Positions 1 to 64,000 of a stretch of DNA of 64,000 nt are shown piece by piece. The stretch lies in contig JAAYVG010000014.1 in assembly GCA_012517285.1 (NCBI GenBank), positions 26,040 through 90,039 of the forward strand, in the 5' to 3' direction. The position numbers were made by a program, and so were the translations under genes. This DNA is from Elusimicrobiota bacterium (GTDB lineage Bacteria; Elusimicrobiota; Elusimicrobia; Elusimicrobiales; UBA9959). Every line of letters begins with the position of its first letter. The first letter of the stretch is position 1. The notes under the pieces are model-generated. The model saw nothing but the letters and a program-made list of their open reading frames with translations. It made no database searches and had not been told where the DNA came from.

Positions 1-4
1 AACC

Positions 5-1537
5 CTATTTATTCTTCCTATATCCCTTTCTGGTTGCCTGCTTGCTTACTGTTTCGATTATTGCCTTTCCTAAATCCTTTGGACCCTCAGTTTGCTTCGT
101 CTCTATAAACTTTTCCCTTTTAACCCTATTATCATCTATCTCATGTCTTATCTTTTTCCTTTCTTCAAGTCTTTGATTTATATAATTTTTCAGTTCATCT
201 TTTTTCATTTTTTTTAGTTCATCTGGAAGCTGTTCTTTTTTTATCTCATCTATTTTTATATTACCATTTTCTATAGCAGTTATTAAGTCCCATGAGGAAT
301 AAGATGCCCCTGCCATAGGTGATGCAGCATAGCTTGCCCTTTCTGCCATAACAGACTTTGATTGCTTAGTAGCTTCTTTATCAAGCATGGCCTTTTCCTC
401 TAATTTTTTTGCTCCATCAGTTCCATAAGGTATATATGTTTGATTTAATTTACTGTTAAGCTCTGCTATTTTATCGTCATAAGGTGTTTCTATGGATGCT
501 ATATAGTTTTGATCTATGCTGTTATAATCTCCATCTGCAAGCAATGCTGCGTCCTTCCATTTCTGGGCTATACCCTGCTGAGCAGGACCGCAGAATATTG
601 TGTTTACAAAGATTCCTTTTGATTTAGCAAGGGTTACAGCATCTTCAAATCTCACATCACCTTGGGTAAATGGTTCATTACCGGCAATAAATATTGCCTT
701 ATAAACATCATCATTTTTACTCCATTTTAAATCTTTTACAGCATCCTTTATAACAGCTCCGCAGTACTCATCCCCTCCATTTGTTTTGAGTGCAAATAAT
801 TCTTTTGAGACGCTGTCCATATCGCTGGTAAAGTCAAGCACCTTTCTTATATAACCATTCTCCTTTGATAAACTATTGTTCCCATACTCATAAAGGGCAA
901 CCTCAATCATGTTTCCATTTCCATCTTTTTCATATCTTGATAACTCATTTACTATTGACCATAACTGTCTCTTTGCTTGATCTATTAAACCATCCATTGA
1001 ATTTGATGTATCAATAAGTATGGCTAATTGCGTGAGTGCTTTTCCTGAGTAGTTTTGAGTTTTTGTGGATACTATAACATTTTCCCAGTCTTTCTCTATA
1101 TCTGATTTTGCCCCAGCAATTATCTTCCCAGTTTTTACATCTATTATCCTTGAGTTGATCTCCAATCTGTTGTTTTTTAAATCGTTTATGCTCCCTGTGA
1201 GTATGTAATTAGCACCGGTCAGCTCTCCTATCTTTAATATATCCTTTTCATCTATTGCACCGCTTTGCTGAAGTTTCATTTCGGATAATACTTTATCAAT
1301 AAGCTCTCTTTCTATAAGCGTGATTCCATTTCTATTTGAAAATGATGTAGTTATCCTTTCCTGAACTATCTTTGGATCAGTAGATTTTTGGTTTATACTT
1401 TTAAAATCTGTAATTGCTAACTTAACATCTGGTTTATCCTTTATTTTATTATATAATTCATCACACATACCATCAATTGACTTTGAATAACAGTTAATGG
1501 ATAAAAACATCATTAAAAAACCTGCAAAAAATTTCAT
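5..1537 (-). CDS. Secreted protein with N-terminal FlgO/CsgG-like domain and von Willebrand factor A-like domain
   Basis: Signal peptide-like start MKFFAGFLMMFLSINCYS; 'ANYILTGSINDLKNNRLEINSRIIDVKTGKII' resembles FlgO/CsgG-type domains; 'AILIDTSNSMDGLIDQAK' is a MIDAS-like DxSxS vWA motif. Confidence 0.7.
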   Translation of the reverse strand: MKFFAGFLMMFLSINCYSKSIDGMCDELYNKIKDKPDVKLAITDFKSINQKSTDPKIVQERITTSFSNRNGITLIERELIDKVLSEMKLQQSGAIDEKDILKIGELTGANYILTGSINDLKNNRLEINSRIIDVKTGKIIAGAKSDIEKDWENVIVSTKTQNYSGKALTQLAILIDTSNSMDGLIDQAKRQLWSIVNELSRYEKDGNGNMIEVALYEYGNNSLSKENGYIRKVLDFTSDMDSVSKELFALKTNGGDEYCGAVIKDAVKDLKWSKNDDVYKAIFIAGNEPFTQGDVRFEDAVTLAKSKGIFVNTIFCGPAQQGIAQKWKDAALLADGDYNSIDQNYIASIETPYDDKIAELNSKLNQTYIPYGTDGAKKLEEKAMLDKEATKQSKSVMAERASYAASPMAGASYSSWDLITAIENGNIKIDEIKKEQLPDELKKMKKDELKNYINQRLEERKKIRHEIDDNRVKREKFIETKQTEGPKDLGKAIIETVSKQATRKGYRKNK

Positions 1538-1572
1538 AAAACCCTCCTATTTTTTTATTATATAATATTTTA

Positions 1573-2223
1573 ATGAATGCCCAGTATAAAATTATATACG
1601 AAAACGGTGACTTTATTGTAGTATCAAAAGAAACTGGCATCCCTGTTATAAGGGGGCGTGGTGGATTGAAAGATAAATTGAGTTTATATGATGTTTTGAA
1701 AGAAAGATACAAAGAGATTTTTGTTGTCCATAGAATTGATAGAGATACAAGCGGGCTTGTCATATTTGCAAAAAATACTAAAACACATAGAGAACTCTCA
1801 ATTAAATTTGAAAGAAGAGAGGTAAAAAAGAATTATTTAGCAGTTGTGTGGGGAAAACCTGAGAAAATATTTGAGGTTATTGATAAACCACTTTTTCAGT
1901 ATGGCTCTGGTAGAGTCGGTGTATCTGATAATGGAAAAAAGTCTGTAACAGAGGTGGAATTTTTAAAAGAGATATCCTCTGACTTTTCACTTGTTGAGGC
2001 AAGGCCACTCACAGGCAGGCGTCACCAGATAAGGGTTCATCTTTATTCGTCTGGTCATCCTGTGGTTGGTGATAGGCTTTATGGTGATAAAGTTATGCAG
2101 CTAAGATGTCCACGTCTTATGCTTCACTCCTGTTGCATTGAGTTTTATCTATTTGATAATCATTATGTATTTAATGACCGTGAAGATTTTTTGGATTATG
2201 TATCAACATCCTTCATAAAATAA
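1573..2223 (+). CDS. RluA-family pseudouridine synthase
   Basis: 'VVHRIDRDTSGLVIFAKN' (HRLDxxTSG catalytic motif) and 'RPLTGRRHQIRVHL'. Confidence 0.9.
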   Translation: MNAQYKIIYENGDFIVVSKETGIPVIRGRGGLKDKLSLYDVLKERYKEIFVVHRIDRDTSGLVIFAKNTKTHRELSIKFERREVKKNYLAVVWGKPEKIFEVIDKPLFQYGSGRVGVSDNGKKSVTEVEFLKEISSDFSLVEARPLTGRRHQIRVHLYSSGHPVVGDRLYGDKVMQLRCPRLMLHSCCIEFYLFDNHYVFNDREDFLDYVSTSFIK

Positions 2224-2305
2224 TTAATGTTTTAAAATTCAGATTAAAAATTGTAGAATAATTCTAATAATATATTGAGTATGATTTTATAAAATTAAAG
2301 GGAGG

Positions 2306-3847
2306 ATGATGCTTTCAAAGGTTTTGTCCCTCGGGTTTAAGGGAATAGATGGCTTTGGTGTTACTGTTGAGGTCGATGTTGCAGGTGGATTGCCATCCTT
2401 TAATATTGTTGGGCTTCCTGATACTAATATAAAGGAGTCAAGGGATAGGGTTTTAAGTGCGATAAAAAATTCTGGATTTGAACTGCCTTCCAAAAAGATT
2501 GTTGTAAACCTTGCTCCTGCCGAAATAAAAAAAACAGGAACTCATTACGATCTCCCAATAGCTGTTGGCATAATCCTTGCCCTTGATGGCAACAGAGTCT
2601 GTGGCAACGTTGATATATCTAAGATAGGTTTTGTTGGTGAGTTAGCACTTGATGGAAGCATAAAGCCTGTCATAGGAATACTTCCTATGCTTATATCCAT
2701 GAAAGAGCAATCACTTTTTGATATGGTCATTATTCCCGAGCAGAATGCGAGAGAGGCTATGTTGAGTGAGGTTAATTTTCTTACAGCAAAAAATCTGAAT
2801 GATGTTTTTTTATTTCTCAAGGGTGATATGACTCTTTCTTCATCATTAACATCTGTGGATTCTCCAGCTGTTAAAAAGGAATCTGTTGATTTCTCTGATG
2901 TTAAGGGTCAGCCATATGCTAAAAGAGCTATGGAGATAGCAGCAGCAGGATTTCATAATATAATAATGATAGGCCCACCAGGTAGTGGTAAGAGTATGCT
3001 TGCTAAAAGACTACACACAATAATGCCACCTATGACCAAGTCTGAAATTCTTGAAACCACTAAGATTTATTCTGTAAGTGGGCATAGCCTTAAAGGGCTT
3101 GTCACTGAAAGACCATTCAGGGAACCACATCATACAATATCCGATGTGGCATTGATAGGTGGGGGAACAAATCCAAAGCCGGGGGAAATCTCTCTTTCCC
3201 ACAACGGGGTTCTTTTCCTTGATGAATTTTCTGAGTTTTCAAGGACTGCTATAGAGGCTATGAGAGAACCTCTTGAGACTCATAAGATCACTGTTTCAAG
3301 GGTAAAGGATACAATAACATATCCCGCTAATTTTCTTCTTGTGGCAAGTTCAAACCCATGCCCGTGTGGTTATTTTGGTCATCCAGTAAAAAAATGTTCC
3401 TGCACACCACTTCAGATAAAGAAATACCGTTCAAAGATATCTGGCCCAATACTTGATAGAATAGACATCCATATAGATGTTCTGCCAGTAAAGTTTTCTG
3501 ATTGGTCAAAAGATTTTAAATCTGAAAGCTCAGCTGATATATATAAACGTGTTTGCAGGGCAATTTCTATACAGATGGAAAGATTTGATGGTCAGGTAAG
3601 GTTTAATTCTATGATGACACCGAAGGAAATAAAAAAATACTGTGCTGTAAATAATGATGTGCTTTCTATGCTTGAAAAAATAATGGACAGGATGGGATAC
3701 TCTGCAAGAAGTCTTGATAAAATAATGAAGGTTGCAAGGACAATAGCTGATCTCGCTGGCGAAAAGGATATAAAAAAAGAAAATGTAATAGAGGCTATAC
3801 ACTACAGAATACTTGATAAGAGTATTGTATTTGATAGCAGTTATTAG
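2306..3847 (+). CDS. comM: YifB/ComM-family Mg chelatase-like AAA ATPase
   Basis: 'IGPPGSGKSMLAKRLHTIMPP' Walker A, 'REPHHTISDVALIGGG', 'HNGVLFLDEFSEF', 'SSNPCPCGYFG'. Confidence 0.93.
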   Translation: MMLSKVLSLGFKGIDGFGVTVEVDVAGGLPSFNIVGLPDTNIKESRDRVLSAIKNSGFELPSKKIVVNLAPAEIKKTGTHYDLPIAVGIILALDGNRVCGNVDISKIGFVGELALDGSIKPVIGILPMLISMKEQSLFDMVIIPEQNAREAMLSEVNFLTAKNLNDVFLFLKGDMTLSSSLTSVDSPAVKKESVDFSDVKGQPYAKRAMEIAAAGFHNIIMIGPPGSGKSMLAKRLHTIMPPMTKSEILETTKIYSVSGHSLKGLVTERPFREPHHTISDVALIGGGTNPKPGEISLSHNGVLFLDEFSEFSRTAIEAMREPLETHKITVSRVKDTITYPANFLLVASSNPCPCGYFGHPVKKCSCTPLQIKKYRSKISGPILDRIDIHIDVLPVKFSDWSKDFKSESSADIYKRVCRAISIQMERFDGQVRFNSMMTPKEIKKYCAVNNDVLSMLEKIMDRMGYSARSLDKIMKVARTIADLAGEKDIKKENVIEAIHYRILDKSIVFDSSY

Positions 3848-3848
3848 T

Positions 3849-4443
3849 TAGGGGACACTGAAAAAGCCTAACGGTGGAGATTTTATAAATGAGAAACTGT
3901 ATAAAAAGTTTAAAAATTTATATCAAAACTGCAAAGTTTTTGATCTCTAATATTAAAAAAGCGTGCAGTTTTTACCACCTTTTGGCTAGACTGAGGGTCA
4001 CTAAGATAATATCCTACTTTGGAGGTTCAGATTTGGATTGTATGCGAGGCGTGACGAATGAGCATAGCGTTGGCTATATGAATGAGGAGCAACGAAGCAG
4101 ACGGCCAAATATGAACCTTCCCTTTCCTTTGAAGGAAAGGGACTGGTTGCTTTTTGGCTATGACTGCGTCACTCGTCGCTCATATAGTCCCGCTATATTC
4201 GTTCCTCGTTTCTTGTCTCACTTAAAAATCAACTCAGCCAAAGTGAATAGTATCTCAGTGACCCTCAGTAATTGCCGATTTTTTGGCTACCCCGATTTAT
4301 CGGGGCTCGTCGTTTACAGACCTTATTTAGGTATGCTCACTCCTCGCTCCTCGTCTCGCCCGCCTGCCTACGCCCAAGCGGCTTCGGCATACTTAAAAAA
4401 TTGGCTAATTTATAGCACAAATAGACTTTTTCAGTGTCCCCTA
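3849..4443. mobile_element. MITE-like element with TA duplication, carrying a nested insert
   Basis: TA|GGGGACACTGAAAAAG ... CTTTTTCAGTGTCCCC|TA terminal inverted repeats; left ~125 bp matches the reverse complement of the 49041-49190 element; starts directly after the comM-like stop codon. Confidence 0.75.
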
Positions 4444-4462
4444 GTTACAAGGAGAAGAATTT

Positions 4463-5215
4463 ATGTTAAATATTATTCTTTTTTTGTTTTTTAACAGTAA
4501 TTTTTTAATGGCTGAAAGTTCTACATCAAAATATACTGTTAAAATTGGAGATTGTCTTTACAGGATAGCAGAGAAATATTATAATGATGGTGAAAAGTGG
4601 AGATTGATATATAATGCAAACTCTGATATGATAAAAAATCCAGACCTTATATATCCTGATATGACTTTTTCCATCCCTTTTATGGGGGAAAATAAAACTG
4701 GTATGGATGCTGTTGTGGATAGTAGCTCTGAATATAATAGAGTTAATACATTATCAGATACAGTTGCGACTGCTGGTGTAATTTCCTCAGAGATAAACAA
4801 AAATGATGATGAAAATGATTCTGACTCTACACAAGAGTTGGCTCAAAGGGATGATGATGATTTGAGTGGAGAGCTTCCATTAACACAGGCTCCATTTAAT
4901 GTGTCAGAGAATAGAATAAAGGTTGAGAAAAATTTTTTTGATGGTAAGATTGTTAGTGGAGCTGATAAAAATTCCGAGTCAAATATTTTTGCCAGAGGAG
5001 ATACAATAAAAATCTCGCTTAATAAAAAAAGTATTCCGAGTGAAATAAATCTCATAAACATATATATGTTAATCCATAAAAAGAAAAACTATTACATAGC
5101 AGAAAAGGTGGCGGAGTGTTCCAATTGCATTATGAGTGGTAATGACCTTGTATGTATAATAACAGACATCAGCCATGCTGTTGAAAAAGGATATCCAATT
5201 AAAATATGGAAATAA
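4463..5215 (+). CDS. LysM domain protein
   Basis: 'YTVKIGDCLYRIAEKYYNDGEKWRLIYNANSDMIKNPDLIYPDMTFSIP' LysM motif after a signal peptide-like N-terminus. Confidence 0.8.
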   Translation: MLNIILFLFFNSNFLMAESSTSKYTVKIGDCLYRIAEKYYNDGEKWRLIYNANSDMIKNPDLIYPDMTFSIPFMGENKTGMDAVVDSSSEYNRVNTLSDTVATAGVISSEINKNDDENDSDSTQELAQRDDDDLSGELPLTQAPFNVSENRIKVEKNFFDGKIVSGADKNSESNIFARGDTIKISLNKKSIPSEINLINIYMLIHKKKNYYIAEKVAECSNCIMSGNDLVCIITDISHAVEKGYPIKIWK

Positions 5216-6312
5216 ATGAAAAATTATGTTTGCTGAAGCTTAATGCTGGTTCATTATATGATGATAACACATGGATGATAAATGTTCTCAATTCTCAAAA
5301 AAAGGCCTCTGTATTTTTCGAAAATGACCTGAGGAATTTCATAGAAAACGATGATATCCTTGAAAAAAACAAAAAAATTATTGATGATGCAAAAAAATTT
5401 GATGCGGAACAAGAGCTGAACAATTGTGAAAAAAATGGTATATGCGTTATAACATATCTTGATGAGGATTATCCTGATTCACTTAGGGATATCCCAAATC
5501 CTCCGCTTGCCCTTTATATTAAAGGAAATTTTTGTAAATCTCTTTCAATTTCAATAGTAGGAACAAGACATCCAACAGAGTATGGCTTGAAAAATGCATC
5601 GGTTTTTGCATATCAGCTGGCATCTGCGGGCATAGTCATAACAAGTGGTCTTGCAAGGGGTATAGATACTGTGTCCCATAAAAATGCCTTGAAAGCAAAG
5701 GGGAAAACTGTGGCTGTCATAGGCTCGGGGCTTGATAGAATATATCCACCAGAAAACAAGGATCTTACCTCAGATATTGTATTGAATGGTGGTAGTGTTT
5801 TGAGTGAGTATCCACTTGGCACCTCTCCTTTAAAATTTAATTTTCCAAAAAGAAACAGAATAATATCAGCCCTCTCCTTTGCAACACTCGTTATAGAGGG
5901 GGATTATAACTCTGGCTCACTCATAACAGCAAGATATGCAATAGAGCAGGGAAGGGATGTTATGGCGGTGCCGGGAAGAATTGATAGCAGGCTTTCCAAC
6001 GGACCAAATAAATTAATAAAGGATGGGGCATATCCTATTACAAATGTTATGGATATAATATCGCTGATCCCGTTTAGTGAGATTCAAAGGATGAATATTA
6101 AAAATATAGATATTGTTGAAGAAAAAAAACTTGATGTGAGTGATAGAGCAAAAGAAATATACGAGCTTTTGAAGGTCAGAAATGCACTGACTCCTGATGA
6201 AATATCCATTATGCTCAAAATTGATATATCAGAACTTTTCAATTATATCTTTGAACTGGAGTCATTAAATGCGGTTGTACTCTTAGCAGGAAAATATAAG
6301 ATAAATTATTAA
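5206..6312 (+). CDS. dprA: DNA-processing protein DprA
   Basis: 'SIVGTRHPTEYGLKNA', 'VITSGLARGIDTVSHKNAL', 'VIGSGLDRIYPPENKDL', 'GSLITARYAIEQGRDVMAVPG'. Confidence 0.95.
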   Translation: MEINEKLCLLKLNAGSLYDDNTWMINVLNSQKKASVFFENDLRNFIENDDILEKNKKIIDDAKKFDAEQELNNCEKNGICVITYLDEDYPDSLRDIPNPPLALYIKGNFCKSLSISIVGTRHPTEYGLKNASVFAYQLASAGIVITSGLARGIDTVSHKNALKAKGKTVAVIGSGLDRIYPPENKDLTSDIVLNGGSVLSEYPLGTSPLKFNFPKRNRIISALSFATLVIEGDYNSGSLITARYAIEQGRDVMAVPGRIDSRLSNGPNKLIKDGAYPITNVMDIISLIPFSEIQRMNIKNIDIVEEKKLDVSDRAKEIYELLKVRNALTPDEISIMLKIDISELFNYIFELESLNAVVLLAGKYKINY

Positions 6313-6493
6313 TTTCATAGTAGATTTCAATTGATATTTCAGTAATTAAAAATTATACCAATATTTACAATCATTAACCAGAATAAAATTTAGTACAAAA
6401 AAATCATAAAATAATTTTATTTTACGATTTATATTGATTTAAGCTGAAATATTCTGTCTAATGAGATCAAAATCATTTCTTTGTTAAAGTTAA

Positions 6494-6531
6494 TTAGCAC
6501 TCTTGACAAGTGATTGCCAATTTATTATAAT
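6494..6531 (+). promoter_or_regulatory. CIRCE-like operator overlapping a sigma-70 promoter upstream of hsp20
   Basis: TTAGCACTC-N9-GATTGCCAA (consensus TTAGCACTC-N9-GAGTGCTAA) at 6494-6520; TTGACA (6503-6508), 17 bp, TATAAT (6526-6531). Confidence 0.75.
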
Positions 6532-6586
6532 ATAATTAGCAGTTAATATTAGAGACTGCTAAAAATGGTCTTTTTAAGGAGGGTAT

Positions 6587-7009
6587 ATGGCAAAAGAGTT
6601 AACAACCTTAAATGACAGTGATATAATTCATACTTGGTTTGATGATATTTTTGACAATGAGATGAGCTTGCCTCTTATGAAGATTAAAAATCCAAAAATA
6701 GATCTCAAAGAGACAGAAAAGGAAATAATAGTTAATGCTGAAATACCAGGTGTTGACAAAAAGGATATAAAACTTGACCTCAATGAGAACTCTCTTACCA
6801 TATCATACGAAAAAAAGATGGAAAAGGATGAGAAGAACAAGGGTGGATGGAGAATTATAGAGAGAAGTTATGGAAGCTTTGCGAGAACTATTCCTCTTCC
6901 ACAGCCTGTGGATGAAAATTCTGCAAAGGCTACATACAAGGATGGTGTGCTGAACATAGTTCTTAAAAAAACAAAGGAAACAAAGAACAATAGAATAACA
7001 ATTGAATAG
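6587..7009 (+). CDS. Hsp20/alpha-crystallin small heat shock protein
   Basis: 'IDLKETEKEIIVNAEIPGVDKKDIKLDLNENSLTI' ... 'FARTIPLPQPVDENSAKATYKDGVLNIVLKK'. Confidence 0.95.
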   Translation: MAKELTTLNDSDIIHTWFDDIFDNEMSLPLMKIKNPKIDLKETEKEIIVNAEIPGVDKKDIKLDLNENSLTISYEKKMEKDEKNKGGWRIIERSYGSFARTIPLPQPVDENSAKATYKDGVLNIVLKKTKETKNNRITIE

Positions 7010-7019
7010 TCATGTCTGT

Positions 7020-7042
7020 GAGGGGAGAATTATTCTCCCCTC
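7020..7042 (+). terminator. Intergenic stem-loop after hsp20
   Basis: GAGGGGAGAA-TTA-TTCTCCCCTC, 10-bp perfect stem; no strong T-tract, so may be a processing or attenuation hairpin. Confidence 0.5.
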
Positions 7043-7073
7043 ATTCTAAATAATTTATAAATAGGGAGGGATT

Positions 7074-7703
7074 ATGAACAAGACTGTTGTTATGGTAGTG
7101 GGAATAGTAGCAGTTGTAGTTATTCTTTGTGCTTTTTTATGGGCAAAAAGCAAAACAGAATCTAAAAAAAATGAGATAGTTGATATGCCTTATCTGAGTA
7201 ATATAGATAAAATTGTTGAGAATGAGATTAAAAAACATAATGAGCTAAGCAAAGAATTCTTTGATAGTATATTTAGCTCTAAATTCTTCTCAAGGGATTA
7301 TAATCCATTTGAAGAAATAGACAGGTTTGATAAAGAAATAATGAAACTGCTTGATGAAAGAGATAAAAAAATATTTTCTGATTCCTTCAATAAATGGTTT
7401 AACGAAAGGATTGATGCAACTGATATGAGTATAAAGAATTATGAGACAGAAAAAGAGTATGTTATGGAGTTAAGCATACCTGATGCTAAGGGAAAAAACA
7501 TATCAGTAGAGATAAAGAAGGATTATCTTAAAGTTTCAAGCAAAAGCAGTATATCAAAAGAAGAAAAAAAGAGTGGCTCAGAGTTTAAATCTGCATCATA
7601 CGAGAGCATTGAAAAATACATTAAGCTTCCTGAAAAGCTTTCTGATAAGACTTATACAACAGAAATTAGTGGTGATAAGCTAATCATTAAATTTAAAAAA
7701 TAA
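7074..7703 (+). CDS. Membrane-anchored Hsp20-like protein
   Basis: N-terminal TM helix 'VVMVVGIVAVVVILCAFLWA'; C-terminal Hsp20-like domain 'KEYVMELSIPDAKGKNISVEIKKDYLKVSSK...YIKLPEKLSDKTYTTEISGDKLIIKFKK'. Confidence 0.75.
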   Translation: MNKTVVMVVGIVAVVVILCAFLWAKSKTESKKNEIVDMPYLSNIDKIVENEIKKHNELSKEFFDSIFSSKFFSRDYNPFEEIDRFDKEIMKLLDERDKKIFSDSFNKWFNERIDATDMSIKNYETEKEYVMELSIPDAKGKNISVEIKKDYLKVSSKSSISKEEKKSGSEFKSASYESIEKYIKLPEKLSDKTYTTEISGDKLIIKFKK

Positions 7704-7725
7704 TATTATCAATAAACTCCACTGA

Positions 7726-7765
7726 GGGTATTATGCTATACCAGCATAATACCCTTAATTTTTTT
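7726..7765 (+). terminator. Rho-independent terminator
   Basis: GGGTATTATGCT-loop-AGCATAATACCC followed by TTAATTTTTTT. Confidence 0.85.
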
Positions 7766-7815
7766 ATGTTATATGCTTTCCCCTAAGGACCTACTCAAAT
7801 AAGGGACAATCGGGA

Positions 7816-7844
7816 TTGACATAGATATAAATGACTGCTATTAT
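7816..7844 (+). promoter_or_regulatory. Sigma-70 type promoter for the serine protease gene
   Basis: TTGACA - 17 bp - TATTAT just upstream of 7862. Confidence 0.65.
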
Positions 7845-7861
7845 ATTACAAAGGAAGGCTT

Positions 7862-9130
7862 ATGAGAGAATTAAAGTATATATTTGTTCTGATGCTGATA
7901 ACCGTTGGATTTAGTTCTTTATTTTCTCAGAATTTTGATCTCAACACTGCTATCAATGGTAATTGTGGAATAGTTAGAAGGGTTTCAGTCTATGGAGATG
8001 ATAACAGAGAAGAGTACTGCGCCCAGAATATGATAATAAGGGAGTTGGCTGATTCTGTTGCAGCTTTTTTTAGAGATGATGGACACTCTATAGTTAAATC
8101 AGGTAATACCTACAGATTGGCCCAGACGACACTCTCTCAGAGTGAGAGGCTTTCTCCTGGTGAAAGATTTTCAGATCAACCAGCATCATCCTTTTGCACT
8201 GGCTTCCTTATCAGTGACGATATGATGGTTACAGCTGGTCATTGTGTAAGAGATAATCTCTCTGATGCCTCTGATCATATTGCCTCTGGTTGTAATCAGA
8301 ACACAAGGCAGGGGGTGTATTGTAAGGATATAAAGATAGTCTTTGGATATAAAAAGAATATTGGTGGAATTGTCCCAGTGAGTATATCAGAGGATAATGT
8401 TTATAGTTGTGATAAGGTTGTGGCCCACAGCTTTAATGCTGGTCCTGATTATACTGTAATAAAGCTTGATAGAAAGGTTAAAAATATAAAGCCTTTGGCT
8501 GTTGATAGAAAAAACTCAGCTTTAAAAGTTGGGACAGAAGTTTTTGTCATCGGCCATCCATCAGGACTACCCCTAAAAATAGCTGGTAATGCTGAGGTGA
8601 TAAAATTGAATGAGGATATGCAGGTGAACAGAAATGGGACAAAAATAAATTATCTTAATAAAAACTATTCATTTTTAACAAATCTTGATACATTTCATGG
8701 GAACTCTGGCAGCCCTGTGCTGAATGCTAAAACGCTGATGGTTGAGGGCATACTTGTAAGCGGTGATGAGGATTATGTCCATGATCCATCAAGCACTTCT
8801 ACAAATATTACTGCAAGATACCAAGAACATCCTTCTTCAAACGAATATGGGAGTGGTGTTGGTGAGGTAGCAACAAAGATATCTGTTTTGTCTGTGATTC
8901 CTGTTACTCAGAGAGAAAAGGATATGATTGATATGAACAAAAGGGCTGGTGGTGATCTTTACAGGTATTTGCTGAATGAGCTTTTAAACTATAATAATCA
9001 AAACAACAACGCTATGCAGAATGGTGTCGTTCCAATCCCGAATTTTACTCCTGACAGTGGGGCTGTTATCCAGCATCCAGTATATCATCCTGATAGTATC
9101 CCCATTCCTTCTGCTTCCATAGAGATTTAA
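7862..9130 (+). CDS. Secreted trypsin-like serine protease
   Basis: 'MMVTAGHCVRDN' (His), 'DYTVIKLDR' (Asp), 'FHGNSGSPVLN' (Ser) with a signal peptide-like start. Confidence 0.88.
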   Translation: MRELKYIFVLMLITVGFSSLFSQNFDLNTAINGNCGIVRRVSVYGDDNREEYCAQNMIIRELADSVAAFFRDDGHSIVKSGNTYRLAQTTLSQSERLSPGERFSDQPASSFCTGFLISDDMMVTAGHCVRDNLSDASDHIASGCNQNTRQGVYCKDIKIVFGYKKNIGGIVPVSISEDNVYSCDKVVAHSFNAGPDYTVIKLDRKVKNIKPLAVDRKNSALKVGTEVFVIGHPSGLPLKIAGNAEVIKLNEDMQVNRNGTKINYLNKNYSFLTNLDTFHGNSGSPVLNAKTLMVEGILVSGDEDYVHDPSSTSTNITARYQEHPSSNEYGSGVGEVATKISVLSVIPVTQREKDMIDMNKRAGGDLYRYLLNELLNYNNQNNNAMQNGVVPIPNFTPDSGAVIQHPVYHPDSIPIPSASIEI

Positions 9131-9169
9131 TTTGACCGGGTGTATTAAAAATTATTATAATTTCCTTAT

Positions 9170-9240
9170 GCGGGCGTAGTTCAATGGTAGAACACGAGCC
9201 TTCCAAGCTCGTTACGTGGGTTCGATTCCCATCGCCCGCT
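9170..9240 (+). tRNA. tRNA-Gly (TCC)
   Basis: GCGGGCG...CGCCCGC acceptor stem, D-arm GTTCAATGGTAGAAC, anticodon loop CTTCCAA, T-arm GTGGGTTCGATTCCCAT. Confidence 0.95.
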
Positions 9241-9776
9241 TGCTGGTGCTAAGAAATGCCGTCAAGGCATTTCGCGGGAATCGAAAGTCCGCAACAAAAC
9301 TTGGGCATACAGTTTTGTGAGGAGCGGCCTGCGAGAAATTTTGCGGTGAGCAAAATTTACTTGTAGGAGATTCCCATCGCCCGCTTGCTGGTGCTAAGTC
9401 CCGATGAAATCGGGACGCGGAAATCGCCTGTCCGCCGAAGATATATCAGCAAAGTGGCGAATAGCCACAGTCGTTTTGCTGATATGTTTATCGTAGGCGG
9501 AAAAGTCCGCCCGCCTGCCTATCGCAGACAAGTCTAAAAATGGATGTATAATAATATTTAATGATTGATAAGCATAACTTTAAAGTTGCCTATATGTAGT
9601 TTGGCGGGCAGGCAGTCAAACTTGGGCATACAGTTTTGTGAGGAGCGGCCTGCGAGACCCAGTGGAATAATTTGCTTTGCAAATTAAAATCCAAAGGATT
9701 TTATTCCACGGGGTTACTTGTAGGAGATTCCCCTGCCTACGCCGAAACGGCTTCGGCAGGCAGGCATCGCCCGCTT
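9224..9776 (+). repeat. Tandem/nested repeat array built on the tRNA-Gly 3' end
   Basis: Identical 30-mer GATTCCCATCGCCCGCTTGCTGGTGCTAAG at 9224-9253 and 9369-9398; a third, interrupted copy at 9726 onward; ACTTGGGCATACAGTTTTGTGAGGAGCGGCCTGCGAG near 9300 and 9620. Confidence 0.85.
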
Positions 9777-9890
9777 GTATTATTTTGCATATCAGAAGGT
9801 TTAAAATCACAATCAATAAAGATTTAATTCAGAAATATTTTAAAATTTAGTGAAATATTTTTTCAATTTTGTATAATATATTTTTATTTT

Positions 9891-9963
9891 GCCGAGATAG
9901 CTCAGTTGGTAGAGCACATCCATGGTAAGGATGGGGTCCCGGGTTCAAGTCCCGGTCTCGGCT
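9891..9963 (+). tRNA. tRNA-Thr (GGT)
   Basis: GCCGAGA...TCTCGGC acceptor stem, anticodon loop ATGGTAA, T-arm CCGGGTTCAAGTCCCGG. Confidence 0.95.
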
Positions 9964-10018
9964 TTTGTTTTGATTTTTTTAAATATTTAAGTTTTAAAAA
10001 AAGGGATGTTTTAAGGGA

Positions 10019-11722
10019 TTGATGATGAGATTTTTTTATATCTTTGCCCTCCTCGTATTTTTATCACCATGTCTTTATTCTGAAATAAGTATTGTTGATT
10101 ATAATGGTGATGTTAAGTTCAGAAAAAATACCTTCTCAGAATGGGAATCAGTTAATGAAAAAAATATGGTTATTCCTGATGGTGGTGCTGTAAAAACTGA
10201 TACTAATTCAAAAGCAAAACTTCTTGTAAATAAATCCACTGTTTGGCTCAAGGAAAACACGGCTTTGGAGATAGAATCAACATCAGAATACTTTACTTCA
10301 TTAGGACTTGTTTATGGCAAGATTAAAGCAAGTTCTTTTGGGCTTGCTAAAAATTCAAGGTTTCAGATAAGAACAATAACAGCAGTCTTTGGTATAAGAG
10401 GGACTGATATAATGATTGTAGGTGATATAAATGGTAAGGTTTTGATAGATGTGCTCTTTGGCGAGGTTGATTTTGAGTATGCTATACCTCCAAAAACTGG
10501 TAAAAGAAGCTTTATTATAACTCAGGGGATGTATTTTTCTATTGAAGATTTAGAGAAGCCTTATAAAATGGGATTGATATCAAAGGAATATGAAAATGAA
10601 ATACTTTCTAACTGGGATCCATCTATATCGTCAGATGATTTATCAAAAAATCTCTACGAAATGGATAACAGGATGAGACGATTGAGATCTTTTGTCTTAT
10701 ATTCTAAAGCATTGAACAATGATCTTAAAAAATTTATATATAAGGAAAGAGAGATAGATTTTGAGGCAGGCAGAACACTTAAGGATATTCATGGAAATAC
10801 TGTAAGGGTTGATCAGAGGCTTTTAAGGCCTGATGAAAAAAGTCTTGAGCTATTTAATATAGTTAAAAGGAAGAATTATTCTGATTATTCATATTCTTCT
10901 TCTTATTCCAGCGGGCTTCCTGGCTTTAAGTACAATGGTGGTGGTGTAACAAACAGACTTGACTCATTTATAATAACATTTAACTTTAATAAGCCACTTC
11001 CTGATAACGTAAACAAATGGAGTTCTTATTTCAATGATGATTTCGTTAGGCCTGAGTGGATAACGTTTGTTTCTGCTGATATAACATCTGCTAACAACCT
11101 TTTTTTTGCTGCCAAAGCATATAAATATAACGAGCAGAGGGATGAGCTTGTAAACAACACTGAGGTTGTTGGTGTTTTTCCTGAAAGTGATAATGAGGTT
11201 GTTCTAACAGGAATAATAGATAAATCATCGCTTAAAGATATAACAGGCTTTAGATTTATAGCTGATAATATATCCTCCCCTGATGGAAGGCTTGTCCTAA
11301 AGGATTTAAATGGTAATCCTACATCATCTCAGATTGGAAATTCTATATGGGGGCTTAAAACATCAGCTTCTTCTGATAACTACTGCGATAACAGATTCTG
11401 TCAGATGAAGTCTGATCAGTATAAAATTGGTGATAATAACTCATCAGGATACTTCTGGCTTTCTGAAGAGGATTATCTTATATCAAACTCTGGCAGCATT
11501 CGTGAAAAGGATGCTCTTCTTGATTCAAATAAAAACATAGGGGAGCTTGTAAAGGATAACAGCTTTGAATCAGTTATTTATGTTAAAAAGGATAGTGGTG
11601 GTTTTATCAGCGATGATGACTATTTTGCAGGTCATCATAACATAGACATAATTATAATACCTGATATTCCTTTCTATTTATTTGATAAAACTCTTGATGC
11701 ATATAACAGGTGGAAGAATTAG
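10019..11722 (+). CDS. FecR-domain protein
   Basis: 'DYNGDVKFRKNTFSEWESVNEKNMVIPDGGAVKTDTNSKAKLLV' and 'FQIRTITAVFGIRGTDIMI' typical of FecR-type periplasmic domains. Confidence 0.8.
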   Translation: MMMRFFYIFALLVFLSPCLYSEISIVDYNGDVKFRKNTFSEWESVNEKNMVIPDGGAVKTDTNSKAKLLVNKSTVWLKENTALEIESTSEYFTSLGLVYGKIKASSFGLAKNSRFQIRTITAVFGIRGTDIMIVGDINGKVLIDVLFGEVDFEYAIPPKTGKRSFIITQGMYFSIEDLEKPYKMGLISKEYENEILSNWDPSISSDDLSKNLYEMDNRMRRLRSFVLYSKALNNDLKKFIYKEREIDFEAGRTLKDIHGNTVRVDQRLLRPDEKSLELFNIVKRKNYSDYSYSSSYSSGLPGFKYNGGGVTNRLDSFIITFNFNKPLPDNVNKWSSYFNDDFVRPEWITFVSADITSANNLFFAAKAYKYNEQRDELVNNTEVVGVFPESDNEVVLTGIIDKSSLKDITGFRFIADNISSPDGRLVLKDLNGNPTSSQIGNSIWGLKTSASSDNYCDNRFCQMKSDQYKIGDNNSSGYFWLSEEDYLISNSGSIREKDALLDSNKNIGELVKDNSFESVIYVKKDSGGFISDDDYFAGHHNIDIIIIPDIPFYLFDKTLDAYNRWKN

Positions 11723-12451
11723 ATGAAGTTATTCCTTTTCATTTTCTTTATTTTTTCACCCAATACTTTTGCATCATTAGGGGATACAGGAAGTGAGATG
11801 GTTGCTCAAATAGTTTCTGATCCAGCAAGATTTTTTTATGAGATAAAGGCTGATTCTGAGGAAAGCCTTCCTGTTAGTTCTGGTAAAACTTATACACTAA
11901 GTGTTGAACTATTCCCAACACTTGTTCCATTTACATATGCAAATGCATCTCTCAATTATAATATCTATAAGGAAGGAAAGCTTAGTGCAAATATGCCACA
12001 GATAGATCTTATGATTGGTGCTCAGTATATGTTTGGCTCAAAGATTGCAGTGAATTTAACCAATGATATAAATGATGCAAACTTCTGGGGATATGATGCA
12101 GGGGTTATGTTTTCAAATTCTTTTAATTCAAGGACAAGAACCTTTTATGGTTACAGGCATTCATTTCTTTCAGCCAAGCTTGATCTCAAGAAGGATAAAA
12201 ATTATGAGTTATTAGGGGTCAGGATAAACAGTTTTGACAGCTCGTTCAGTGAAAATTCTATTATATTTGGTGTGGAAACATTGAAGGATATCAATAAATA
12301 CTGGGCGATGCAGATAAACTACGGGTTTAGCAATAATACACTTGCAGCAAGGTTGAGCTGGTATGGAAAATGGTTTGAATTAGGCTTTAATATTTATCCT
12401 GAGGGAGTTCTTGTTGTTCATCCCACTTGGAGTTTGAGGCTTGGTTTCTGA
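11723..12451 (+). CDS. Putative outer-membrane protein, uncharacterised
   Basis: Signal peptide-like start; alternating amphipathic strands; terminal Phe ('TWSLRLGF'). Confidence 0.5.
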   Translation: MKLFLFIFFIFSPNTFASLGDTGSEMVAQIVSDPARFFYEIKADSEESLPVSSGKTYTLSVELFPTLVPFTYANASLNYNIYKEGKLSANMPQIDLMIGAQYMFGSKIAVNLTNDINDANFWGYDAGVMFSNSFNSRTRTFYGYRHSFLSAKLDLKKDKNYELLGVRINSFDSSFSENSIIFGVETLKDINKYWAMQINYGFSNNTLAARLSWYGKWFELGFNIYPEGVLVVHPTWSLRLGF

Positions 12452-13631
12452 TATGAAGCTTTTAATATATATATTTCTCTGTTCAATAGACATTCTATCA
12501 GCTGGAAGTGTTGATGAGAGAAGGTTTGTTAATTATATAGATATTTCTTTTTTACAGGGTATGAATTTTGAGAAGGGGGCATCGTATTCCGGTGGAAATA
12601 TGAATTCATCAATAGGATTCCTTTACGATTTTAATGAAAACAAATCATTATCACTTGATTATCTGCTTTCATATTCCGGGCCTTCTATTTCATATGAAAA
12701 CAGATTTTTTGATGAGAGGATTATAAATCACAGTGCAATGATTGAATACTCAACAAGGCTTTCTAAATATGTCAGGTTAAGGCCGCATATATACTACGGC
12801 AAGGAGTACAGAAAGGATAGTGCCATAGGAAATTTTACCGACAACCTTTATAATAATGATTCAAAGGGTTTTGGCCTTTCTATGGATTATTATCCATCAA
12901 GAGATAATACATTTACAACATATATGGTATATCGAAAAATAGAATTTCCGAATTATACAGATCTATTGTATGAATTTTTAAATCCCGGAGTTGCAACAGA
13001 GATAGGTGGTGGGCTTTATGATAACAACCTTTACAGGTTTGGTGCTAAGCTAATGAGTGGAGAATTTTTTTATTCGATTGATTACACAATGCAGAGATAC
13101 ACAAATCAGAAAATTATAGAAAGTGATGCTTCATACGGAAATGATAAACAGAAGGATGATGAGGTCGAGCTCAGGATTGGTATGCAACACAGGATATCTG
13201 ATTCATCCATTTATCCAGCTTTTACTTATACTATACATTCATCCAATCAAAATTTTTTAAGATTTAAATCATTTACGGATGTAACTCCTGTGTTTGTGGC
13301 TGATGCTTATGATTACAAAGAGCTTGGTTTCGATCTCCCAGTCTATTTTAAATTCATCGGGCTTGATATGAATCTTTCAGCAGGGTTTAAAAACAGGGAT
13401 TATTCAAAGAGACCTCCGAGGAACTCTGAGAACAACTATATATACGGCAAAAAAGAGAATGACAGACTTTTTTCTTTTTCGCTTACAGCATCAAAAAAAA
13501 TAAATGATCTGGCATCATTTGTTTTTTATTATTCGATTGTAAACTCATCATCCAATAATAAGTTTGAGTATTATATACCTTTTAATTACACGGGTCAGAT
13601 GTTTGGAATTGGATATAAAATAAGCTATTGA
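12441..13631 (+). CDS. Putative beta-barrel outer-membrane protein
   Basis: Aromatic-rich alternating strands ('YSTRLSKYVRLRPHIYYGKEYR'); terminal aromatic strand 'MFGIGYKISY'. Confidence 0.6.
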   Translation: MVSDMKLLIYIFLCSIDILSAGSVDERRFVNYIDISFLQGMNFEKGASYSGGNMNSSIGFLYDFNENKSLSLDYLLSYSGPSISYENRFFDERIINHSAMIEYSTRLSKYVRLRPHIYYGKEYRKDSAIGNFTDNLYNNDSKGFGLSMDYYPSRDNTFTTYMVYRKIEFPNYTDLLYEFLNPGVATEIGGGLYDNNLYRFGAKLMSGEFFYSIDYTMQRYTNQKIIESDASYGNDKQKDDEVELRIGMQHRISDSSIYPAFTYTIHSSNQNFLRFKSFTDVTPVFVADAYDYKELGFDLPVYFKFIGLDMNLSAGFKNRDYSKRPPRNSENNYIYGKKENDRLFSFSLTASKKINDLASFVFYYSIVNSSSNNKFEYYIPFNYTGQMFGIGYKISY

Positions 13632-13720
13632 TTTGTTTATTCTAATTTTGATATAATTTATTTGTTGCCTTAATCTTAACGTTTGTTTGTTCTTAATTTT
13701 ATGGACAAATAAATAGAAGA

Positions 13721-13751
13721 TCTGCTATTTATAAGCAGAAGTGTTTTTTTT
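13721..13751 (+). terminator. Probable rho-independent terminator upstream of the ribosomal operon
   Basis: TCTGCT-ATTTATA-AGCAGA followed by a TTTTTTTT run. Confidence 0.55.
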
Positions 13752-13881
13752 GTCCCGTTAAAGAATGCCCTGAACTTTTTTAGGGTATGTTTTTCTGTTT
13801 GTTTGAGAAAATAGTTTTTTATAAGGCGATATAATTTATAGCAGTTCTCTAACGGGTTAAACTTTAAAAATGGAGTTTATT

Positions 13882-14661
13882 ATGGAAGAAAATAAAAATG
13901 AGAATATAGAAAAGACAGATGGCGTTGAAACTGTTGAAATAGCACCAGCTGATTTTAAATACATAATTGCAAAGAAATTAGGTATGACTCAGATATACAC
14001 TGAATCGGGAGAGCTCAAAGGTGTAACTGTTCTTGAGGCAGGACCATGCGGGGTTGTTTATACAAGAACAAAGGAAAGGGATGGATACAATGCAGTTTGT
14101 ATAGGATATCAGGAGAAGAAAAAAAACATAAGCAAACCTCTTGAAGGAATATTTAAGAAAAACAATGTTAAACCTTATGAACATCTTAAGGAGTTTAGGT
14201 TTGAAAAAGTTGATGGGATAAAACCAGGTCAGCTTGTAGTTGTTGAGAACAGGTTTAAAGATGGTGATTGGATTGATGTCCAAGGACGGACAATAGGAAA
14301 GGGTTTTGCAGGTGCTATGAAAAGGCATGGTTTTCATGGTCAGCCAGCATCACATGGAGCTTCAGACAGAGAAAGAGCTCCAGGCTCTTTGGGTTCAAGG
14401 AGATCACTTGGTAGAGTTATGCCAGGTCAGAGAATGGCAGGACATTTAGGTAACGAGATGGCCACTGTTCAGAAGATAAGGGTTTTAAAGACCATTCCGG
14501 AAAAGAACATATTGATGGTGTTTGGAAGCGTTCCGGGTAAGAATGGAAGCATAGTATATGTAAAAAATACTGTTAAAGTCGTAAGTGAGCCAAAACAGCT
14601 TACATCTGTTAAATCTCAGACAAAGAAAAATGCTGCAAAAGCAGCTCCTAAGAAAAAATAA
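13882..14661 (+). CDS. rplC: 50S ribosomal protein L3
   Basis: 'IAKKLGMTQIY' and 'GKGFAGAMKRHGFHGQPASHGASDRERAPGSLGSRRSLGRVMPGQRMAGHLGNE'; start chosen at the ATG with a GGAG box (track start is 13870). Confidence 0.96.
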   Translation: MEENKNENIEKTDGVETVEIAPADFKYIIAKKLGMTQIYTESGELKGVTVLEAGPCGVVYTRTKERDGYNAVCIGYQEKKKNISKPLEGIFKKNNVKPYEHLKEFRFEKVDGIKPGQLVVVENRFKDGDWIDVQGRTIGKGFAGAMKRHGFHGQPASHGASDRERAPGSLGSRRSLGRVMPGQRMAGHLGNEMATVQKIRVLKTIPEKNILMVFGSVPGKNGSIVYVKNTVKVVSEPKQLTSVKSQTKKNAAKAAPKKK

Positions 14662-14674
14662 AGGAGTTTAGAAT

Positions 14675-15304
14675 ATGGAAATAAAACTATATGATAAAAA
14701 TTGTAAGGAAAAAGGCAATCTCGAGTTTGCTAATGATGTTTTAGCTGATAAGGTTGATCCACATTTTTTACATGAAGTTGTAAAGTATTATCTTGCAGCT
14801 AAAAGAGCAGGGACATCGTCCACAAAAACAAGAGCTGAGGTCAATGGTGGGGGAAGAAAGCCGTGGAAGCAGAAGCATACAGGAAGGGCAAGGCAGGGTT
14901 CTATCCGTTCACCTATATGGAAGGGCGGTGGAGTTGTCTTTGGACCAAGGCCAAGAGATTTTTCAATAGATATTCCTTCAAAGAAACTCAAGTTAGCTTT
15001 AAAGCAGGTTATTAAGGACAAGATTGAAAACAATCAAGTGTTTGCGTTTGAAAATATTGATTTTGATAAACCAAAAACTAAAGAGTTTGTTGGAATGATA
15101 AAAAATCTTGGTTTAGAGGGTAAAAAAGTTTTGATGGTTTTTGATTCTTATAGCGAGAGTCTTGTTAAATCTATGAGAAATATTGAAAATATCAGATATG
15201 TCAGAGCATCAGATGTCAATGCTTATGATCTGATAGTTTCTGATGCTATTATACTGAATCAGAAGGCTGTTGAAATAATAAAAAATAGATTGGCAAGCAA
15301 TTAG
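14675..15304 (+). CDS. rplD: 50S ribosomal protein L4
   Basis: 'RAGTSSTKTRAEVNGGGRKPWKQKHTGRARQGSIRSPIWKGGGVVFGPRPRDF'. Confidence 0.97.
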   Translation: MEIKLYDKNCKEKGNLEFANDVLADKVDPHFLHEVVKYYLAAKRAGTSSTKTRAEVNGGGRKPWKQKHTGRARQGSIRSPIWKGGGVVFGPRPRDFSIDIPSKKLKLALKQVIKDKIENNQVFAFENIDFDKPKTKEFVGMIKNLGLEGKKVLMVFDSYSESLVKSMRNIENIRYVRASDVNAYDLIVSDAIILNQKAVEIIKNRLASN

Positions 15305-15327
15305 AGGTATGAAGGATTGGAGGAGCG

Positions 15328-15618
15328 ATGAGCGTTAACCCGTACAAGATAATAGAGGAACCTATTTTAACTGAGAAAAGCGTTAATCTTAAAGAGCTTA
15401 ATAAATATATGTTCAAGGTTAGCGATGATGCTAACAAGATAAGTATAAAGCAGGCTGTGGAACAACTTTTTAAGGTTAAGGTCAGTGATGTAAGGATAGT
15501 TAATACAAAGCCTAAGAAAGTAAGGGTCGGTCGTAGCGAAGGTTACAGAAGTGGATGGAAAAAGGCTATTGTAACACTTAAAGAAGGGAAAATAGATTAT
15601 ACGAGTATTAAAAAGTAA
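15328..15618 (+). CDS. rplW: 50S ribosomal protein L23
   Basis: 'IIEEPILTEKSVNLKELNKYMFKVSDDANKISIKQAVEQLFKVKV'. Confidence 0.95.
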   Translation: MSVNPYKIIEEPILTEKSVNLKELNKYMFKVSDDANKISIKQAVEQLFKVKVSDVRIVNTKPKKVRVGRSEGYRSGWKKAIVTLKEGKIDYTSIKK

Positions 15619-15627
15619 GGAGAATTT

Positions 15628-16467
15628 ATGGCCATAAAAACATATAAACCATACACACCTTCAAGAAGATTTATAACAACTCAGGATTTTTCTGATATAA
15701 CTAAAAAAGAACCTGAAAAAAGTCTTACTGTTGGTTTAAGAAAAACTGGTGCAAGAAACAATACAGGTATGATAATGGTAAGACATATCGGTGGTGGTCA
15801 CAAAAGAAGATACAGACTGATAGATTTCAGAAGGGATAAGCATAGTGTTCCTGCGGTAGTTTCATCAATAGAGTATGATCCTAACAGGAACTCAAGAATA
15901 GCCCTTCTTAAATATAAGGATGGTGAGAAAAGATATATAATAGCTCCTGAAGGACTTAAGATTGGTAGTGAGGTGATAAGCGGTCTAAGGGATATACCAA
16001 TAAAAACTGGTAATGCTATGCCACTCTATGCCATACCTGATGGGACATCGGTTCATTGTATTGAGCTGAGGCCAGGGCTTGGAGCTCAGTTTGCGAGATC
16101 AGCTGGCAGCTTTGCTCAGATAATGGGAAAGGAAGGAAAGTATGTCACTTTAAAGATGCCGAGCGGTGAGCTAAGAAAGGTTCTAAAGGATTGCTTTGCT
16201 ACAGTAGGAAGGGTTGGAAATTCTGAGTTTAATACCACAACATTTGGAAATGCTGGAAGAAAAAGACATATTGGTATAAAGCCAACGGTTCGTGGTGGTG
16301 CTATGAATGCTGTTGACCATCCTCTCGGTGGTGGAAGAGGAAGATCAAAGGGAAACAATGTCCCGAGATCTCCTTGGAATCAGCCATCAAAGGGACTCAA
16401 AACAAGAACTAAGAATAAGATTTGGAACTGGATGATAGTCCAGGATAGAAGAAAAGGGAAGATTTAA
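15628..16467 (+). CDS. rplB: 50S ribosomal protein L2
   Basis: 'KTYKPYTPSRRF', 'MVRHIGGGHKRRYRLIDFRRDK', 'NAVDHPLGGGRGRSKG'. Confidence 0.98.
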   Translation: MAIKTYKPYTPSRRFITTQDFSDITKKEPEKSLTVGLRKTGARNNTGMIMVRHIGGGHKRRYRLIDFRRDKHSVPAVVSSIEYDPNRNSRIALLKYKDGEKRYIIAPEGLKIGSEVISGLRDIPIKTGNAMPLYAIPDGTSVHCIELRPGLGAQFARSAGSFAQIMGKEGKYVTLKMPSGELRKVLKDCFATVGRVGNSEFNTTTFGNAGRKRHIGIKPTVRGGAMNAVDHPLGGGRGRSKGNNVPRSPWNQPSKGLKTRTKNKIWNWMIVQDRRKGKI

Positions 16468-16476
16468 GGAGGCAAG

Positions 16477-16761
16477 ATGAGTAGATCTTCTAAAAAGGGC
16501 GCTTATGTGGAGATAGGGTTGCTTGATAAAGCAAAAAAAGCTTTGGAGAGTGGAGATAAAAAGCCTATTAAGACATGGTCAAGAAGAACGACAATAATTC
16601 CTGATTTTGTTGGTCTTACTTTTATGGTTCACAATGGTAGAAAGTTTCTGCCTGTTTACGTCACTGAAAGAATGGTAGGACATAAATTGGGAGAGTTTTC
16701 TTTTACCAGAACATTTAAAGGTCATGGTTCTGCTCATAAGGAATCTTCAGAGCTTACTTAA
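16477..16761 (+). CDS. rpsS: 30S ribosomal protein S19
   Basis: '[50 protein letters not shown]'. Confidence 0.97.
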
Positions 16762-16770
16762 GGAGATATT

Positions 16771-17121
16771 ATGGATGCGATTTGCAAATTAAAATATCAG
16801 AGGTATTCGCAGATAAAGGTGAGAAGGCTTGCCAAACTTTTAAAGGGTAAAAGTTTATGGGAAGCAACTCATTTCTTAAATTCTCTTTCCACGCCGACAA
16901 AGACACCTGTTTTAAAGGCTGTTAAATCTGCCGGTGCAAACCTCAGCAACAAGCTCGGTAAAAAGGTTGATATAAAGGATATATGGATAAAAGAGGTTAA
17001 TGTGGATCAGGGACCAATGAAGTTCTTAAGAAGATATAATGCTGGTCCTATGGGAAGAGGGATGCCATATGTTAGAAATGTCTGTCATATAAAGATTACT
17101 GTTAGTGATAGCAGAAATTAA
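16771..17121 (+). CDS. rplV: 50S ribosomal protein L22
   Basis: 'RYSQIKVRRLAKLLKGKSLWEA' and 'MKFLRRYNAGPMGRGMPYVRNVCHIKITV'. Confidence 0.95.
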   Translation: MDAICKLKYQRYSQIKVRRLAKLLKGKSLWEATHFLNSLSTPTKTPVLKAVKSAGANLSNKLGKKVDIKDIWIKEVNVDQGPMKFLRRYNAGPMGRGMPYVRNVCHIKITVSDSRN

Positions 17122-17131
17122 AGGAGAAGAT

Positions 17132-17887
17132 ATGGGTCATAAAATTCATCCAAATTCGGTAAGATTAGGATACATAAGAAACTGGCAATCAAGGTGGGTA
17201 AGTGATTTTAAGGATATGCCAAAGCTAATAGGTGAGGATTTTGAGATAAGAAACATAATAAAAGAAAAGTTTATGCAGGCAGCTGTTAGTTCTGTTTCTA
17301 TTGAAAGATTGGGCAATTACCTTAAAATTACAATAAATACTGCAAGGCCAGGAATAGTTATCGGAAGGAAGGGTCAGGATATAGAAAATTTAAGAACTCA
17401 GCTTGAGAGAATGACTGGTAAGAAGGTTTATATCAATGTTTTTGAGATAAAACTTGTAGAGTTGGATGCCAATCTTGTGGCTCAGTCAGTTGCTTTTCAG
17501 CTTGAAAAAAGGGTTTCATATAAGAAGGCATGTAAAAAGGCTATGGATAAAACAATGGCAAGTGGAGCTTTGGGTGTAAAGATAATGGTTTCAGGAAGGC
17601 TTGGTGGTGCTGAGATAGCAAGAAGGGAGTGGTACAGAAGAGGAAGAGTTCCAATGCAAACTTTTTCTGCTGATATTGACTACGGATTTGCTGAGGCGAA
17701 TACTGTTATGGGAAAGATTGGAGTTAAGGTCTGGATATTTAAAAAATTGTTTTTTGCAAAGACTCCAAGAGAGCTTCAGGAAGAATTGAAAAAGATGAGA
17801 ATGGAAGAGGAAAAGAACAGTATGGTTATTGCTGGCGAAGCTCACAGTGAGGTACCGGCTAAAGGAGATCAAAATGTTGATGCCTAA
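17132..17887 (+). CDS. rpsC: 30S ribosomal protein S3
   Basis: '[25 protein letters not shown]'; KH motif '[13 protein letters not shown]'; ATG at 17132 follows AAAGGAGAAG (track start 17105 is an upstream extension). Confidence 0.97.
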
Positions 17888-18290
17888 AAGAGTAAAATAT
17901 AGAAAATTACAATCATCTCCCAGAATAAAGGGTTATGCTAAGGGCAGTACCGAAATAAACTGGGGAGAGTATGCTATTAAAGCCCTTGAGCCTAAATGGA
18001 TCACTGCAAGGCAGATAGAGGCTTCAAGAATAACGATAGTAAGATATTTAAAAAAGAAAGGGAAGATGTGGATAAGGATATTCCCTGATAAGTCTATAAC
18101 AAAGCATCCTGCTGAAACAAGAATGGGAAAGGGAAAGGGAGATCCAGAGCACTGGGTAGCAGTTGTAAAGCCTGGAAGAATTATGTTTGAGATAGAGGGA
18201 ATTGACGATGCCACAGCCGAAGAAATACATCAGAGGGTTTCTGCAAGGCTTCCTATAAAAACAAAACTTATTAAGAGACAATCGTTTTAA
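17874..18290 (+). CDS. rplP: 50S ribosomal protein L16
   Basis: '[51 protein letters not shown]'; start after AAAGGAGATC, overlapping the rpsC end. Confidence 0.97.
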
Positions 18291-18299
18291 GAGGTTCTT

Positions 18300-18521
18300 A
18301 TGAAAAGTAAAGAGAAAGAGTCTATAAAAAATATGGGAGATAATGAGCTCATGGCTTTGGTTGCTGATCTTGAAAAAGAGCTTTTTGAGCTTAGGTTTAA
18401 CAAAAAAATTTCTCCGCTTGATAATCCACTTAGAATAAGGATTTTGAGAAGGAAATTAGCTTTTATTAAAACTATATTGAGTGAGAGAAAGAATAAGACA
18501 GTTAATCTTTCAAAGGAGTAA
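18300..18521 (+). CDS. rpmC: 50S ribosomal protein L29
   Basis: '[44 protein letters not shown]'. Confidence 0.93.
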
Positions 18522-18523
18522 TT

Positions 18524-18787
18524 ATGGATGAAAACAGGAATACAAGAACTGTGCTCGAAGGTGTAGTCGTTTCGGATAAGATGAATAAAACAAGGGTTGT
18601 AAAGGTTGTAAGAGTTTTTAAACATCCACTTTATGAAAAGGTAATGAAGGAATCTAAAAAATACTATGCACATGATGAGTCAGAGCAGTCTAAGGCAGGA
18701 GATGTTGTTGAAATTATGAGCACGAGACCCCTCTCGAAGCTTAAGAGATGGAGAGTCTTAAAGGTTATAGGAAAAAAATCAAATTAA
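18524..18787 (+). CDS. rpsQ: 30S ribosomal protein S17
   Basis: '[42 protein letters not shown]' and '[20 protein letters not shown]'. Confidence 0.95.
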
Positions 18788-18799
18788 TTGGAGTCTATT

Positions 18800-19168
18800 A
18801 TGATACAGTTAAGAACTATGTTAGAGGTTGCTGATAATTCTGGAGCAAAAAAAGTTATGTGCTTTAAGATAAGAGGTGGAAGCCATAGAAAGTTTGCTAC
18901 GATCGGTGATATAATAATGTGTTCTGTTAAGGAAGCTATTCCTGAAGGAAGCATTAAGAAAGGTGATGTTGTCAGGGCAGTTGTGGTAAGAGTCAGAAAG
19001 GAAATAAGAAGGCCTGATGGCTCTTATATAAGATTTGATGACAATGCGGCATGCCTTGTTGATGATAAAGGTGAGCCAAAGGGAACAAGAGTTTTTGGAC
19101 CTGTGGCAAGAGAGCTCAGAGGAAAGAATTTTTTAAAGATAATATCTCTTGCTCCTGAGGTCATATAA
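18800..19168 (+). CDS. rplN: 50S ribosomal protein L14
   Basis: '[27 protein letters not shown]' ... '[13 protein letters not shown]'. Confidence 0.97.
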
Positions 19169-19178
19169 AGAGGTAATT

Positions 19179-19496
19179 ATGTTAGAAATAAAGAAAAAAG
19201 ATCAGATAATAGTTTTATCAGGAAAGGACAAGGGTAAGAATGGTGAGGTTATAAAGGTTTTAAGAAAGGATGACAAAGTTTCCAAGATTTTGGTTAGAGG
19301 AATAAATATGGCATCAAAGCATAAGAAACCTACAAGAAATGACCCTGGTGGAATAGTTAAAAAGGAACTGCCGATAGATGTTTCTAAGGTTATGCTTGTT
19401 TGCCCTGGATGTAGTAAGCCTACGAGAATAAAGGTTAATATAACAGAGGGTGGAAAGTTCAGAGTTTGCAAAAAATGTGGGCAGACGATAGTGTAA
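19179..19496 (+). CDS. rplX: 50S ribosomal protein L24
   Basis: 'IKKKDQIIVLSGKDKGKNGEVIKV' and C-terminal CPGC/CKKC zinc ribbon; ATG after AAAGAGG. Confidence 0.95.
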   Translation: MLEIKKKDQIIVLSGKDKGKNGEVIKVLRKDDKVSKILVRGINMASKHKKPTRNDPGGIVKKELPIDVSKVMLVCPGCSKPTRIKVNITEGGKFRVCKKCGQTIV

Positions 19497-19518
19497 ATTT
19501 CAGGAGGATATATTTGAT

Positions 19519-20088
19519 ATGACCAACAAAACAGATTATAAACCAAGGCTTAAAAAGCTTTATGAAGAAAATATAGTTACAAGTATGATCAAAGATATGG
19601 GAGTTAAATCAAAGATGGCTGTTCCAAAGCTTTCTAAGATAGTCATAAATATGGGTGTCAATGAGGCAAAGGAAGATATAAAACAGCTTGATACTGCAAA
19701 GGAAGATTTATCATTGATAACTGGTCAGTCACCGCAGATAAAAAGAGCAAAAAAATCTATATCAAATTTTAAGCTTAGGCAGGGGATGCCTATAGCTCTT
19801 AAGGTTACGTTAAGGAATAACAAGATGTATGAGTTTATGGATAGATTTATTTCACTTGCGGCACCGAAGATAAGAGATTTTTCAGGATTTGATCCTGATA
19901 AGTTTGATGGTCATGGTTCATATAACATTGGTTTAAAAGATCATTTTATATTTCCAGAAATCAACACAGAAAAATCTCTTAAATCAAGGGGTTTGAGTGT
20001 TACAATAGTCACTACAGCAAAGAAAGATGAAGTGGCTAAAAAACTTTTGGATTGTTTTGGATTTCCGTTTAAAGAATCAAAGAAATAA
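19519..20088 (+). CDS. rplE: 50S ribosomal protein L5
   Basis: 'MAVPKLSKIVINMGVNEA' and 'FSGFDPDKFDGHGSYNIGLKDHFIFPEI'. Confidence 0.97.
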   Translation: MTNKTDYKPRLKKLYEENIVTSMIKDMGVKSKMAVPKLSKIVINMGVNEAKEDIKQLDTAKEDLSLITGQSPQIKRAKKSISNFKLRQGMPIALKVTLRNNKMYEFMDRFISLAAPKIRDFSGFDPDKFDGHGSYNIGLKDHFIFPEINTEKSLKSRGLSVTIVTTAKKDEVAKKLLDCFGFPFKESKK

Positions 20089-20097
20089 GGAGTTATT

Positions 20098-20283
20098 ATG
20101 GCTACATATTCACAGATGGCTAAAGCAAGAAGACAGCCAAAGTTTGCAACAAGATACAGAAATAGATGTCAGATATGCGGAAGACCAAGAGCATATTACA
20201 GAGATTTTGGACTTTGCAGAATATGTTTAAGAAAAATGGCCCATGAGGGATTGATCCCGGGTCTTAAAAAGGCAAGCTGGTAA
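20098..20283 (+). CDS. rpsN: 30S ribosomal protein S14, zinc-binding (type Z)
   Basis: 61 aa with '[38 protein letters not shown]'. Confidence 0.97.
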
Positions 20284-20293
20284 GGAGGATCTT

Positions 20294-20689
20294 GTGGATA
20301 CATTATCAAATATACTTGTGAGTATACAGAACGCATCGATGAGGTTTAAAGAAAGGGTTGATGTTCCATATTCAAAGTTTGGGATCAGTGTCATTGATGT
20401 TTTGAGAAATGAAGGTTTCATATCAAACTATAAAATTATTGATGATGAAAAAAATAAAAAAAGGGTTGTAAGGATTACGCTTAAATATGCTGATGATAAA
20501 ACCCCTGTTTTTGGAGGCTTTGAAAGAATATCTAAATCTTCAAAGAGAATATACAGAGGTTATAATGATTTTCCGAGAGTTAAAAATTCGCTTGGAATAA
20601 ACATAGTTTCTACTTCTAAGGGTGTTATGAGTTCAATCTCTGCTAAGAAGGAGAAGTTAGGTGGTGAAGTAATCTGTAAAGTTTGGTGA
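20294..20689 (+). CDS. rpsH: 30S ribosomal protein S8
   Basis: 'MDTLSNILVSIQNASMRFKERVDVPYSKFGISVIDVLRNEGFI' and 'GGEVICKVW'; GTG start after AAGGAGG. Confidence 0.95.
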   Translation: MDTLSNILVSIQNASMRFKERVDVPYSKFGISVIDVLRNEGFISNYKIIDDEKNKKRVVRITLKYADDKTPVFGGFERISKSSKRIYRGYNDFPRVKNSLGINIVSTSKGVMSSISAKKEKLGGEVICKVW

Positions 20690-20699
20690 GGAGATAAAT

Positions 20700-21263
20700 A
20701 TGAGCAAAATAGGAAATAAACCTGTTAAGATACCTGATGGAGTTAAGGTTTCAGTTTCTGGAAATACCATAAACTTTGAGGGTAAGAAAGGAAAGCTGAG
20801 CCTTGATATTTTTAATGGTATAAAAATTGATATAAAGGATGGCTTTATATACGTAAAAAAAGAGAAACCTGATATAAATGCTCTTCACGGTACTATGAGA
20901 GCCAGAATAAACAATGCTATCAACGGTGTTAATGAGGGATTTTCAAAGGTCCTTGAGATATCTGGGGTTGGATTCAGAGCTGAGGATAAGGGAAATATCA
21001 TATCTTTACAATTAGGTTTTTCACATCCAGTCATCGTTGATAAACCAAAGGGACTTGATATAAAGATAGATCCAAAGCTTCAAAACGTTATAACGATATC
21101 AGGCCCTGATAAGGAAGCTGTTGGTAATTTTGCCGATAAAATAAAGAAGTTAAAACTCCCTGAGCCATACAAAGGAAGTGGTATAAAGTATCAGAATGAG
21201 AGAATAATAAGAAAATCTGGAAAGGCTCAAGCTACGGCTGGAGCTGGTGGAGCTAAAAAATAA
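20700..21263 (+). CDS. rplF: 50S ribosomal protein L6
   Basis: 'MSKIGNKPVKIPDGVKVSVSGNTINFEGKKGKLS' and 'PEPYKGSGIKYQNERIIRKSGKA'. Confidence 0.97.
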   Translation: MSKIGNKPVKIPDGVKVSVSGNTINFEGKKGKLSLDIFNGIKIDIKDGFIYVKKEKPDINALHGTMRARINNAINGVNEGFSKVLEISGVGFRAEDKGNIISLQLGFSHPVIVDKPKGLDIKIDPKLQNVITISGPDKEAVGNFADKIKKLKLPEPYKGSGIKYQNERIIRKSGKAQATAGAGGAKK

Positions 21264-21276
21264 TTAGAGGTGTCAT

Positions 21277-21651
21277 ATGATAACTAAACATGAAAGATAC
21301 AATTTAAGAAAGGAAAGAACCAAAAAAAGGTTGTTTGAAAATGGTATAAACAGGCCGAGATTGAGTGTCACAAGAAGCAACAGGTATGTTTATGCCCAAG
21401 TGATAGATGATTTAAATGGTAAAACACTTGCTTTTGCTTCTACCATTGAAAAAGAACTCTCCGATAAAATAAAGGTGATGAAAAAATCCTCCAAAAGCAT
21501 AGATGCGGCAAAACTCCTTGGAGAGGTAATAGCTAAGAGAGCTATGGATAAGGGAGTTAAAGAAGTGATATTTGATAGGGGTGCTGCCATATATCATGGA
21601 AGAATAAAGGCAGTTGCTGATGCGGCAAGAAGCAGTGGTCTTAAATTTTAA
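21277..21651 (+). CDS. rplR: 50S ribosomal protein L18
   Basis: 'RPRLSVTRSNRYVYAQVIDDLNGKTLAFAST' and 'VIFDRGAAIYHGRIKAVADAARSSGLKF'. Confidence 0.96.
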   Translation: MITKHERYNLRKERTKKRLFENGINRPRLSVTRSNRYVYAQVIDDLNGKTLAFASTIEKELSDKIKVMKKSSKSIDAAKLLGEVIAKRAMDKGVKEVIFDRGAAIYHGRIKAVADAARSSGLKF

Positions 21652-21667
21652 ATCAAGGAGTGACAAG

Positions 21668-22216
21668 ATGATCGTAAAAAATCAAAAAAAGGTAAAAACA
21701 GAGAAAGAAGAAAATGAGCTGGTTGAAAAGGATGGTGAGTTCGTTCATGTAAAGGATGAGTCTCTTGAAGAAAAATCTATAGTTATTACAGTTAACAGAG
21801 TATCAAAGGTTGTCAAGGGTGGAAAGAGGCTTTCTTTCAATGCTCTTGTTGCTATAGGAAATGGTAACGGAAAGGTTGGTATTGGTATAGGAAAGGCAAA
21901 AGAAGTTCAGGATGCAATAGCGAAGGCTATGTCTGTGGCTAAAAAAGAGATGATAACATTTCCTTTGAAAAATGGTACGATCCCTCATGAAGTTGAGGCA
22001 AAGTTTTGTTCTGGTTATATATGGATGAAGCCTGCAATAGAAGGAACAGGTCTTATAGCTGGTGGTGCTGCGAGAAGTGTTCTTGAAGTAGCAGGAGTCA
22101 GAAATATACTTACCAAGAATTTAGGTTCTACAAACTCATTCAATTCAGCATATGCAACTATGGAAGCCTTAAAAAAGCTTAAAACGCTTGAAGAGATAAA
22201 AGAGATAAGAAAATAA
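21668..22216 (+). CDS. rpsE: 30S ribosomal protein S5
   Basis: 'VNRVSKVVKGGKRLSFNALVAIGNGNGKVGIGIGKAKEV'; start chosen after AAGGAGTGACAAG (track start 21614). Confidence 0.96.
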   Translation: MIVKNQKKVKTEKEENELVEKDGEFVHVKDESLEEKSIVITVNRVSKVVKGGKRLSFNALVAIGNGNGKVGIGIGKAKEVQDAIAKAMSVAKKEMITFPLKNGTIPHEVEAKFCSGYIWMKPAIEGTGLIAGGAARSVLEVAGVRNILTKNLGSTNSFNSAYATMEALKKLKTLEEIKEIRK

Positions 22217-22228
22217 TTTGGAGGATTT

Positions 22229-22708
22229 ATGGTTCGTGTAAATGATTTAAAGCCAAAAAGTGGTTCAGTTCATAAAAAGAAGAGACTTGGAACAGGACCG
22301 GGTTCAGGACACGGTCAGACATCAACAAGAGGCCAGAAGGGTCAGAGCTCAAGAAGTGGTGAGCCAAAGAGAGTAGGATTTGAGGGTGGACAGATGCCAA
22401 TCCTTAGGAGAATTCCTAAAAAAGGATTTAATAATAAGGTATTTGCTAAAAAATATGAGATAGTAAAGATTTCTACACTTGAAAAGTATTTTAAGGATGG
22501 TGATAATGTAAATCCAACTTTATTGAAAGAAAAAGGAATAACCAATAGAATGGATTTTATTAAGATACTTGGAGATGGTGATTTAAAGAAAAAAATTAAT
22601 GTTTCTGCTCATTCATTTTCAAAATCTGCTAAGGATAAAATAGAAAAAAATGGTGGTAAGGCCGAGATAATAAAGAAAGAGAGTAGGGCAGAAATCACCA
22701 AGGAATAG
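22229..22708 (+). CDS. rplO: 50S ribosomal protein L15
   Basis: 'MVRVNDLKPKSGSVHKKKRLGTGPGSGHGQTSTRGQKGQSSRSG'. Confidence 0.96.
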   Translation: MVRVNDLKPKSGSVHKKKRLGTGPGSGHGQTSTRGQKGQSSRSGEPKRVGFEGGQMPILRRIPKKGFNNKVFAKKYEIVKISTLEKYFKDGDNVNPTLLKEKGITNRMDFIKILGDGDLKKKINVSAHSFSKSAKDKIEKNGGKAEIIKKESRAEITKE

Positions 22709-22803
22709 ACAACTCAGTAAATAGTGACTGACTACGGGTGGGTATTTAAATGATAAGTTCCTTTTTATTCTGATATCTGACTTCTGTAAACTGATGAGGA
22801 TAT

Positions 22804-24141
22804 ATGCAAACTGAAAATTTAACAAATGTTTTTAAGTCCAAAGATCTTGCTAAGAAAGTGATTTTTGTTCTTCTTGCTATAGCGGCATACAGGCTTGGAG
22901 CATCAATTCCTATACCGGGTATAAATCCTGATGCAATAAGAGCACTTTTTAGAGCCAATCAGGGTGGAGTGCTAGGATTTCTTGATATTTTTTCAGGTGG
23001 TGCGCTTGGTAAACTTTCAATATTTTCACTCGGCGTGATGCCTTATATCAATTCATCAATCATTATGAGCCTTGTTCAGGGCGCTCATATATTTCCATAT
23101 ATAGAAAGGCTTTCAAAGGAGGGTGAGACAGGCAGAAGAAAGATAACACAGATAACAAGGCTTTTCACGCTATTACTTGCTGTTGTCCAATCTCTTGGAC
23201 TTACACTTGCTTTGAATCATATGCCTGTTCCAGGTGGGATGCCAATAGTTTATAATGCTGATTTTTCGTTTTATCTTACCTCAGTTTTGAGTATGACAAC
23301 AGGAACTGTGCTTATAATGTGGATAGGAGAGCAGATAACCGAGAGAGGCATAGGCAATGGTATATCCCTTATAATTTTTACTGGTATAGTTGACAGACTG
23401 CCAAAGGCAATAATTGATATGTTGAAGCTTGTTCAGCTTGAAGAAATAGGGATAATCTCAGCTTTGACAATACTTGCTCTTATAATAGTTATAATGGTCT
23501 TTGTTGTATGGCTTGAGACTGCACAAAGGAAAATACCTGTCCAGTATGCTCAGAGAATGGTTGGTAGAAAGATGTATGGTGGTGTATCAACATTTTTACC
23601 ATTAAAGGTTGATCAATCTGGTGTTATAGCTGTTATATTTGCTATATCATTTTTAACACTTCCATACACTATAACCACATTTAATCCTAACTCAGAGTTT
23701 GCTCATAAGATTATGACCTATATGAGTCATTCCAGTTTACTGTATCAGTTTGTTTATATGATACTTATAGTATTTTTCTGTTATTTCTATAACTCTGTTG
23801 CAATAAATCCGAAGGATTTAGCTGATAATATGAAAAAATGGGGTGGGTTTGTGCCAGGCATAAGGCCTGGAGAGGCTACTGCTAACTATATAGAGGGTGT
23901 TTTAAATAAAATAACACTTGGTGGTGCTTTAGCTGTTTCAGCCATTGCAATACTGCCTGATTATTTGAGGGCAAAGTTTAATGTTCCATTTTATTTTGGT
24001 GGAACATCACTTTTGATAGTTGTGGGTGTTGCACTTGATACCATAGCACAGCTTGAAGCACATCTCCTTATGAGAAACTATGATGGTCTTTATAAGAACA
24101 AGAAGATACAGGGAAGATGGTTTAATGTTGGAAGCAAGTAA
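22804..24141 (+). CDS. secY: Preprotein translocase subunit SecY
   Basis: 'GASIPIPGINPDAI', 'LGVMPYINSSIIMSL', 'MWIGEQITERGIGNGISLIIF', 'GGFVPGIRPGEATANYIEGVLNKIT'. Confidence 0.98.
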   Translation: MQTENLTNVFKSKDLAKKVIFVLLAIAAYRLGASIPIPGINPDAIRALFRANQGGVLGFLDIFSGGALGKLSIFSLGVMPYINSSIIMSLVQGAHIFPYIERLSKEGETGRRKITQITRLFTLLLAVVQSLGLTLALNHMPVPGGMPIVYNADFSFYLTSVLSMTTGTVLIMWIGEQITERGIGNGISLIIFTGIVDRLPKAIIDMLKLVQLEEIGIISALTILALIIVIMVFVVWLETAQRKIPVQYAQRMVGRKMYGGVSTFLPLKVDQSGVIAVIFAISFLTLPYTITTFNPNSEFAHKIMTYMSHSSLLYQFVYMILIVFFCYFYNSVAINPKDLADNMKKWGGFVPGIRPGEATANYIEGVLNKITLGGALAVSAIAILPDYLRAKFNVPFYFGGTSLLIVVGVALDTIAQLEAHLLMRNYDGLYKNKKIQGRWFNVGSK

Positions 24142-24145
24142 AACA

Positions 24146-24388
24146 GTGATCAGTGGTTAGTGGTCAGTGGTTAGCAAAACCAAAACAGTGGATAGTGGAC
24201 AGTGAATAGTGGACAGTGGTTAGCAAAAACAGTGATTAGTGCTTGCCGTAGGAAACACGATCCCGAACCGTGACACGGTTCGGGATCGTAAGATAGGAAA
24301 GGCAATCCCGATAAGAAGGGAACAAATAGTGATCAGTTAAATAAGGTATTTCCTTATTACTAATCACTGATCACTGACCACTGATCAC
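24146..24388. repeat. Intergenic repeat bounded by inverted repeats, with a perfect internal hairpin
   Basis: GTGATCAGTGGTTAGTGGTCAGTG at the left versus CACTGATCACTGACCACTGATCAC at the right; internal ACGATCCCGAACCG-TGACA-CGGTTCGGGATCGT (24257-24289). Confidence 0.75.
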
Positions 24389-24406
24389 TTTTTTGGAGGG
24401 GCTTTT

Positions 24407-25042
24407 ATGAATATAATTCTTTTAGGATATCCGGGTTCTGGAAAGGGAACACAGGCAAAGCTTCTTGTGTCAAATTTGAATTACAAACATCTTTCTACAG
24501 GTGATATGTTCAGGGATGAAATAGCCAAAAAAACTCAGCTTGGTGAAAAGGTTAAGTCTTATATAAATAATGGCAAGCTTGTTCCTGATGACGTAGTTCT
24601 TGAGGTCATAGAAAGCAAATTAAAAGATATAGGTGATAATGTACTCTTCGATGGATTCCCGAGAACCATAGAGCAGGCAGAAGGGCTTGAGATACTTATG
24701 GATAGGCTTGGCAGACAGATTGAGAAGGTTTTCTTCTTTGATGTTGATGAGAATAACGTGATAAAAAGAATAATAAACAGGAGAAGCTGTCCAAAATGTC
24801 AGAGGATATATAATTTAATAACTGATCCTCCTAAGAATGCTGATTTATGCGATGTATGTGGAGTCAAAGTTGTTGAGAGGGATGACGATAAAGAAGAGGT
24901 GGTGACAAAAAGGATGCAGGTTTATAAAGATCTTACAGCACCTCTTATATCTTATTACAAAAGTCAGGGAATATTTGTTCAGATTGATGCATCAAAAAGT
25001 GTTGAGGATGTTTATAATCAGGTTATAAAACATATCAATTGA
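24407..25042 (+). CDS. adk: Adenylate kinase (zinc-lid type)
   Basis: 'MNIILLGYPGSGKGTQAKLL', 'LFDGFPRTIEQAEGL', lid 'CPKC...CDVC'. Confidence 0.98.
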   Translation: MNIILLGYPGSGKGTQAKLLVSNLNYKHLSTGDMFRDEIAKKTQLGEKVKSYINNGKLVPDDVVLEVIESKLKDIGDNVLFDGFPRTIEQAEGLEILMDRLGRQIEKVFFFDVDENNVIKRIINRRSCPKCQRIYNLITDPPKNADLCDVCGVKVVERDDDKEEVVTKRMQVYKDLTAPLISYYKSQGIFVQIDASKSVEDVYNQVIKHIN

Positions 25043-25794
25043 TGATAGAAATAAAAAATGAAGATCAGATAAGATTGATAGATAAAGCATGCAAAATTGT
25101 TGCAGAGACTTTGATCCTTTTAAAAGAATCCACAAAGCCAGGCTTGTCAACTGGTTATATAGACGAAATAGCTTATAAAAATATAATAAAAAACAATTCA
25201 AAACCGGGTTTTTTAGGGTTTGAAGGATATCCTAAAACTGCATGCATATCCATAAATGAAGAAGTAATCCATGGAATACCGGATGATAAAAGAATTATAA
25301 AAGATGGCGATGTGGTAAGCATAGACTTGGGCGCAATATATGAGGGGTATTATGGGGATGCTGCTATAACCTTTATAGCAGGGAAGCCAAGATCTAAAAA
25401 ACATATTGAGCTCGTAAAGGTTTGTGAGGATTCACTTTATAAAGGAATTGATCAGGTAAGAAATGGGGTGCGGTTGGGAGATGTTTCATATGCAATAGGA
25501 GAGTATGTCTTTGGGCATAATATGGATGTTTTGCGAGAGTTTACAGGGCATGGAATAGGCAGAAATATGCATGAGGATCCCCCCATATTTAATTATGGTG
25601 TTAAAAACACAGGACCGATATTAAGAACTGGTATGACAATATCAATAGAGCCTATGATAACATTAGGAAGTGCTGATGTATACATACTTGATAACAACTG
25701 GACGGTTGTTACAAGGGATAAAAGTTATGGGGCACACTTTGAGCATACTGTTTGTGTTAGAGATGATGGATGTGAGATACTTACAAAGATATAA
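25039..25794 (+). CDS. map: Methionine aminopeptidase type I
   Basis: 'ISINEEVIHGIPDDKRIIKDGDVVSIDLGAIYEGYYGDAAITF', 'FTGHGIGRNMHEDPPI', 'MTISIEPM'. Confidence 0.96.
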   Translation: MMIEIKNEDQIRLIDKACKIVAETLILLKESTKPGLSTGYIDEIAYKNIIKNNSKPGFLGFEGYPKTACISINEEVIHGIPDDKRIIKDGDVVSIDLGAIYEGYYGDAAITFIAGKPRSKKHIELVKVCEDSLYKGIDQVRNGVRLGDVSYAIGEYVFGHNMDVLREFTGHGIGRNMHEDPPIFNYGVKNTGPILRTGMTISIEPMITLGSADVYILDNNWTVVTRDKSYGAHFEHTVCVRDDGCEILTKI

Positions 25795-25803
25795 ATTTAT
25801 AAG

Positions 25804-25986
25804 ATGAAATTCAGAAAAAGCACATCTTCAAAGGTAAACAAAATATTAAATATTGTTAAAATGAGTTGTTCTGAAAATCAGTTTTCTAAGGAAGAACTCG
25901 TTGATGATTTTGGCGCATCTTTAAAAACTCCTTTTGATGAATTCAGTGATATAAGATACAATAACCGATTATATAAAAAAGTATGA
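25804..25986 (+). CDS. Hypothetical small protein (60 aa)
   Basis: Short ORF overlapping the next CDS start; no recognised motif. Confidence 0.45.
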   Translation: MKFRKSTSSKVNKILNIVKMSCSENQFSKEELVDDFGASLKTPFDEFSDIRYNNRLYKKV

Positions 25987-27434
25987 TAGATAATCTTTTT
26001 AATGAGCTTATATCTGCACATGATAAATACAGATTTGAGATAAAACTTGCTCTTGATAGAAATAAATTTGAAAAGGCTCATAAGATAGAGTATTATTTTT
26101 TCCTTCCTTCATCACTCAATATTTCCCATTACACATATGATAAGACTAAATTTTATGCATCACTGCAAAGATATATAAGATATCAGACTCCTGATATAAC
26201 CATAGAGATGCTATTTGAAGGTTCAAACAGTATTTCCCCGTATGTAAGAACCATAGAAGGGCTTGATAAACTTAAAAACAATCCTTTGGATAACTTTCTT
26301 TTAGAAAGCATTGTAGATGAAATGAAGCTCATAGGAACAATAATAAAAAATGGTATAAATGAGTCTTATTCATCCATCATATCATCATCCAGTAAAGAAG
26401 AATTTGAAGCTTCTTCAAAACATCTTTTGATGATATCCGAGATAGTAGAGGATGGGCTTAATAGACTTAAAAAAAAGATATTTTCATTTAATTTCAACAG
26501 AAGAATATTTGAAAGTTTTAAGTATCTTGATGATTATGTTACACTCATCGAGGAGGAAACCCTTTTAAACATATTGAAAAATTTTCAGGTATATGATAAA
26601 ACAGAGGTTTATGAAAAAATACGTAATAAGGCTGTTGCTGTAAGCAGTTACAGAGATATAGAAAAGTATATAAAGCTTTCATATAATAATCTTGATTATT
26701 TTCTCTATTACAGGGGTCTTTTAAAAAAATTTATATCAAGCTGTTTATTTTTAAAAGCAGAACCAACTTTTAATCTTTACACTCATATAGTATCAGGGGT
26801 GGCAAGCGGGCTTGCAATGCTGTTTGCTGTGCTTATTACAGTTTATGTTCAGATGAGATATTCATCTACAAGTAAATTTTTTATAATAACAGCGGTTATA
26901 ATTTATATATTTAAGGACAGAATAAAAGAATTTGTAAAGGTTGTTTTTTCCAAGCATGGCAGTAACTTTATATTTGACAGAAGGATAAAAATAACTGAAC
27001 CAACACATAATATAAAAATAGGATATATAAAGGAATCATTCTCCATACTATCAGTTGATAGAATAGATGATGAACTAATAAAATTAAGGAACAGGGATAA
27101 TCTTGATATGATAGATGAGGATGCAAAGAGGGAGATTGTTCTTAAATATAAAACTTTTATAGAACTTTACTATGACAGAATATCAAAGTATCATACGAGA
27201 AGAAAGAATCCACTTAACATAATAAGATTTTCAATATTTGATTTTTTGAAGCACACTGATGATGAATCCGTTGATTATAATGTTATGGATAATGGTAGTA
27301 TAAAATCTATAATGGCAAAAAAAACATATCATATGAATGTTATTATAAAGTATATATCTGATTCGGCTGTGTATGAAAGGTATAGAATAATATTTAATAG
27401 AAGTGGTATAATGAAAGTAGATAAAGTTATATAA
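25983..27434 (+). CDS. Uncharacterised membrane protein (483 aa)
   Basis: Long ORF with central hydrophobic segments 'VSGVASGLAMLFAVLITVYV' and 'FFIITAVIIYIF'. Confidence 0.7.
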   Translation: MIDNLFNELISAHDKYRFEIKLALDRNKFEKAHKIEYYFFLPSSLNISHYTYDKTKFYASLQRYIRYQTPDITIEMLFEGSNSISPYVRTIEGLDKLKNNPLDNFLLESIVDEMKLIGTIIKNGINESYSSIISSSSKEEFEASSKHLLMISEIVEDGLNRLKKKIFSFNFNRRIFESFKYLDDYVTLIEEETLLNILKNFQVYDKTEVYEKIRNKAVAVSSYRDIEKYIKLSYNNLDYFLYYRGLLKKFISSCLFLKAEPTFNLYTHIVSGVASGLAMLFAVLITVYVQMRYSSTSKFFIITAVIIYIFKDRIKEFVKVVFSKHGSNFIFDRRIKITEPTHNIKIGYIKESFSILSVDRIDDELIKLRNRDNLDMIDEDAKREIVLKYKTFIELYYDRISKYHTRRKNPLNIIRFSIFDFLKHTDDESVDYNVMDNGSIKSIMAKKTYHMNVIIKYISDSAVYERYRIIFNRSGIMKVDKVI

Positions 27435-27443
27435 GGAGTTAAA

Positions 27444-28550
27444 GTGGCTATAGAAGGAATAGGAATAATAGGAGCTAACAAAAGATCTCTTGTGCTTGCA
27501 AATCATCTTGCTATTAATGGATTTCAGATAAGAATATATGATAATTTCAGAGACAGTCTGAACATCCTTTCGGCCAAGCTTAGGTGGAGCTTTAAAAAGG
27601 AGAACAGAACAGACCTTCTTTCAAATGTTGAAACAATACAGGATTATTCTAAATTTAAAGGAGCGGATCTCATCATAGAGACATCAGATAAAAGCTTTGA
27701 AGAAAGATTTCTTTATTTTTCTAAAATCATTAAAGAGGTCGGTCCTGAGTGTATAATAGCAGTTAACCCCTTTATACCAATAGTATCAAGTCTTCAAAAA
27801 CTACAGATGCTTCCGGCTGAAAGGGTTGTTGGTCTTGATTTCTCAGAGGTCTTTCCCTGCCAGTTTATGGAGGTATCAAGCACAGATTACACTGATGTTG
27901 GAGTTACTCAGAATTTTGTATCGTTTGTAGAAAAATTAGGTGTTAAGTATTCTGTTATAAATGATAGGCCAGGTGGTATGATGGAAAGGCTTACAAGGGT
28001 ATATATAAATTCAGCATTTGCTGTTCTTTCAAAGGGCAAGGGGACACCTTATGAGATAGACTCTGCTATGAAAGAGCTTACAGGTTCAAAGTATGGTCCA
28101 TTTGAGTTTCTTGATATAAGGGGTATAGATTATGATTACAACTCTGCTGTTAGAATCTATGAGCTACTGCCCAACAGAGTAGTGATGCAACCTGATGAGA
28201 TTGAGATGAAGCTCATGCAGTATGGTCATACTGGCAGAAAGGCCAATTTAGGTCTTTACATATATGAGGGTGGAGATATAGTTGGAGAAAATCCTGTTTT
28301 ACCAGCAATTATAAAATATTTAGGGCTTAAAGAGGTCGATAAAACTGAGATATTTTCAGATATAATGATACCAGTGCTTTCTGAGGCAAAACAGCTTGCC
28401 AGTGAGATTATGATAGGAGAACAGGATATAGAAAATGTTACAAAACTGAGCTTTGGCTGGAATTTCGGCATATTTGGGTTCCAGAAAAAAAACCCCGAGC
28501 TTTTTGTAGTGAAAGAAAAATCTGAATTTGATAACCTTGATACCTTTTGA
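27444..28550 (+). CDS. 3-hydroxyacyl-CoA dehydrogenase-like, NAD-binding
   Basis: 'GIGIIGANKRSLVLANHLAINGFQIRIYD' Rossmann motif; C-terminal 'GHTGRKANLGLYIYEGG' resembles 3HCDH C-terminal domains; GTG start. Confidence 0.75.
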   Translation: MAIEGIGIIGANKRSLVLANHLAINGFQIRIYDNFRDSLNILSAKLRWSFKKENRTDLLSNVETIQDYSKFKGADLIIETSDKSFEERFLYFSKIIKEVGPECIIAVNPFIPIVSSLQKLQMLPAERVVGLDFSEVFPCQFMEVSSTDYTDVGVTQNFVSFVEKLGVKYSVINDRPGGMMERLTRVYINSAFAVLSKGKGTPYEIDSAMKELTGSKYGPFEFLDIRGIDYDYNSAVRIYELLPNRVVMQPDEIEMKLMQYGHTGRKANLGLYIYEGGDIVGENPVLPAIIKYLGLKEVDKTEIFSDIMIPVLSEAKQLASEIMIGEQDIENVTKLSFGWNFGIFGFQKKNPELFVVKEKSEFDNLDTF

Positions 28551-28576
28551 ATTAAATTTTTATATAATTTATTAAT

Positions 28577-29122
28577 ATGACATTAATAGCCAAAGAAGTG
28601 TTTCTTACCAAAGGAATAGGCAGGCACAAGGAAAAGCTTGCAAGCTTTGAAGAGGCATTGAGAGATGCTAATATTGCAAGTTTTAATCTTGTTCATGTCT
28701 CAAGCATACTGCCTCCAAACTGCAAGCTTGTTTCAAAGCAGAAGGGGCTTGAAAAACTTAAACCCGGACAGATACTTCACTGTGTTATGAGCAGAAACTC
28801 AGTCAATGAAAATCACAGGCTGATATCAGCATCCATTGGTACTGCAATACCAAAGGATAGAAATCATTATGGTTATATATCCGAACATCATTCATTTGGT
28901 GAAACGGATGAACAAACAGGGGAGTATGCAGAAGACCTTTCCGCTCTTATGCTTTCAACCATACAGGGTATAGAGTTTGCTCAAGATACCACATGGGATC
29001 AGAAAGAAGAGATCTGGAAGATGAGCGGAAAGATAGTTAAAACCACTAACATAACTCAGTCTGCAATAGGTATGAGTGAAGTCTGGACAACAGTTGTTGC
29101 AGCTGCAGTCTTTGTTTTCTAA
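28577..29122 (+). CDS. Pyruvoyl-dependent arginine decarboxylase
   Basis: 'FLTKGIGRHKEKLASFEEALRDA', cleavage region 'NLVHVSSILPPNCKL', 'EHHSFGETDEQTGEYAEDL', 'WTTVVAAAVFVF'. Confidence 0.93.
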   Translation: MTLIAKEVFLTKGIGRHKEKLASFEEALRDANIASFNLVHVSSILPPNCKLVSKQKGLEKLKPGQILHCVMSRNSVNENHRLISASIGTAIPKDRNHYGYISEHHSFGETDEQTGEYAEDLSALMLSTIQGIEFAQDTTWDQKEEIWKMSGKIVKTTNITQSAIGMSEVWTTVVAAAVFVF

Positions 29123-29129
29123 TCATAAG

Positions 29130-30020
29130 ATGAAAATACAACAAAATAAAAATAATTTTTTAATTGATAATAATGTTTCGCTTGAAAAAGCGAAGTTTGT
29201 GATAATTCCAGTTCCATATGAACAAACAACATCCTATGGAAAGGGCACAAAAAATGGGCCATCAGAAATAATCAAGGCATCACCTCAGATAGAACTCTGG
29301 GATGAGGAGCTGAAGTGTGATACATATAAAGTAGGGATATTCACCGCTGATGATTTTATATATGTATCAAGTGAAAAAGAATTCTTTTCTAATATAGAAA
29401 AATATGTTGACCATATTATTAATTCATATTCAGCATTTCCTGTTTTTATAGGTGGCGAACACAGTATAACTCAGGGACTTATTCCACCTTTTCAAAAAAG
29501 GTATAAAAATCTTTCAGTGCTTCATTTTGATGCCCATGCAGATCTGAGAAAGGAGTATGAAGGATCAAAACATAGTCATGCATCCGCACTCTATCCTGCA
29601 GCAGTAAGCGGTGCAAAGATTGTTCAGATAGGAATAAGAAGCGTTGCAAGCGATGAAAGATATATGACAGAGCGACCAAATGTTAAAACCCTTCTTATGA
29701 ATGAAAATCTTGATATTAAAAAATTAAAAAGAAAGGTCATAGATGAGCTGAGTGAGAATGTTTATATGACCATTGATGTTGATGGATTTGACCCATCTGT
29801 TATGCCTGCTACAGGAACCCCACAGCCGGGCGGTTTTATGTGGTATGATGCACTTGATGTATTCAGTGAGGTTATATGTAAAAAAAATGTAGTTGGTATT
29901 GATGTAGTTGAAACAAGCCCTGTTAAAGGATTTCATATAACTGAGTTCAATGCAGCAAAGCTTATATACAGACTTATTGGATACATATCAAAAAAGAGGA
30001 AATATTTTAGTCATTGGTAA
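29130..30020 (+). CDS. speB: Agmatinase (ureohydrolase family)
   Basis: 'FIGGEHSITQGL', 'LHFDAHADLRKEYEGSKHSHA', 'YMTIDVDGFDPSVMPATGTPQPGG'; ATG at 29130 avoids overlap (track start 29076). Confidence 0.92.
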   Translation: MKIQQNKNNFLIDNNVSLEKAKFVIIPVPYEQTTSYGKGTKNGPSEIIKASPQIELWDEELKCDTYKVGIFTADDFIYVSSEKEFFSNIEKYVDHIINSYSAFPVFIGGEHSITQGLIPPFQKRYKNLSVLHFDAHADLRKEYEGSKHSHASALYPAAVSGAKIVQIGIRSVASDERYMTERPNVKTLLMNENLDIKKLKRKVIDELSENVYMTIDVDGFDPSVMPATGTPQPGGFMWYDALDVFSEVICKKNVVGIDVVETSPVKGFHITEFNAAKLIYRLIGYISKKRKYFSHW

Positions 30021-30236
30021 ATAGGTTTTACTGAAAAAGTCTAACGGTGGAGATTTAGGACAATAAAAAAAGGCTAAGATTAAGATTGATGTTAAGAAGA
30101 AAACAAAATAGCGATCAGTGCCTGCCTACGCTGAAGTAGCTTCGGCAGACAGGCCTGACCATTCTTTCCTAAAAAACTAAACAACTATATGACCAGATAA
30201 CTTTTTCATCTCTCCCTAATTTGCTATTATATTTTT

Positions 30237-33023
30237 ATGAAAAAAACTGCTATATTTCTTATATTTTGTTTATTTTTTTGTTTTAATTCTCTCTATTCCG
30301 GGGGATTTAATGTTTATAAACTTAACAAAAGCAAAACTGATAAAACCAACCAGATAATAGTAAAATTTAAAAAAACTAATCTTCAAAATGCTTCTAATAT
30401 GAGCATAAAATTACAGAGTTTATCAGTTAAAACAGGTTATAAGATGAGCTTTAAAAGGATGATGACTGGTGGGGCTTCGGTGATAAAGCTTGACTCATAT
30501 AAAACCTATGATGAGATAAATGATATTATAAATGATCTAAAAAAGGATAATGATATAGAATATGCTGAGCCAGATAGAAAGGCTTATATACTTGATACAA
30601 ATCCCAACGACACTTATTATAATAGCCATCAATGGCATTATAAGGGACCTTCTGATGGAGAGATTGCTGGTTTAAACCTCCCAAAGGCATGGGATATAAC
30701 AACGGGTGCTTCCTCTACTGTTGTTGCAGTTTTGGACACTGGGATATTAACTCACAGGGATTTATCAGAATCAAGGATTTTGCAGGGTTATGATATGATA
30801 TCAGATCCCGATGCAGCAGGGGATAATAACGGGAGGGATAATAATCCTACCGATGAGGGTGACTGGTGTGATTCTGAGGACAGCAGCTGGCACGGACTTC
30901 ATGTTACAGGCACCATATCAGCATATACAGACAATGGAGTTGGTATGGCTGGTGTTGATTGGAATAATAGTATACTTCCTGTAAGGGTGCTGGGTAAGTG
31001 TGGTGGATATGATAGCGATATAATTGATGCCATAGAGTGGGCATCTGGTGGGACTGTTAGTGGGGTTCCAGATAATACCAATCCTGCTCGTGTAATAAAC
31101 ATGAGCCTCGGTGGAAGTGGAAGTTGTATTACACCATTACAAAATGCAATAACCAATGCTGTATCAAGAGGGGTTGCTGTTGTTGTGGCTGCCGGAAACG
31201 ATGGTGGGGGCGTATCAAATCACTGGCCAGCAAATTGTGATGGAGTTCTAACAGTTTCAGCCCTAAACAATGATGGTGGGCTTGCTTGGTACAGTAATTA
31301 TGGTAGCAATGTCTTTATATCTGCCCCCGGTGGTGGAGGTGGTGATGGAGATTCTTCCGAACCAAAGGATTGGATATGGTCTTTATGGAACAATGGTAAA
31401 ACTGTAAAAACTGATGATAGTTATGTTGGAAAGGTTGGGACAAGCATGGCAGCACCTCATATAAGCGGGTTGATATCGCTTATGTTGGGTTTAAAACCAC
31501 AGTTAACTCTTGATGAGATAAAATATGATCTCAGGAAAACCGCAAGGCCTTTTGTAGATTTAAGCTGTAACACATCTATATGTGGTGCAGGTATGGCTGA
31601 TGCATATGGGGCTATTGATAACCTTGTAGTATCAATAACATCATCCACACCAAACTCGGCAATAAATAATAATACAACTGAACTCTCTATATGGGGAAAG
31701 GGTTTTATCCATGGAGCAACAGTAAAATTAACGAGAGAAGGGTATAATGATATAAATTGTCAGAACATAAATGTTATAAACCTAAATAATATATCTTGTG
31801 ATATGCCACTTACTGGTGCTTTCAGTGGTAAAAGGGATCTCGTATTGATAAATGGTGATGGGAGTACAGCTACGCTGACCGATGGATTTGAGGTGATAAA
31901 CGATACACTCTCTGTTTCATCGCTTGATCCAACATCGGGTTCTAATAATTCTACTGTTTCAATAAAGGTATATGGAAGTGGATTTTTGAAATCAGCAACA
32001 TCAAGATTATCAAAAATAGGGTTTAGCGATATATTGTGTGCTACATCGGTTTTAAGCTCAACTGCTGCTGTTTGTTCTGCTGATCTTAATGGCGCATGGG
32101 AAGGTAAGAGAGATTTTATTATTGATAATGGAATTTCAAATTTTTCAAAAACAGATGCTTTTACAATAAATTCTTCGGCACTTAATGTTAACAGTATTAA
32201 TCCTGTTTCTGGTTATAACAATAATTCAAACATTGAAATAAATGTGTATGGCTCAGGTTTTAAAAGTTCAACATCTTTAAAGCTTTCAAAAACATCATTT
32301 TCTGATATAACCCCGACTTCCTTTGAGGTTAAGACATCAACCTATATACACTCTTTTTTCAATATATTAAACTCACCAGCTGGTAAAAGGGATTTGTGTG
32401 TAAAAAATTCTGATAGTACATATTGTAAACAGGATTTGTTTAATATATTAGATATTCAGGGTTTTCCATATATATACTCAATATCACCGACATCATCTCT
32501 TAATAATATAAATCCTTCTGTGTTTATATACGGTGATAATTTTATAAACGGTTTTACGATAAAATTAAAAAGGAGTAATTATTCTGATATAAGCGTAAGT
32601 GATTTTGAAATACTTTCATCCACCGCTATAAAGGCAGTGTTTCCTCTAAAAGATCTTCCCTATGGTCAGTTTGATATAGAGATAACAAATCCTAATGGGA
32701 ACTCTGCTTTATATAAAAGTTTTTCACTTCTCGGAACAGAATCAAATGTAAAAATTTATAACTCAGTATTGAATATGAACAGTGGTGATAATATTGATAT
32801 AGTTTATAACCTGAACACTCCATCAAAATCAACTGTTAAGGTCTATGATAATATGGGAAGGTTTATAAAAACGATCTATGAAGGGCTCGGTAATAAGGGA
32901 TTGAATGAGATAAAATGGGATGGAAGAAACAGCAGTGGCTCTAAAGTATCAAATGGTATATATATAATAATGATAGAAACACCTTCGTATAAGGAATATA
33001 AAAGGGTTGTTGTTATAAAATGA
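30237..33023 (+). CDS. Secreted subtilisin-like S8 protease with TIG/IPT-like repeats and a C-terminal FlgD-like/sorting-type domain
   Basis: 'VVAVLDTGI', 'SWHGLHVTGTI', 'GTSMAAPHISG' catalytic motifs; repeated 'NNSTVSIKVYGSGF' units; C-terminus 'STVKVYDNMGRFIKTIYEG...NEIKWDGRNSSGSKVSNGIYIIMIE'. Confidence 0.93.
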   Translation: MKKTAIFLIFCLFFCFNSLYSGGFNVYKLNKSKTDKTNQIIVKFKKTNLQNASNMSIKLQSLSVKTGYKMSFKRMMTGGASVIKLDSYKTYDEINDIINDLKKDNDIEYAEPDRKAYILDTNPNDTYYNSHQWHYKGPSDGEIAGLNLPKAWDITTGASSTVVAVLDTGILTHRDLSESRILQGYDMISDPDAAGDNNGRDNNPTDEGDWCDSEDSSWHGLHVTGTISAYTDNGVGMAGVDWNNSILPVRVLGKCGGYDSDIIDAIEWASGGTVSGVPDNTNPARVINMSLGGSGSCITPLQNAITNAVSRGVAVVVAAGNDGGGVSNHWPANCDGVLTVSALNNDGGLAWYSNYGSNVFISAPGGGGGDGDSSEPKDWIWSLWNNGKTVKTDDSYVGKVGTSMAAPHISGLISLMLGLKPQLTLDEIKYDLRKTARPFVDLSCNTSICGAGMADAYGAIDNLVVSITSSTPNSAINNNTTELSIWGKGFIHGATVKLTREGYNDINCQNINVINLNNISCDMPLTGAFSGKRDLVLINGDGSTATLTDGFEVINDTLSVSSLDPTSGSNNSTVSIKVYGSGFLKSATSRLSKIGFSDILCATSVLSSTAAVCSADLNGAWEGKRDFIIDNGISNFSKTDAFTINSSALNVNSINPVSGYNNNSNIEINVYGSGFKSSTSLKLSKTSFSDITPTSFEVKTSTYIHSFFNILNSPAGKRDLCVKNSDSTYCKQDLFNILDIQGFPYIYSISPTSSLNNINPSVFIYGDNFINGFTIKLKRSNYSDISVSDFEILSSTAIKAVFPLKDLPYGQFDIEITNPNGNSALYKSFSLLGTESNVKIYNSVLNMNSGDNIDIVYNLNTPSKSTVKVYDNMGRFIKTIYEGLGNKGLNEIKWDGRNSSGSKVSNGIYIIMIETPSYKEYKRVVVIK

Positions 33024-34039
33024 AACTAAAAATATTATTTTTTGCGATTGATATTATATGCTGTATTAGTTATCTTAGTGCGACAAACTCTAACCTATCC
33101 ATTTTTTATTACACACCTCAGGCAGATGTCTTTTCAGCTGGGGAACTTGAAACAGTAAGCTTTAATGAATTGGAAAGAGGAGCTTCTAACCCATCGTTTC
33201 TTGGCAATTTGAAAAAGCATTCTATCTCTGCTTCAATGTGGAAGGATTACTACGGCAGTGGATACTATGGTTTTGTTTCAGGGACATACAGATTAAACGC
33301 AGAAACAGGAGTGAATATATCATATCTTGGATATAACAGTTCAAGCGAGGATGTGTATTATATGGATAATACATCCGAGAGTATTGTTTATGAAAAGGAT
33401 AGTATGTTTTCAGCCTCAATCGGTAGAAAACTTAGCGATTTTGTTTTTTTAGGTACAAAACTTAAATATATTAAAAGTACGCTTGCAGAAAAATATGATG
33501 CCTCGTCTTTTACATTTGATATAGATAGCTTTATTAAATTGAAATATGGTATTGTTTTTTCAGCAGGTGTTAGAAATATTGTTGGAGATCTTAAATATGA
33601 CAGAGAGAAAGAAAATCTACCACTCTTCTATCATTTTGAAGTTACAAAACTGTTTCAAACAAATTTTATTGATATCAGAACAGGTATTGGTTTAAAAAAA
33701 ACTGATGATTACGATTCAAGGTCTTTGGGACTTTCTTTAAAATTTTTAAGGTTTCCACTGACAATAAATGGTGGATATATATCAGATGATAATGATGATT
33801 CATTTTCTACAGGACTTGGGCTTGTCGTAAATAGTTTGAGTATTGATTATGGCATAAGGTTTGGCAAATTTTTTGACAACTATATGCAGAGGTTTTCTCT
33901 CTCATATTTTTTTGATATTGATAATGAAAAGAAGATAGAAAAAAATACAATCAAAAGAGAAAATAGTAATAAGATAAAAGAAAAGAAAAAGGACGATAAA
34001 AAAAATCCTCAAAAGACAAATAATATAATAGTTATTTAG
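33020..34039 (+). CDS. PorV/UPF0164-like outer-membrane barrel protein
   Basis: 'GELETVSFNELERGASNPSFLGNLKKHSISASMWKDYYGSGYYGFVSGTYRL' followed by a barrel-like pattern; overlaps the protease stop. Confidence 0.6.
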   Translation: MKLKILFFAIDIICCISYLSATNSNLSIFYYTPQADVFSAGELETVSFNELERGASNPSFLGNLKKHSISASMWKDYYGSGYYGFVSGTYRLNAETGVNISYLGYNSSSEDVYYMDNTSESIVYEKDSMFSASIGRKLSDFVFLGTKLKYIKSTLAEKYDASSFTFDIDSFIKLKYGIVFSAGVRNIVGDLKYDREKENLPLFYHFEVTKLFQTNFIDIRTGIGLKKTDDYDSRSLGLSLKFLRFPLTINGGYISDDNDDSFSTGLGLVVNSLSIDYGIRFGKFFDNYMQRFSLSYFFDIDNEKKIEKNTIKRENSNKIKEKKKDDKKNPQKTNNIIVI

Positions 34040-34080
34040 GATTCGCTGGGAAACTCTAACGGTTTGAGTTTTAAACAGTA

Positions 34081-34341
34081 AAACCTCTGTCCAACTTCGT
34101 AGGTTGGACAGGTAACTCCATTTACAAATTTTCATCCAACTTCGTAAGTTAGATAGGTTATTCTCACTTTTTTAGGTTCATCTTCTGCCTACGCTGAAGT
34201 AGCTTCGGCAGACAGGCCTGCCTACGCTGAAACAGCTTCGGCAGACAGGCCTGCCTACGCCCAAGCGGCTTCGCCATGCTGGTTGTATTGGATAACTTTA
34301 TCCACATGCCTAAAAAGTCCAATATGTTATGGACCCTTACA
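34081..34341. repeat. Composite dispersed repeat, copy 1
   Basis: ACCTCTGTCCAACTTCGTAGGTTGGACAGG...GGACCCTTACA; near-identical to 44007-44234 apart from one extra 33-bp CTGCCTACGCTGAA..GCTTCGGCAGACAGGC unit. Confidence 0.9.
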
Positions 34342-34402
34342 AACACTTGACATTACATTTTTTTTTTTTTCTACAATTTAATAAGATATATAGGAGGAGA
34401 GA

Positions 34403-35545
34403 ATGAAAGGGATTAATAAAATAAAAATAGTTATTGTAGGATTATTTGTCATGCTTCCAAGTCTCTGTCTTTTTTCAGAGGATGCCTTGTTTGACTTTGA
34501 TGGAAAAGATTTAAAGGGACAGTCAAATTCTATCTCTTTAGTTAATGAAAAACTGCCTGCTTCTCCAAAACCTTCAAAGAAAGAGAAAAGGTTACCTGAT
34601 GTTACCCTTAGAATATTAGATGAAAATGGACAACTGAGTGTTCTAAAACCAACCTCAACATATATTGATGAAAATGGAAATAGAACTAATTATTATGAAA
34701 TTCAACCTAATTGGGCTGCAGAATGGTATGTATGGTGCTCTGGTAATGGTGAGTGGACGGCAAAGAAAACATACAGTTATTGTCATGACAAATATGGAGG
34801 TCATTATCATTATTTTCCACCAGCACCTTTACTTAAATATGCAGGGTTTTTTGAAACATCACAATGGCCATCGATAGAAGATTTTCATGAGACTCAAAGC
34901 CCAATATATTTTCCAACAATGGAAGGGAATAATAAACGATACTATTATTATATATGGTATCCTGAATTTGCATTAAAGGTTACAGACTGGCTTGAGAGTT
35001 ATGGGGTCTGTAATGGAATGATTACTAGTGTGATGTCAGTTAAGATTCCCGGGGACCTTGAAGAATTAGGTCCTGGTAATTATTATGTTTTAGTTGGCAC
35101 AACAACTTCTCACCCATACAATCATTATCTTCAGTCTGATGTAATAGATAAAATGAAAAAAATAGCCGAGGATTTTCATAAGGAGTATCCCAAAAAGGCT
35201 TCATTAAAATATAATGATTTTAGTTTACCCTGGGGAGGATTATTTGATATTGGTCCTGAGGGTGGTTGTACATATGATTATGATGGTGATGGTGTGGCTA
35301 ATGAACCATGCCGATTTTGGTCAAAGCCCCATTCAACACATCGCTATGGTTATAATGCTGATGTTTCATATTGGTTAGCTGACTGGGCATGGATTCCAAA
35401 TGACCCAGCAATGTACCAAGCATTGGAAAAAATATTCAAAAACAATGGAGCAAGGGTATTGCGTGAAGATAAGAAAAAACATTGGCATTTAGATTTTACA
35501 CCAAAATCAAGCAAATATTATGAAGAAGAATTAAAATGTTATTAA
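34403..35545 (+). CDS. Putative secreted LAS-type metallopeptidase-like protein
   Basis: Signal peptide-like start; 'SKPHSTHRYGYNADVSY' plus 'HWHLDF' resembles the SxHxxGxAxD...HxH zinc motif of M15/M74 peptidases. Confidence 0.5.
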   Translation: MKGINKIKIVIVGLFVMLPSLCLFSEDALFDFDGKDLKGQSNSISLVNEKLPASPKPSKKEKRLPDVTLRILDENGQLSVLKPTSTYIDENGNRTNYYEIQPNWAAEWYVWCSGNGEWTAKKTYSYCHDKYGGHYHYFPPAPLLKYAGFFETSQWPSIEDFHETQSPIYFPTMEGNNKRYYYYIWYPEFALKVTDWLESYGVCNGMITSVMSVKIPGDLEELGPGNYYVLVGTTTSHPYNHYLQSDVIDKMKKIAEDFHKEYPKKASLKYNDFSLPWGGLFDIGPEGGCTYDYDGDGVANEPCRFWSKPHSTHRYGYNADVSYWLADWAWIPNDPAMYQALEKIFKNNGARVLREDKKKHWHLDFTPKSSKYYEEELKCY

Positions 35546-36276
35546 ACATTAAAATAATAATATTTTTTTTAATCTTTCAGCCTTTTTTATTTACTCAAGA
35601 GGAGGAAATAATTTATCCGTCTACACCCGAGATTATCAATTCTATAAAAGACAATGAAAATGAAGTTGTTATGGTACCATCTTATCTCAAGACTGTAGAA
35701 ACATCAAAATTTACATCAAAATTTATAGTAATAAATGAAGAGGATAAAGACAAAAGGCAGATTATGGTTAATTCTTATTCAATTATTGTTTCATCATATA
35801 TTTATCAACTTGTAAAGGACTATAATCCCAATTTTCAACTCTGGAAGGCTGAAGATCTTATGCCTCGCATATTTTATCGTTATGATTTTAGTTTCGGAGA
35901 AAGTCCACAGGCATTATTTATCGATTTTAATGGAGATCTTATTCGTGATGTAATATTATGGGGATATGATGATAAGAATTGGCTTATTTTATCACTTATT
36001 TCTAAAAAGACAAGTGACATACCACATGATTTTATATATGAAATAAGCACACGAGCAAAATGGCCTTCTCATAAGAAGGAAGATTTAAAAGAAGGAGTTT
36101 GTATTAGTTTAAGTTTAATTAAACCTTCAGACAAAATACAGGGGATTGAGGGAAAAGAAGATGAAGAAGTAGAATTTAAAAATTATGCCTTTGAAACTGG
36201 CTGTGAAGATAGTCCTGTTTCCTTAATACATTACTATAAAGATGGTAAATGGCATATATATAATAGAGGTGATTAA
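35536..36276 (+). CDS. Uncharacterised secreted protein (246 aa)
   Basis: Signal peptide-like N-terminus; coupled to the upstream ORF by overlap. Confidence 0.5.
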   Translation: MLLNIKIIIFFLIFQPFLFTQEEEIIYPSTPEIINSIKDNENEVVMVPSYLKTVETSKFTSKFIVINEEDKDKRQIMVNSYSIIVSSYIYQLVKDYNPNFQLWKAEDLMPRIFYRYDFSFGESPQALFIDFNGDLIRDVILWGYDDKNWLILSLISKKTSDIPHDFIYEISTRAKWPSHKKEDLKEGVCISLSLIKPSDKIQGIEGKEDEEVEFKNYAFETGCEDSPVSLIHYYKDGKWHIYNRGD

Positions 36277-36711
36277 TATATTTGGTTCTGATTTCAATCT
36301 CTAATTATTGATTTTATTATATCTATTCTTAAAAGAAAAGTTTGCGCATTGGATAAAAAATAATACTGACTCACGACTTCCGCATTTTTTCAACAAAATA
36401 AGGTATGTATAATTTTTTTTCTCAATGATAGAGTTTGGGTCATTCGTAAATAATGTGGGATTTACCAATGAAAGTAGGATGTTAGTTGTTTAGTTATCTG
36501 GTTATCTGGTTATTTAGGAAGAAGGATCATCAGGATGAAGACGGATAAATTGGTTATTTAGTCATTTAGTTATCTAGTTATTTAGGGAACACTGAAATCC
36601 AACCGATCTTATATAATTCCCGACTTTCACATTTTTTAAGTTAAAAAAACTTTTCTTATAGAGGATTTTTAAAATAGGGTTCGCTGGAAAACTCTAAGGG
36701 TTTGCTAAAAC

Positions 36712-36866
36712 CTCTGTCCAACTTCGTAAGTTGGACAGATAACTCCATTTACAAATTTTCATCCAACTTCGTAGGTTGGAGAGGTTGTAAACGCTTTTAT
36801 TTAATACCTCATAAATTTCAGGCTCATCTTCTGCCTACGCCGAAGTAGCTTCGGCAGACGGTCCTG
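36712..36866. repeat. Composite dispersed repeat, divergent/partial copy 2
   Basis: AAAACCTCTGTCCAACTTCGTAAGTTGGACAGATAACTCCATTTACAAATTTTCATCCAACTTCG..., then TCATCTTCTGCCTACGCCGAAGTAGCTTCGGCAGAC. Confidence 0.8.
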
Positions 36867-36908
36867 CCTGGCTGTCTGCCGAATGGTAGGTATTGGATAA
36901 TCTGGCCA

Positions 36909-36945
36909 TTGACAAAGGAGATTTTTTTTAATATCTTATTGATAT
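36909..36945 (+). promoter_or_regulatory. Promoter of the radical SAM gene, sharing a module with the fur promoter
   Basis: TTGACA-17-TATCTT; TTGACAAAGGAGATTTTTTTTAATAT is shared exactly with 38591 onward. Confidence 0.65.
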
Positions 36946-36955
36946 AGGAGGTCGT

Positions 36956-37750
36956 ATGGAATTTGAATATTGTTACGGTCCTGTCGGTTCTTGGCGGCTG
37001 GGAGTTTCACTGGGGGTGGATCCTGTTTCAAGACCTGAGAAAATATGCGATTTCAACTGTGTTTACTGCCAGATCGGATCGGTCGTTCCCCTGCCGCCTT
37101 CAAGAAAAAATTACATATCTTCGCGATCGCTTTCCGCTGAGCTTGAAAAAATGAAAGCACCCGCGGACTATGTTACTTTTTCAGGTCGAGGTGAGCCGAC
37201 GATGGCGTCTAACCTGCCGGGGTTGCTATCGGCTGCAAGAAAAAAAAGATCAGAAAAAATGGCAATAATAACAAATTCCTCCCTTCTCGCGGATAAGAAA
37301 GTAAGAGATCAGATTTGTTCTTTTGACATGGTGATCGCCAAGCTGGACGCTCCTAAAGAGGAACTCTTCCGTGAAATAAATAGACCTCATCCATCCATTT
37401 CTTTTGATGAAATGGTAAAGGGGCTTATTATTTTTTCTGGGATGTACCGACAGGGACGCCTGGCCATTCAGACCATGTTTATCGAAGAAAACAGGAACTG
37501 TGTCGAAGAGATGTGTTCTCTTTATGCGAAAATAAATCCAGAAGAAGTTCAGTTAAATACTCCGACAAGACCCTGTGGAAGAAAACCCCTCGATCAGGCA
37601 GATATGTCTAAAATAACCTCATGCGTAAAAAACTGTCTTGAGGGGCTGGGTAAGGGCGATATAAAGGTGATAAGCGTTTATGAGGAAAAGCGTCCCCATG
37701 TCATTCCTCTAAGCGCTGATTCCACTCTCAAGAGACGGGGAAAAATATGA
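36956..37750 (+). CDS. Radical SAM protein
   Basis: 'CDFNCVYCQIG' CxxxCxxC cluster motif; 'YVTFSGRGEPTM'; AGGAGG upstream. Confidence 0.88.
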   Translation: MEFEYCYGPVGSWRLGVSLGVDPVSRPEKICDFNCVYCQIGSVVPLPPSRKNYISSRSLSAELEKMKAPADYVTFSGRGEPTMASNLPGLLSAARKKRSEKMAIITNSSLLADKKVRDQICSFDMVIAKLDAPKEELFREINRPHPSISFDEMVKGLIIFSGMYRQGRLAIQTMFIEENRNCVEEMCSLYAKINPEEVQLNTPTRPCGRKPLDQADMSKITSCVKNCLEGLGKGDIKVISVYEEKRPHVIPLSADSTLKRRGKI

Positions 37751-37886
37751 AAAGAAAGTTGCCCCTAATCATTGCACCGGGACTGATGCTACCATGTTTC
37801 TTGCCGTCCGATGGGGTCGCGATTTCATTAAAACCGGCTGCGGCAGTTCAATAAAATTGCCTCAAGCCGCAGGGAAAGGAGGATAA

Positions 37887-38564
37887 ATGCGTTCTTTCAG
37901 GGTCAGGGCTTTCGTAAGCCTTTTTCTTTTATTTTGTTCTTTCTCACTTCTTGTCAGTGGACTGGTGCTTTACGTCGCTCCCCACGGCCGCGACGCTTAC
38001 TGGACCGACTGGCATCTGGCTGGCATGAACAAGGATCAGTGGCTGGCCGTTCATCTTTTCACAGGTTTTTCCTTTATTGTAATATCCTTTTGGCACGCGT
38101 TGAAAAATATGCCCCAGCTTCTCATGTATTTTTTTCGAAAAGAAGGCGGGAAGTCCGTTTTCTTCTCCCTCGAGCTGGCGGCCGCCGTGATATTGCTGAT
38201 TATCCTGTGCGCCGGATCCGTGTTTCGCCCGTTTCCTTTTTCTGCAATATTAGATTTTGGTGGAAAGATGCAGGAAAGCTGGGTCAGGGAAGACGACAGG
38301 GCTCCTTTCCCACACGCCGAACTTTTAAATCTGCGTCAGCTGGCCAAAAAATTGGAAGTGGATTTCATGTCAGTGGAAAAAAACGCTTTGGCGGCGGACA
38401 TAAATATGGATCCCGGAAAAACTCTTAAGGAGAATTCTTTAGCGGCAGGGATGTCTCCTGCCCAATTTTATGAAAAAATTTTCAATTCCAAATTAAAAGA
38501 AAAAGGCAAAGCCTCCGGCAATGAGGGTAACGCAAAAGGGGTTGGCCGGAAAACGGTTAATTAG
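37887..38564 (+). CDS. DUF4405-like integral membrane protein
   Basis: Several TM helices; 'DWHLAGMNKDQWLAVHLFTGFSFIVISFWHALKN' resembles DUF4405/cytochrome b-like proteins. Confidence 0.6.
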   Translation: MRSFRVRAFVSLFLLFCSFSLLVSGLVLYVAPHGRDAYWTDWHLAGMNKDQWLAVHLFTGFSFIVISFWHALKNMPQLLMYFFRKEGGKSVFFSLELAAAVILLIILCAGSVFRPFPFSAILDFGGKMQESWVREDDRAPFPHAELLNLRQLAKKLEVDFMSVEKNALAADINMDPGKTLKENSLAAGMSPAQFYEKIFNSKLKEKGKASGNEGNAKGVGRKTVN

Positions 38565-38590
38565 GTTTGCTGGGGAGATAATTCTGGACC

Positions 38591-38639
38591 TTGACAAAGG
38601 AGATTTTTTTTAATATACTATTGATAATGAATATCAATA
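38591..38639 (+). promoter_or_regulatory. Promoter plus Fur-box-like palindrome upstream of the Fur-family gene
   Basis: TTGACA-17-TATACT; then TATTGATA-ATGAA-TATCAATA perfect 8-bp arms (38619-38639). Confidence 0.75.
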
Positions 38640-38647
38640 AGAGGTTT

Positions 38648-39136
38648 ATGTGCGAAAAGTTCAACTGCTGCACAGAGAAGCGACTGAGGGAATGTTTTGG
38701 GCATGCTGGTGGCAGGCTTACTGGTCCAAGGCGAGCTATGGTCGATTTTTTTCACATGGAGAAAGGCCATTTTACCGCTGAAGAAGTATTTGAAAAACTT
38801 TCTGAGAAATATCCGGGAATAGGTGTAGCCACCGTTTACAGGACTCTGTCTGCAATGGCGGACTTCGGCATACTGAAGAGATTTGATTTCGGTAAAGGGA
38901 AAGTCAAGTATGAGCTTTCGGATGGACATGAAGGAGTCAGGCATCATCATCATCTGGTTTGTTCCGCTTGTGGAAAGATATTGGAATACGACGATTTTAT
39001 GGACGAAGAAAAAGCTTTTTTCAATAAAATAAAAAAAACTCTTTCAACCAGATATAATTTTCTGATAAAAGGGCATTCGCTGCATTTTTACGGTTTCTGC
39101 CAGAAGTGCCAAAAAGAATATGAGAAGGCAAAATAA
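38648..39136 (+). CDS. Fur-family metalloregulator
   Basis: 'LTGPRRAMVDFFHMEKGHFTAEEVFEKLSEKYPGIGVATVYRTLSAMADFGIL', 'HHHHLVCSACGKILEYDD', 'CQKC'; ATG at 38648 follows AAGAGG (track start 38591 lies on the -35 box). Confidence 0.92.
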   Translation: MCEKFNCCTEKRLRECFGHAGGRLTGPRRAMVDFFHMEKGHFTAEEVFEKLSEKYPGIGVATVYRTLSAMADFGILKRFDFGKGKVKYELSDGHEGVRHHHHLVCSACGKILEYDDFMDEEKAFFNKIKKTLSTRYNFLIKGHSLHFYGFCQKCQKEYEKAK

Positions 39137-39221
39137 CATTGTGGGTGGTATCAGCGTCTGCGTTTTTTATTAAAAGGAGGAGAGTTATGTCTTTCATAAA
39201 TAAGCAAGCTGCGGAGGCGAG

Positions 39222-39419
39222 ATGAACGGGGGAAGAAACATGGGCTCGGCGGGATTTTGCGTCTGTTATAAATGCGGATACAGGGAAAATCACAGGCAGG
39301 GAGAACGGTGCAGGGATAAAATTTGCCCTCACTGCGGTATAGCTTTAGTAAGGGAAGGAGGCTACCATTATAATATCATAATGGAAGCCAAAAAAAAAGG
39401 AAAAGAAAAAGGAGGATAG
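39222..39419 (+). CDS. Small zinc-ribbon protein (65 aa)
   Basis: 'CYKCGY...CRDKICPHCGIALVREGGYH' four-Cys ribbon. Confidence 0.7.
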   Translation: MNGGRNMGSAGFCVCYKCGYRENHRQGERCRDKICPHCGIALVREGGYHYNIIMEAKKKGKEKGG

Positions 39420-39420
39420 T

Positions 39421-39657
39421 ATGCCATATGGAGATGGAACAGGACCATTAGGTTTCGGACCAGCGACAGGCTGGGGCAGGGGACCGTGCGGAAGAGGACT
39501 TGCCAGAAGGGGAATGGCGCAAGGCAGGGGTTGGAGACGTGGTTACGTGTATTATTCAAAGGAAGATGAGATGTCTTCTCTCAAAGAAGAAAAAAAACTC
39601 CTCGAAGAAGAATTGAAAGCCATAAATTCTATGCTTGAAGACACGGAGAAAAAATGA
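39421..39657 (+). CDS. DUF5320-like Gly/Arg-rich small protein
   Basis: 'MPYGDGTGPLGFGPATGWGRGPCGRGLARRG' with a C-terminal coiled coil. Confidence 0.78.
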   Translation: MPYGDGTGPLGFGPATGWGRGPCGRGLARRGMAQGRGWRRGYVYYSKEDEMSSLKEEKKLLEEELKAINSMLEDTEKK

Positions 39658-40034
39658 AAAAAATAAGGCTTGCCGTCACTTTGACGGATGAAAAGGGAAT
39701 GGATAGTCAGGTCTCTGAGCATTTTGGCCAATGCGGCTATTTTTTGCTGGTGAACATAGAGAACGGAAAAATAACCTCCTCTAAAGTGGTACCCAATTCC
39801 GCCCAGCACGGCGGCGGAGGATGTCAGGCAGTGGCGGAGATACTCAAGCACGGGGTTTCAAATGTCATAGCCGGAGGAATGGGACCTAACGCCATAAATA
39901 AATTCGCGGCCGCCAATGTGCCGGTTTTTACTTACTGCGGTAAGGCTTCCGCCGCTATAAAGGAGTTTCTGGAAAGTTCGCTTGGAAGGATAGATCCTTG
40001 CGAAGATCACGAGCACGGCGGTTGCGGCCATTGA
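39654..40034 (+). CDS. NifX/NifB-like Fe-Mo cofactor-binding domain protein
   Basis: 'DSQVSEHFGQCGYFLLVNIENGKI', 'GVSNVIAGGMGPNAINKFAAANVPVF', C-terminal CEDHEHGGCGH. Confidence 0.88.
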   Translation: MKKIRLAVTLTDEKGMDSQVSEHFGQCGYFLLVNIENGKITSSKVVPNSAQHGGGGCQAVAEILKHGVSNVIAGGMGPNAINKFAAANVPVFTYCGKASAAIKEFLESSLGRIDPCEDHEHGGCGH

Positions 40035-40048
40035 CGCCGGGAGAAAAC

Positions 40049-40375
40049 ATGATAATAGCCATTACTTCTTTGGGAGAAACCCCCGACAGCGGTTTCAGCG
40101 AAAAATTCGGACGGGCGCCGTATTTTGTAATATACGACACATCATCCTCGTCGTTCATTGCTCTTAAAAATTCAGCTGTAGAGCTGGACAGCGGCGCCGG
40201 ACCCCAAGCCGTCAGACAACTTTCAGTCCGCGGGGTTAATCTGGTTCTTACCGGTCATTTGGGAGGCAATGCCGCCGCCGCTCTTGAGGCCGCAGGGATA
40301 AAGGCTGTTACCGGCTTTTCTTCCTCTAAAACAGTGAATGAAGTTTTGAATGATTTCAGGAATAAGTCAGGATGA
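40049..40375 (+). CDS. Second NifX/NifB-like domain protein
   Basis: 'PDSGFSEKFGRAPYFVIYDTSS' and 'GVNLVLTGHLGGNAAAALEAAGIKAVTG'; start at 40049 (track start 39998). Confidence 0.85.
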   Translation: MIIAITSLGETPDSGFSEKFGRAPYFVIYDTSSSSFIALKNSAVELDSGAGPQAVRQLSVRGVNLVLTGHLGGNAAAALEAAGIKAVTGFSSSKTVNEVLNDFRNKSG

Positions 40376-41103
40376 CCGGAATTTTAGGGGAGATTCTTTC
40401 CCTCTCTTCAGCGGGCTTCAGAATTGAGGAAGCGAGAGTCGGTTTTTTTACGACGGCGGTACTCTCCGTTTCGCCCGAAGGCAGAAAATACTGCGGTTTG
40501 GCCAGCACCTTAAGGGAAGGCGTCTGTTCAGGTGGAATTAGACCTGAACTTAAACTCAAGGGCGAAGATCCTCTCGTTATAGCCCGCGAACTAATTGGAG
40601 GCAGAGGTATAGAAGTTTCCCTGTCTTTCGCCTCCCTTAATTCCTGCATTCCTGGAGCCGGATTTATTGAAATAAACGCCGAGGAAATAATAAAACTGCG
40701 GGGAACCGGGAAGAAAACAGCCGTTATAGGCCATTTTCCTTTTACTGATCGTCTGTATTCTTGCGCCGGCCTTCTGAAAGTTTCCGACCTTTCTCCCAAG
40801 AGCGAAAAAGACATAAGTCCTGGAGAAATGGAAAAATTTCTACCGCAGGCCGATGTGGTGGCTCTGACCGCCCTTACTCTCATGAACGGCACTTTTGAAA
40901 GAATAATTTCTCTCTGTAAACGGGACGCCTTTAAGGTTCTCTTGGGTCCTTCCTCTCCTATGCATCCAGTTCTTCTCAAATATTTGGACTGTGTGTGTGG
41001 GACTTTTGTTCATGACCCGGCCGCGCTTTTGACGGATCTGTCAGAGGGAAGAAATTTCAGATTTCTTCGTGGCAAAAAAGCCGTAGCCATCGGGAGGTTT
41101 TAA
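40372..41103 (+). CDS. DUF364-like putative heavy-metal chelation protein
   Basis: 'VIGHFPFTDRL', 'LPQADVVALTALTLMNGTFERIISL', 'VLLGPSSPMHPVLL'. Confidence 0.75.
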   Translation: MTGILGEILSLSSAGFRIEEARVGFFTTAVLSVSPEGRKYCGLASTLREGVCSGGIRPELKLKGEDPLVIARELIGGRGIEVSLSFASLNSCIPGAGFIEINAEEIIKLRGTGKKTAVIGHFPFTDRLYSCAGLLKVSDLSPKSEKDISPGEMEKFLPQADVVALTALTLMNGTFERIISLCKRDAFKVLLGPSSPMHPVLLKYLDCVCGTFVHDPAALLTDLSEGRNFRFLRGKKAVAIGRF

Positions 41104-41954
41104 TGATAATTTCCGTGGCCAGCGGTAAGGGGGGAACTGGAAAAACGACTGTGGCGGTTAATATTGCCCTGTCTCTTAAAGGATCCGTTATAGTGGATTG
41201 CGATGTGGAAGAGCCGAATGCCGCTATTTTTCTTAAGCCGGAAATTTCTTCCGTTGAAGATGTTTCGGCGCTTTTGCCAGAGGTGGACGAAAGTCTTTGC
41301 GACCGTTGCGGCCTTTGCGCCGGGATCTGCGAATATAAAGCCATCAATGTTTTTAAGAACATATCCTCGGGGGTTTTCATCCTCCCTCATTTATGTCATA
41401 ATTGCGGAGCCTGCGTCTGGATTTGTCCACACAAAGCAATAAAGGAAGTTCCAAAAAGGATAGGAATTGTCGAAACTGGATTTTCCGGCGATATTTTTTA
41501 CGTGGCAGGACGCCTGGACCCAGGAGAAATAAAAACACCCTTTTTAATAAATGAGGTAAAGAAAAAAATTTCCAGGGAAAGACCAACGATAATAGACTCT
41601 CCTCCGGGAGCTTCGTGTCCCATGGTCGCGGCTGTGAAAGGTTCGGATTTCTGCCTTATGGTTACCGAACCTACGGAATTTGGAATGAATGATCTTGAGA
41701 TAGCCGTTGAAGCCGTCAGAAAGATGAATATCCCTTTAGGAGTCGTAATAAACAAATGGGAAGGACAGAAAGATTTTGAAGCGAGACTCACTGGTAAAGG
41801 CATAAAAGTTATTGAAAAAATCCCTTTTGACCGCGAAATCGCCGTTTCTTATTCAAAGGGCGCGACAGCGATTTCTCTCCCGGGTTACGCCGATATATTC
41901 GGTAGAATTCTTGAAAAAATATTTTTATTTGCCAATGCCGGGCGATCAGACTGA
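41103..41954 (+). CDS. MinD-family ATPase with inserted 2x[4Fe-4S] ferredoxin domain (1)
   Basis: 'ISVASGKGGTGKTTVAVNIA' deviant Walker A; 'CDRCGLCAGICEYKAI' and 'CHNCGACVWICPHKAI'. Confidence 0.93.
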   Translation: MIISVASGKGGTGKTTVAVNIALSLKGSVIVDCDVEEPNAAIFLKPEISSVEDVSALLPEVDESLCDRCGLCAGICEYKAINVFKNISSGVFILPHLCHNCGACVWICPHKAIKEVPKRIGIVETGFSGDIFYVAGRLDPGEIKTPFLINEVKKKISRERPTIIDSPPGASCPMVAAVKGSDFCLMVTEPTEFGMNDLEIAVEAVRKMNIPLGVVINKWEGQKDFEARLTGKGIKVIEKIPFDREIAVSYSKGATAISLPGYADIFGRILEKIFLFANAGRSD

Positions 41955-41957
41955 AAT

Positions 41958-42845
41958 ATGAAACAACTGGTTATAATAAGCGGAAAAGGCGGAACGGGCA
42001 AGACCACCCTCGCGGCCTCTTTTTGCGTTCTTGCATCTGGTTGTGTCATAGCAGATTGTGATGTGGATGCTGCGGATATGCATATACTCCTTCATCCTGA
42101 AACTCTGGCTTCTAATGACTTTTATGGGGGTAAGACTGCCGTTATAAACCCGTCCGTTTGCGTCTCATGCGGGAGATGCGTGGAAATCTGTCGGTTTGGA
42201 GCTATAAGCAAAAATTTCAAGGTTGACCTTTACTCCTGCGAGGGGTGCGGTTTTTGTGCCATGGTGTGTCCGGTAAAAGCGGTGGAGATGAAAGAAAGAT
42301 TTTCCGGTAAATGGTTTTTTTCAAAAACTCCGTACGGTCCTTTATTACATGCCAGACTCGAACCTGGCTCGGAAAATTCTGGCAAATTGGTAAGCAAGAT
42401 AAAAAAAGAAGCCATTGAGACAGCCACCCGGGAAAACAAGGATATTATAATAATCGACGGCCCACCGGGAACGGGGTGCCCGCTCATGGCCTCGCTTTCT
42501 GGGGCAGATCTGGCTGTCATAATAACCGAGCCGACACTCTCCGGCATTCACGATATGAAAAGAGTTTTTGAAACTGCTGTTTTGCTTAAAATTTCCTGCG
42601 CCGTCATTGTCAATAAATGGGACATAAATGCGGAAAATTCCTGGGAAATAGAAAAATACTGCTTTGACAACGGAATAAAACTTCTCGGCAGAATACCTTT
42701 TGACAAAAGTGCGGAAAAAGCGATAGAAGATATGGAGCCTCTGGTTAAGAATACTAATTCTCCCGCCGCTAAGGAAATAGAAAAAATATGGAATAAGATA
42801 CAGGAAGAGTTTTTTTGCGGAGAAAAAGGAGAAAAAAATGGATAA
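41958..42845 (+). CDS. MinD-family ATPase with inserted 2x[4Fe-4S] ferredoxin domain (2)
   Basis: 'LVIISGKGGTGKTTLAASFC'; 'CVSCGRCVEICRFGAI' and 'CEGCGFCAMVCPVKAV'. Confidence 0.93.
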   Translation: MKQLVIISGKGGTGKTTLAASFCVLASGCVIADCDVDAADMHILLHPETLASNDFYGGKTAVINPSVCVSCGRCVEICRFGAISKNFKVDLYSCEGCGFCAMVCPVKAVEMKERFSGKWFFSKTPYGPLLHARLEPGSENSGKLVSKIKKEAIETATRENKDIIIIDGPPGTGCPLMASLSGADLAVIITEPTLSGIHDMKRVFETAVLLKISCAVIVNKWDINAENSWEIEKYCFDNGIKLLGRIPFDKSAEKAIEDMEPLVKNTNSPAAKEIEKIWNKIQEEFFCGEKGEKNG

Positions 42846-43218
42846 AGGAAAAAACACGGTGATAATAGAGGAGATAATTGAAAAATATTCCGGAAAAATG
42901 GAAACCCCCGAAGTTTTTTCCAGATTTAAAGGCCCCTGCGGTGACGAGATGGAATTTTACCTGAGATTTAAGGACGGCACCATTTCCGGGATAAAATACC
43001 ATACTTCAGGCTGTGGCTGGACTTCGGCCTGTGGGGCTATTGTTTGCTTTTACGCGGATGGAAGGAATATTGAAGAAGCATTGTTCATTTCTCCCGGTCT
43101 GATATCCAAAACCCTAGGAGGATTGCCACCGGATCACGAGCATTGCCCGATTCTGGCATGTTCTTCTTTCTATTCCGCTCTGGGAAAGTGGATGGTCTGC
43201 GAGAAAAATGGAAAATGA
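42838..43218 (+). CDS. IscU/NifU-like iron-sulfur cluster scaffold-type protein
   Basis: 'GPCGDEMEFYLRFKDGTISGIKYHTSGCGWTSACGAIVCFYADGRNIEEA' and a conserved C-terminal Cys. Confidence 0.75.
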   Translation: MDKGKNTVIIEEIIEKYSGKMETPEVFSRFKGPCGDEMEFYLRFKDGTISGIKYHTSGCGWTSACGAIVCFYADGRNIEEALFISPGLISKTLGGLPPDHEHCPILACSSFYSALGKWMVCEKNGK

Positions 43219-43273
43219 AAATAGGGGAAAAGCGTTTGCTTTTTCGTATAATAATATAAGTAGGGGAGGATAG

Positions 43274-43447
43274 ATGGATTCATTCGTTGCTAAGAAAATA
43301 TTTCTGACCAAAGGAGTGGGCAGACATAAGGAAAAACAATGGGAAATGAGCGGGAAGATAGTAAAAACCATGAATATGACCAAATCAGCCATAGGCAAGG
43401 AAGGCATCTGGACCACAGTGGTCGCTGCCGCCGTTTTCGCCGAATAA
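43274..43447 (+). CDS. 57-aa ORF: internally deleted pyruvoyl-dependent arginine decarboxylase homologue
   Basis: MDSFVAKKIFLTKGVGRHKEK|QWEMSGKIVKTMNMTKSAIGKEGIWTTVVAAAVFAE matches both ends of the 28577-29122 protein; AGGGGAGG Shine-Dalgarno; not listed in the ORF track. Confidence 0.75.
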   Translation: MDSFVAKKIFLTKGVGRHKEKQWEMSGKIVKTMNMTKSAIGKEGIWTTVVAAAVFAE

Positions 43448-43448
43448 T

Positions 43449-43889
43449 ATGAACAGCGACAAGGAACAGGAAAACCATTCCCGACTGCACGCTTCTCATG
43501 ACACTTGCATCGTCTGCGGAGAAAAGAACCCCTTCGGGCTGAAGGTTTCGTTCAGGTTGACCCAAAAAGGTGGGGTTGAAGCCGAATTTATGCCTAAATT
43601 CGCCTATGAAGGCTATAAAGGACTGCTCCAGGGCGGGGTGATTGCATCGCTGATGGACAGCGCTATGACCAACTGCCTCTTTTACCACGGAGTATCCGCT
43701 TTTACCGCCGAACTTTCAGTAAAATACAGGAAACCGGTGCACTGCGGCAGGAAAATGCTGGTAACCGCTAAAATAGAGAAATCATGGAATCCGCTTCACT
43801 TTCTCAGTTCCTCGATGTTTCAGGAAGGGGAGCTGGTTGCCGAGGCGACAGCGAAATTCATGGAAAGCGATTTGCTTGAAAAAAAATGA
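43449..43889 (+). CDS. PaaI-like hotdog thioesterase
   Basis: 'CIVCGEKNPFGLKVSFRL', 'YEGYKGLLQGGVIASLMDSAMTNCL', 'VKYRKPVHCGRKMLVTAKI'. Confidence 0.85.
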   Translation: MNSDKEQENHSRLHASHDTCIVCGEKNPFGLKVSFRLTQKGGVEAEFMPKFAYEGYKGLLQGGVIASLMDSAMTNCLFYHGVSAFTAELSVKYRKPVHCGRKMLVTAKIEKSWNPLHFLSSSMFQEGELVAEATAKFMESDLLEKK

Positions 43890-44006
43890 ATTCATATAAT
43901 TTCAGAATACCGCGCGAAAAAATCCGCTTTATTTCTCGCCAATCTCTTTTTGACTTCCGCATTTTTTTAGTTAAAAAAAACTTTTCTCATAGGGGAATTT
44001 TTTAAG

Positions 44007-44234
44007 AAACCTCTGTCCAACTTCGTAGGTTGGACAGGTAACTCCATTTACAAATTTTCATCCAACTTCGTAAGTTAGATAGGTTATTCTCACTTTTTTA
44101 GGTTCATCTTCTGCCTACGCTGAAACAGCTTCGGCAGACAGGCCTGCCTACGCCCAAGCGGCTTCGCCATGCTGGTTGTATTGGATAACTTTATCCACAT
44201 GCCTAAAAAGTCCAATATGTTATGGACCCTTACA
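44007..44234. repeat. Composite dispersed repeat, copy 3
   Basis: ACCTCTGTCCAACTTCGTAGGTTGGACAGG...CCTAAAAAGTCCAATATGTTATGGACCCTTACA, near-identical to copy 1. Confidence 0.9.
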
Positions 44235-44300
44235 CAAGTTGTTAGTTTTTTTTCATCGCCCCATATTTAACAGATGAAATCCACCTATGTTTTTTTAATA

Positions 44301-44338
44301 TTGTTATTCTCTAATTCTGCAGAATTAGAGAATAACAA
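44301..44338. repeat. 38-bp perfect palindrome
   Basis: TTGTTATTCTCTAATTCTG/CAGAATTAGAGAATAACAA. Confidence 0.85.
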
Positions 44339-44725
44339 AAGTGATATGGTTTATATGATAACTGGTTTGATTGTGTGAATATAAAAAACAATGAGTCGGT
44401 CTATGGATTAAGACTTCTTCTCTGTTTTATCCCTCTTCCCAAATAACTAATTTCCCCTTCTTACTAAACAACCAAACAACTAAATAACTAATTTATCTGT
44501 CTTAATTTAATCCGTTTACATATTTGATTAAATCATTTTTCATCTTGACGATTCTTCTTCCTAAATAACCAAATAACTAATCTGTCCGTTTACATCTTGA
44601 TGATTACAAATAACTTTTTTAGTGCACCTATATAAAAAAATATTTCAAAGACACCGTAAAAATTTGCTTTAATTTTTATTATAATAGTATAATAGGTAGT
44701 ATAAATATATGGGTATGGGATTACA

Positions 44726-44905
44726 ATGGATTACAATTATTTAAAAAGAAAAAAACAGAAAGAGATTAATATTATAAGAACTTCAAATAATGATGAAACA
44801 CTTGATAGAACATTAGTTAAAAAAGAGGTAAACATGAAAAAGCAAAAAAAACAAATAAAGAAAGGAAAGAAAGTAATAAAAAAGGCAAAAAAGGGAAAAA
44901 AGTAA
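44726..44905 (+). CDS. Putative 59-aa lysine-rich basic protein
   Basis: MDYNYLKRKKQKEINIIRTSNNDETLDRTLVKKEVNMKKQKKQIKKGKKVIKKAKKGKK; below the ORF-track length cut; no clear Shine-Dalgarno. Confidence 0.35.
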   Translation: MDYNYLKRKKQKEINIIRTSNNDETLDRTLVKKEVNMKKQKKQIKKGKKVIKKAKKGKK

Positions 44906-45224
44906 AACATTAAAACTATACTATAGTAGTGTTTCCCAACAGAAAAATATATACTGCAGATATTGCAGTGTGATATTTTTGTAGTTTGGAGTTTTTGACG
45001 CTACAAATATTTTGGATTTTGTATAATCTCTATTATTCTTTTATAATATCTTCTCCCTAGATAACGAGATAACTAAATAACTACTATGTATGTCTTCATA
45101 TTGATGATTCTTCTTCCTAAATAACCAAATAACTAATCTGTCTGTCTTCATCTGACTTTTATCCGTCTACATCTTGACTTAATCTGTTTACATCTCGATG
45201 ATATAAAAATGGTAAAATAGATTT

Positions 45225-45872
45225 ATGAACACTAAATACACTATCGCTTATGAGTATCATAATTCACTCTATCTCAATATAACAAACAGATGTCCAAACC
45301 TCTGTGTGTTCTGCATAAAAAATAAGTGGAATATGGATTACAGAGGATACAATTTAAAACTATTAAAGGAGCCATCTGTTGAGGATATTAAAGTTGATGT
45401 AGAAAAAAATTTTTTAAATAAAAAATACGATGAGATAGTTTTCTGTGGTTATGGTGAGCCAACGATGAGATGGGATACTGCAAAAGAATTTATAATGGCC
45501 GTAAGATCGGGCAGTGTCAAGTCTGTTCCACCCAAAATAAGAATAAGGATTAATACAAATGGGTTGGGCAACCTTATAAATAAAAGGGATATTACTCTCG
45601 AGATGAAAGGGCTTGTTGATGCTCTTCATATAAGCCTTAACACTCGAAGCAGGGAACAGTGGGTTAAATTGATGCAGCCATTTAATGATTACAGGGATAA
45701 TGGTTTTGATTCCGTGATTGATTTTATAAAAAGAGCAAAGGGGAGTGTAAAGGAGGTTATCGTTACTGCTGTGGAGCTCGAAGAAGTTGATATCAAGGCA
45801 GTTGAAAACCTTGCTAATTCACTCGGTGTTGGATTTAGACGAAGACCACTGCTTGATTATGAAGAAGCTTGA
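45225..45872 (+). CDS. Radical SAM protein, resembling the TatD-linked family
   Basis: 'LNITNRCPNLCVFCIKNKW', 'EIVFCGYGEPTMRWD'. Confidence 0.82.
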   Translation: MNTKYTIAYEYHNSLYLNITNRCPNLCVFCIKNKWNMDYRGYNLKLLKEPSVEDIKVDVEKNFLNKKYDEIVFCGYGEPTMRWDTAKEFIMAVRSGSVKSVPPKIRIRINTNGLGNLINKRDITLEMKGLVDALHISLNTRSREQWVKLMQPFNDYRDNGFDSVIDFIKRAKGSVKEVIVTAVELEEVDIKAVENLANSLGVGFRRRPLLDYEEA

Positions 45873-46323
45873 GAAACAGGATTTTTTGATATTGATCATT
45901 ATTATACTCTTTGTTTTTCTTATAATTCCTGTCACGGTATTCAGGGATGTTTTCTCTGGATATTTTACGTTTATAGACACATGGACTGAGAAGCCTATCA
46001 TATATCTTAAAAAGCAGATTGTATCAAAGACGCCTGAAAAACACTCTGTCAATGATGAAAGGTTGTCTCTGCCTGATTTTAAGTTTGTAAGATTTGAGAT
46101 TAATATCAAGGCTGATGATGTTTATGTGATAGGTGATTTTAATAAGTGGAAGCATATAAACAATCTTACATTGAAGAAAAACATATGGGAGACAGAGATT
46201 CCACTTGTAAGCGGGAGATACAGATATCTTTTTCTTGTGGATGGTAAAGAGATTCTTGATCCTATGAATCCTGAGATAGACTACTATGATGGTAAAAAGG
46301 TTTCAGTGGTAGAGGTCAAATAA
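45859..46323 (+). CDS. Membrane-anchored AMPK-beta/CBM48-like glycogen-binding domain protein
   Basis: N-terminal TM helix 'ILIIIILFVFLIIPVTVF'; 'VRFEINIKADDVYVIGDFNKWK...WETEIPLVSGRYRYLFLVDGKEILDPMNPE'. Confidence 0.8.
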   Translation: MKKLEKQDFLILIIIILFVFLIIPVTVFRDVFSGYFTFIDTWTEKPIIYLKKQIVSKTPEKHSVNDERLSLPDFKFVRFEINIKADDVYVIGDFNKWKHINNLTLKKNIWETEIPLVSGRYRYLFLVDGKEILDPMNPEIDYYDGKKVSVVEVK

Positions 46324-47790
46324 ATGCTTTTAATCAAGTTCGCTATGCTTTTTTTAACATCTCTTTATTCTGCTGATTATAGATCTATTTTATGGATAAC
46401 CAGCTCAACATCAGATGTAAATGAGATTATAAAATTCAAAGCTGATAATAATCTATCATTTGAGCTTTCACTGCTTTCTGACTCCATGGCTTCTATGCCT
46501 GAAGACAGTGCATTTGAATATATTGATGGTTTTTTAAGTTTTTATCCTGTAGAGACTGTATTTTTTCCATCCAAAAGTGGTATTAAAGAATTTCAAAATT
46601 ATGATGATAGTGGTGATCTGTTCAGAAGTTTTTTTGATTATTACTATACAACATATTTGAAGATGAATGGGAGCAGGGGATTGTTATCAGGTTATGGTGT
46701 TGGAAGTTATGATATGATATCTTTTGCAAAGGATCATGGATATAACTGGATCTTTGGTGGCATTTCCTCATCAACCTTTTCTGGTGTTAAAAAAATTAAT
46801 GACTTTAACACAGTTTTTTTTGATCTTCTGAGGTCAACTGATGCGATATACACATCATCAAACACATTTTTTATAGTAAATGATATGGATAGTAGTAACT
46901 CATCGCTTGATATGTTAAAAAACATTTTAGCTGATAAAAGCATAAGCTTTATAAAAGTTTCTGATGCTGTTATGATATCAACACCATCTGTTATGGATTC
47001 CACAGATTCATTTCAAGGTTTATTTATACCTTTAAATGAGACAGTAAGCTGTCCTGCCTATTTAAACTATATGAATTATCTTGTACTTCTTACAGAGGAT
47101 ATTTCCAAGAAGGATTATTCCACTGCAGAAGATATATTTGAAAACTATATAAATCTTTTTAATTATTTTAAAGATATCTGTCAGGCTAAAGAATCTTTTG
47201 CCGATGATATAAGAGAGATTACAAATAATATTTATATAAATCTTTATCAAGATCCTCCATATTTCATAAACTATGATTTTTTAAATAATTTTAATATAAA
47301 AAAATATGTAAGAAATAATACTGATACAGGAGTTTATTTCAATTCTTTATCGTCGCAAACAATAAAAAGTTTTAGTGTTGTTAGTGATACATCTACGGAT
47401 TCAGTTGTTTTTACAATTGAGTTTTCAACTCAGAATATTTTTGATGAAACACATATATATATAGATATCAACCAGAGAAGAAATGCTGGTAGTGATATCA
47501 TTATAGGAAGGGATGAGAGGATCGATGGGCTTTACGGCTGGGAGTATGCCTTTGTGATAAAAGACAGTTCTGTAGTATTATACAAAAACTCTTACAGAGA
47601 CTATTACAAATTCAAGACTTATAGGCTTTCATACAATGGAGATAGGGCTTATTTCAAAGTTAAGGCATCTGATCTAATCGGTAATTTTGTTAACTGGAAT
47701 TATACAGTTGTTAATTATGATAAAAACCAACTCATTGATGGTATATACGAAACGGCTGATATGAAGTTTTTGTATCCAGTAACCTATTGA
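46324..47790 (+). CDS. Secreted protein with glucodextranase/DOMON-like C-terminal domain
   Basis: C-terminus 'VFTIEFSTQNIFDETHIYIDINQRRNAGSDIIIGRDERIDGLYGWEYAFVIKDSSVVLYKN'; N-terminal half not recognised with confidence. Confidence 0.5.
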   Translation: MLLIKFAMLFLTSLYSADYRSILWITSSTSDVNEIIKFKADNNLSFELSLLSDSMASMPEDSAFEYIDGFLSFYPVETVFFPSKSGIKEFQNYDDSGDLFRSFFDYYYTTYLKMNGSRGLLSGYGVGSYDMISFAKDHGYNWIFGGISSSTFSGVKKINDFNTVFFDLLRSTDAIYTSSNTFFIVNDMDSSNSSLDMLKNILADKSISFIKVSDAVMISTPSVMDSTDSFQGLFIPLNETVSCPAYLNYMNYLVLLTEDISKKDYSTAEDIFENYINLFNYFKDICQAKESFADDIREITNNIYINLYQDPPYFINYDFLNNFNIKKYVRNNTDTGVYFNSLSSQTIKSFSVVSDTSTDSVVFTIEFSTQNIFDETHIYIDINQRRNAGSDIIIGRDERIDGLYGWEYAFVIKDSSVVLYKNSYRDYYKFKTYRLSYNGDRAYFKVKASDLIGNFVNWNYTVVNYDKNQLIDGIYETADMKFLYPVTY

Positions 47791-47831
47791 TTTGGTTTGA
47801 TTATTTTAATTTTTTTTGCTATTCTAATTCT

Positions 47832-49043
47832 ATGGTTTATTTATTATCATCTATTATAGCCTTTCTTCTCATAATACTCTTTATTGTTCTTAACAGGCTT
47901 TACAATCTAAAATTGGCATCTTTGAAAAATAAGAAATCATCATCACCAAATGTTAAGAAGATACTCAGCAAGTTTGATGAGCTTTTGCTGGATATGATTG
48001 CTGTCCATGATTCTGGTATCAAGGGTGTTCCTGCAGGAAAAGAGGGTGAGTTTTATAAAATGGCTCTTTTAAGAGCCTGTGATATAGTTGGTTCTGATCG
48101 TGGTTCAATAATGATATATAACAATGATGATGGTCTGCTTCACATAATAGCATCACGTGGGATTTCAGATGAGCTTGTGGAGAAGATAAAATTAAAGCCC
48201 GGAACAGGAGTTGCAGGAAGGGCTTTTGAAAAGGGTGAGATAATATTTGTTACGAACCCTGAGAAAAATCCTGATTATGATGGTTATATGGGTTATGATG
48301 AACAGACAGAACCGTTTGTAGCTGTTCCGCTTAAAATAAAAGATTCAACAGTTGGTGTATTAAATATTCATCTTCCAAAAACAAAGAATAATTTCACAGA
48401 TCTGGAGTTAAAGTTCTTGAGCATTCTTGCCGGTGAAATATCCATAATGGCAGAGAACATAAATCTTTATCAAAGTATAGAAAAATTCTATTTTGAGCTG
48501 GTTCAGACGCTTGCCAAGACTATAGATGCAAAGGATTCTTACACTGGCAGTCATGCTATTACAGCAAGGAACAGAGCTAAAAAGCTTGCCGAGAGAATGA
48601 ACATTCCTGAGAAGTTTATAAAAAATATTGAGTATGCTGCTATTCTACATGACATAGGAAAGATTGGTATAGATGACAGGATAATAACAAAGCCAGCTAA
48701 GCTTACGGATGAGGAATATGCTCAGATAAAAAAGCATCCCGAGATTGCATATGATATACTCTCGCCTATAGAATTTTTATCTATAGTGGCAAAAATAATT
48801 TTATATCATCATGAATGGTTCAATGGTAATGGATATCCTGAGGGACTCAAGGCTGAGGAGATTCCACTCGGTTCCAGAATAATAAGCGTAATAGATGCAT
48901 GGGATGCAATGACATCCGACAGGCCTTATAGAAAAGCTCTTAAAAAAGAGGATGCAATAAATGAATTAAAAAATGGGGCAGGAAAACAATTTGATCCAGA
49001 TGTTGTTGATGCCTTTTTAAAATTGATTGAGGAAGAAGAGTAG
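47832..49043 (+). CDS. GAF and HD-GYP domain protein, putative c-di-GMP phosphodiesterase
   Basis: 'KPGTGVAGRAFEKGEIIFV' GAF; 'YAAILHDIGKIGIDDRIITKPAKLTDEEY' and 'HHEWFNGNGYPEGLKAEEIPLGSRIISVIDAWDAMTSDRPYR' HD-GYP; first ATG at 47832 preferred (track start 47787). Confidence 0.92.
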   Translation: MVYLLSSIIAFLLIILFIVLNRLYNLKLASLKNKKSSSPNVKKILSKFDELLLDMIAVHDSGIKGVPAGKEGEFYKMALLRACDIVGSDRGSIMIYNNDDGLLHIIASRGISDELVEKIKLKPGTGVAGRAFEKGEIIFVTNPEKNPDYDGYMGYDEQTEPFVAVPLKIKDSTVGVLNIHLPKTKNNFTDLELKFLSILAGEISIMAENINLYQSIEKFYFELVQTLAKTIDAKDSYTGSHAITARNRAKKLAERMNIPEKFIKNIEYAAILHDIGKIGIDDRIITKPAKLTDEEYAQIKKHPEIAYDILSPIEFLSIVAKIILYHHEWFNGNGYPEGLKAEEIPLGSRIISVIDAWDAMTSDRPYRKALKKEDAINELKNGAGKQFDPDVVDAFLKLIEEEE

Positions 49044-49190
49044 GGTGACACTGAAAAAGTGGTAAAAACTGCATGCTTTTTTTAATATTAGATATCAAAA
49101 ACCTTGCAGTTTTGATATAAGTTTTTAAATCTTTTATGCAGTTTTTCATTTATAAAATCTCCACCGTTAGGCTTTTTTCAGTGTCCCCTA
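49041..49190. mobile_element. Minimal MITE-like element (~146 bp plus TA duplication)
   Basis: TA|GGGTGACACTGAAAAAG ... CTTTTTTCAGTGTCCCC|TA; reverse complement matches the left arm of the 3849-4443 element. Confidence 0.8.
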
Positions 49191-49195
49191 AGTAG

Positions 49196-50332
49196 GTGAC
49201 TGTGCTTTTTATTGTAGGAACACCGATAGGAAATTTTAAGGACATAACTCTAAGAGCTCTTGACACAATAAAAGAGTGTGATGTTGTATTTTGTGAGGAT
49301 ACAAGGGAAACACTGAAGCTTTTAAACCATTATTCAATATCAAAACCACTTTTCAGATACAACGATCATGTAGAGGATAGCATATCAAAGATATTCGATT
49401 TTTTAAAATCACAGAAAAAGGTCTGTCTTATATCGGATGGGGGAATGCCAAACATATCTGATCCGGGTGCTGTTATAATAAAAAAGGCAAGGGAAAACAA
49501 TATTAAAGTTGAGGTGATAGGTGGGGTCAGTGCTGTCATAAATGCAATAAGTGGTAGTGGGCTTGATGGTAGTGGTTTTATATTTCTTGGGTTTCTTCAG
49601 AGAACTGAATCAAAGATGATAAAGGAACTAAACAGAGCCTTTATGCAGGGTTTGCCTGTTGTGATCTATGAATCACCTTATAGATTGGTCGATTTTTTAA
49701 AAACCGTGTCAAAAAATTTTAATAATATCAGCGTGATCGTGGTAAGGGAAATGACAAAGATCTATGAGGAGTGGATTTCTGGAGATATCAATGATGTCAT
49801 AGAACAGATAAATAGAAAAGGTTCTTTGAAGGGTGAGATAACAGTAGTTCTGTCAAAATCTAAAGAGAAAGGGATTGATATGGTTGGTAGTATTGGTTTT
49901 CTTTGCACAGCAAACACCTGCCGAAGCTTTATGGCACACTATTATGCGGTTAAAAAATCTTCTGAAAAGGGCGTTAAAATATCAATCTCATCTGCAGGAA
50001 TAATTGCAGGTGATTCTGTATCAGATAATGCTGTAGCAGTTTTAGAAAAAGAGGGTATAAAAAATATTTTTCATACTCCAAATCAAATGGATTGGAACTT
50101 TATGGAGAAAAATGATTTGATACTCGTTATGACGAGGAAGCACAGGGAGATAATAAAAAATCTTTTTCCTCAGTATGAAAAAAAAGTTTTTACACTTCTT
50201 GGCTATGCGGGGCTTGGTGGAGGAGATGTATATGACCCGTATGGTAAAAACTATTCTGAGTATGAAAGAGTTTTTGAACAGATAAAAAAAGCGATTGATA
50301 CAATAATTGACAATTTAAGCAAATCAACATAA
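49196..50332 (+). CDS. Fusion: RsmI-type 16S rRNA methyltransferase plus low-molecular-weight protein phosphatase domain
   Basis: N-terminal 'LFIVGTPIGNFKDITLRALDTIKECDVVFCEDTRET' (RsmI); C-terminal 'IGFLCTANTCRSFMA' (CX5R) and 'DVYDPYGKNYSEYERVFEQI' (LMWPTP Asp loop). Confidence 0.88.
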   Translation: MTVLFIVGTPIGNFKDITLRALDTIKECDVVFCEDTRETLKLLNHYSISKPLFRYNDHVEDSISKIFDFLKSQKKVCLISDGGMPNISDPGAVIIKKARENNIKVEVIGGVSAVINAISGSGLDGSGFIFLGFLQRTESKMIKELNRAFMQGLPVVIYESPYRLVDFLKTVSKNFNNISVIVVREMTKIYEEWISGDINDVIEQINRKGSLKGEITVVLSKSKEKGIDMVGSIGFLCTANTCRSFMAHYYAVKKSSEKGVKISISSAGIIAGDSVSDNAVAVLEKEGIKNIFHTPNQMDWNFMEKNDLILVMTRKHREIIKNLFPQYEKKVFTLLGYAGLGGGDVYDPYGKNYSEYERVFEQIKKAIDTIIDNLSKST

Positions 50333-50488
50333 TTTATCTGATTTTTATTCGTTTACATCCTTATGATAAAATTATAAAATGTTATTAGCAGTTGTATAAG
50401 AGAGATAATAATCATAGCAGAAGAAAGGAGTTCGGTAAGAGAGATTTTTAAATGACAACCTTTCACTGCACACTGTTATGGAGGTTTT

Positions 50489-51730
50489 ATGTATGAAACA
50501 ATAAAGCAAATTGACAGAGAAGTTTATGATGCCATGATTGGAGAGCTTACAAGACAGCAGAATAAGTTAGAGCTCATAGCGTCTGAGAACTATACATCAA
50601 GAGCTGTTCTTGAAGCACTTGGAAGTGTTTTAACAAACAAGTATGCTGAGGGATATCCGGGGAAGAGATATTATGGTGGATGTGAGTGGGTGGATGTTGT
50701 TGAAAGACTTGCAATAAAAAGGGCAAAAGATCTTTTTAAGGCAGAGCATGCAAATGTTCAACCTCACAGTGGGACACAGGCAAATATAACCTCATATATG
50801 GCACTCATTAAGCCGGGTGATAAGGTTATGGGATTAAATCTTTCTCATGGTGGTCATCTTTCACACGGTAGTCCTCTTAATTTTTCAGGCAAATATTTTA
50901 AGATAATAAGCATCAATGTAAACAAGGACACAGAACTAATAGACTATGATGAGATGGAGAAAACTATAGAAAAGGAAAAGCCAAAGTTAATAATGGCTGG
51001 CGCATCAAACTATTCAAGAATATGGGACTGGAAGAGGATAAAGCAGATGGCCGATAACTGGAAGTGCTATTTAGTCTGTGATATCGCTCATTATGCAGGG
51101 CTTATTGCTGCAGGTGTTTATCCTTCACCTGTTGAATATGCTGATGTTGTTACGACTACTACACACAAGACGTTGAGAGGTCCAAGAGGTGGTCTTATAC
51201 TTTCAAAAAAAGTTTATTCAAAATCTGTTGATAAGTCAAACTTCCCTGGCAATCAGGGCGGTCCTCTTATGCATACTATAAGTGCTAAGGCAGTTTGTTT
51301 TGGTGAAGCATTGAAGCCTGAGTTCGTTGAGTATCAGAAACAGGTTATATCAAATGCTAAAAAGTTAGCAAAGGAATTGGAATCAAAGGGATACAGAATA
51401 GTTTCAGGTGGGACAGATTCTCACCTTTTTTCGCTTGATCTAAGGGCAAAACATATCACAGGTAAGGATGCAGAAGAGGCACTCGATAAAGCAGGAATAA
51501 CTGTCAACAAGAATACGATCCCTTATGACCCAGAGCCTCCAATGGTAACAAGTGGTGTAAGAATTGGAACACCTGCTGTTACAACAAGAGGTATGAGGGA
51601 AAATGAGATGGAAGAGATAGCAACCTATATAGATGAGGCAATAACTCATAAGGATGATGAGTCTTTCCTGAAAGCTTTGAGTGAGAAGGTTAAAGGGCTT
51701 ACAAAAAGATTCCCAATTTACAACGATTAA
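50489..51730 (+). CDS. glyA: Serine hydroxymethyltransferase
   Basis: '[45 protein letters not shown]', '[17 protein letters not shown]'. Confidence 0.98.
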
Positions 51731-51910
51731 AAGCTTTTGGAAATATTTTGGATATTTAAATTATTTGCTTAACAACTATCTAAAATCAATTGTTGAGTTG
51801 TCTGTTGTTATGGTAATATTTGTATAGTTAAAAGGAGTATAGTCAATATACAGAAATGCTATTCTTTTTGTGTTTAGTTTAATTTCTGTTTATTATGGTA
51901 GAATAATATT

Positions 51911-53071
51911 ATGCCATCAAAAGTATTAATAGTTGACGATGATGCTCATCTCAGAGAGACACTTCATGACCTTCTCGAGATGGAAGGCTATGAGGTTTTT
52001 GAGGCTGCAAGTGGGGCTGAGGCTATGAGCCTTGTTGCATCTGATTTTTACCATGTTATCTTGATGGATTTTAATTTAACTGATAAAACAGGCATAGAGG
52101 TGATAAAGGATATAAGAAAGCTTAACAAGGACAGTCAGATTCTTATGATGACTGCCCACGCTTCACTTGATACAGCTGTCAGGGCAATACAGGAGTCGGT
52201 GTATGACTTCCTTATAAAACCAGTGGATTTTAATTATCTGAGAAATGCTATAAGAAGGGCTGAGGACAAGCTGAGGCTTGAGCAGGAGAATGAAAGATTG
52301 TTGAGGGTTTTACAGGAACAGAACAAGGAGCTTGACAGACTCAACAATATGAAATCAAAATTTCTTTCTATGGCAAGCCATGATTTATCAAATGCGCTTA
52401 TGACATTGGAGATAAGTTTTGAGATGCTTGCATCCTCCATAAAGGATCCTACTGATGATCAGAAAAAAAAGATGGAGTTTATAAATACAAGCATACAACA
52501 GATAACAAGGCTTGTTGGAGATCTTGTCGATTGGGCATCAATAGAGCAAGGAAAGTTCAGGCTTGAGAAAAATTATTTTGATATGGACAAGCTTGTGGAT
52601 TCGTTGATAGTTGGCCCTAAGGCGAGGGCATCACAAAAAAATATAGATGTGAGTGTAGAAGTAATACCTGATGGATTGAAAATGGTTGCGGCTGATAAAA
52701 GAAGAATAAGTCAGGTCATATTAAATTTGCTCGAAAATGCCATAAGACATACTCAAAGGGATGGACGAATAGTTGTAAGGGTTGAGAAGATGAAGGATGA
52801 GGATGGAGTCTGTGTTAGTGTTATTGACAATGGTGAGGGAATACCTGCAGAAGTCCTTAGCAATCTATTCCAGAGTTTTTATCAGCCGCCAGGTTCAAAG
52901 GCAGGGCACGGAAGATTAGGTCTTGGTCTCTCCATATCAAAGGAAATAGTTCAGTCACATGGCGGAAGAATATGGGTGGAGTCAGAGGGACAGGGAAAGG
53001 GAGCTTCTTTTAAGTTTGTCTTGCCATTTGCGAAAGAGGGAGAGATTGAAAACAAACAAGAAAGCAATTGA
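51911..53071 (+). CDS. Response regulator receiver-histidine kinase hybrid
   Basis: Receiver 'KVLIVDDDAHLRETL...VILMDFNLTDKTGIEV'; HisKA 'FLSMASHDLSNALM'; HATPase 'LLENAIRHTQ' and 'GLGLSISKEIVQSHGG'. Confidence 0.93.
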   Translation: MPSKVLIVDDDAHLRETLHDLLEMEGYEVFEAASGAEAMSLVASDFYHVILMDFNLTDKTGIEVIKDIRKLNKDSQILMMTAHASLDTAVRAIQESVYDFLIKPVDFNYLRNAIRRAEDKLRLEQENERLLRVLQEQNKELDRLNNMKSKFLSMASHDLSNALMTLEISFEMLASSIKDPTDDQKKKMEFINTSIQQITRLVGDLVDWASIEQGKFRLEKNYFDMDKLVDSLIVGPKARASQKNIDVSVEVIPDGLKMVAADKRRISQVILNLLENAIRHTQRDGRIVVRVEKMKDEDGVCVSVIDNGEGIPAEVLSNLFQSFYQPPGSKAGHGRLGLGLSISKEIVQSHGGRIWVESEGQGKGASFKFVLPFAKEGEIENKQESN

Positions 53072-53108
53072 TCTGTGATAATTTTATAATCTGTTTCAGG
53101 AGGTTTTT

Positions 53109-53762
53109 ATGTCAAAGGTAGTAACGGTTCTTTTAGCTGATGATCAGACACTTTTTAGAGAGGGTTTGAAGGATTTGCTTGAGGATGAAAAGGGTATTAA
53201 GGTTGTTGGTGAAGCAAAGACAGGTCCTGAGGCTGTGGAGATGGTCAGAAGGCTCAAGCCTGATGTTGTTCTTATGGATATAAAGATTCCTCTGATGGAT
53301 GGTATTTCAGCAACAAAGATAATAAGAAGTAAATTTCCTGAGACAAATGTGATAATACTTTCAAGCTATGAAGATGAGGCTCATATAACGGAGGCTGTTT
53401 CTGCTGGTGCAAATGGCTATCTTTCAAAGATGCTTCCTGCGAGTGATCTGGTAAATGCACTTAAAACATTTACAAGTGAATCGGTTATGATTCCTCAACC
53501 CATAATGAACAAGCTTATAAATGGATTGAGACAAGGGGTATCAAAGGACTCACCTGAGACACTGACTCAGACTGAAATGAAGGTAATGACGCTCTTGGGC
53601 AAGGGAAAATCAAACAAAGAAATAGCAAGTGAGCTTAACTGCAGTGTGAAAACAGTTAAGAACCATTTAAACAGTATCTTTAACAAGTTGGGTGTTACAA
53701 ACAGGACCGAGGCTGTTATCAAAGCAATTGAAAGAGGTCTTATTTCCACAGATAATCAGTAA
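53109..53762 (+). CDS. NarL/FixJ-family response regulator
   Basis: 'VLLADDQTLFREGLKDLL...DVVLMDIKIPLMDG' and LuxR HTH 'LTQTEMKVMTLLGKGKSNKEIASELNCSVKTVKNHLNSIFNKLGVTNRTEA'. Confidence 0.96.
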   Translation: MSKVVTVLLADDQTLFREGLKDLLEDEKGIKVVGEAKTGPEAVEMVRRLKPDVVLMDIKIPLMDGISATKIIRSKFPETNVIILSSYEDEAHITEAVSAGANGYLSKMLPASDLVNALKTFTSESVMIPQPIMNKLINGLRQGVSKDSPETLTQTEMKVMTLLGKGKSNKEIASELNCSVKTVKNHLNSIFNKLGVTNRTEAVIKAIERGLISTDNQ

Positions 53763-53818
53763 GGTTATTTTTCTATATTAATATTGAAAATTATGATATT
53801 TAGTGCTATATAATAGAT

Positions 53819-53995
53819 ATGAGGAATAATTCTGCTTTTATAAAAAGAAAGGCTCAGGCAACTGTGGAATATTTGTTGCTTCTTGCTATGGTTGCTGGTG
53901 GGGTTATAATATTTTTTGCGCTTTTTTACAGAAAGATAGTAGGGGTTTTTTTTACAATAGTTGGACTTGTGCTTGGTGCAGGAACACCACAGTAG
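53819..53995 (+). CDS. Small Flp/TadE-type pilin-like protein (58 aa)
   Basis: MRNNSAFIKRKAQATVEYLLLLAMVAGGVIIFFALFYRKIVGVFFTIVGLVLGAGTPQ; prepilin-like K-A-Q-x-x-V-E-Y start; below the ORF-track length cut. Confidence 0.65.
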   Translation: MRNNSAFIKRKAQATVEYLLLLAMVAGGVIIFFALFYRKIVGVFFTIVGLVLGAGTPQ

Positions 53996-54004
53996 GATTT
54001 ATAT

Positions 54005-55126
54005 ATGAAAAGAAAAGCTCAGTTATTATTGCCATCTGTTTTAGTAATACCATCGCTTTTGATTTTTATCTATCTTCTTTATGAAACCACAAAGCTTTCG
54101 CGCGAGAAAATAAGGACACAGTTTGCTTTGGATTCGGCTGCATTTATACAGATGCAGGATTATACAAACTTTTTAAACAGAACAGCCTATGTCGATGGAG
54201 CATTTCCTTACAGAATATTTAAACAGGAATGGGATTGTAAGACGCAAACTGATTATCTTCAAAGAACTGATGACAATGGAAATGCCTGTCCATATTCAAT
54301 GTTTTATGAAATAGGAGCTTTTCCTGGTTGGAGCGGTGATGTCATAGGTCAGGATCCGAGCGGAAGTGTTTTTGATAACTCTGATAAATGGGAGATAAAG
54401 TATAATGACCAGCCAACAGAGCTTGTAGAGAATCCGCGACAGTCAAATCTTAACACAGCAAACCCTGATTTTGGAGAACAGCTGACATTCATAAACCCTA
54501 AGCAGGCCCAGAAAATTTATATATTCTGGGATCCTTCCGTTAACTATTATAAATTTTATGCTCAGGTTTATCTCACGCTCGGAACAATAGAAGAATCTCA
54601 GTTTGCTGTTTTCCAGAGACTTACGGATAAAATGAATTTTTACAGGAAGTCTTTTTATTTAAATGCTGCCAACCAGAGTTGTCTTGATAACCCGGATAGC
54701 TGTGGCAGTGAGTCTCTTGGGGGCTCTGGTATAAGAAAGTGGAACAGAAACAGCGATGTTAAGTTCCATTATATTAAATCAATAAAGTGGTGGGCTAAGT
54801 ATTATGTTGGAGGGCTTCCTCCTTATGAAATAGCAAAGACTGATCCTCCTATTGAATTTCCTAATCCCGGCATTTTTCAGCTTACTACTGTAGATCCTTC
54901 ACTACTCAAACAGATTGGTATGGGTTATCAGCTTTATCAGCCGGTAGATGCTGGTAAAAATTATTTCAATGTTGATTTTAACTCAAAGGGATGGAAGGAG
55001 TGCTCAGACCAGTCAAAGCCATGTGTGCATTCTGCTATAACCTCTCAGTGCCCAAGTCTTACATCTGGCAATAACTGTCTCTGGCCGAACCCTACCCCTA
55101 AGTATCAGACAAGGCTTTATCCTTAA
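54005..55126 (+). CDS. TadG-like pilus assembly/secreted protein
   Basis: 'MKRKAQLLLPSVLVIPSLLIFIYLLYETTKLSREKIRTQFALDSAAF' N-terminal TM helix typical of TadE/TadG proteins. Confidence 0.55.
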   Translation: MKRKAQLLLPSVLVIPSLLIFIYLLYETTKLSREKIRTQFALDSAAFIQMQDYTNFLNRTAYVDGAFPYRIFKQEWDCKTQTDYLQRTDDNGNACPYSMFYEIGAFPGWSGDVIGQDPSGSVFDNSDKWEIKYNDQPTELVENPRQSNLNTANPDFGEQLTFINPKQAQKIYIFWDPSVNYYKFYAQVYLTLGTIEESQFAVFQRLTDKMNFYRKSFYLNAANQSCLDNPDSCGSESLGGSGIRKWNRNSDVKFHYIKSIKWWAKYYVGGLPPYEIAKTDPPIEFPNPGIFQLTTVDPSLLKQIGMGYQLYQPVDAGKNYFNVDFNSKGWKECSDQSKPCVHSAITSQCPSLTSGNNCLWPNPTPKYQTRLYP

Positions 55127-55229
55127 TTTGCGAAGGGAGGACAGAAGTGAGAGGTTAGAAGGCAGAATTTAAAAGAATTACTTATTTATCTGTCTTCTGG
55201 TAACTCTTAACTGTGCGAGGTAGAGTTTT

Positions 55230-55793
55230 ATGAGAATTGTGTGTGATAAAATAAAAAAAAGGACTTCACAGGCGATGACTGAGGTCGTTCTTTTATTCCC
55301 TGTTTTTATTATAATTCTATTTTTCACTGCTAAAATTTTTGCAGTTCTTGTCCTTATACAGAAGATGGAGATAGCAGCATATTATTCTGCGAGAAGATGG
55401 CAATTGGAATCACATCTATCAACACAGTATGCAAATGGGTGGGATGAAAGCTTTTTGAAAAAGGATATAAAGGACAAGGTGGCAGAATACATTGGTTTTA
55501 ATTCTTCATCTGTTAAAAAATTTTTAAATCTTCAGGACAGTGGTCTTGAGTTAGATGTTCAGAGAACTCAGGTATGGAATGTGGTTACAATAAGGGTTCG
55601 TACAAACCCTGCCGGTATAGCACTGCTTTGCAAATATCCAAAGCAGGCTGTCTGTGTTGATCAGTTTCAGAATAAGTACTGTGATTCAGGTTATGACTAT
55701 ATATGCACAGGTGGTAAGGCTCTTGAGGTTGTTAAGTATGTTCCAAACAGGGATAGGCCTATTGCGTTTGTTTTGCCCGGTTTGCAGGATTGA
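55230..55793 (+). CDS. TadE-like protein
   Basis: 'KKRTSQAMTEVVLLFPVFIIILFFTAKIFAVLVLIQKMEIAAYYSARRWQ'. Confidence 0.65.
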   Translation: MRIVCDKIKKRTSQAMTEVVLLFPVFIIILFFTAKIFAVLVLIQKMEIAAYYSARRWQLESHLSTQYANGWDESFLKKDIKDKVAEYIGFNSSSVKKFLNLQDSGLELDVQRTQVWNVVTIRVRTNPAGIALLCKYPKQAVCVDQFQNKYCDSGYDYICTGGKALEVVKYVPNRDRPIAFVLPGLQD

Positions 55794-57427
55794 TACCTTT
55801 TATGCTCTGGTACAGAATAAAATTATTCTTAAAAAAAAATTGGATTGTCATAACTGTAATACTGCTTATTGTCGTATCTATAGTCCTTCCTGTATTTTAT
55901 TTATCAAAGATGGAAGCAAACACCAGAAGATACATAATGGGGATAAATATAGCCTCTATGCCTTGGGCAATTCTTCAAACACTTATATTTGTTGGTTTCT
56001 TGTATCTTCTTCAGTATGGCGGTGGGTTTTCAAGGTTTAAAAAAGCTAAAGTAAAATCTGATAATGTCAATGTAAAGTTTTCAGATATAGTTGGTCTTGA
56101 TGAAGCAAAAAGAGAGGCATGGGAGGTTGTTGAGCTTATAAAAGATAGGAAGAGGGTTAACAAAATAGGTGGCAAGATAATAAAGGGGGTTTTGCTTGTT
56201 GGACCTCCGGGATGTGGTAAAACTATGCTTGCAAAGGCCATAGCAACTGAATCAGATGTGCCACTTTTATCGGTTGCTGGTTCAGAGTTTACAGAGATAT
56301 TTGTTGGTGTTGGTGCGGCAAGGGTGAGAAAACTTTTTTCTGAGGCAAGATATACCGCTCATGCTTATGGAGCTTGTATAATTTTTATAGATGAGTTAGA
56401 GGTCATAGGCAGAAGAAGGATACTTTATGATGCATTTGGTGGTGGATCAGAGACCAACTCAACACAGAATCAGCTTCTTGTGGAGATGGATGGTTTAAGC
56501 GATGATGATGCAAATGTTATAGTTTTTGGGGCTACAAATGCCTATGAAGGAATACTTGATGAAGCCCTTTTAAGGCCTGGCAGATTTGATAGAAAAATAT
56601 TTGTTGGAAAACCAAATCTTATAGAAAGGGAAAAGTTGTTTGGATATTATTTAAGCAAGGTCAAATATGATGCATCTGTTGATATAGCAAGGCTTGCGAG
56701 AAAGGCTGTTTATAAAACTCCTGCTGAAATAGAAAACATTGTAAAAGAATCTGCTCTTATAGCTGTAAGAAATAACAGAGATGTAATAACATATACTGAT
56801 ATAACTCAGGCTATTGAGAGGATAGAGCTTGGGTTTGCACATAAACTCATCATGACACCGAGGGAAAGGGAGATGACGGCATACCATGAGGCTGGTCATC
56901 TGGTTCTGCTTTATCTGACACATCCTGCAAGGGATGTCTTCAAGGTTTCAATACTCAGTCGTGGTTCATCGTTGGGGGTTGTTCACTCAATGCCAAAGGA
57001 AGAGTTGTATACTCAGGATAGGGAGTCATTACTGGCAAGCATAAGGGTTTCACTCGGTGGTTATGTGAGTGAAAAAATAAAATACTCAACAACAAGCGAT
57101 GGAGTGTCATCAGATTTTATAAATGTTACTGAGCTTGCTCATAATATGGTATGGAGACTTGGTATGGGCAACAGCGATTATATAGGAAACTTTACTGTTA
57201 TACCAGAGTCAGAGCTTTCTGATGAGCTTGCTTCAAGGCTTAATATGGAGGCAATAGCTATTGTTCAGAGTGAATCTAAAAATGCAGAGAAGGTTTTAAA
57301 AGATCACTGGGAGATAGTTGAGCATTTCGTAAAACTTCTTCTTGAAAAGGACGAGTTAGAATACGATGATATAGTGGATGTCTTTAAGAAATATGGTATA
57401 AACAGATCCCCTCTTATTGAAGAATAA
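55790..57427 (+). CDS. FtsH-family AAA+ membrane metalloprotease
   Basis: 'VKFSDIVGLDEAKREAWEVVELIKD', 'LLVGPPGCGKTMLAKAIA', 'LLRPGRFDRKIFVGKPN', zinc site 'AYHEAGHLV'. Confidence 0.92.
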   Translation: MIPFMLWYRIKLFLKKNWIVITVILLIVVSIVLPVFYLSKMEANTRRYIMGINIASMPWAILQTLIFVGFLYLLQYGGGFSRFKKAKVKSDNVNVKFSDIVGLDEAKREAWEVVELIKDRKRVNKIGGKIIKGVLLVGPPGCGKTMLAKAIATESDVPLLSVAGSEFTEIFVGVGAARVRKLFSEARYTAHAYGACIIFIDELEVIGRRRILYDAFGGGSETNSTQNQLLVEMDGLSDDDANVIVFGATNAYEGILDEALLRPGRFDRKIFVGKPNLIEREKLFGYYLSKVKYDASVDIARLARKAVYKTPAEIENIVKESALIAVRNNRDVITYTDITQAIERIELGFAHKLIMTPREREMTAYHEAGHLVLLYLTHPARDVFKVSILSRGSSLGVVHSMPKEELYTQDRESLLASIRVSLGGYVSEKIKYSTTSDGVSSDFINVTELAHNMVWRLGMGNSDYIGNFTVIPESELSDELASRLNMEAIAIVQSESKNAEKVLKDHWEIVEHFVKLLLEKDELEYDDIVDVFKKYGINRSPLIEE

Positions 57428-57454
57428 GAAAATTTATCTTTCACTTCTTTATTC

Positions 57455-57621
57455 CCGATTTCCGCATTTTTTAGTTAAAAAAACTTTTCTCATAGGGGAA
57501 TTTTGGGAACACCCCTTTTTCATGGGCACTACACATCGGCCTTACGGACTTTTTGGAAATTCTATCATTAAGAAAAAAAAATTACACATACCTCTTTTTA
57601 TTGAAAAAATGCAGAAATCGG
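57455..57621. repeat. Intergenic element with terminal inverted repeats (second family)
   Basis: CCGATTTCCGCATTTTTT ... AAAAAATGCAGAAATCGG; inner right part is the reverse complement of 63861-63957. Confidence 0.75.
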
Positions 57622-57776
57622 CAAGGGACAGATAAGGAAAATCATGACGACAATGGTTTTCTTAACATTTTTGAATGATTTGGCTGCCAACAGGTATTGT
57701 TTGAATGTTTATTAAATTTACACTCATTTTACATTAAATTTAAATGTTCTTTACTTAATTATGCAAAAATATATTT

Positions 57777-58619
57777 ATGAAAAAAACATTTATAATCTTA
57801 ATAGTTTTCGCAGCTAATTTATATTCTGATGATAAATTTTCTCTTAAAGCACATTCTGCAATAGTAAAAGCAAGCATGAATTACATAAATCCTGAACTAA
57901 AAATGGAAGTTAACAAGTATATTGATTTTATACTCACAGGTGCTGGAGAATATAAATCCAATTCCCAATATTCAGAAGATTCCACTAAAGATCTCTTTGA
58001 TGAGATTTATACATGTAAGCCCATTTCCTCAATAGAACATTTTTATGACCCCTATTATCCAAATTATATTCCTTTCTGGAATAAGTGTAAGCCACCATAC
58101 ATAAAATCAAATGCGATTAATAGGGCAAAATATATATATGATTTTGTGATAAAATATTACTTAAAAAATGAAAAATATAAAGCTTATTATTATCTTGGAA
58201 GAGTCTTACATATACTTGCTGATCTATCAGTGCCAGCCCATGCACATTATACGCTTCACCCATTCTGGCCTTTTGATGATAGGTATGAACGTTTTCATAA
58301 GGAGTTAATGCTTAAAGGAGAATATTTTAATAATATAGAGATAATTAGCTATGAAAAATTTGAAGATTATTTTATAAATATTGCAAAGGAGACATATAGA
58401 TATCCAAGCGATTATGAAGATGGTTATAGTGCTGACGGCAAATATTATTATAATAACAGAGGGAAGGTTGATTCTAACGATGGATTTAATTCAACGCTTG
58501 ATAACGAATCTTGTAATTTAATAAGCGAAAGATTAATTCCATTAAGCATATCATATACAACTGGGTTGTTGGAATTTTTCCATAAAGATGTTATGAGGAG
58601 GATTAATGAAAAAAATTAA
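57777..58619 (+). CDS. Zinc-dependent phospholipase C/S1-P1 nuclease-like secreted protein
   Basis: 'FSLKAHSAIVKASMNYI', 'SSIEHFYDPYYPNY', 'LGRVLHILADLSVPAHAHYTLHP'. Confidence 0.75.
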   Translation: MKKTFIILIVFAANLYSDDKFSLKAHSAIVKASMNYINPELKMEVNKYIDFILTGAGEYKSNSQYSEDSTKDLFDEIYTCKPISSIEHFYDPYYPNYIPFWNKCKPPYIKSNAINRAKYIYDFVIKYYLKNEKYKAYYYLGRVLHILADLSVPAHAHYTLHPFWPFDDRYERFHKELMLKGEYFNNIEIISYEKFEDYFINIAKETYRYPSDYEDGYSADGKYYYNNRGKVDSNDGFNSTLDNESCNLISERLIPLSISYTTGLLEFFHKDVMRRINEKN

Positions 58620-59826
58620 ATTACTTATAATAATATCATTTATATGTTTAGGTTCTCTTTATTCAAAACCTAAAAATATAATTATTATGATCGCTGATGG
58701 TATGGGTGTTAATACTATGAGTTTTGGTGATCTTATTTATGATATATCAGAGCTTAAAAAATTTGAAAATTATGGATTTATAAAAACTGCATCAAAGGAA
58801 TCGAAATATCACATAACAGATTCAGCAGCTGCTGGCACTGCAATGAGCTGTGGCCAAAAAACATATAGAGGTATAATATCTATGGATAATAATGGGAAAA
58901 AACTTAAAAGTATTGCTTATTTAGCAAAAGAAAAGAAAAAACTTATTGGCATTATCAGCAATACAAGGATAACCCATGCAACACCTGCCGTTTTTTATGC
59001 AAACAATATAAATAGAGATGATGAGCAGGGTATAGCAAAGCAGATTATATCATCAGAATTTGATCTATTTATGGGAGGAGGATATGAATATATATCAGGG
59101 ATAGAGGATGATATCAAAAAATCAGGATATAATTTGGTAAGGGAAATGGATGAATTAGATAAAATCAAATCTGATAAGATTATTGCTACCTTTTCAAATT
59201 CTCATATGAGCTATGAAATAGAAAGGAATAACACTGAACCATCGCTGAGTGAAATGGCTAATTTTGCTCTCAGATTTTTAAACAGGGGCAAAAATGGTTT
59301 TTTCATGTCAATTGAATCAGGAAGAATAGATCACTGTGAACATTCAAATGATGCACCATGCCTTGCATATGAAATGAAAGAGTTTAAGAAAACACTTGAG
59401 GTTATATTTAATTTTCTATCAAAAAATAAAGATACACTCTTTATACTTCTTGCTGACCATTCTAATGGGGGGCTTTCACTTGGTAGGGATGGAAATCAAA
59501 TATTAAATTTAGATTTATTAACAAGAGCAAAACAATCGTCTGAAACATTTCTAAATTCCCTCAAAAATAATATTTCATATAAGGAATTCTCAAATATATA
59601 TTATAATGTCTATGGGGTTAATATAACAGAAGAGGATTATGAAATTATAAAGGGCAACAATAAATTAGTTCTTGACCCATTGAATAAAGTTGCCAATATA
59701 AAATGGTCTACTGATGAACATGAAGGTAGTTATGTTCCTCTCTGTTCAACAGGTCCGAGCTCAGAAATTTTTAAGGGTATAATGGATATGGATGAGATAG
59801 GTAAAAATTTGTTTAAAATAATTTAA
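58606..59826 (+). CDS. Alkaline phosphatase
   Basis: 'NIIIMIADGMGVNTM', 'HITDSAAAGTAMSCGQKTYRGIISMD', 'HATPAVFYANN', 'GRIDHCEHSND'. Confidence 0.93.
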   Translation: MKKIKLLIIISFICLGSLYSKPKNIIIMIADGMGVNTMSFGDLIYDISELKKFENYGFIKTASKESKYHITDSAAAGTAMSCGQKTYRGIISMDNNGKKLKSIAYLAKEKKKLIGIISNTRITHATPAVFYANNINRDDEQGIAKQIISSEFDLFMGGGYEYISGIEDDIKKSGYNLVREMDELDKIKSDKIIATFSNSHMSYEIERNNTEPSLSEMANFALRFLNRGKNGFFMSIESGRIDHCEHSNDAPCLAYEMKEFKKTLEVIFNFLSKNKDTLFILLADHSNGGLSLGRDGNQILNLDLLTRAKQSSETFLNSLKNNISYKEFSNIYYNVYGVNITEEDYEIIKGNNKLVLDPLNKVANIKWSTDEHEGSYVPLCSTGPSSEIFKGIMDMDEIGKNLFKII

Positions 59827-59869
59827 AGAGGTAGCCCCCTACTTTTTAAAAAATAAGGAGATAGAAAAA

Positions 59870-60694
59870 ATGGATAATTCTACAATACAATATATTTGTC
59901 ATAAGCTTCGTGTGGATGACCAGTCAAAGGTGGAGATAGAAACAAAGAAAAGATTAACATCAACTTCCGCCACCTCACTAAAAAAATACTTGGATAAAAA
60001 AGATCAGGTAAAGCATATTAAAAGCACAACTTTTATAGATCAATTTTTGGATACGCCAGAATTTGATTTGTTTTACTCCGGCGCCAGTTTACGCATAAGG
60101 TATAAGGGATATGGTTCCAATGTTTATTTGCAGTATAAGGGACATGGTTTTCTGCACAAGGGTATTTTATTTCGTTCAGAGTTTTCATCTGGCAGTATTA
60201 AGGAACTTGTCATAGAGGAAAGTCATCATGATATTATTCATTTCGTAGGCATTGATTTAAAGCATATAATGAAGAATTATTTGCCAAAGGAAATGTCTTC
60301 TGTTATGATAGACCATATTGGTCCATCCATAATAAATCGTATTAAGACCGCACCTATAATCTGTTTTTATCACAAGGAGAAATATATAATAAAGTTTGGT
60401 AATGTTTCATTAGAACCATCACTGGATCATATCAGCGCTTTTCATATTAATAAAGACACTTTTCATTCACTTTCCAACTTTTGGGAATATGAAAATGAAA
60501 TAAAAAGCAAAGATAAAGATTTAAAGAATAAGATTCTTAATATAAACAAGATTTTGAAATTTGATTCTACTCTTTCAAAAAAGTTTTTAATGCAAACAGA
60601 GGTTATGGATAAATATCATCGTGTATTGAGTTGTTTTATGCATATTAAACCTGATTGTTTGGCAACATTTACTGATCCTTTGGAATCTTTGTAA
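59870..60694 (+). CDS. CYTH (triphosphate tunnel) domain-like protein
   Basis: ExExK motif in 'KVEIETKKRL'; 'QFLDTPEFDLFYSGASLRIRYKG' typical of CYTH proteins. Confidence 0.75.
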   Translation: MDNSTIQYICHKLRVDDQSKVEIETKKRLTSTSATSLKKYLDKKDQVKHIKSTTFIDQFLDTPEFDLFYSGASLRIRYKGYGSNVYLQYKGHGFLHKGILFRSEFSSGSIKELVIEESHHDIIHFVGIDLKHIMKNYLPKEMSSVMIDHIGPSIINRIKTAPIICFYHKEKYIIKFGNVSLEPSLDHISAFHINKDTFHSLSNFWEYENEIKSKDKDLKNKILNINKILKFDSTLSKKFLMQTEVMDKYHRVLSCFMHIKPDCLATFTDPLESL

Positions 60695-60703
60695 AAGTAA
60701 ACT

Positions 60704-62761
60704 ATGGTAAAAAGTAATAATTTATCAGGATTGTTTTTTGATCGTGACCTCAGCTGGTTGAAATTTAACGATAGGGTATTGGAGGAAGCTGCTAATTCTG
60801 AACTACCTGTGCTTGAACGCTTGCGATTTGCTGCAATAGTAAGTTCTAATTTAAATGAATTTTTTATGGTGCGTGTAGCTGAAGATATAAAATTAGCTTT
60901 GAGATATCCTAATAAGCGAGGATCTGATGGACTTACAGCAATGCAAAGAATAGTGCTTATACGAGAAGCGGTGTTACGACAAAAAGGTAGGCAATCAGTA
61001 ATAATAAATGATATATTTAACTCGTTACGTCGTCACTCCATTATTATTTATTCAGAGTTTAAGTCATTAAAAAATTTACATATGGATAGTGAGATAAGAA
61101 GTAAGATATTTCCGCTTCAGATAATGACGAGAAGATTATCAGAACCTCTACCTGAAATAACAAAAGATAAAGTCCATGTATTTGTGAGATTTCCACAAGA
61201 GTATGCAATAATAAGCCTAAAAAATAGAGAACAACGTTTATTAAGGATTGATTCATCACCAGACAAATATGTTTTTGCCATGATAGATAAATGGATTTGT
61301 GATCATCTGACGGAGATATTTCCCGGAAAAGATATCATTGAAGCATTTCCATTTATGATTATATGTGAGCATAGACTGCGTTATCCTCTTAATGATAACT
61401 ATTATTTAGAAGAATATTTAGAACGTCAATCAGAGCAGATAAAAAAAACTAAAATTATACGACTTGAAGTAGATGCCCCGCAATACTCTGAAGGAGCAAT
61501 GTTTCTTGCTTCGCTTTTGGGTTTAAACTCGTTCTCTCTTTATTGCTTTAATATGCCACTAGATATACGCTCATTATTTACTATATATTCTCTCAAAGAA
61601 TTTAAGAAACTGAAATATCCACCTATTTCACCTGTCCCATTAAATAAAAAGGGTAGTGTTATGAATATTATGGAGAGTCATGATATTTTGCTCCATCATC
61701 CATATGACTCTTTTGATATAGTAATAAATTTTATTAAGGAAGCTGCTAAAGATCCTACTGTAACAGAAATATTTCACAGTGTTTATCGTGCAGGTAAGTA
61801 TTCACCTGTGATTGAGTCGCTTAAAGAGGCTGCTGGCAATGGTAAAAAGGTTACATGCTATGTTGAATTAAAGGCACGCTTTGATGAATTTAATAATCTT
61901 CGCTGGATACAAGAATTACGAAAAGCAAATGTAAATGTAATACCACCATTTAATAAATATAAGGTTCATAGTAAGGTAACTCAGGTGGTAAAACAAATTG
62001 GTAATAGAAAATTTTTTTATACACATCTTGGAACTGGAAACTATAACGTAGATACTGCCCAACAGTATACTGACCTTGGTTTGCTTACCTGTGATAAAAA
62101 TCTTGGGATGGAGGTTAACAGATATTTTAACATGATCAGCGGATATAAAACCTTTCCACATTTTCGTTCGCTTATGGTTTCGCCATACAATCTCTATACA
62201 TCAGTAATTAGATTGATTCATAGAGAGATTTCATTCCATAAACGATATGGTAGAGGCGAAATAAAAGCTAAGATGAATTCGCTTGTTGACACTAATATTA
62301 TAAATGCGTTATATGAAGCGTCAACCTGTGGTGTCAAGATTAATTTACTTGTAAGAGGTATATGTTGTCTTAAGCCTGGCATAAAAGGAATAAGTGAAAA
62401 CATTCGTGTGGTAAGTGTAGTGGATCGATTTTTAGAACATTCCCGCATATACTACTTTGGCTCTGGCGGTGAAGGAAAGTTATATCTATCAAGCGCTGAC
62501 TGGATGCCAAGAAATCTTTATAGCCGCTTTGAAATAGCATTTCCTGTGCTTGATCCATTGCTTAAAAAATATATTAAGGAAGATATTTTAGATAAAGGCC
62601 TTTGTGACAATGTTAAAAGTTGGTATCTGCTACCGGATGGCAGATATATAAAAATCAAGCCATCTCATGGAGAGCCTCATATACGTTCACAGGAACATTT
62701 CATTGCTATATCTCAACGATTTTATAAAGGCACAGTATTAGAAGATAGGCTCAATCATTAA
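60704..62761 (+). CDS. ppk1: Polyphosphate kinase 1
   Basis: 'FFDRDLSWLKFNDRVLEEAANSELPVLERLRFAAIVSSNLNEFFMVRV', 'VYRAGKYSPVIESLKEAAGNGKKVTCYVELKARFDEFNNLRWIQEL'. Confidence 0.96.
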   Translation: MVKSNNLSGLFFDRDLSWLKFNDRVLEEAANSELPVLERLRFAAIVSSNLNEFFMVRVAEDIKLALRYPNKRGSDGLTAMQRIVLIREAVLRQKGRQSVIINDIFNSLRRHSIIIYSEFKSLKNLHMDSEIRSKIFPLQIMTRRLSEPLPEITKDKVHVFVRFPQEYAIISLKNREQRLLRIDSSPDKYVFAMIDKWICDHLTEIFPGKDIIEAFPFMIICEHRLRYPLNDNYYLEEYLERQSEQIKKTKIIRLEVDAPQYSEGAMFLASLLGLNSFSLYCFNMPLDIRSLFTIYSLKEFKKLKYPPISPVPLNKKGSVMNIMESHDILLHHPYDSFDIVINFIKEAAKDPTVTEIFHSVYRAGKYSPVIESLKEAAGNGKKVTCYVELKARFDEFNNLRWIQELRKANVNVIPPFNKYKVHSKVTQVVKQIGNRKFFYTHLGTGNYNVDTAQQYTDLGLLTCDKNLGMEVNRYFNMISGYKTFPHFRSLMVSPYNLYTSVIRLIHREISFHKRYGRGEIKAKMNSLVDTNIINALYEASTCGVKINLLVRGICCLKPGIKGISENIRVVSVVDRFLEHSRIYYFGSGGEGKLYLSSADWMPRNLYSRFEIAFPVLDPLLKKYIKEDILDKGLCDNVKSWYLLPDGRYIKIKPSHGEPHIRSQEHFIAISQRFYKGTVLEDRLNH

Positions 62762-62763
62762 GT

Positions 62764-62890
62764 TAGGAGGCACTGAAAAAAGTTGTCTGGTTGTTTAGTT
62801 GTCTGGTTATTTAGGAAGAAAAAGAAGATAGTTATCTGGCAGTCCTTCATTTATGAAACTTCCACCGTTAGGCTTTTTCAGTGCCCCCTA
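62764..62890. mobile_element. MITE-like element, copy 3
   Basis: TA|GGAGGCACTGAAAAA ... CTTTTTCAGTGCCCCC|TA; right ~50 bp (GCCTAACGGTGGAAGTTTCATAAATGA as reverse complement) matches the other copies. Confidence 0.75.
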
Positions 62891-63135
62891 AATATATAAT
62901 CATTTTTTCAGGGATGATAGAGGATATGTTTATGGCAAGAAATAGCAGGGTTATAAACACTCAAAGCAGGGTTGAGAGATGGTGGGTTATATCAAGGATA
63001 TCTTTCTTACTTTCTAAATCAATTAAAAAGTATCAGGATGTCTTTGATGCTATGGTAGCACGTGGGTTTGATGGAAAAATAGAATTAGTATCTCCTGAAA
63101 AACTTTTGAGAAATGATTATCTTTTTTGTTTGTAA
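62890..63135 (+). pseudogene. 5'-truncated CbiQ/EcfT-type ECF transporter membrane subunit (C-terminal part)
   Basis: 'IEDMFMARNSRVINTQSRVERWWVISRISFLLSKSIKKYQDVFDAMVARGFDGKIEL' matches the CbiQ C-terminal pattern; no N-terminal TM region between ppk1 and this fragment. Confidence 0.6.
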
Positions 63136-63172
63136 GTGTTCTGTTCCTAATTTTTGTGTGAGGTTAAAATTT

Positions 63173-63890
63173 ATGATAAAACTCTCTGATGTCTCTTATT
63201 CATATCTTGATAATATAGCGGCACTCTGTGATGTGAACCTTGAAATAAAAAAAGGTGAGCGAGTTCTTATAATAGGCTCAAATGGAAGTGGCAAATCAAC
63301 TCTTATGAAGATTATTTCAGCTTTGATATATCCTTTGAGTGGAAGATATTTTTATAAGGACAGAGAGCCAAATTTAAAAACACTCAAAAAAAATGATGTG
63401 CATTTTTTAGTTCGCTCTGAGATAGCATATCTTTTTGAGGACTCTGATAGTCAGCTTTTTTCTCCGAAAGTTTATGAAGAATTAATCTTTGGGCCAAAGC
63501 AGTTAGGGCTTTCTGATAGCGAATGCAAAAAAAGGGTGGAGGCAGTGGTTGATATGATTGATATATCAGATCTTCTTTCAAGGCCATCTTATACGCTTTC
63601 TGGCGGTGAAAAAAAAGGTTGCTATATCATCAATACTGACATCAAATCCTGAGGTAATATTATTTGATGAACCGCTGAACAACCTTGACCCTAAGATGCA
63701 ATCCTTTATGATAGACCTGCTCATAAAACTCAATGAGGCTGGAAAAACTGTCATTGTAACAACCCATAATCCATTTATTATAACAGAGATAGACCCTTCT
63801 GTTGTAATAGTTTACCCAGACCACAGGGTAAAAAAGTATGAAAGCTTTAAAGATATATATCCCGACTTCCGCATTTTTTCAACAAAATGA
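63173..63890 (+). pseudogene. CbiO-type ECF transporter ATPase, frame-disrupted at a poly-A run
   Basis: 'VLIIGSNGSGKSTLMKIISALIYP' Walker A; 'YTLSGGEKK' then frame change at GAAAAAAAAGG; 'VILFDEPLNNLDPKMQ' Walker B resumes in another frame. Confidence 0.85.
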
Positions 63891-63957
63891 GGCAAGTGTA
63901 ATTTTTCTCTCCAATGATAGAGTTTCCAAAAAGTCCGTAAGGCCGATGTAGTGCCTA
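63861..63957. repeat. Second-family repeat fragment at the 3' end of the cbiO-like gene
   Basis: CCCGACTTCCGCATTTTTTCAACAAAATGAGG...CCAAAAAGTCCGTAAGGCCGATGTAGTGCC; inverted relative to about 57523-57618; related to about 36374-36446. Confidence 0.8.
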
Positions 63958-64000
63958 ATTGGAATTTGGGTCTTGACATACATAAAATAATCTGCTATAA

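What the first reader, a model, noticed from the sequence alone, without database searches (positions are those of the whole stretch)
49196..50332. Single-ORF fusion of RsmI rRNA methyltransferase with a low-molecular-weight phosphatase domain
The N-terminal ~225 aa read as RsmI. The C-terminal ~140 aa read as an LMWPTP/YwlE-like phosphatase, with the CX5R P-loop 'CTANTCR' and Asp loop 'DPYG'. RsmI normally acts alone, and I know of no RsmI-LMWPTP fusion. The next gene is glyA. In Bacillus the LMWPTP-type arginine phosphatase gene ywlE also lies near glyA, so the phosphatase half may be in ancestral context while RsmI was joined to it. An in-frame ATG at 49880 preceded by GAAAGGGA could also give a free phosphatase from an internal start.
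Basis: partly seen in the sequence, partly recalled or inferred. Interest (0 to 1): 0.65.

Follow-up and report, generated by a model that had tools for sequence, protein, structure and literature searches.

The report
RsmI–LMW phosphatase fusion from neighbouring genes
This gene encodes one protein that joins a ribosomal-RNA methyltransferase to a small protein phosphatase; the fusion is real, recurs in related bacteria and arose from genes that were neighbours in an old operon, although in this species the arginine kinase that normally opposes the phosphatase looks dead.

Summary
The ORF at 49196-50332 is real. Residues 3-225 are a bona fide RsmI (TIGR00096 202.6 bits, cut-off 167.9); residues 229-378 are a YwlE-like low-molecular-weight phosphatase (LMWPc 91 bits; model superposes on YwlE, TM 0.91). 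It is no assembly error: the architecture occurs in 14 genomes (6 genera) of the same family, probably within order Elusimicrobiales (inferred), at 40-56% identity. The wider class has an ancestral gene order rsmI-tsaC-lmwptp-glyA-PNP. In most of this family tsaC has left, making rsmI and lmwptp neighbours, in one genus with a 4-nt stop/start overlap. Trees of either domain and of three marker genes split the fused genes into three clades; one fused clade is rejected. Three fusions (3 steps) are slightly more parsimonious than one fusion plus three fissions (4). In another family of the class the same phosphatase is fused to TsaC instead. Arginine specificity is inferred from the P-loop Thr, but this genome's McsB has lost its catalytic residues and the g9 fusion genomes have none, so the present substrate is open. 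The proposed internal start at 49880 is not conserved. Verdict: a genuine domain architecture, unpublished in the held library, of two known enzyme families.

The parts
49196..50332 (+). Fusion gene rsmI-lmwptp, 378 codons from GTG 49196; likely start GTG 49202 (376 aa)
   Evidence: start by alignment to relatives
49202..49870 (+). RsmI (TP-methylase fold) domain, residues 3-225
   Evidence: TIGR00096 above cut-off; PDB 3kwp, 5hw4, 9pzg matches; AlphaFold/Foldseek
49865..49879 (+). Interdomain linker, residues 224-228
   Evidence: pLDDT below 50 at 224-228 between two confident domains; length varies among relatives
49880..50332 (+).
   Evidence: PF01451; best PDB match YwlE; internal start test
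49904..49924 (+). Phosphatase P-loop CTANTCR (CX5R), with Thr at the position that selects phospho-arginine in YwlE/PtpB
   Evidence: sequence; alignment; role of the Thr from PMC8001253
50234..50245 (+). DPYG loop with the general-acid Asp
   Evidence: sequence; alignment to YwlE DPFG
50489..51730 (+). glyA, conserved downstream neighbour
   Evidence: (73-85% identity in f1 relatives)
47787..49043 (+). GAF-HD (HD-GYP type) gene upstream; an ORF of similar size precedes rsmI in several relatives
   Evidence: Pfam; ORF map
49044..49188 (.). MITE-like element with 15-bp terminal inverted repeats, inserted between the HD gene and the fusion gene; the congener has a 1-bp gap here
   Evidence: L041 ORFs 48-1319 and 1321-2448

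Best explanation
The gene encodes a bifunctional two-domain enzyme. The N-terminal half is RsmI, which 2'-O-methylates C1402 of 16S rRNA. The C-terminal half is a YwlE-type LMW phosphatase joined by a short flexible linker. It arose because rsmI, tsaC and the phosphatase gene were consecutive genes of an old operon upstream of glyA; when tsaC left the operon in most of this family, rsmI and the phosphatase gene became adjacent and, at least in one genus, overlapping; loss of the intervening stop fused them, probably on three occasions. The two domains most likely work independently, the fusion fixing co-expression at 1:1 rather than channelling a shared substrate. The phosphatase was ancestrally the eraser of McsB arginine phosphorylation; in the window's lineage the kinase is degenerate, so the retained phosphatase probably now acts on another substrate. 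Shown: architecture, conservation, gene-order history, three clades, P-loop residues, loss of McsB catalytic residues. Inferred: both activities, arginine specificity, independence of the domains, number of fusion events.
For: Domains. Fusion in 14 genomes, 6 genera, with P-loop intact in all 14 and the acid Asp in the 13 whose ORF is complete. Class-wide order rsmI-tsaC-lmwptp-glyA in families f9-f15 (tsaC-lmwptp-glyA in f6) and in genus g5 of the own family, which makes the separate state ancestral. tsaC gone from the cluster in most f1 genera, replaced by a longer Sua5 elsewhere. 4-nt stop/start overlap (NTGA, frame -1) in most g4 genomes examined. One fused clade rejected: p-AU 0.009 (RsmI), 0.010 (LMW), 6e-41 (ClpC+RsmH+GlyA). 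Same phosphatase fused to TsaC in genus g60. RsmH, the N4 partner at C1402, is present. Two confident domains with a low-confidence linker. McsB canonical in g4, g5, g11, g12; degenerate in g1, g13; absent in g9, g3.
Against: No biochemical data. Parsimony separates three fusions from one fusion plus three fissions by only one step (3 against 4). Repeated fusion could mean that tethering itself is selected, not merely neutral coupling. Lineages keep the phosphatase without an active McsB, so the arginine-phosphatase reading is only ancestral inference; one fused member (G013) has Ile in place of the selective Thr.
Confidence: 0.62

Rival explanations
1. Ribosome-tethered eraser: the RsmI half carries the phosphatase to the 30S subunit, where it removes phosphate (phospho-arginine or other) from ribosomal proteins or translation factors, so the fusion is selected for localisation.
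For: The phosphatase was fused repeatedly to translation-modification enzymes: RsmI in up to three lineages and TsaC in another family. RsmI is solved bound to the small subunit, 9pzg. In B. subtilis the t6A protein TsaD is a reported McsB/YwlE target (PMC7546277).
Against: No active McsB in the window's genome or in g9. Linker length and sequence vary freely. Operon adjacency alone explains the choice of partner.
Confidence: 0.2
2. One ancestral fusion when tsaC left the cluster, followed by splitting back into two genes in g11, g3 and g4.
For: Loss of tsaC from the cluster is shared by most f1 genera and could itself have created the fusion; only one more event than three fusions.
Against: Needs three fissions; g4 has a start codon exactly overlapping the stop; g9 is fused while its sister g3 is separate.
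Confidence: 0.3
3. The phosphatase domain is a passenger losing its role after loss of the arginine kinase.
For: McsB degenerate or absent in clades A and B; Ile at the selective position in G013.
Against: P-loop retained in all 14 fused genomes and the acid Asp in all 13 complete ones, at 40-56% identity; several family members that lack McsB have lost the phosphatase as well, whereas these kept it.
Confidence: 0.12
4. Assembly or sequencing error that removed a stop codon.
For: None beyond the prior.
Against: Continuous ORF in 14 genomes from different assemblies.
Confidence: 0.01

Closest known systems
RsmI, 16S rRNA (cytidine1402-2'-O)-methyltransferase (E. coli RsmI, PDB 5hw4; 9pzg; 3kwp)
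   Same: Whole methyltransferase core, AdoMet-site Asp of the DPG motif and the conserved Arg after YES aligned; above the TIGR00096 cut-off
   Different: Match ends at position 225 of 275 of the family model, so the usual C-terminal extension is missing, and a phosphatase stands in its place
YwlE / PtpB protein-arginine phosphatase (PDB 1zgg, 4kk3, 4pic)
   Same: CX5R P-loop with Thr, DP loop, fold TM 0.91, best PDB match of this half by sequence and by fold; glyA neighbourhood
   Different: Not free-standing; P-loop Gly replaced by Ala (CTANTCR); no active McsB in this genome
T. tengcongensis LMW phosphatase deposited as RpiB (PDB 4egs)
   Same: YwlE-like phosphatase, one of the nearest PDB matches
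   Different: Recorded under an isomerase name, which suggests a fusion to RpiB (a lead, not tested here); not RsmI
TsaC(Sua5)-LMWPTP fusions in f15 genus g60 of the same class (L190, L200, L201)
   Same: Same cluster, same phosphatase, fused C-terminally to the gene upstream
   Different: Partner is TsaC, and rsmI remains a separate gene

Membership tests
RsmI | Scores above the curated equivalog cut-off | tested here: met
   TIGR00096 202.6 vs 167.9 bits
RsmI | Conserved AdoMet-site and catalytic-core residues | tested here: met
   E. coli Asp100 and Ala124 (PMC5053481) align to Asp and Ala; conserved Arg after YES present (residue numbers counted by hand)
RsmI | 2'-O-methylates C1402 of 16S rRNA | not testable with these tools
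   Partner RsmH is present
YwlE arginine phosphatase | LMWPTP fold with CX5R and DP loop | tested here: met
YwlE arginine phosphatase | Thr (not Ile) at the P-loop selectivity position | tested here: met
   CTANTCR; all fused members but G013 have Thr; role of Thr from PMC8001253
YwlE arginine phosphatase | Works with an active McsB kinase | tested here: not met
   Only McsB homologue in the genome has NISEHLL for NEEDHLR and lacks the other active-site Arg positions
YwlE arginine phosphatase | Hydrolyses phospho-arginine | not testable with these tools
   needs enzymology
Classical LMW tyrosine phosphatase | Ile at the P-loop selectivity position and grouping with the other LMWPTP paralogues of these genomes | tested here: not met
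   Thr present; separated from the five paralogues tested by a 99/92 branch

The most novel reading that the evidence does not exclude
A YwlE-type phosphatase has been tethered convergently, several times, to ribosome- and tRNA-modifying enzymes (RsmI, TsaC) because it must act at the translation machinery, and in lineages whose McsB is dead it erases a phosphorylation made by an unknown kinase.
Probability: 0.17. Interest if true: 0.68.

Novelty: new variant of a known kind. Interest (0 to 1): 0.43.

Why it matters
Both halves are well-known enzymes, but the combination was not found in the held literature, and the clear record of its origin (operon, loss of the middle gene, adjacency with overlapping stop/start, fusion in three clades) is a clean case of probably repeated gene fusion. 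It links rRNA methylation with the arginine-phosphorylation pathway outside Gram-positive bacteria, and it points to lineages in which the eraser outlived the writer, which makes the search for another substrate or kinase concrete.

Tried and rejected
Assembly error or lost stop: rejected, 14 genomes. Internal start at 49880 as a general feature: rejected, no start codon at that place in G001 and most others; it cannot be excluded for this species alone. A single fused clade: rejected by AU tests. RsmI recruited to a ywlE-glyA locus: rejected by the class-wide order. Apparent TsaC-LMWPTP fusions in several GC-rich f14/f15 genomes (L181, L185, L187, L189) proved to be long open alternate frames, not fusions. 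The genome-contig scan gave only two Ruminococcus RsmI loci, matched over the RsmI half only, and no names for the own lineage. Literature search for Sua5-phosphatase fusions gave nothing relevant. ClpC N-domain as a test of phospho-arginine reading was inconclusive: the motifs stay canonical in most genomes without McsB too.

Full report
1. Observation. The ORF 49196-50332 (+) is open over 378 codons. Pfam finds TP_methylase (4-199) and LMWPc (233-368). NCBIfam places the first half in the RsmI equivalog TIGR00096 above its cut-off, but only to position 225 of 275. PDB searches give RsmI structures for the first half and YwlE for the second. An AlphaFold model from 24 sequences has mean pLDDT 88, two confident domains, a linker at 224-228 below 50 and pTM 0.59, so the relative placement of the domains is undetermined. 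Foldseek finds RsmI 5hw4/9pzg and YwlE 4etn/4kk3 (TM by target 0.91-0.92). The start is probably GTG 49202, because relatives begin there.

2. It is not an artefact. Fourteen genomes of the same family, the window's own included (codes g1, g2, g8, g9, g12, g13), carry the same continuous ORF at 40-56% identity; in G008 it is cut by a contig end. All keep CX5R, and the 13 complete ones keep DP. No other fused match appeared among the best matches listed for the class or the phylum (the class list was cut at the weaker end, where only single-domain matches would be expected). The organism: one genome of the sister family in the same order has a single contig of 1,643,562 bases (G045), which I recall as the length of Elusimicrobium minutum Pei191; I therefore infer order Elusimicrobiales, unconfirmed by any named record.

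3. Gene-order history. In families f9-f15 and in genus g5 of the own family the order is rsmI - tsaC - lmwptp - glyA, usually followed by a PNP-family gene; in f6 tsaC - lmwptp - glyA is kept, with rsmI further off or out of view. In E. minutum-like G045 (f2) rsmI and tsaC are adjacent, and the PF01300 places lie next to rsmI in the other f2 genomes as well. In g6 and g10 tsaC still follows rsmI. In the other f1 genera the best Sua5 is longer and lies elsewhere, so rsmI and lmwptp meet. In g4 they are separate, and in most g4 genomes examined the phosphatase start overlaps the rsmI stop by 4 nt (NTGA) in the -1 frame. In g11 and g3 they are separate with small gaps or overlaps, G003 having them on two contigs. 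In g6, g7, g10 and G019 no phosphatase of this type was found (the g10 contig ends inside the cluster).

4. How often. The RsmI tree, the phosphatase tree and a tree of ClpC+RsmH+GlyA (1568 columns) all give clade A (g1, g2, g13, with g8 in the domain trees), clade B (g9, sister of unfused g3) and clade C (g12). In the marker tree clade C groups with unfused g4 and g7. Holding all fused rows together is rejected with p-AU 0.009, 0.010 and 6e-41. Given that the separate state is ancestral, three fusions cost three events, one fusion with three splittings (g11, g3, g4) costs four. I prefer three fusions, without certainty. In another family (f15, genus g60) the same phosphatase is fused in frame to TsaC in three genomes; G233 may be a further case (same frame, about 21 nt apart, not read through). 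So this phosphatase tends to be fused to whichever gene stands upstream.

5. What the phosphatase does. The P-loop Thr is the residue that directs YwlE and PtpB to phospho-arginine, while Ile favours phospho-tyrosine (PMC8001253). In the own family 37 of 59 genomes have both a McsB-family hit and this phosphatase, 11 the phosphatase alone, 4 the kinase alone (one of these has a phosphatase fragment at a contig end), 7 neither (my count; draft genomes and shared ancestry make this descriptive only). This supports an ancestral writer/eraser pair. But in the window's genome the only McsB homologue (L061 111-962, 283 aa) reads NISEHLL where canonical McsB reads NEEDHLR, and the STR and ERHH motifs are lost too; G001, G013, G021 and G027 are alike, G002 keeps the Glu but not the Arg, and g9 and g3 have no McsB. 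The gene pair mcsA-mcsB still sits as intact ORFs in its conserved operon with a lysyl-tRNA-synthetase-like gene and ABC-transporter genes (names by eye). The present substrate of the fused phosphatase is therefore unknown, and the label arginine phosphatase is an inference about ancestry.

6. Mechanism. Most likely the protein is a bifunctional enzyme with two independent domains, RsmI methylating C1402 together with RsmH (present; C1402 roles in PMC13317604 and PMC5053481) and the phosphatase acting on its own substrate. The variable linker, the operon origin and the lack of a shared substrate favour this. Tethering to the ribosome is possible and testable.

7. Internal start. ATG 49880 with GAAAGGGA lies at the domain border, but no start codon is found there in G001 or most other members, so free phosphatase from an internal start is not a conserved feature.

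8. Novelty. Searches of the held open-access library found no RsmI-LMWPTP fusion. The library is incomplete and no architecture database was searched, so 'unpublished' holds for that library only.

Noticed in passing
L061 111-962 (-) (own genome, C40); L062 6639-7583 (-); L065 4390-5445 (+); L066 6448-7464 (-): McsB homologues that have lost the catalytic motifs yet remain intact ORFs next to mcsA in a conserved operon: candidate pseudokinases, perhaps kept as ClpC adaptors.
   Followed up: partly
window 49044-49188: A MITE-like element with 15-bp terminal inverted repeats (GGTGACACTGAAAAA) sits between the HD gene and the fusion gene; 41 matches in the own genome, about 15 of them near full length.
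   Followed up: partly
L190, L200, L201 (genus g60, f15): Single ORFs fusing TsaC/Sua5 with the same LMW phosphatase (CTGNTCRS) in the rsmI-glyA cluster.
   Followed up: partly
L118 (own ClpC) compared with L119-L141: In g1 the ClpC N-domain motifs RFTERAQ and FTPRAKK have become RFSPHFQ and LSSQAKK; these may belong to the phospho-arginine pocket, which would fit loss of arginine phosphorylation in this genus.
   Followed up: no
G013 (L043, genus g13): The fused phosphatase has CSGNICR, Ile instead of Thr at the specificity position, in a genome with degenerate McsB.
   Followed up: no
L065 6832-7536, L064 1908-2624, L066 5728-6429: A second, divergent TP_methylase-like protein is encoded near or beside the degenerate McsB in g13.
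   Followed up: no
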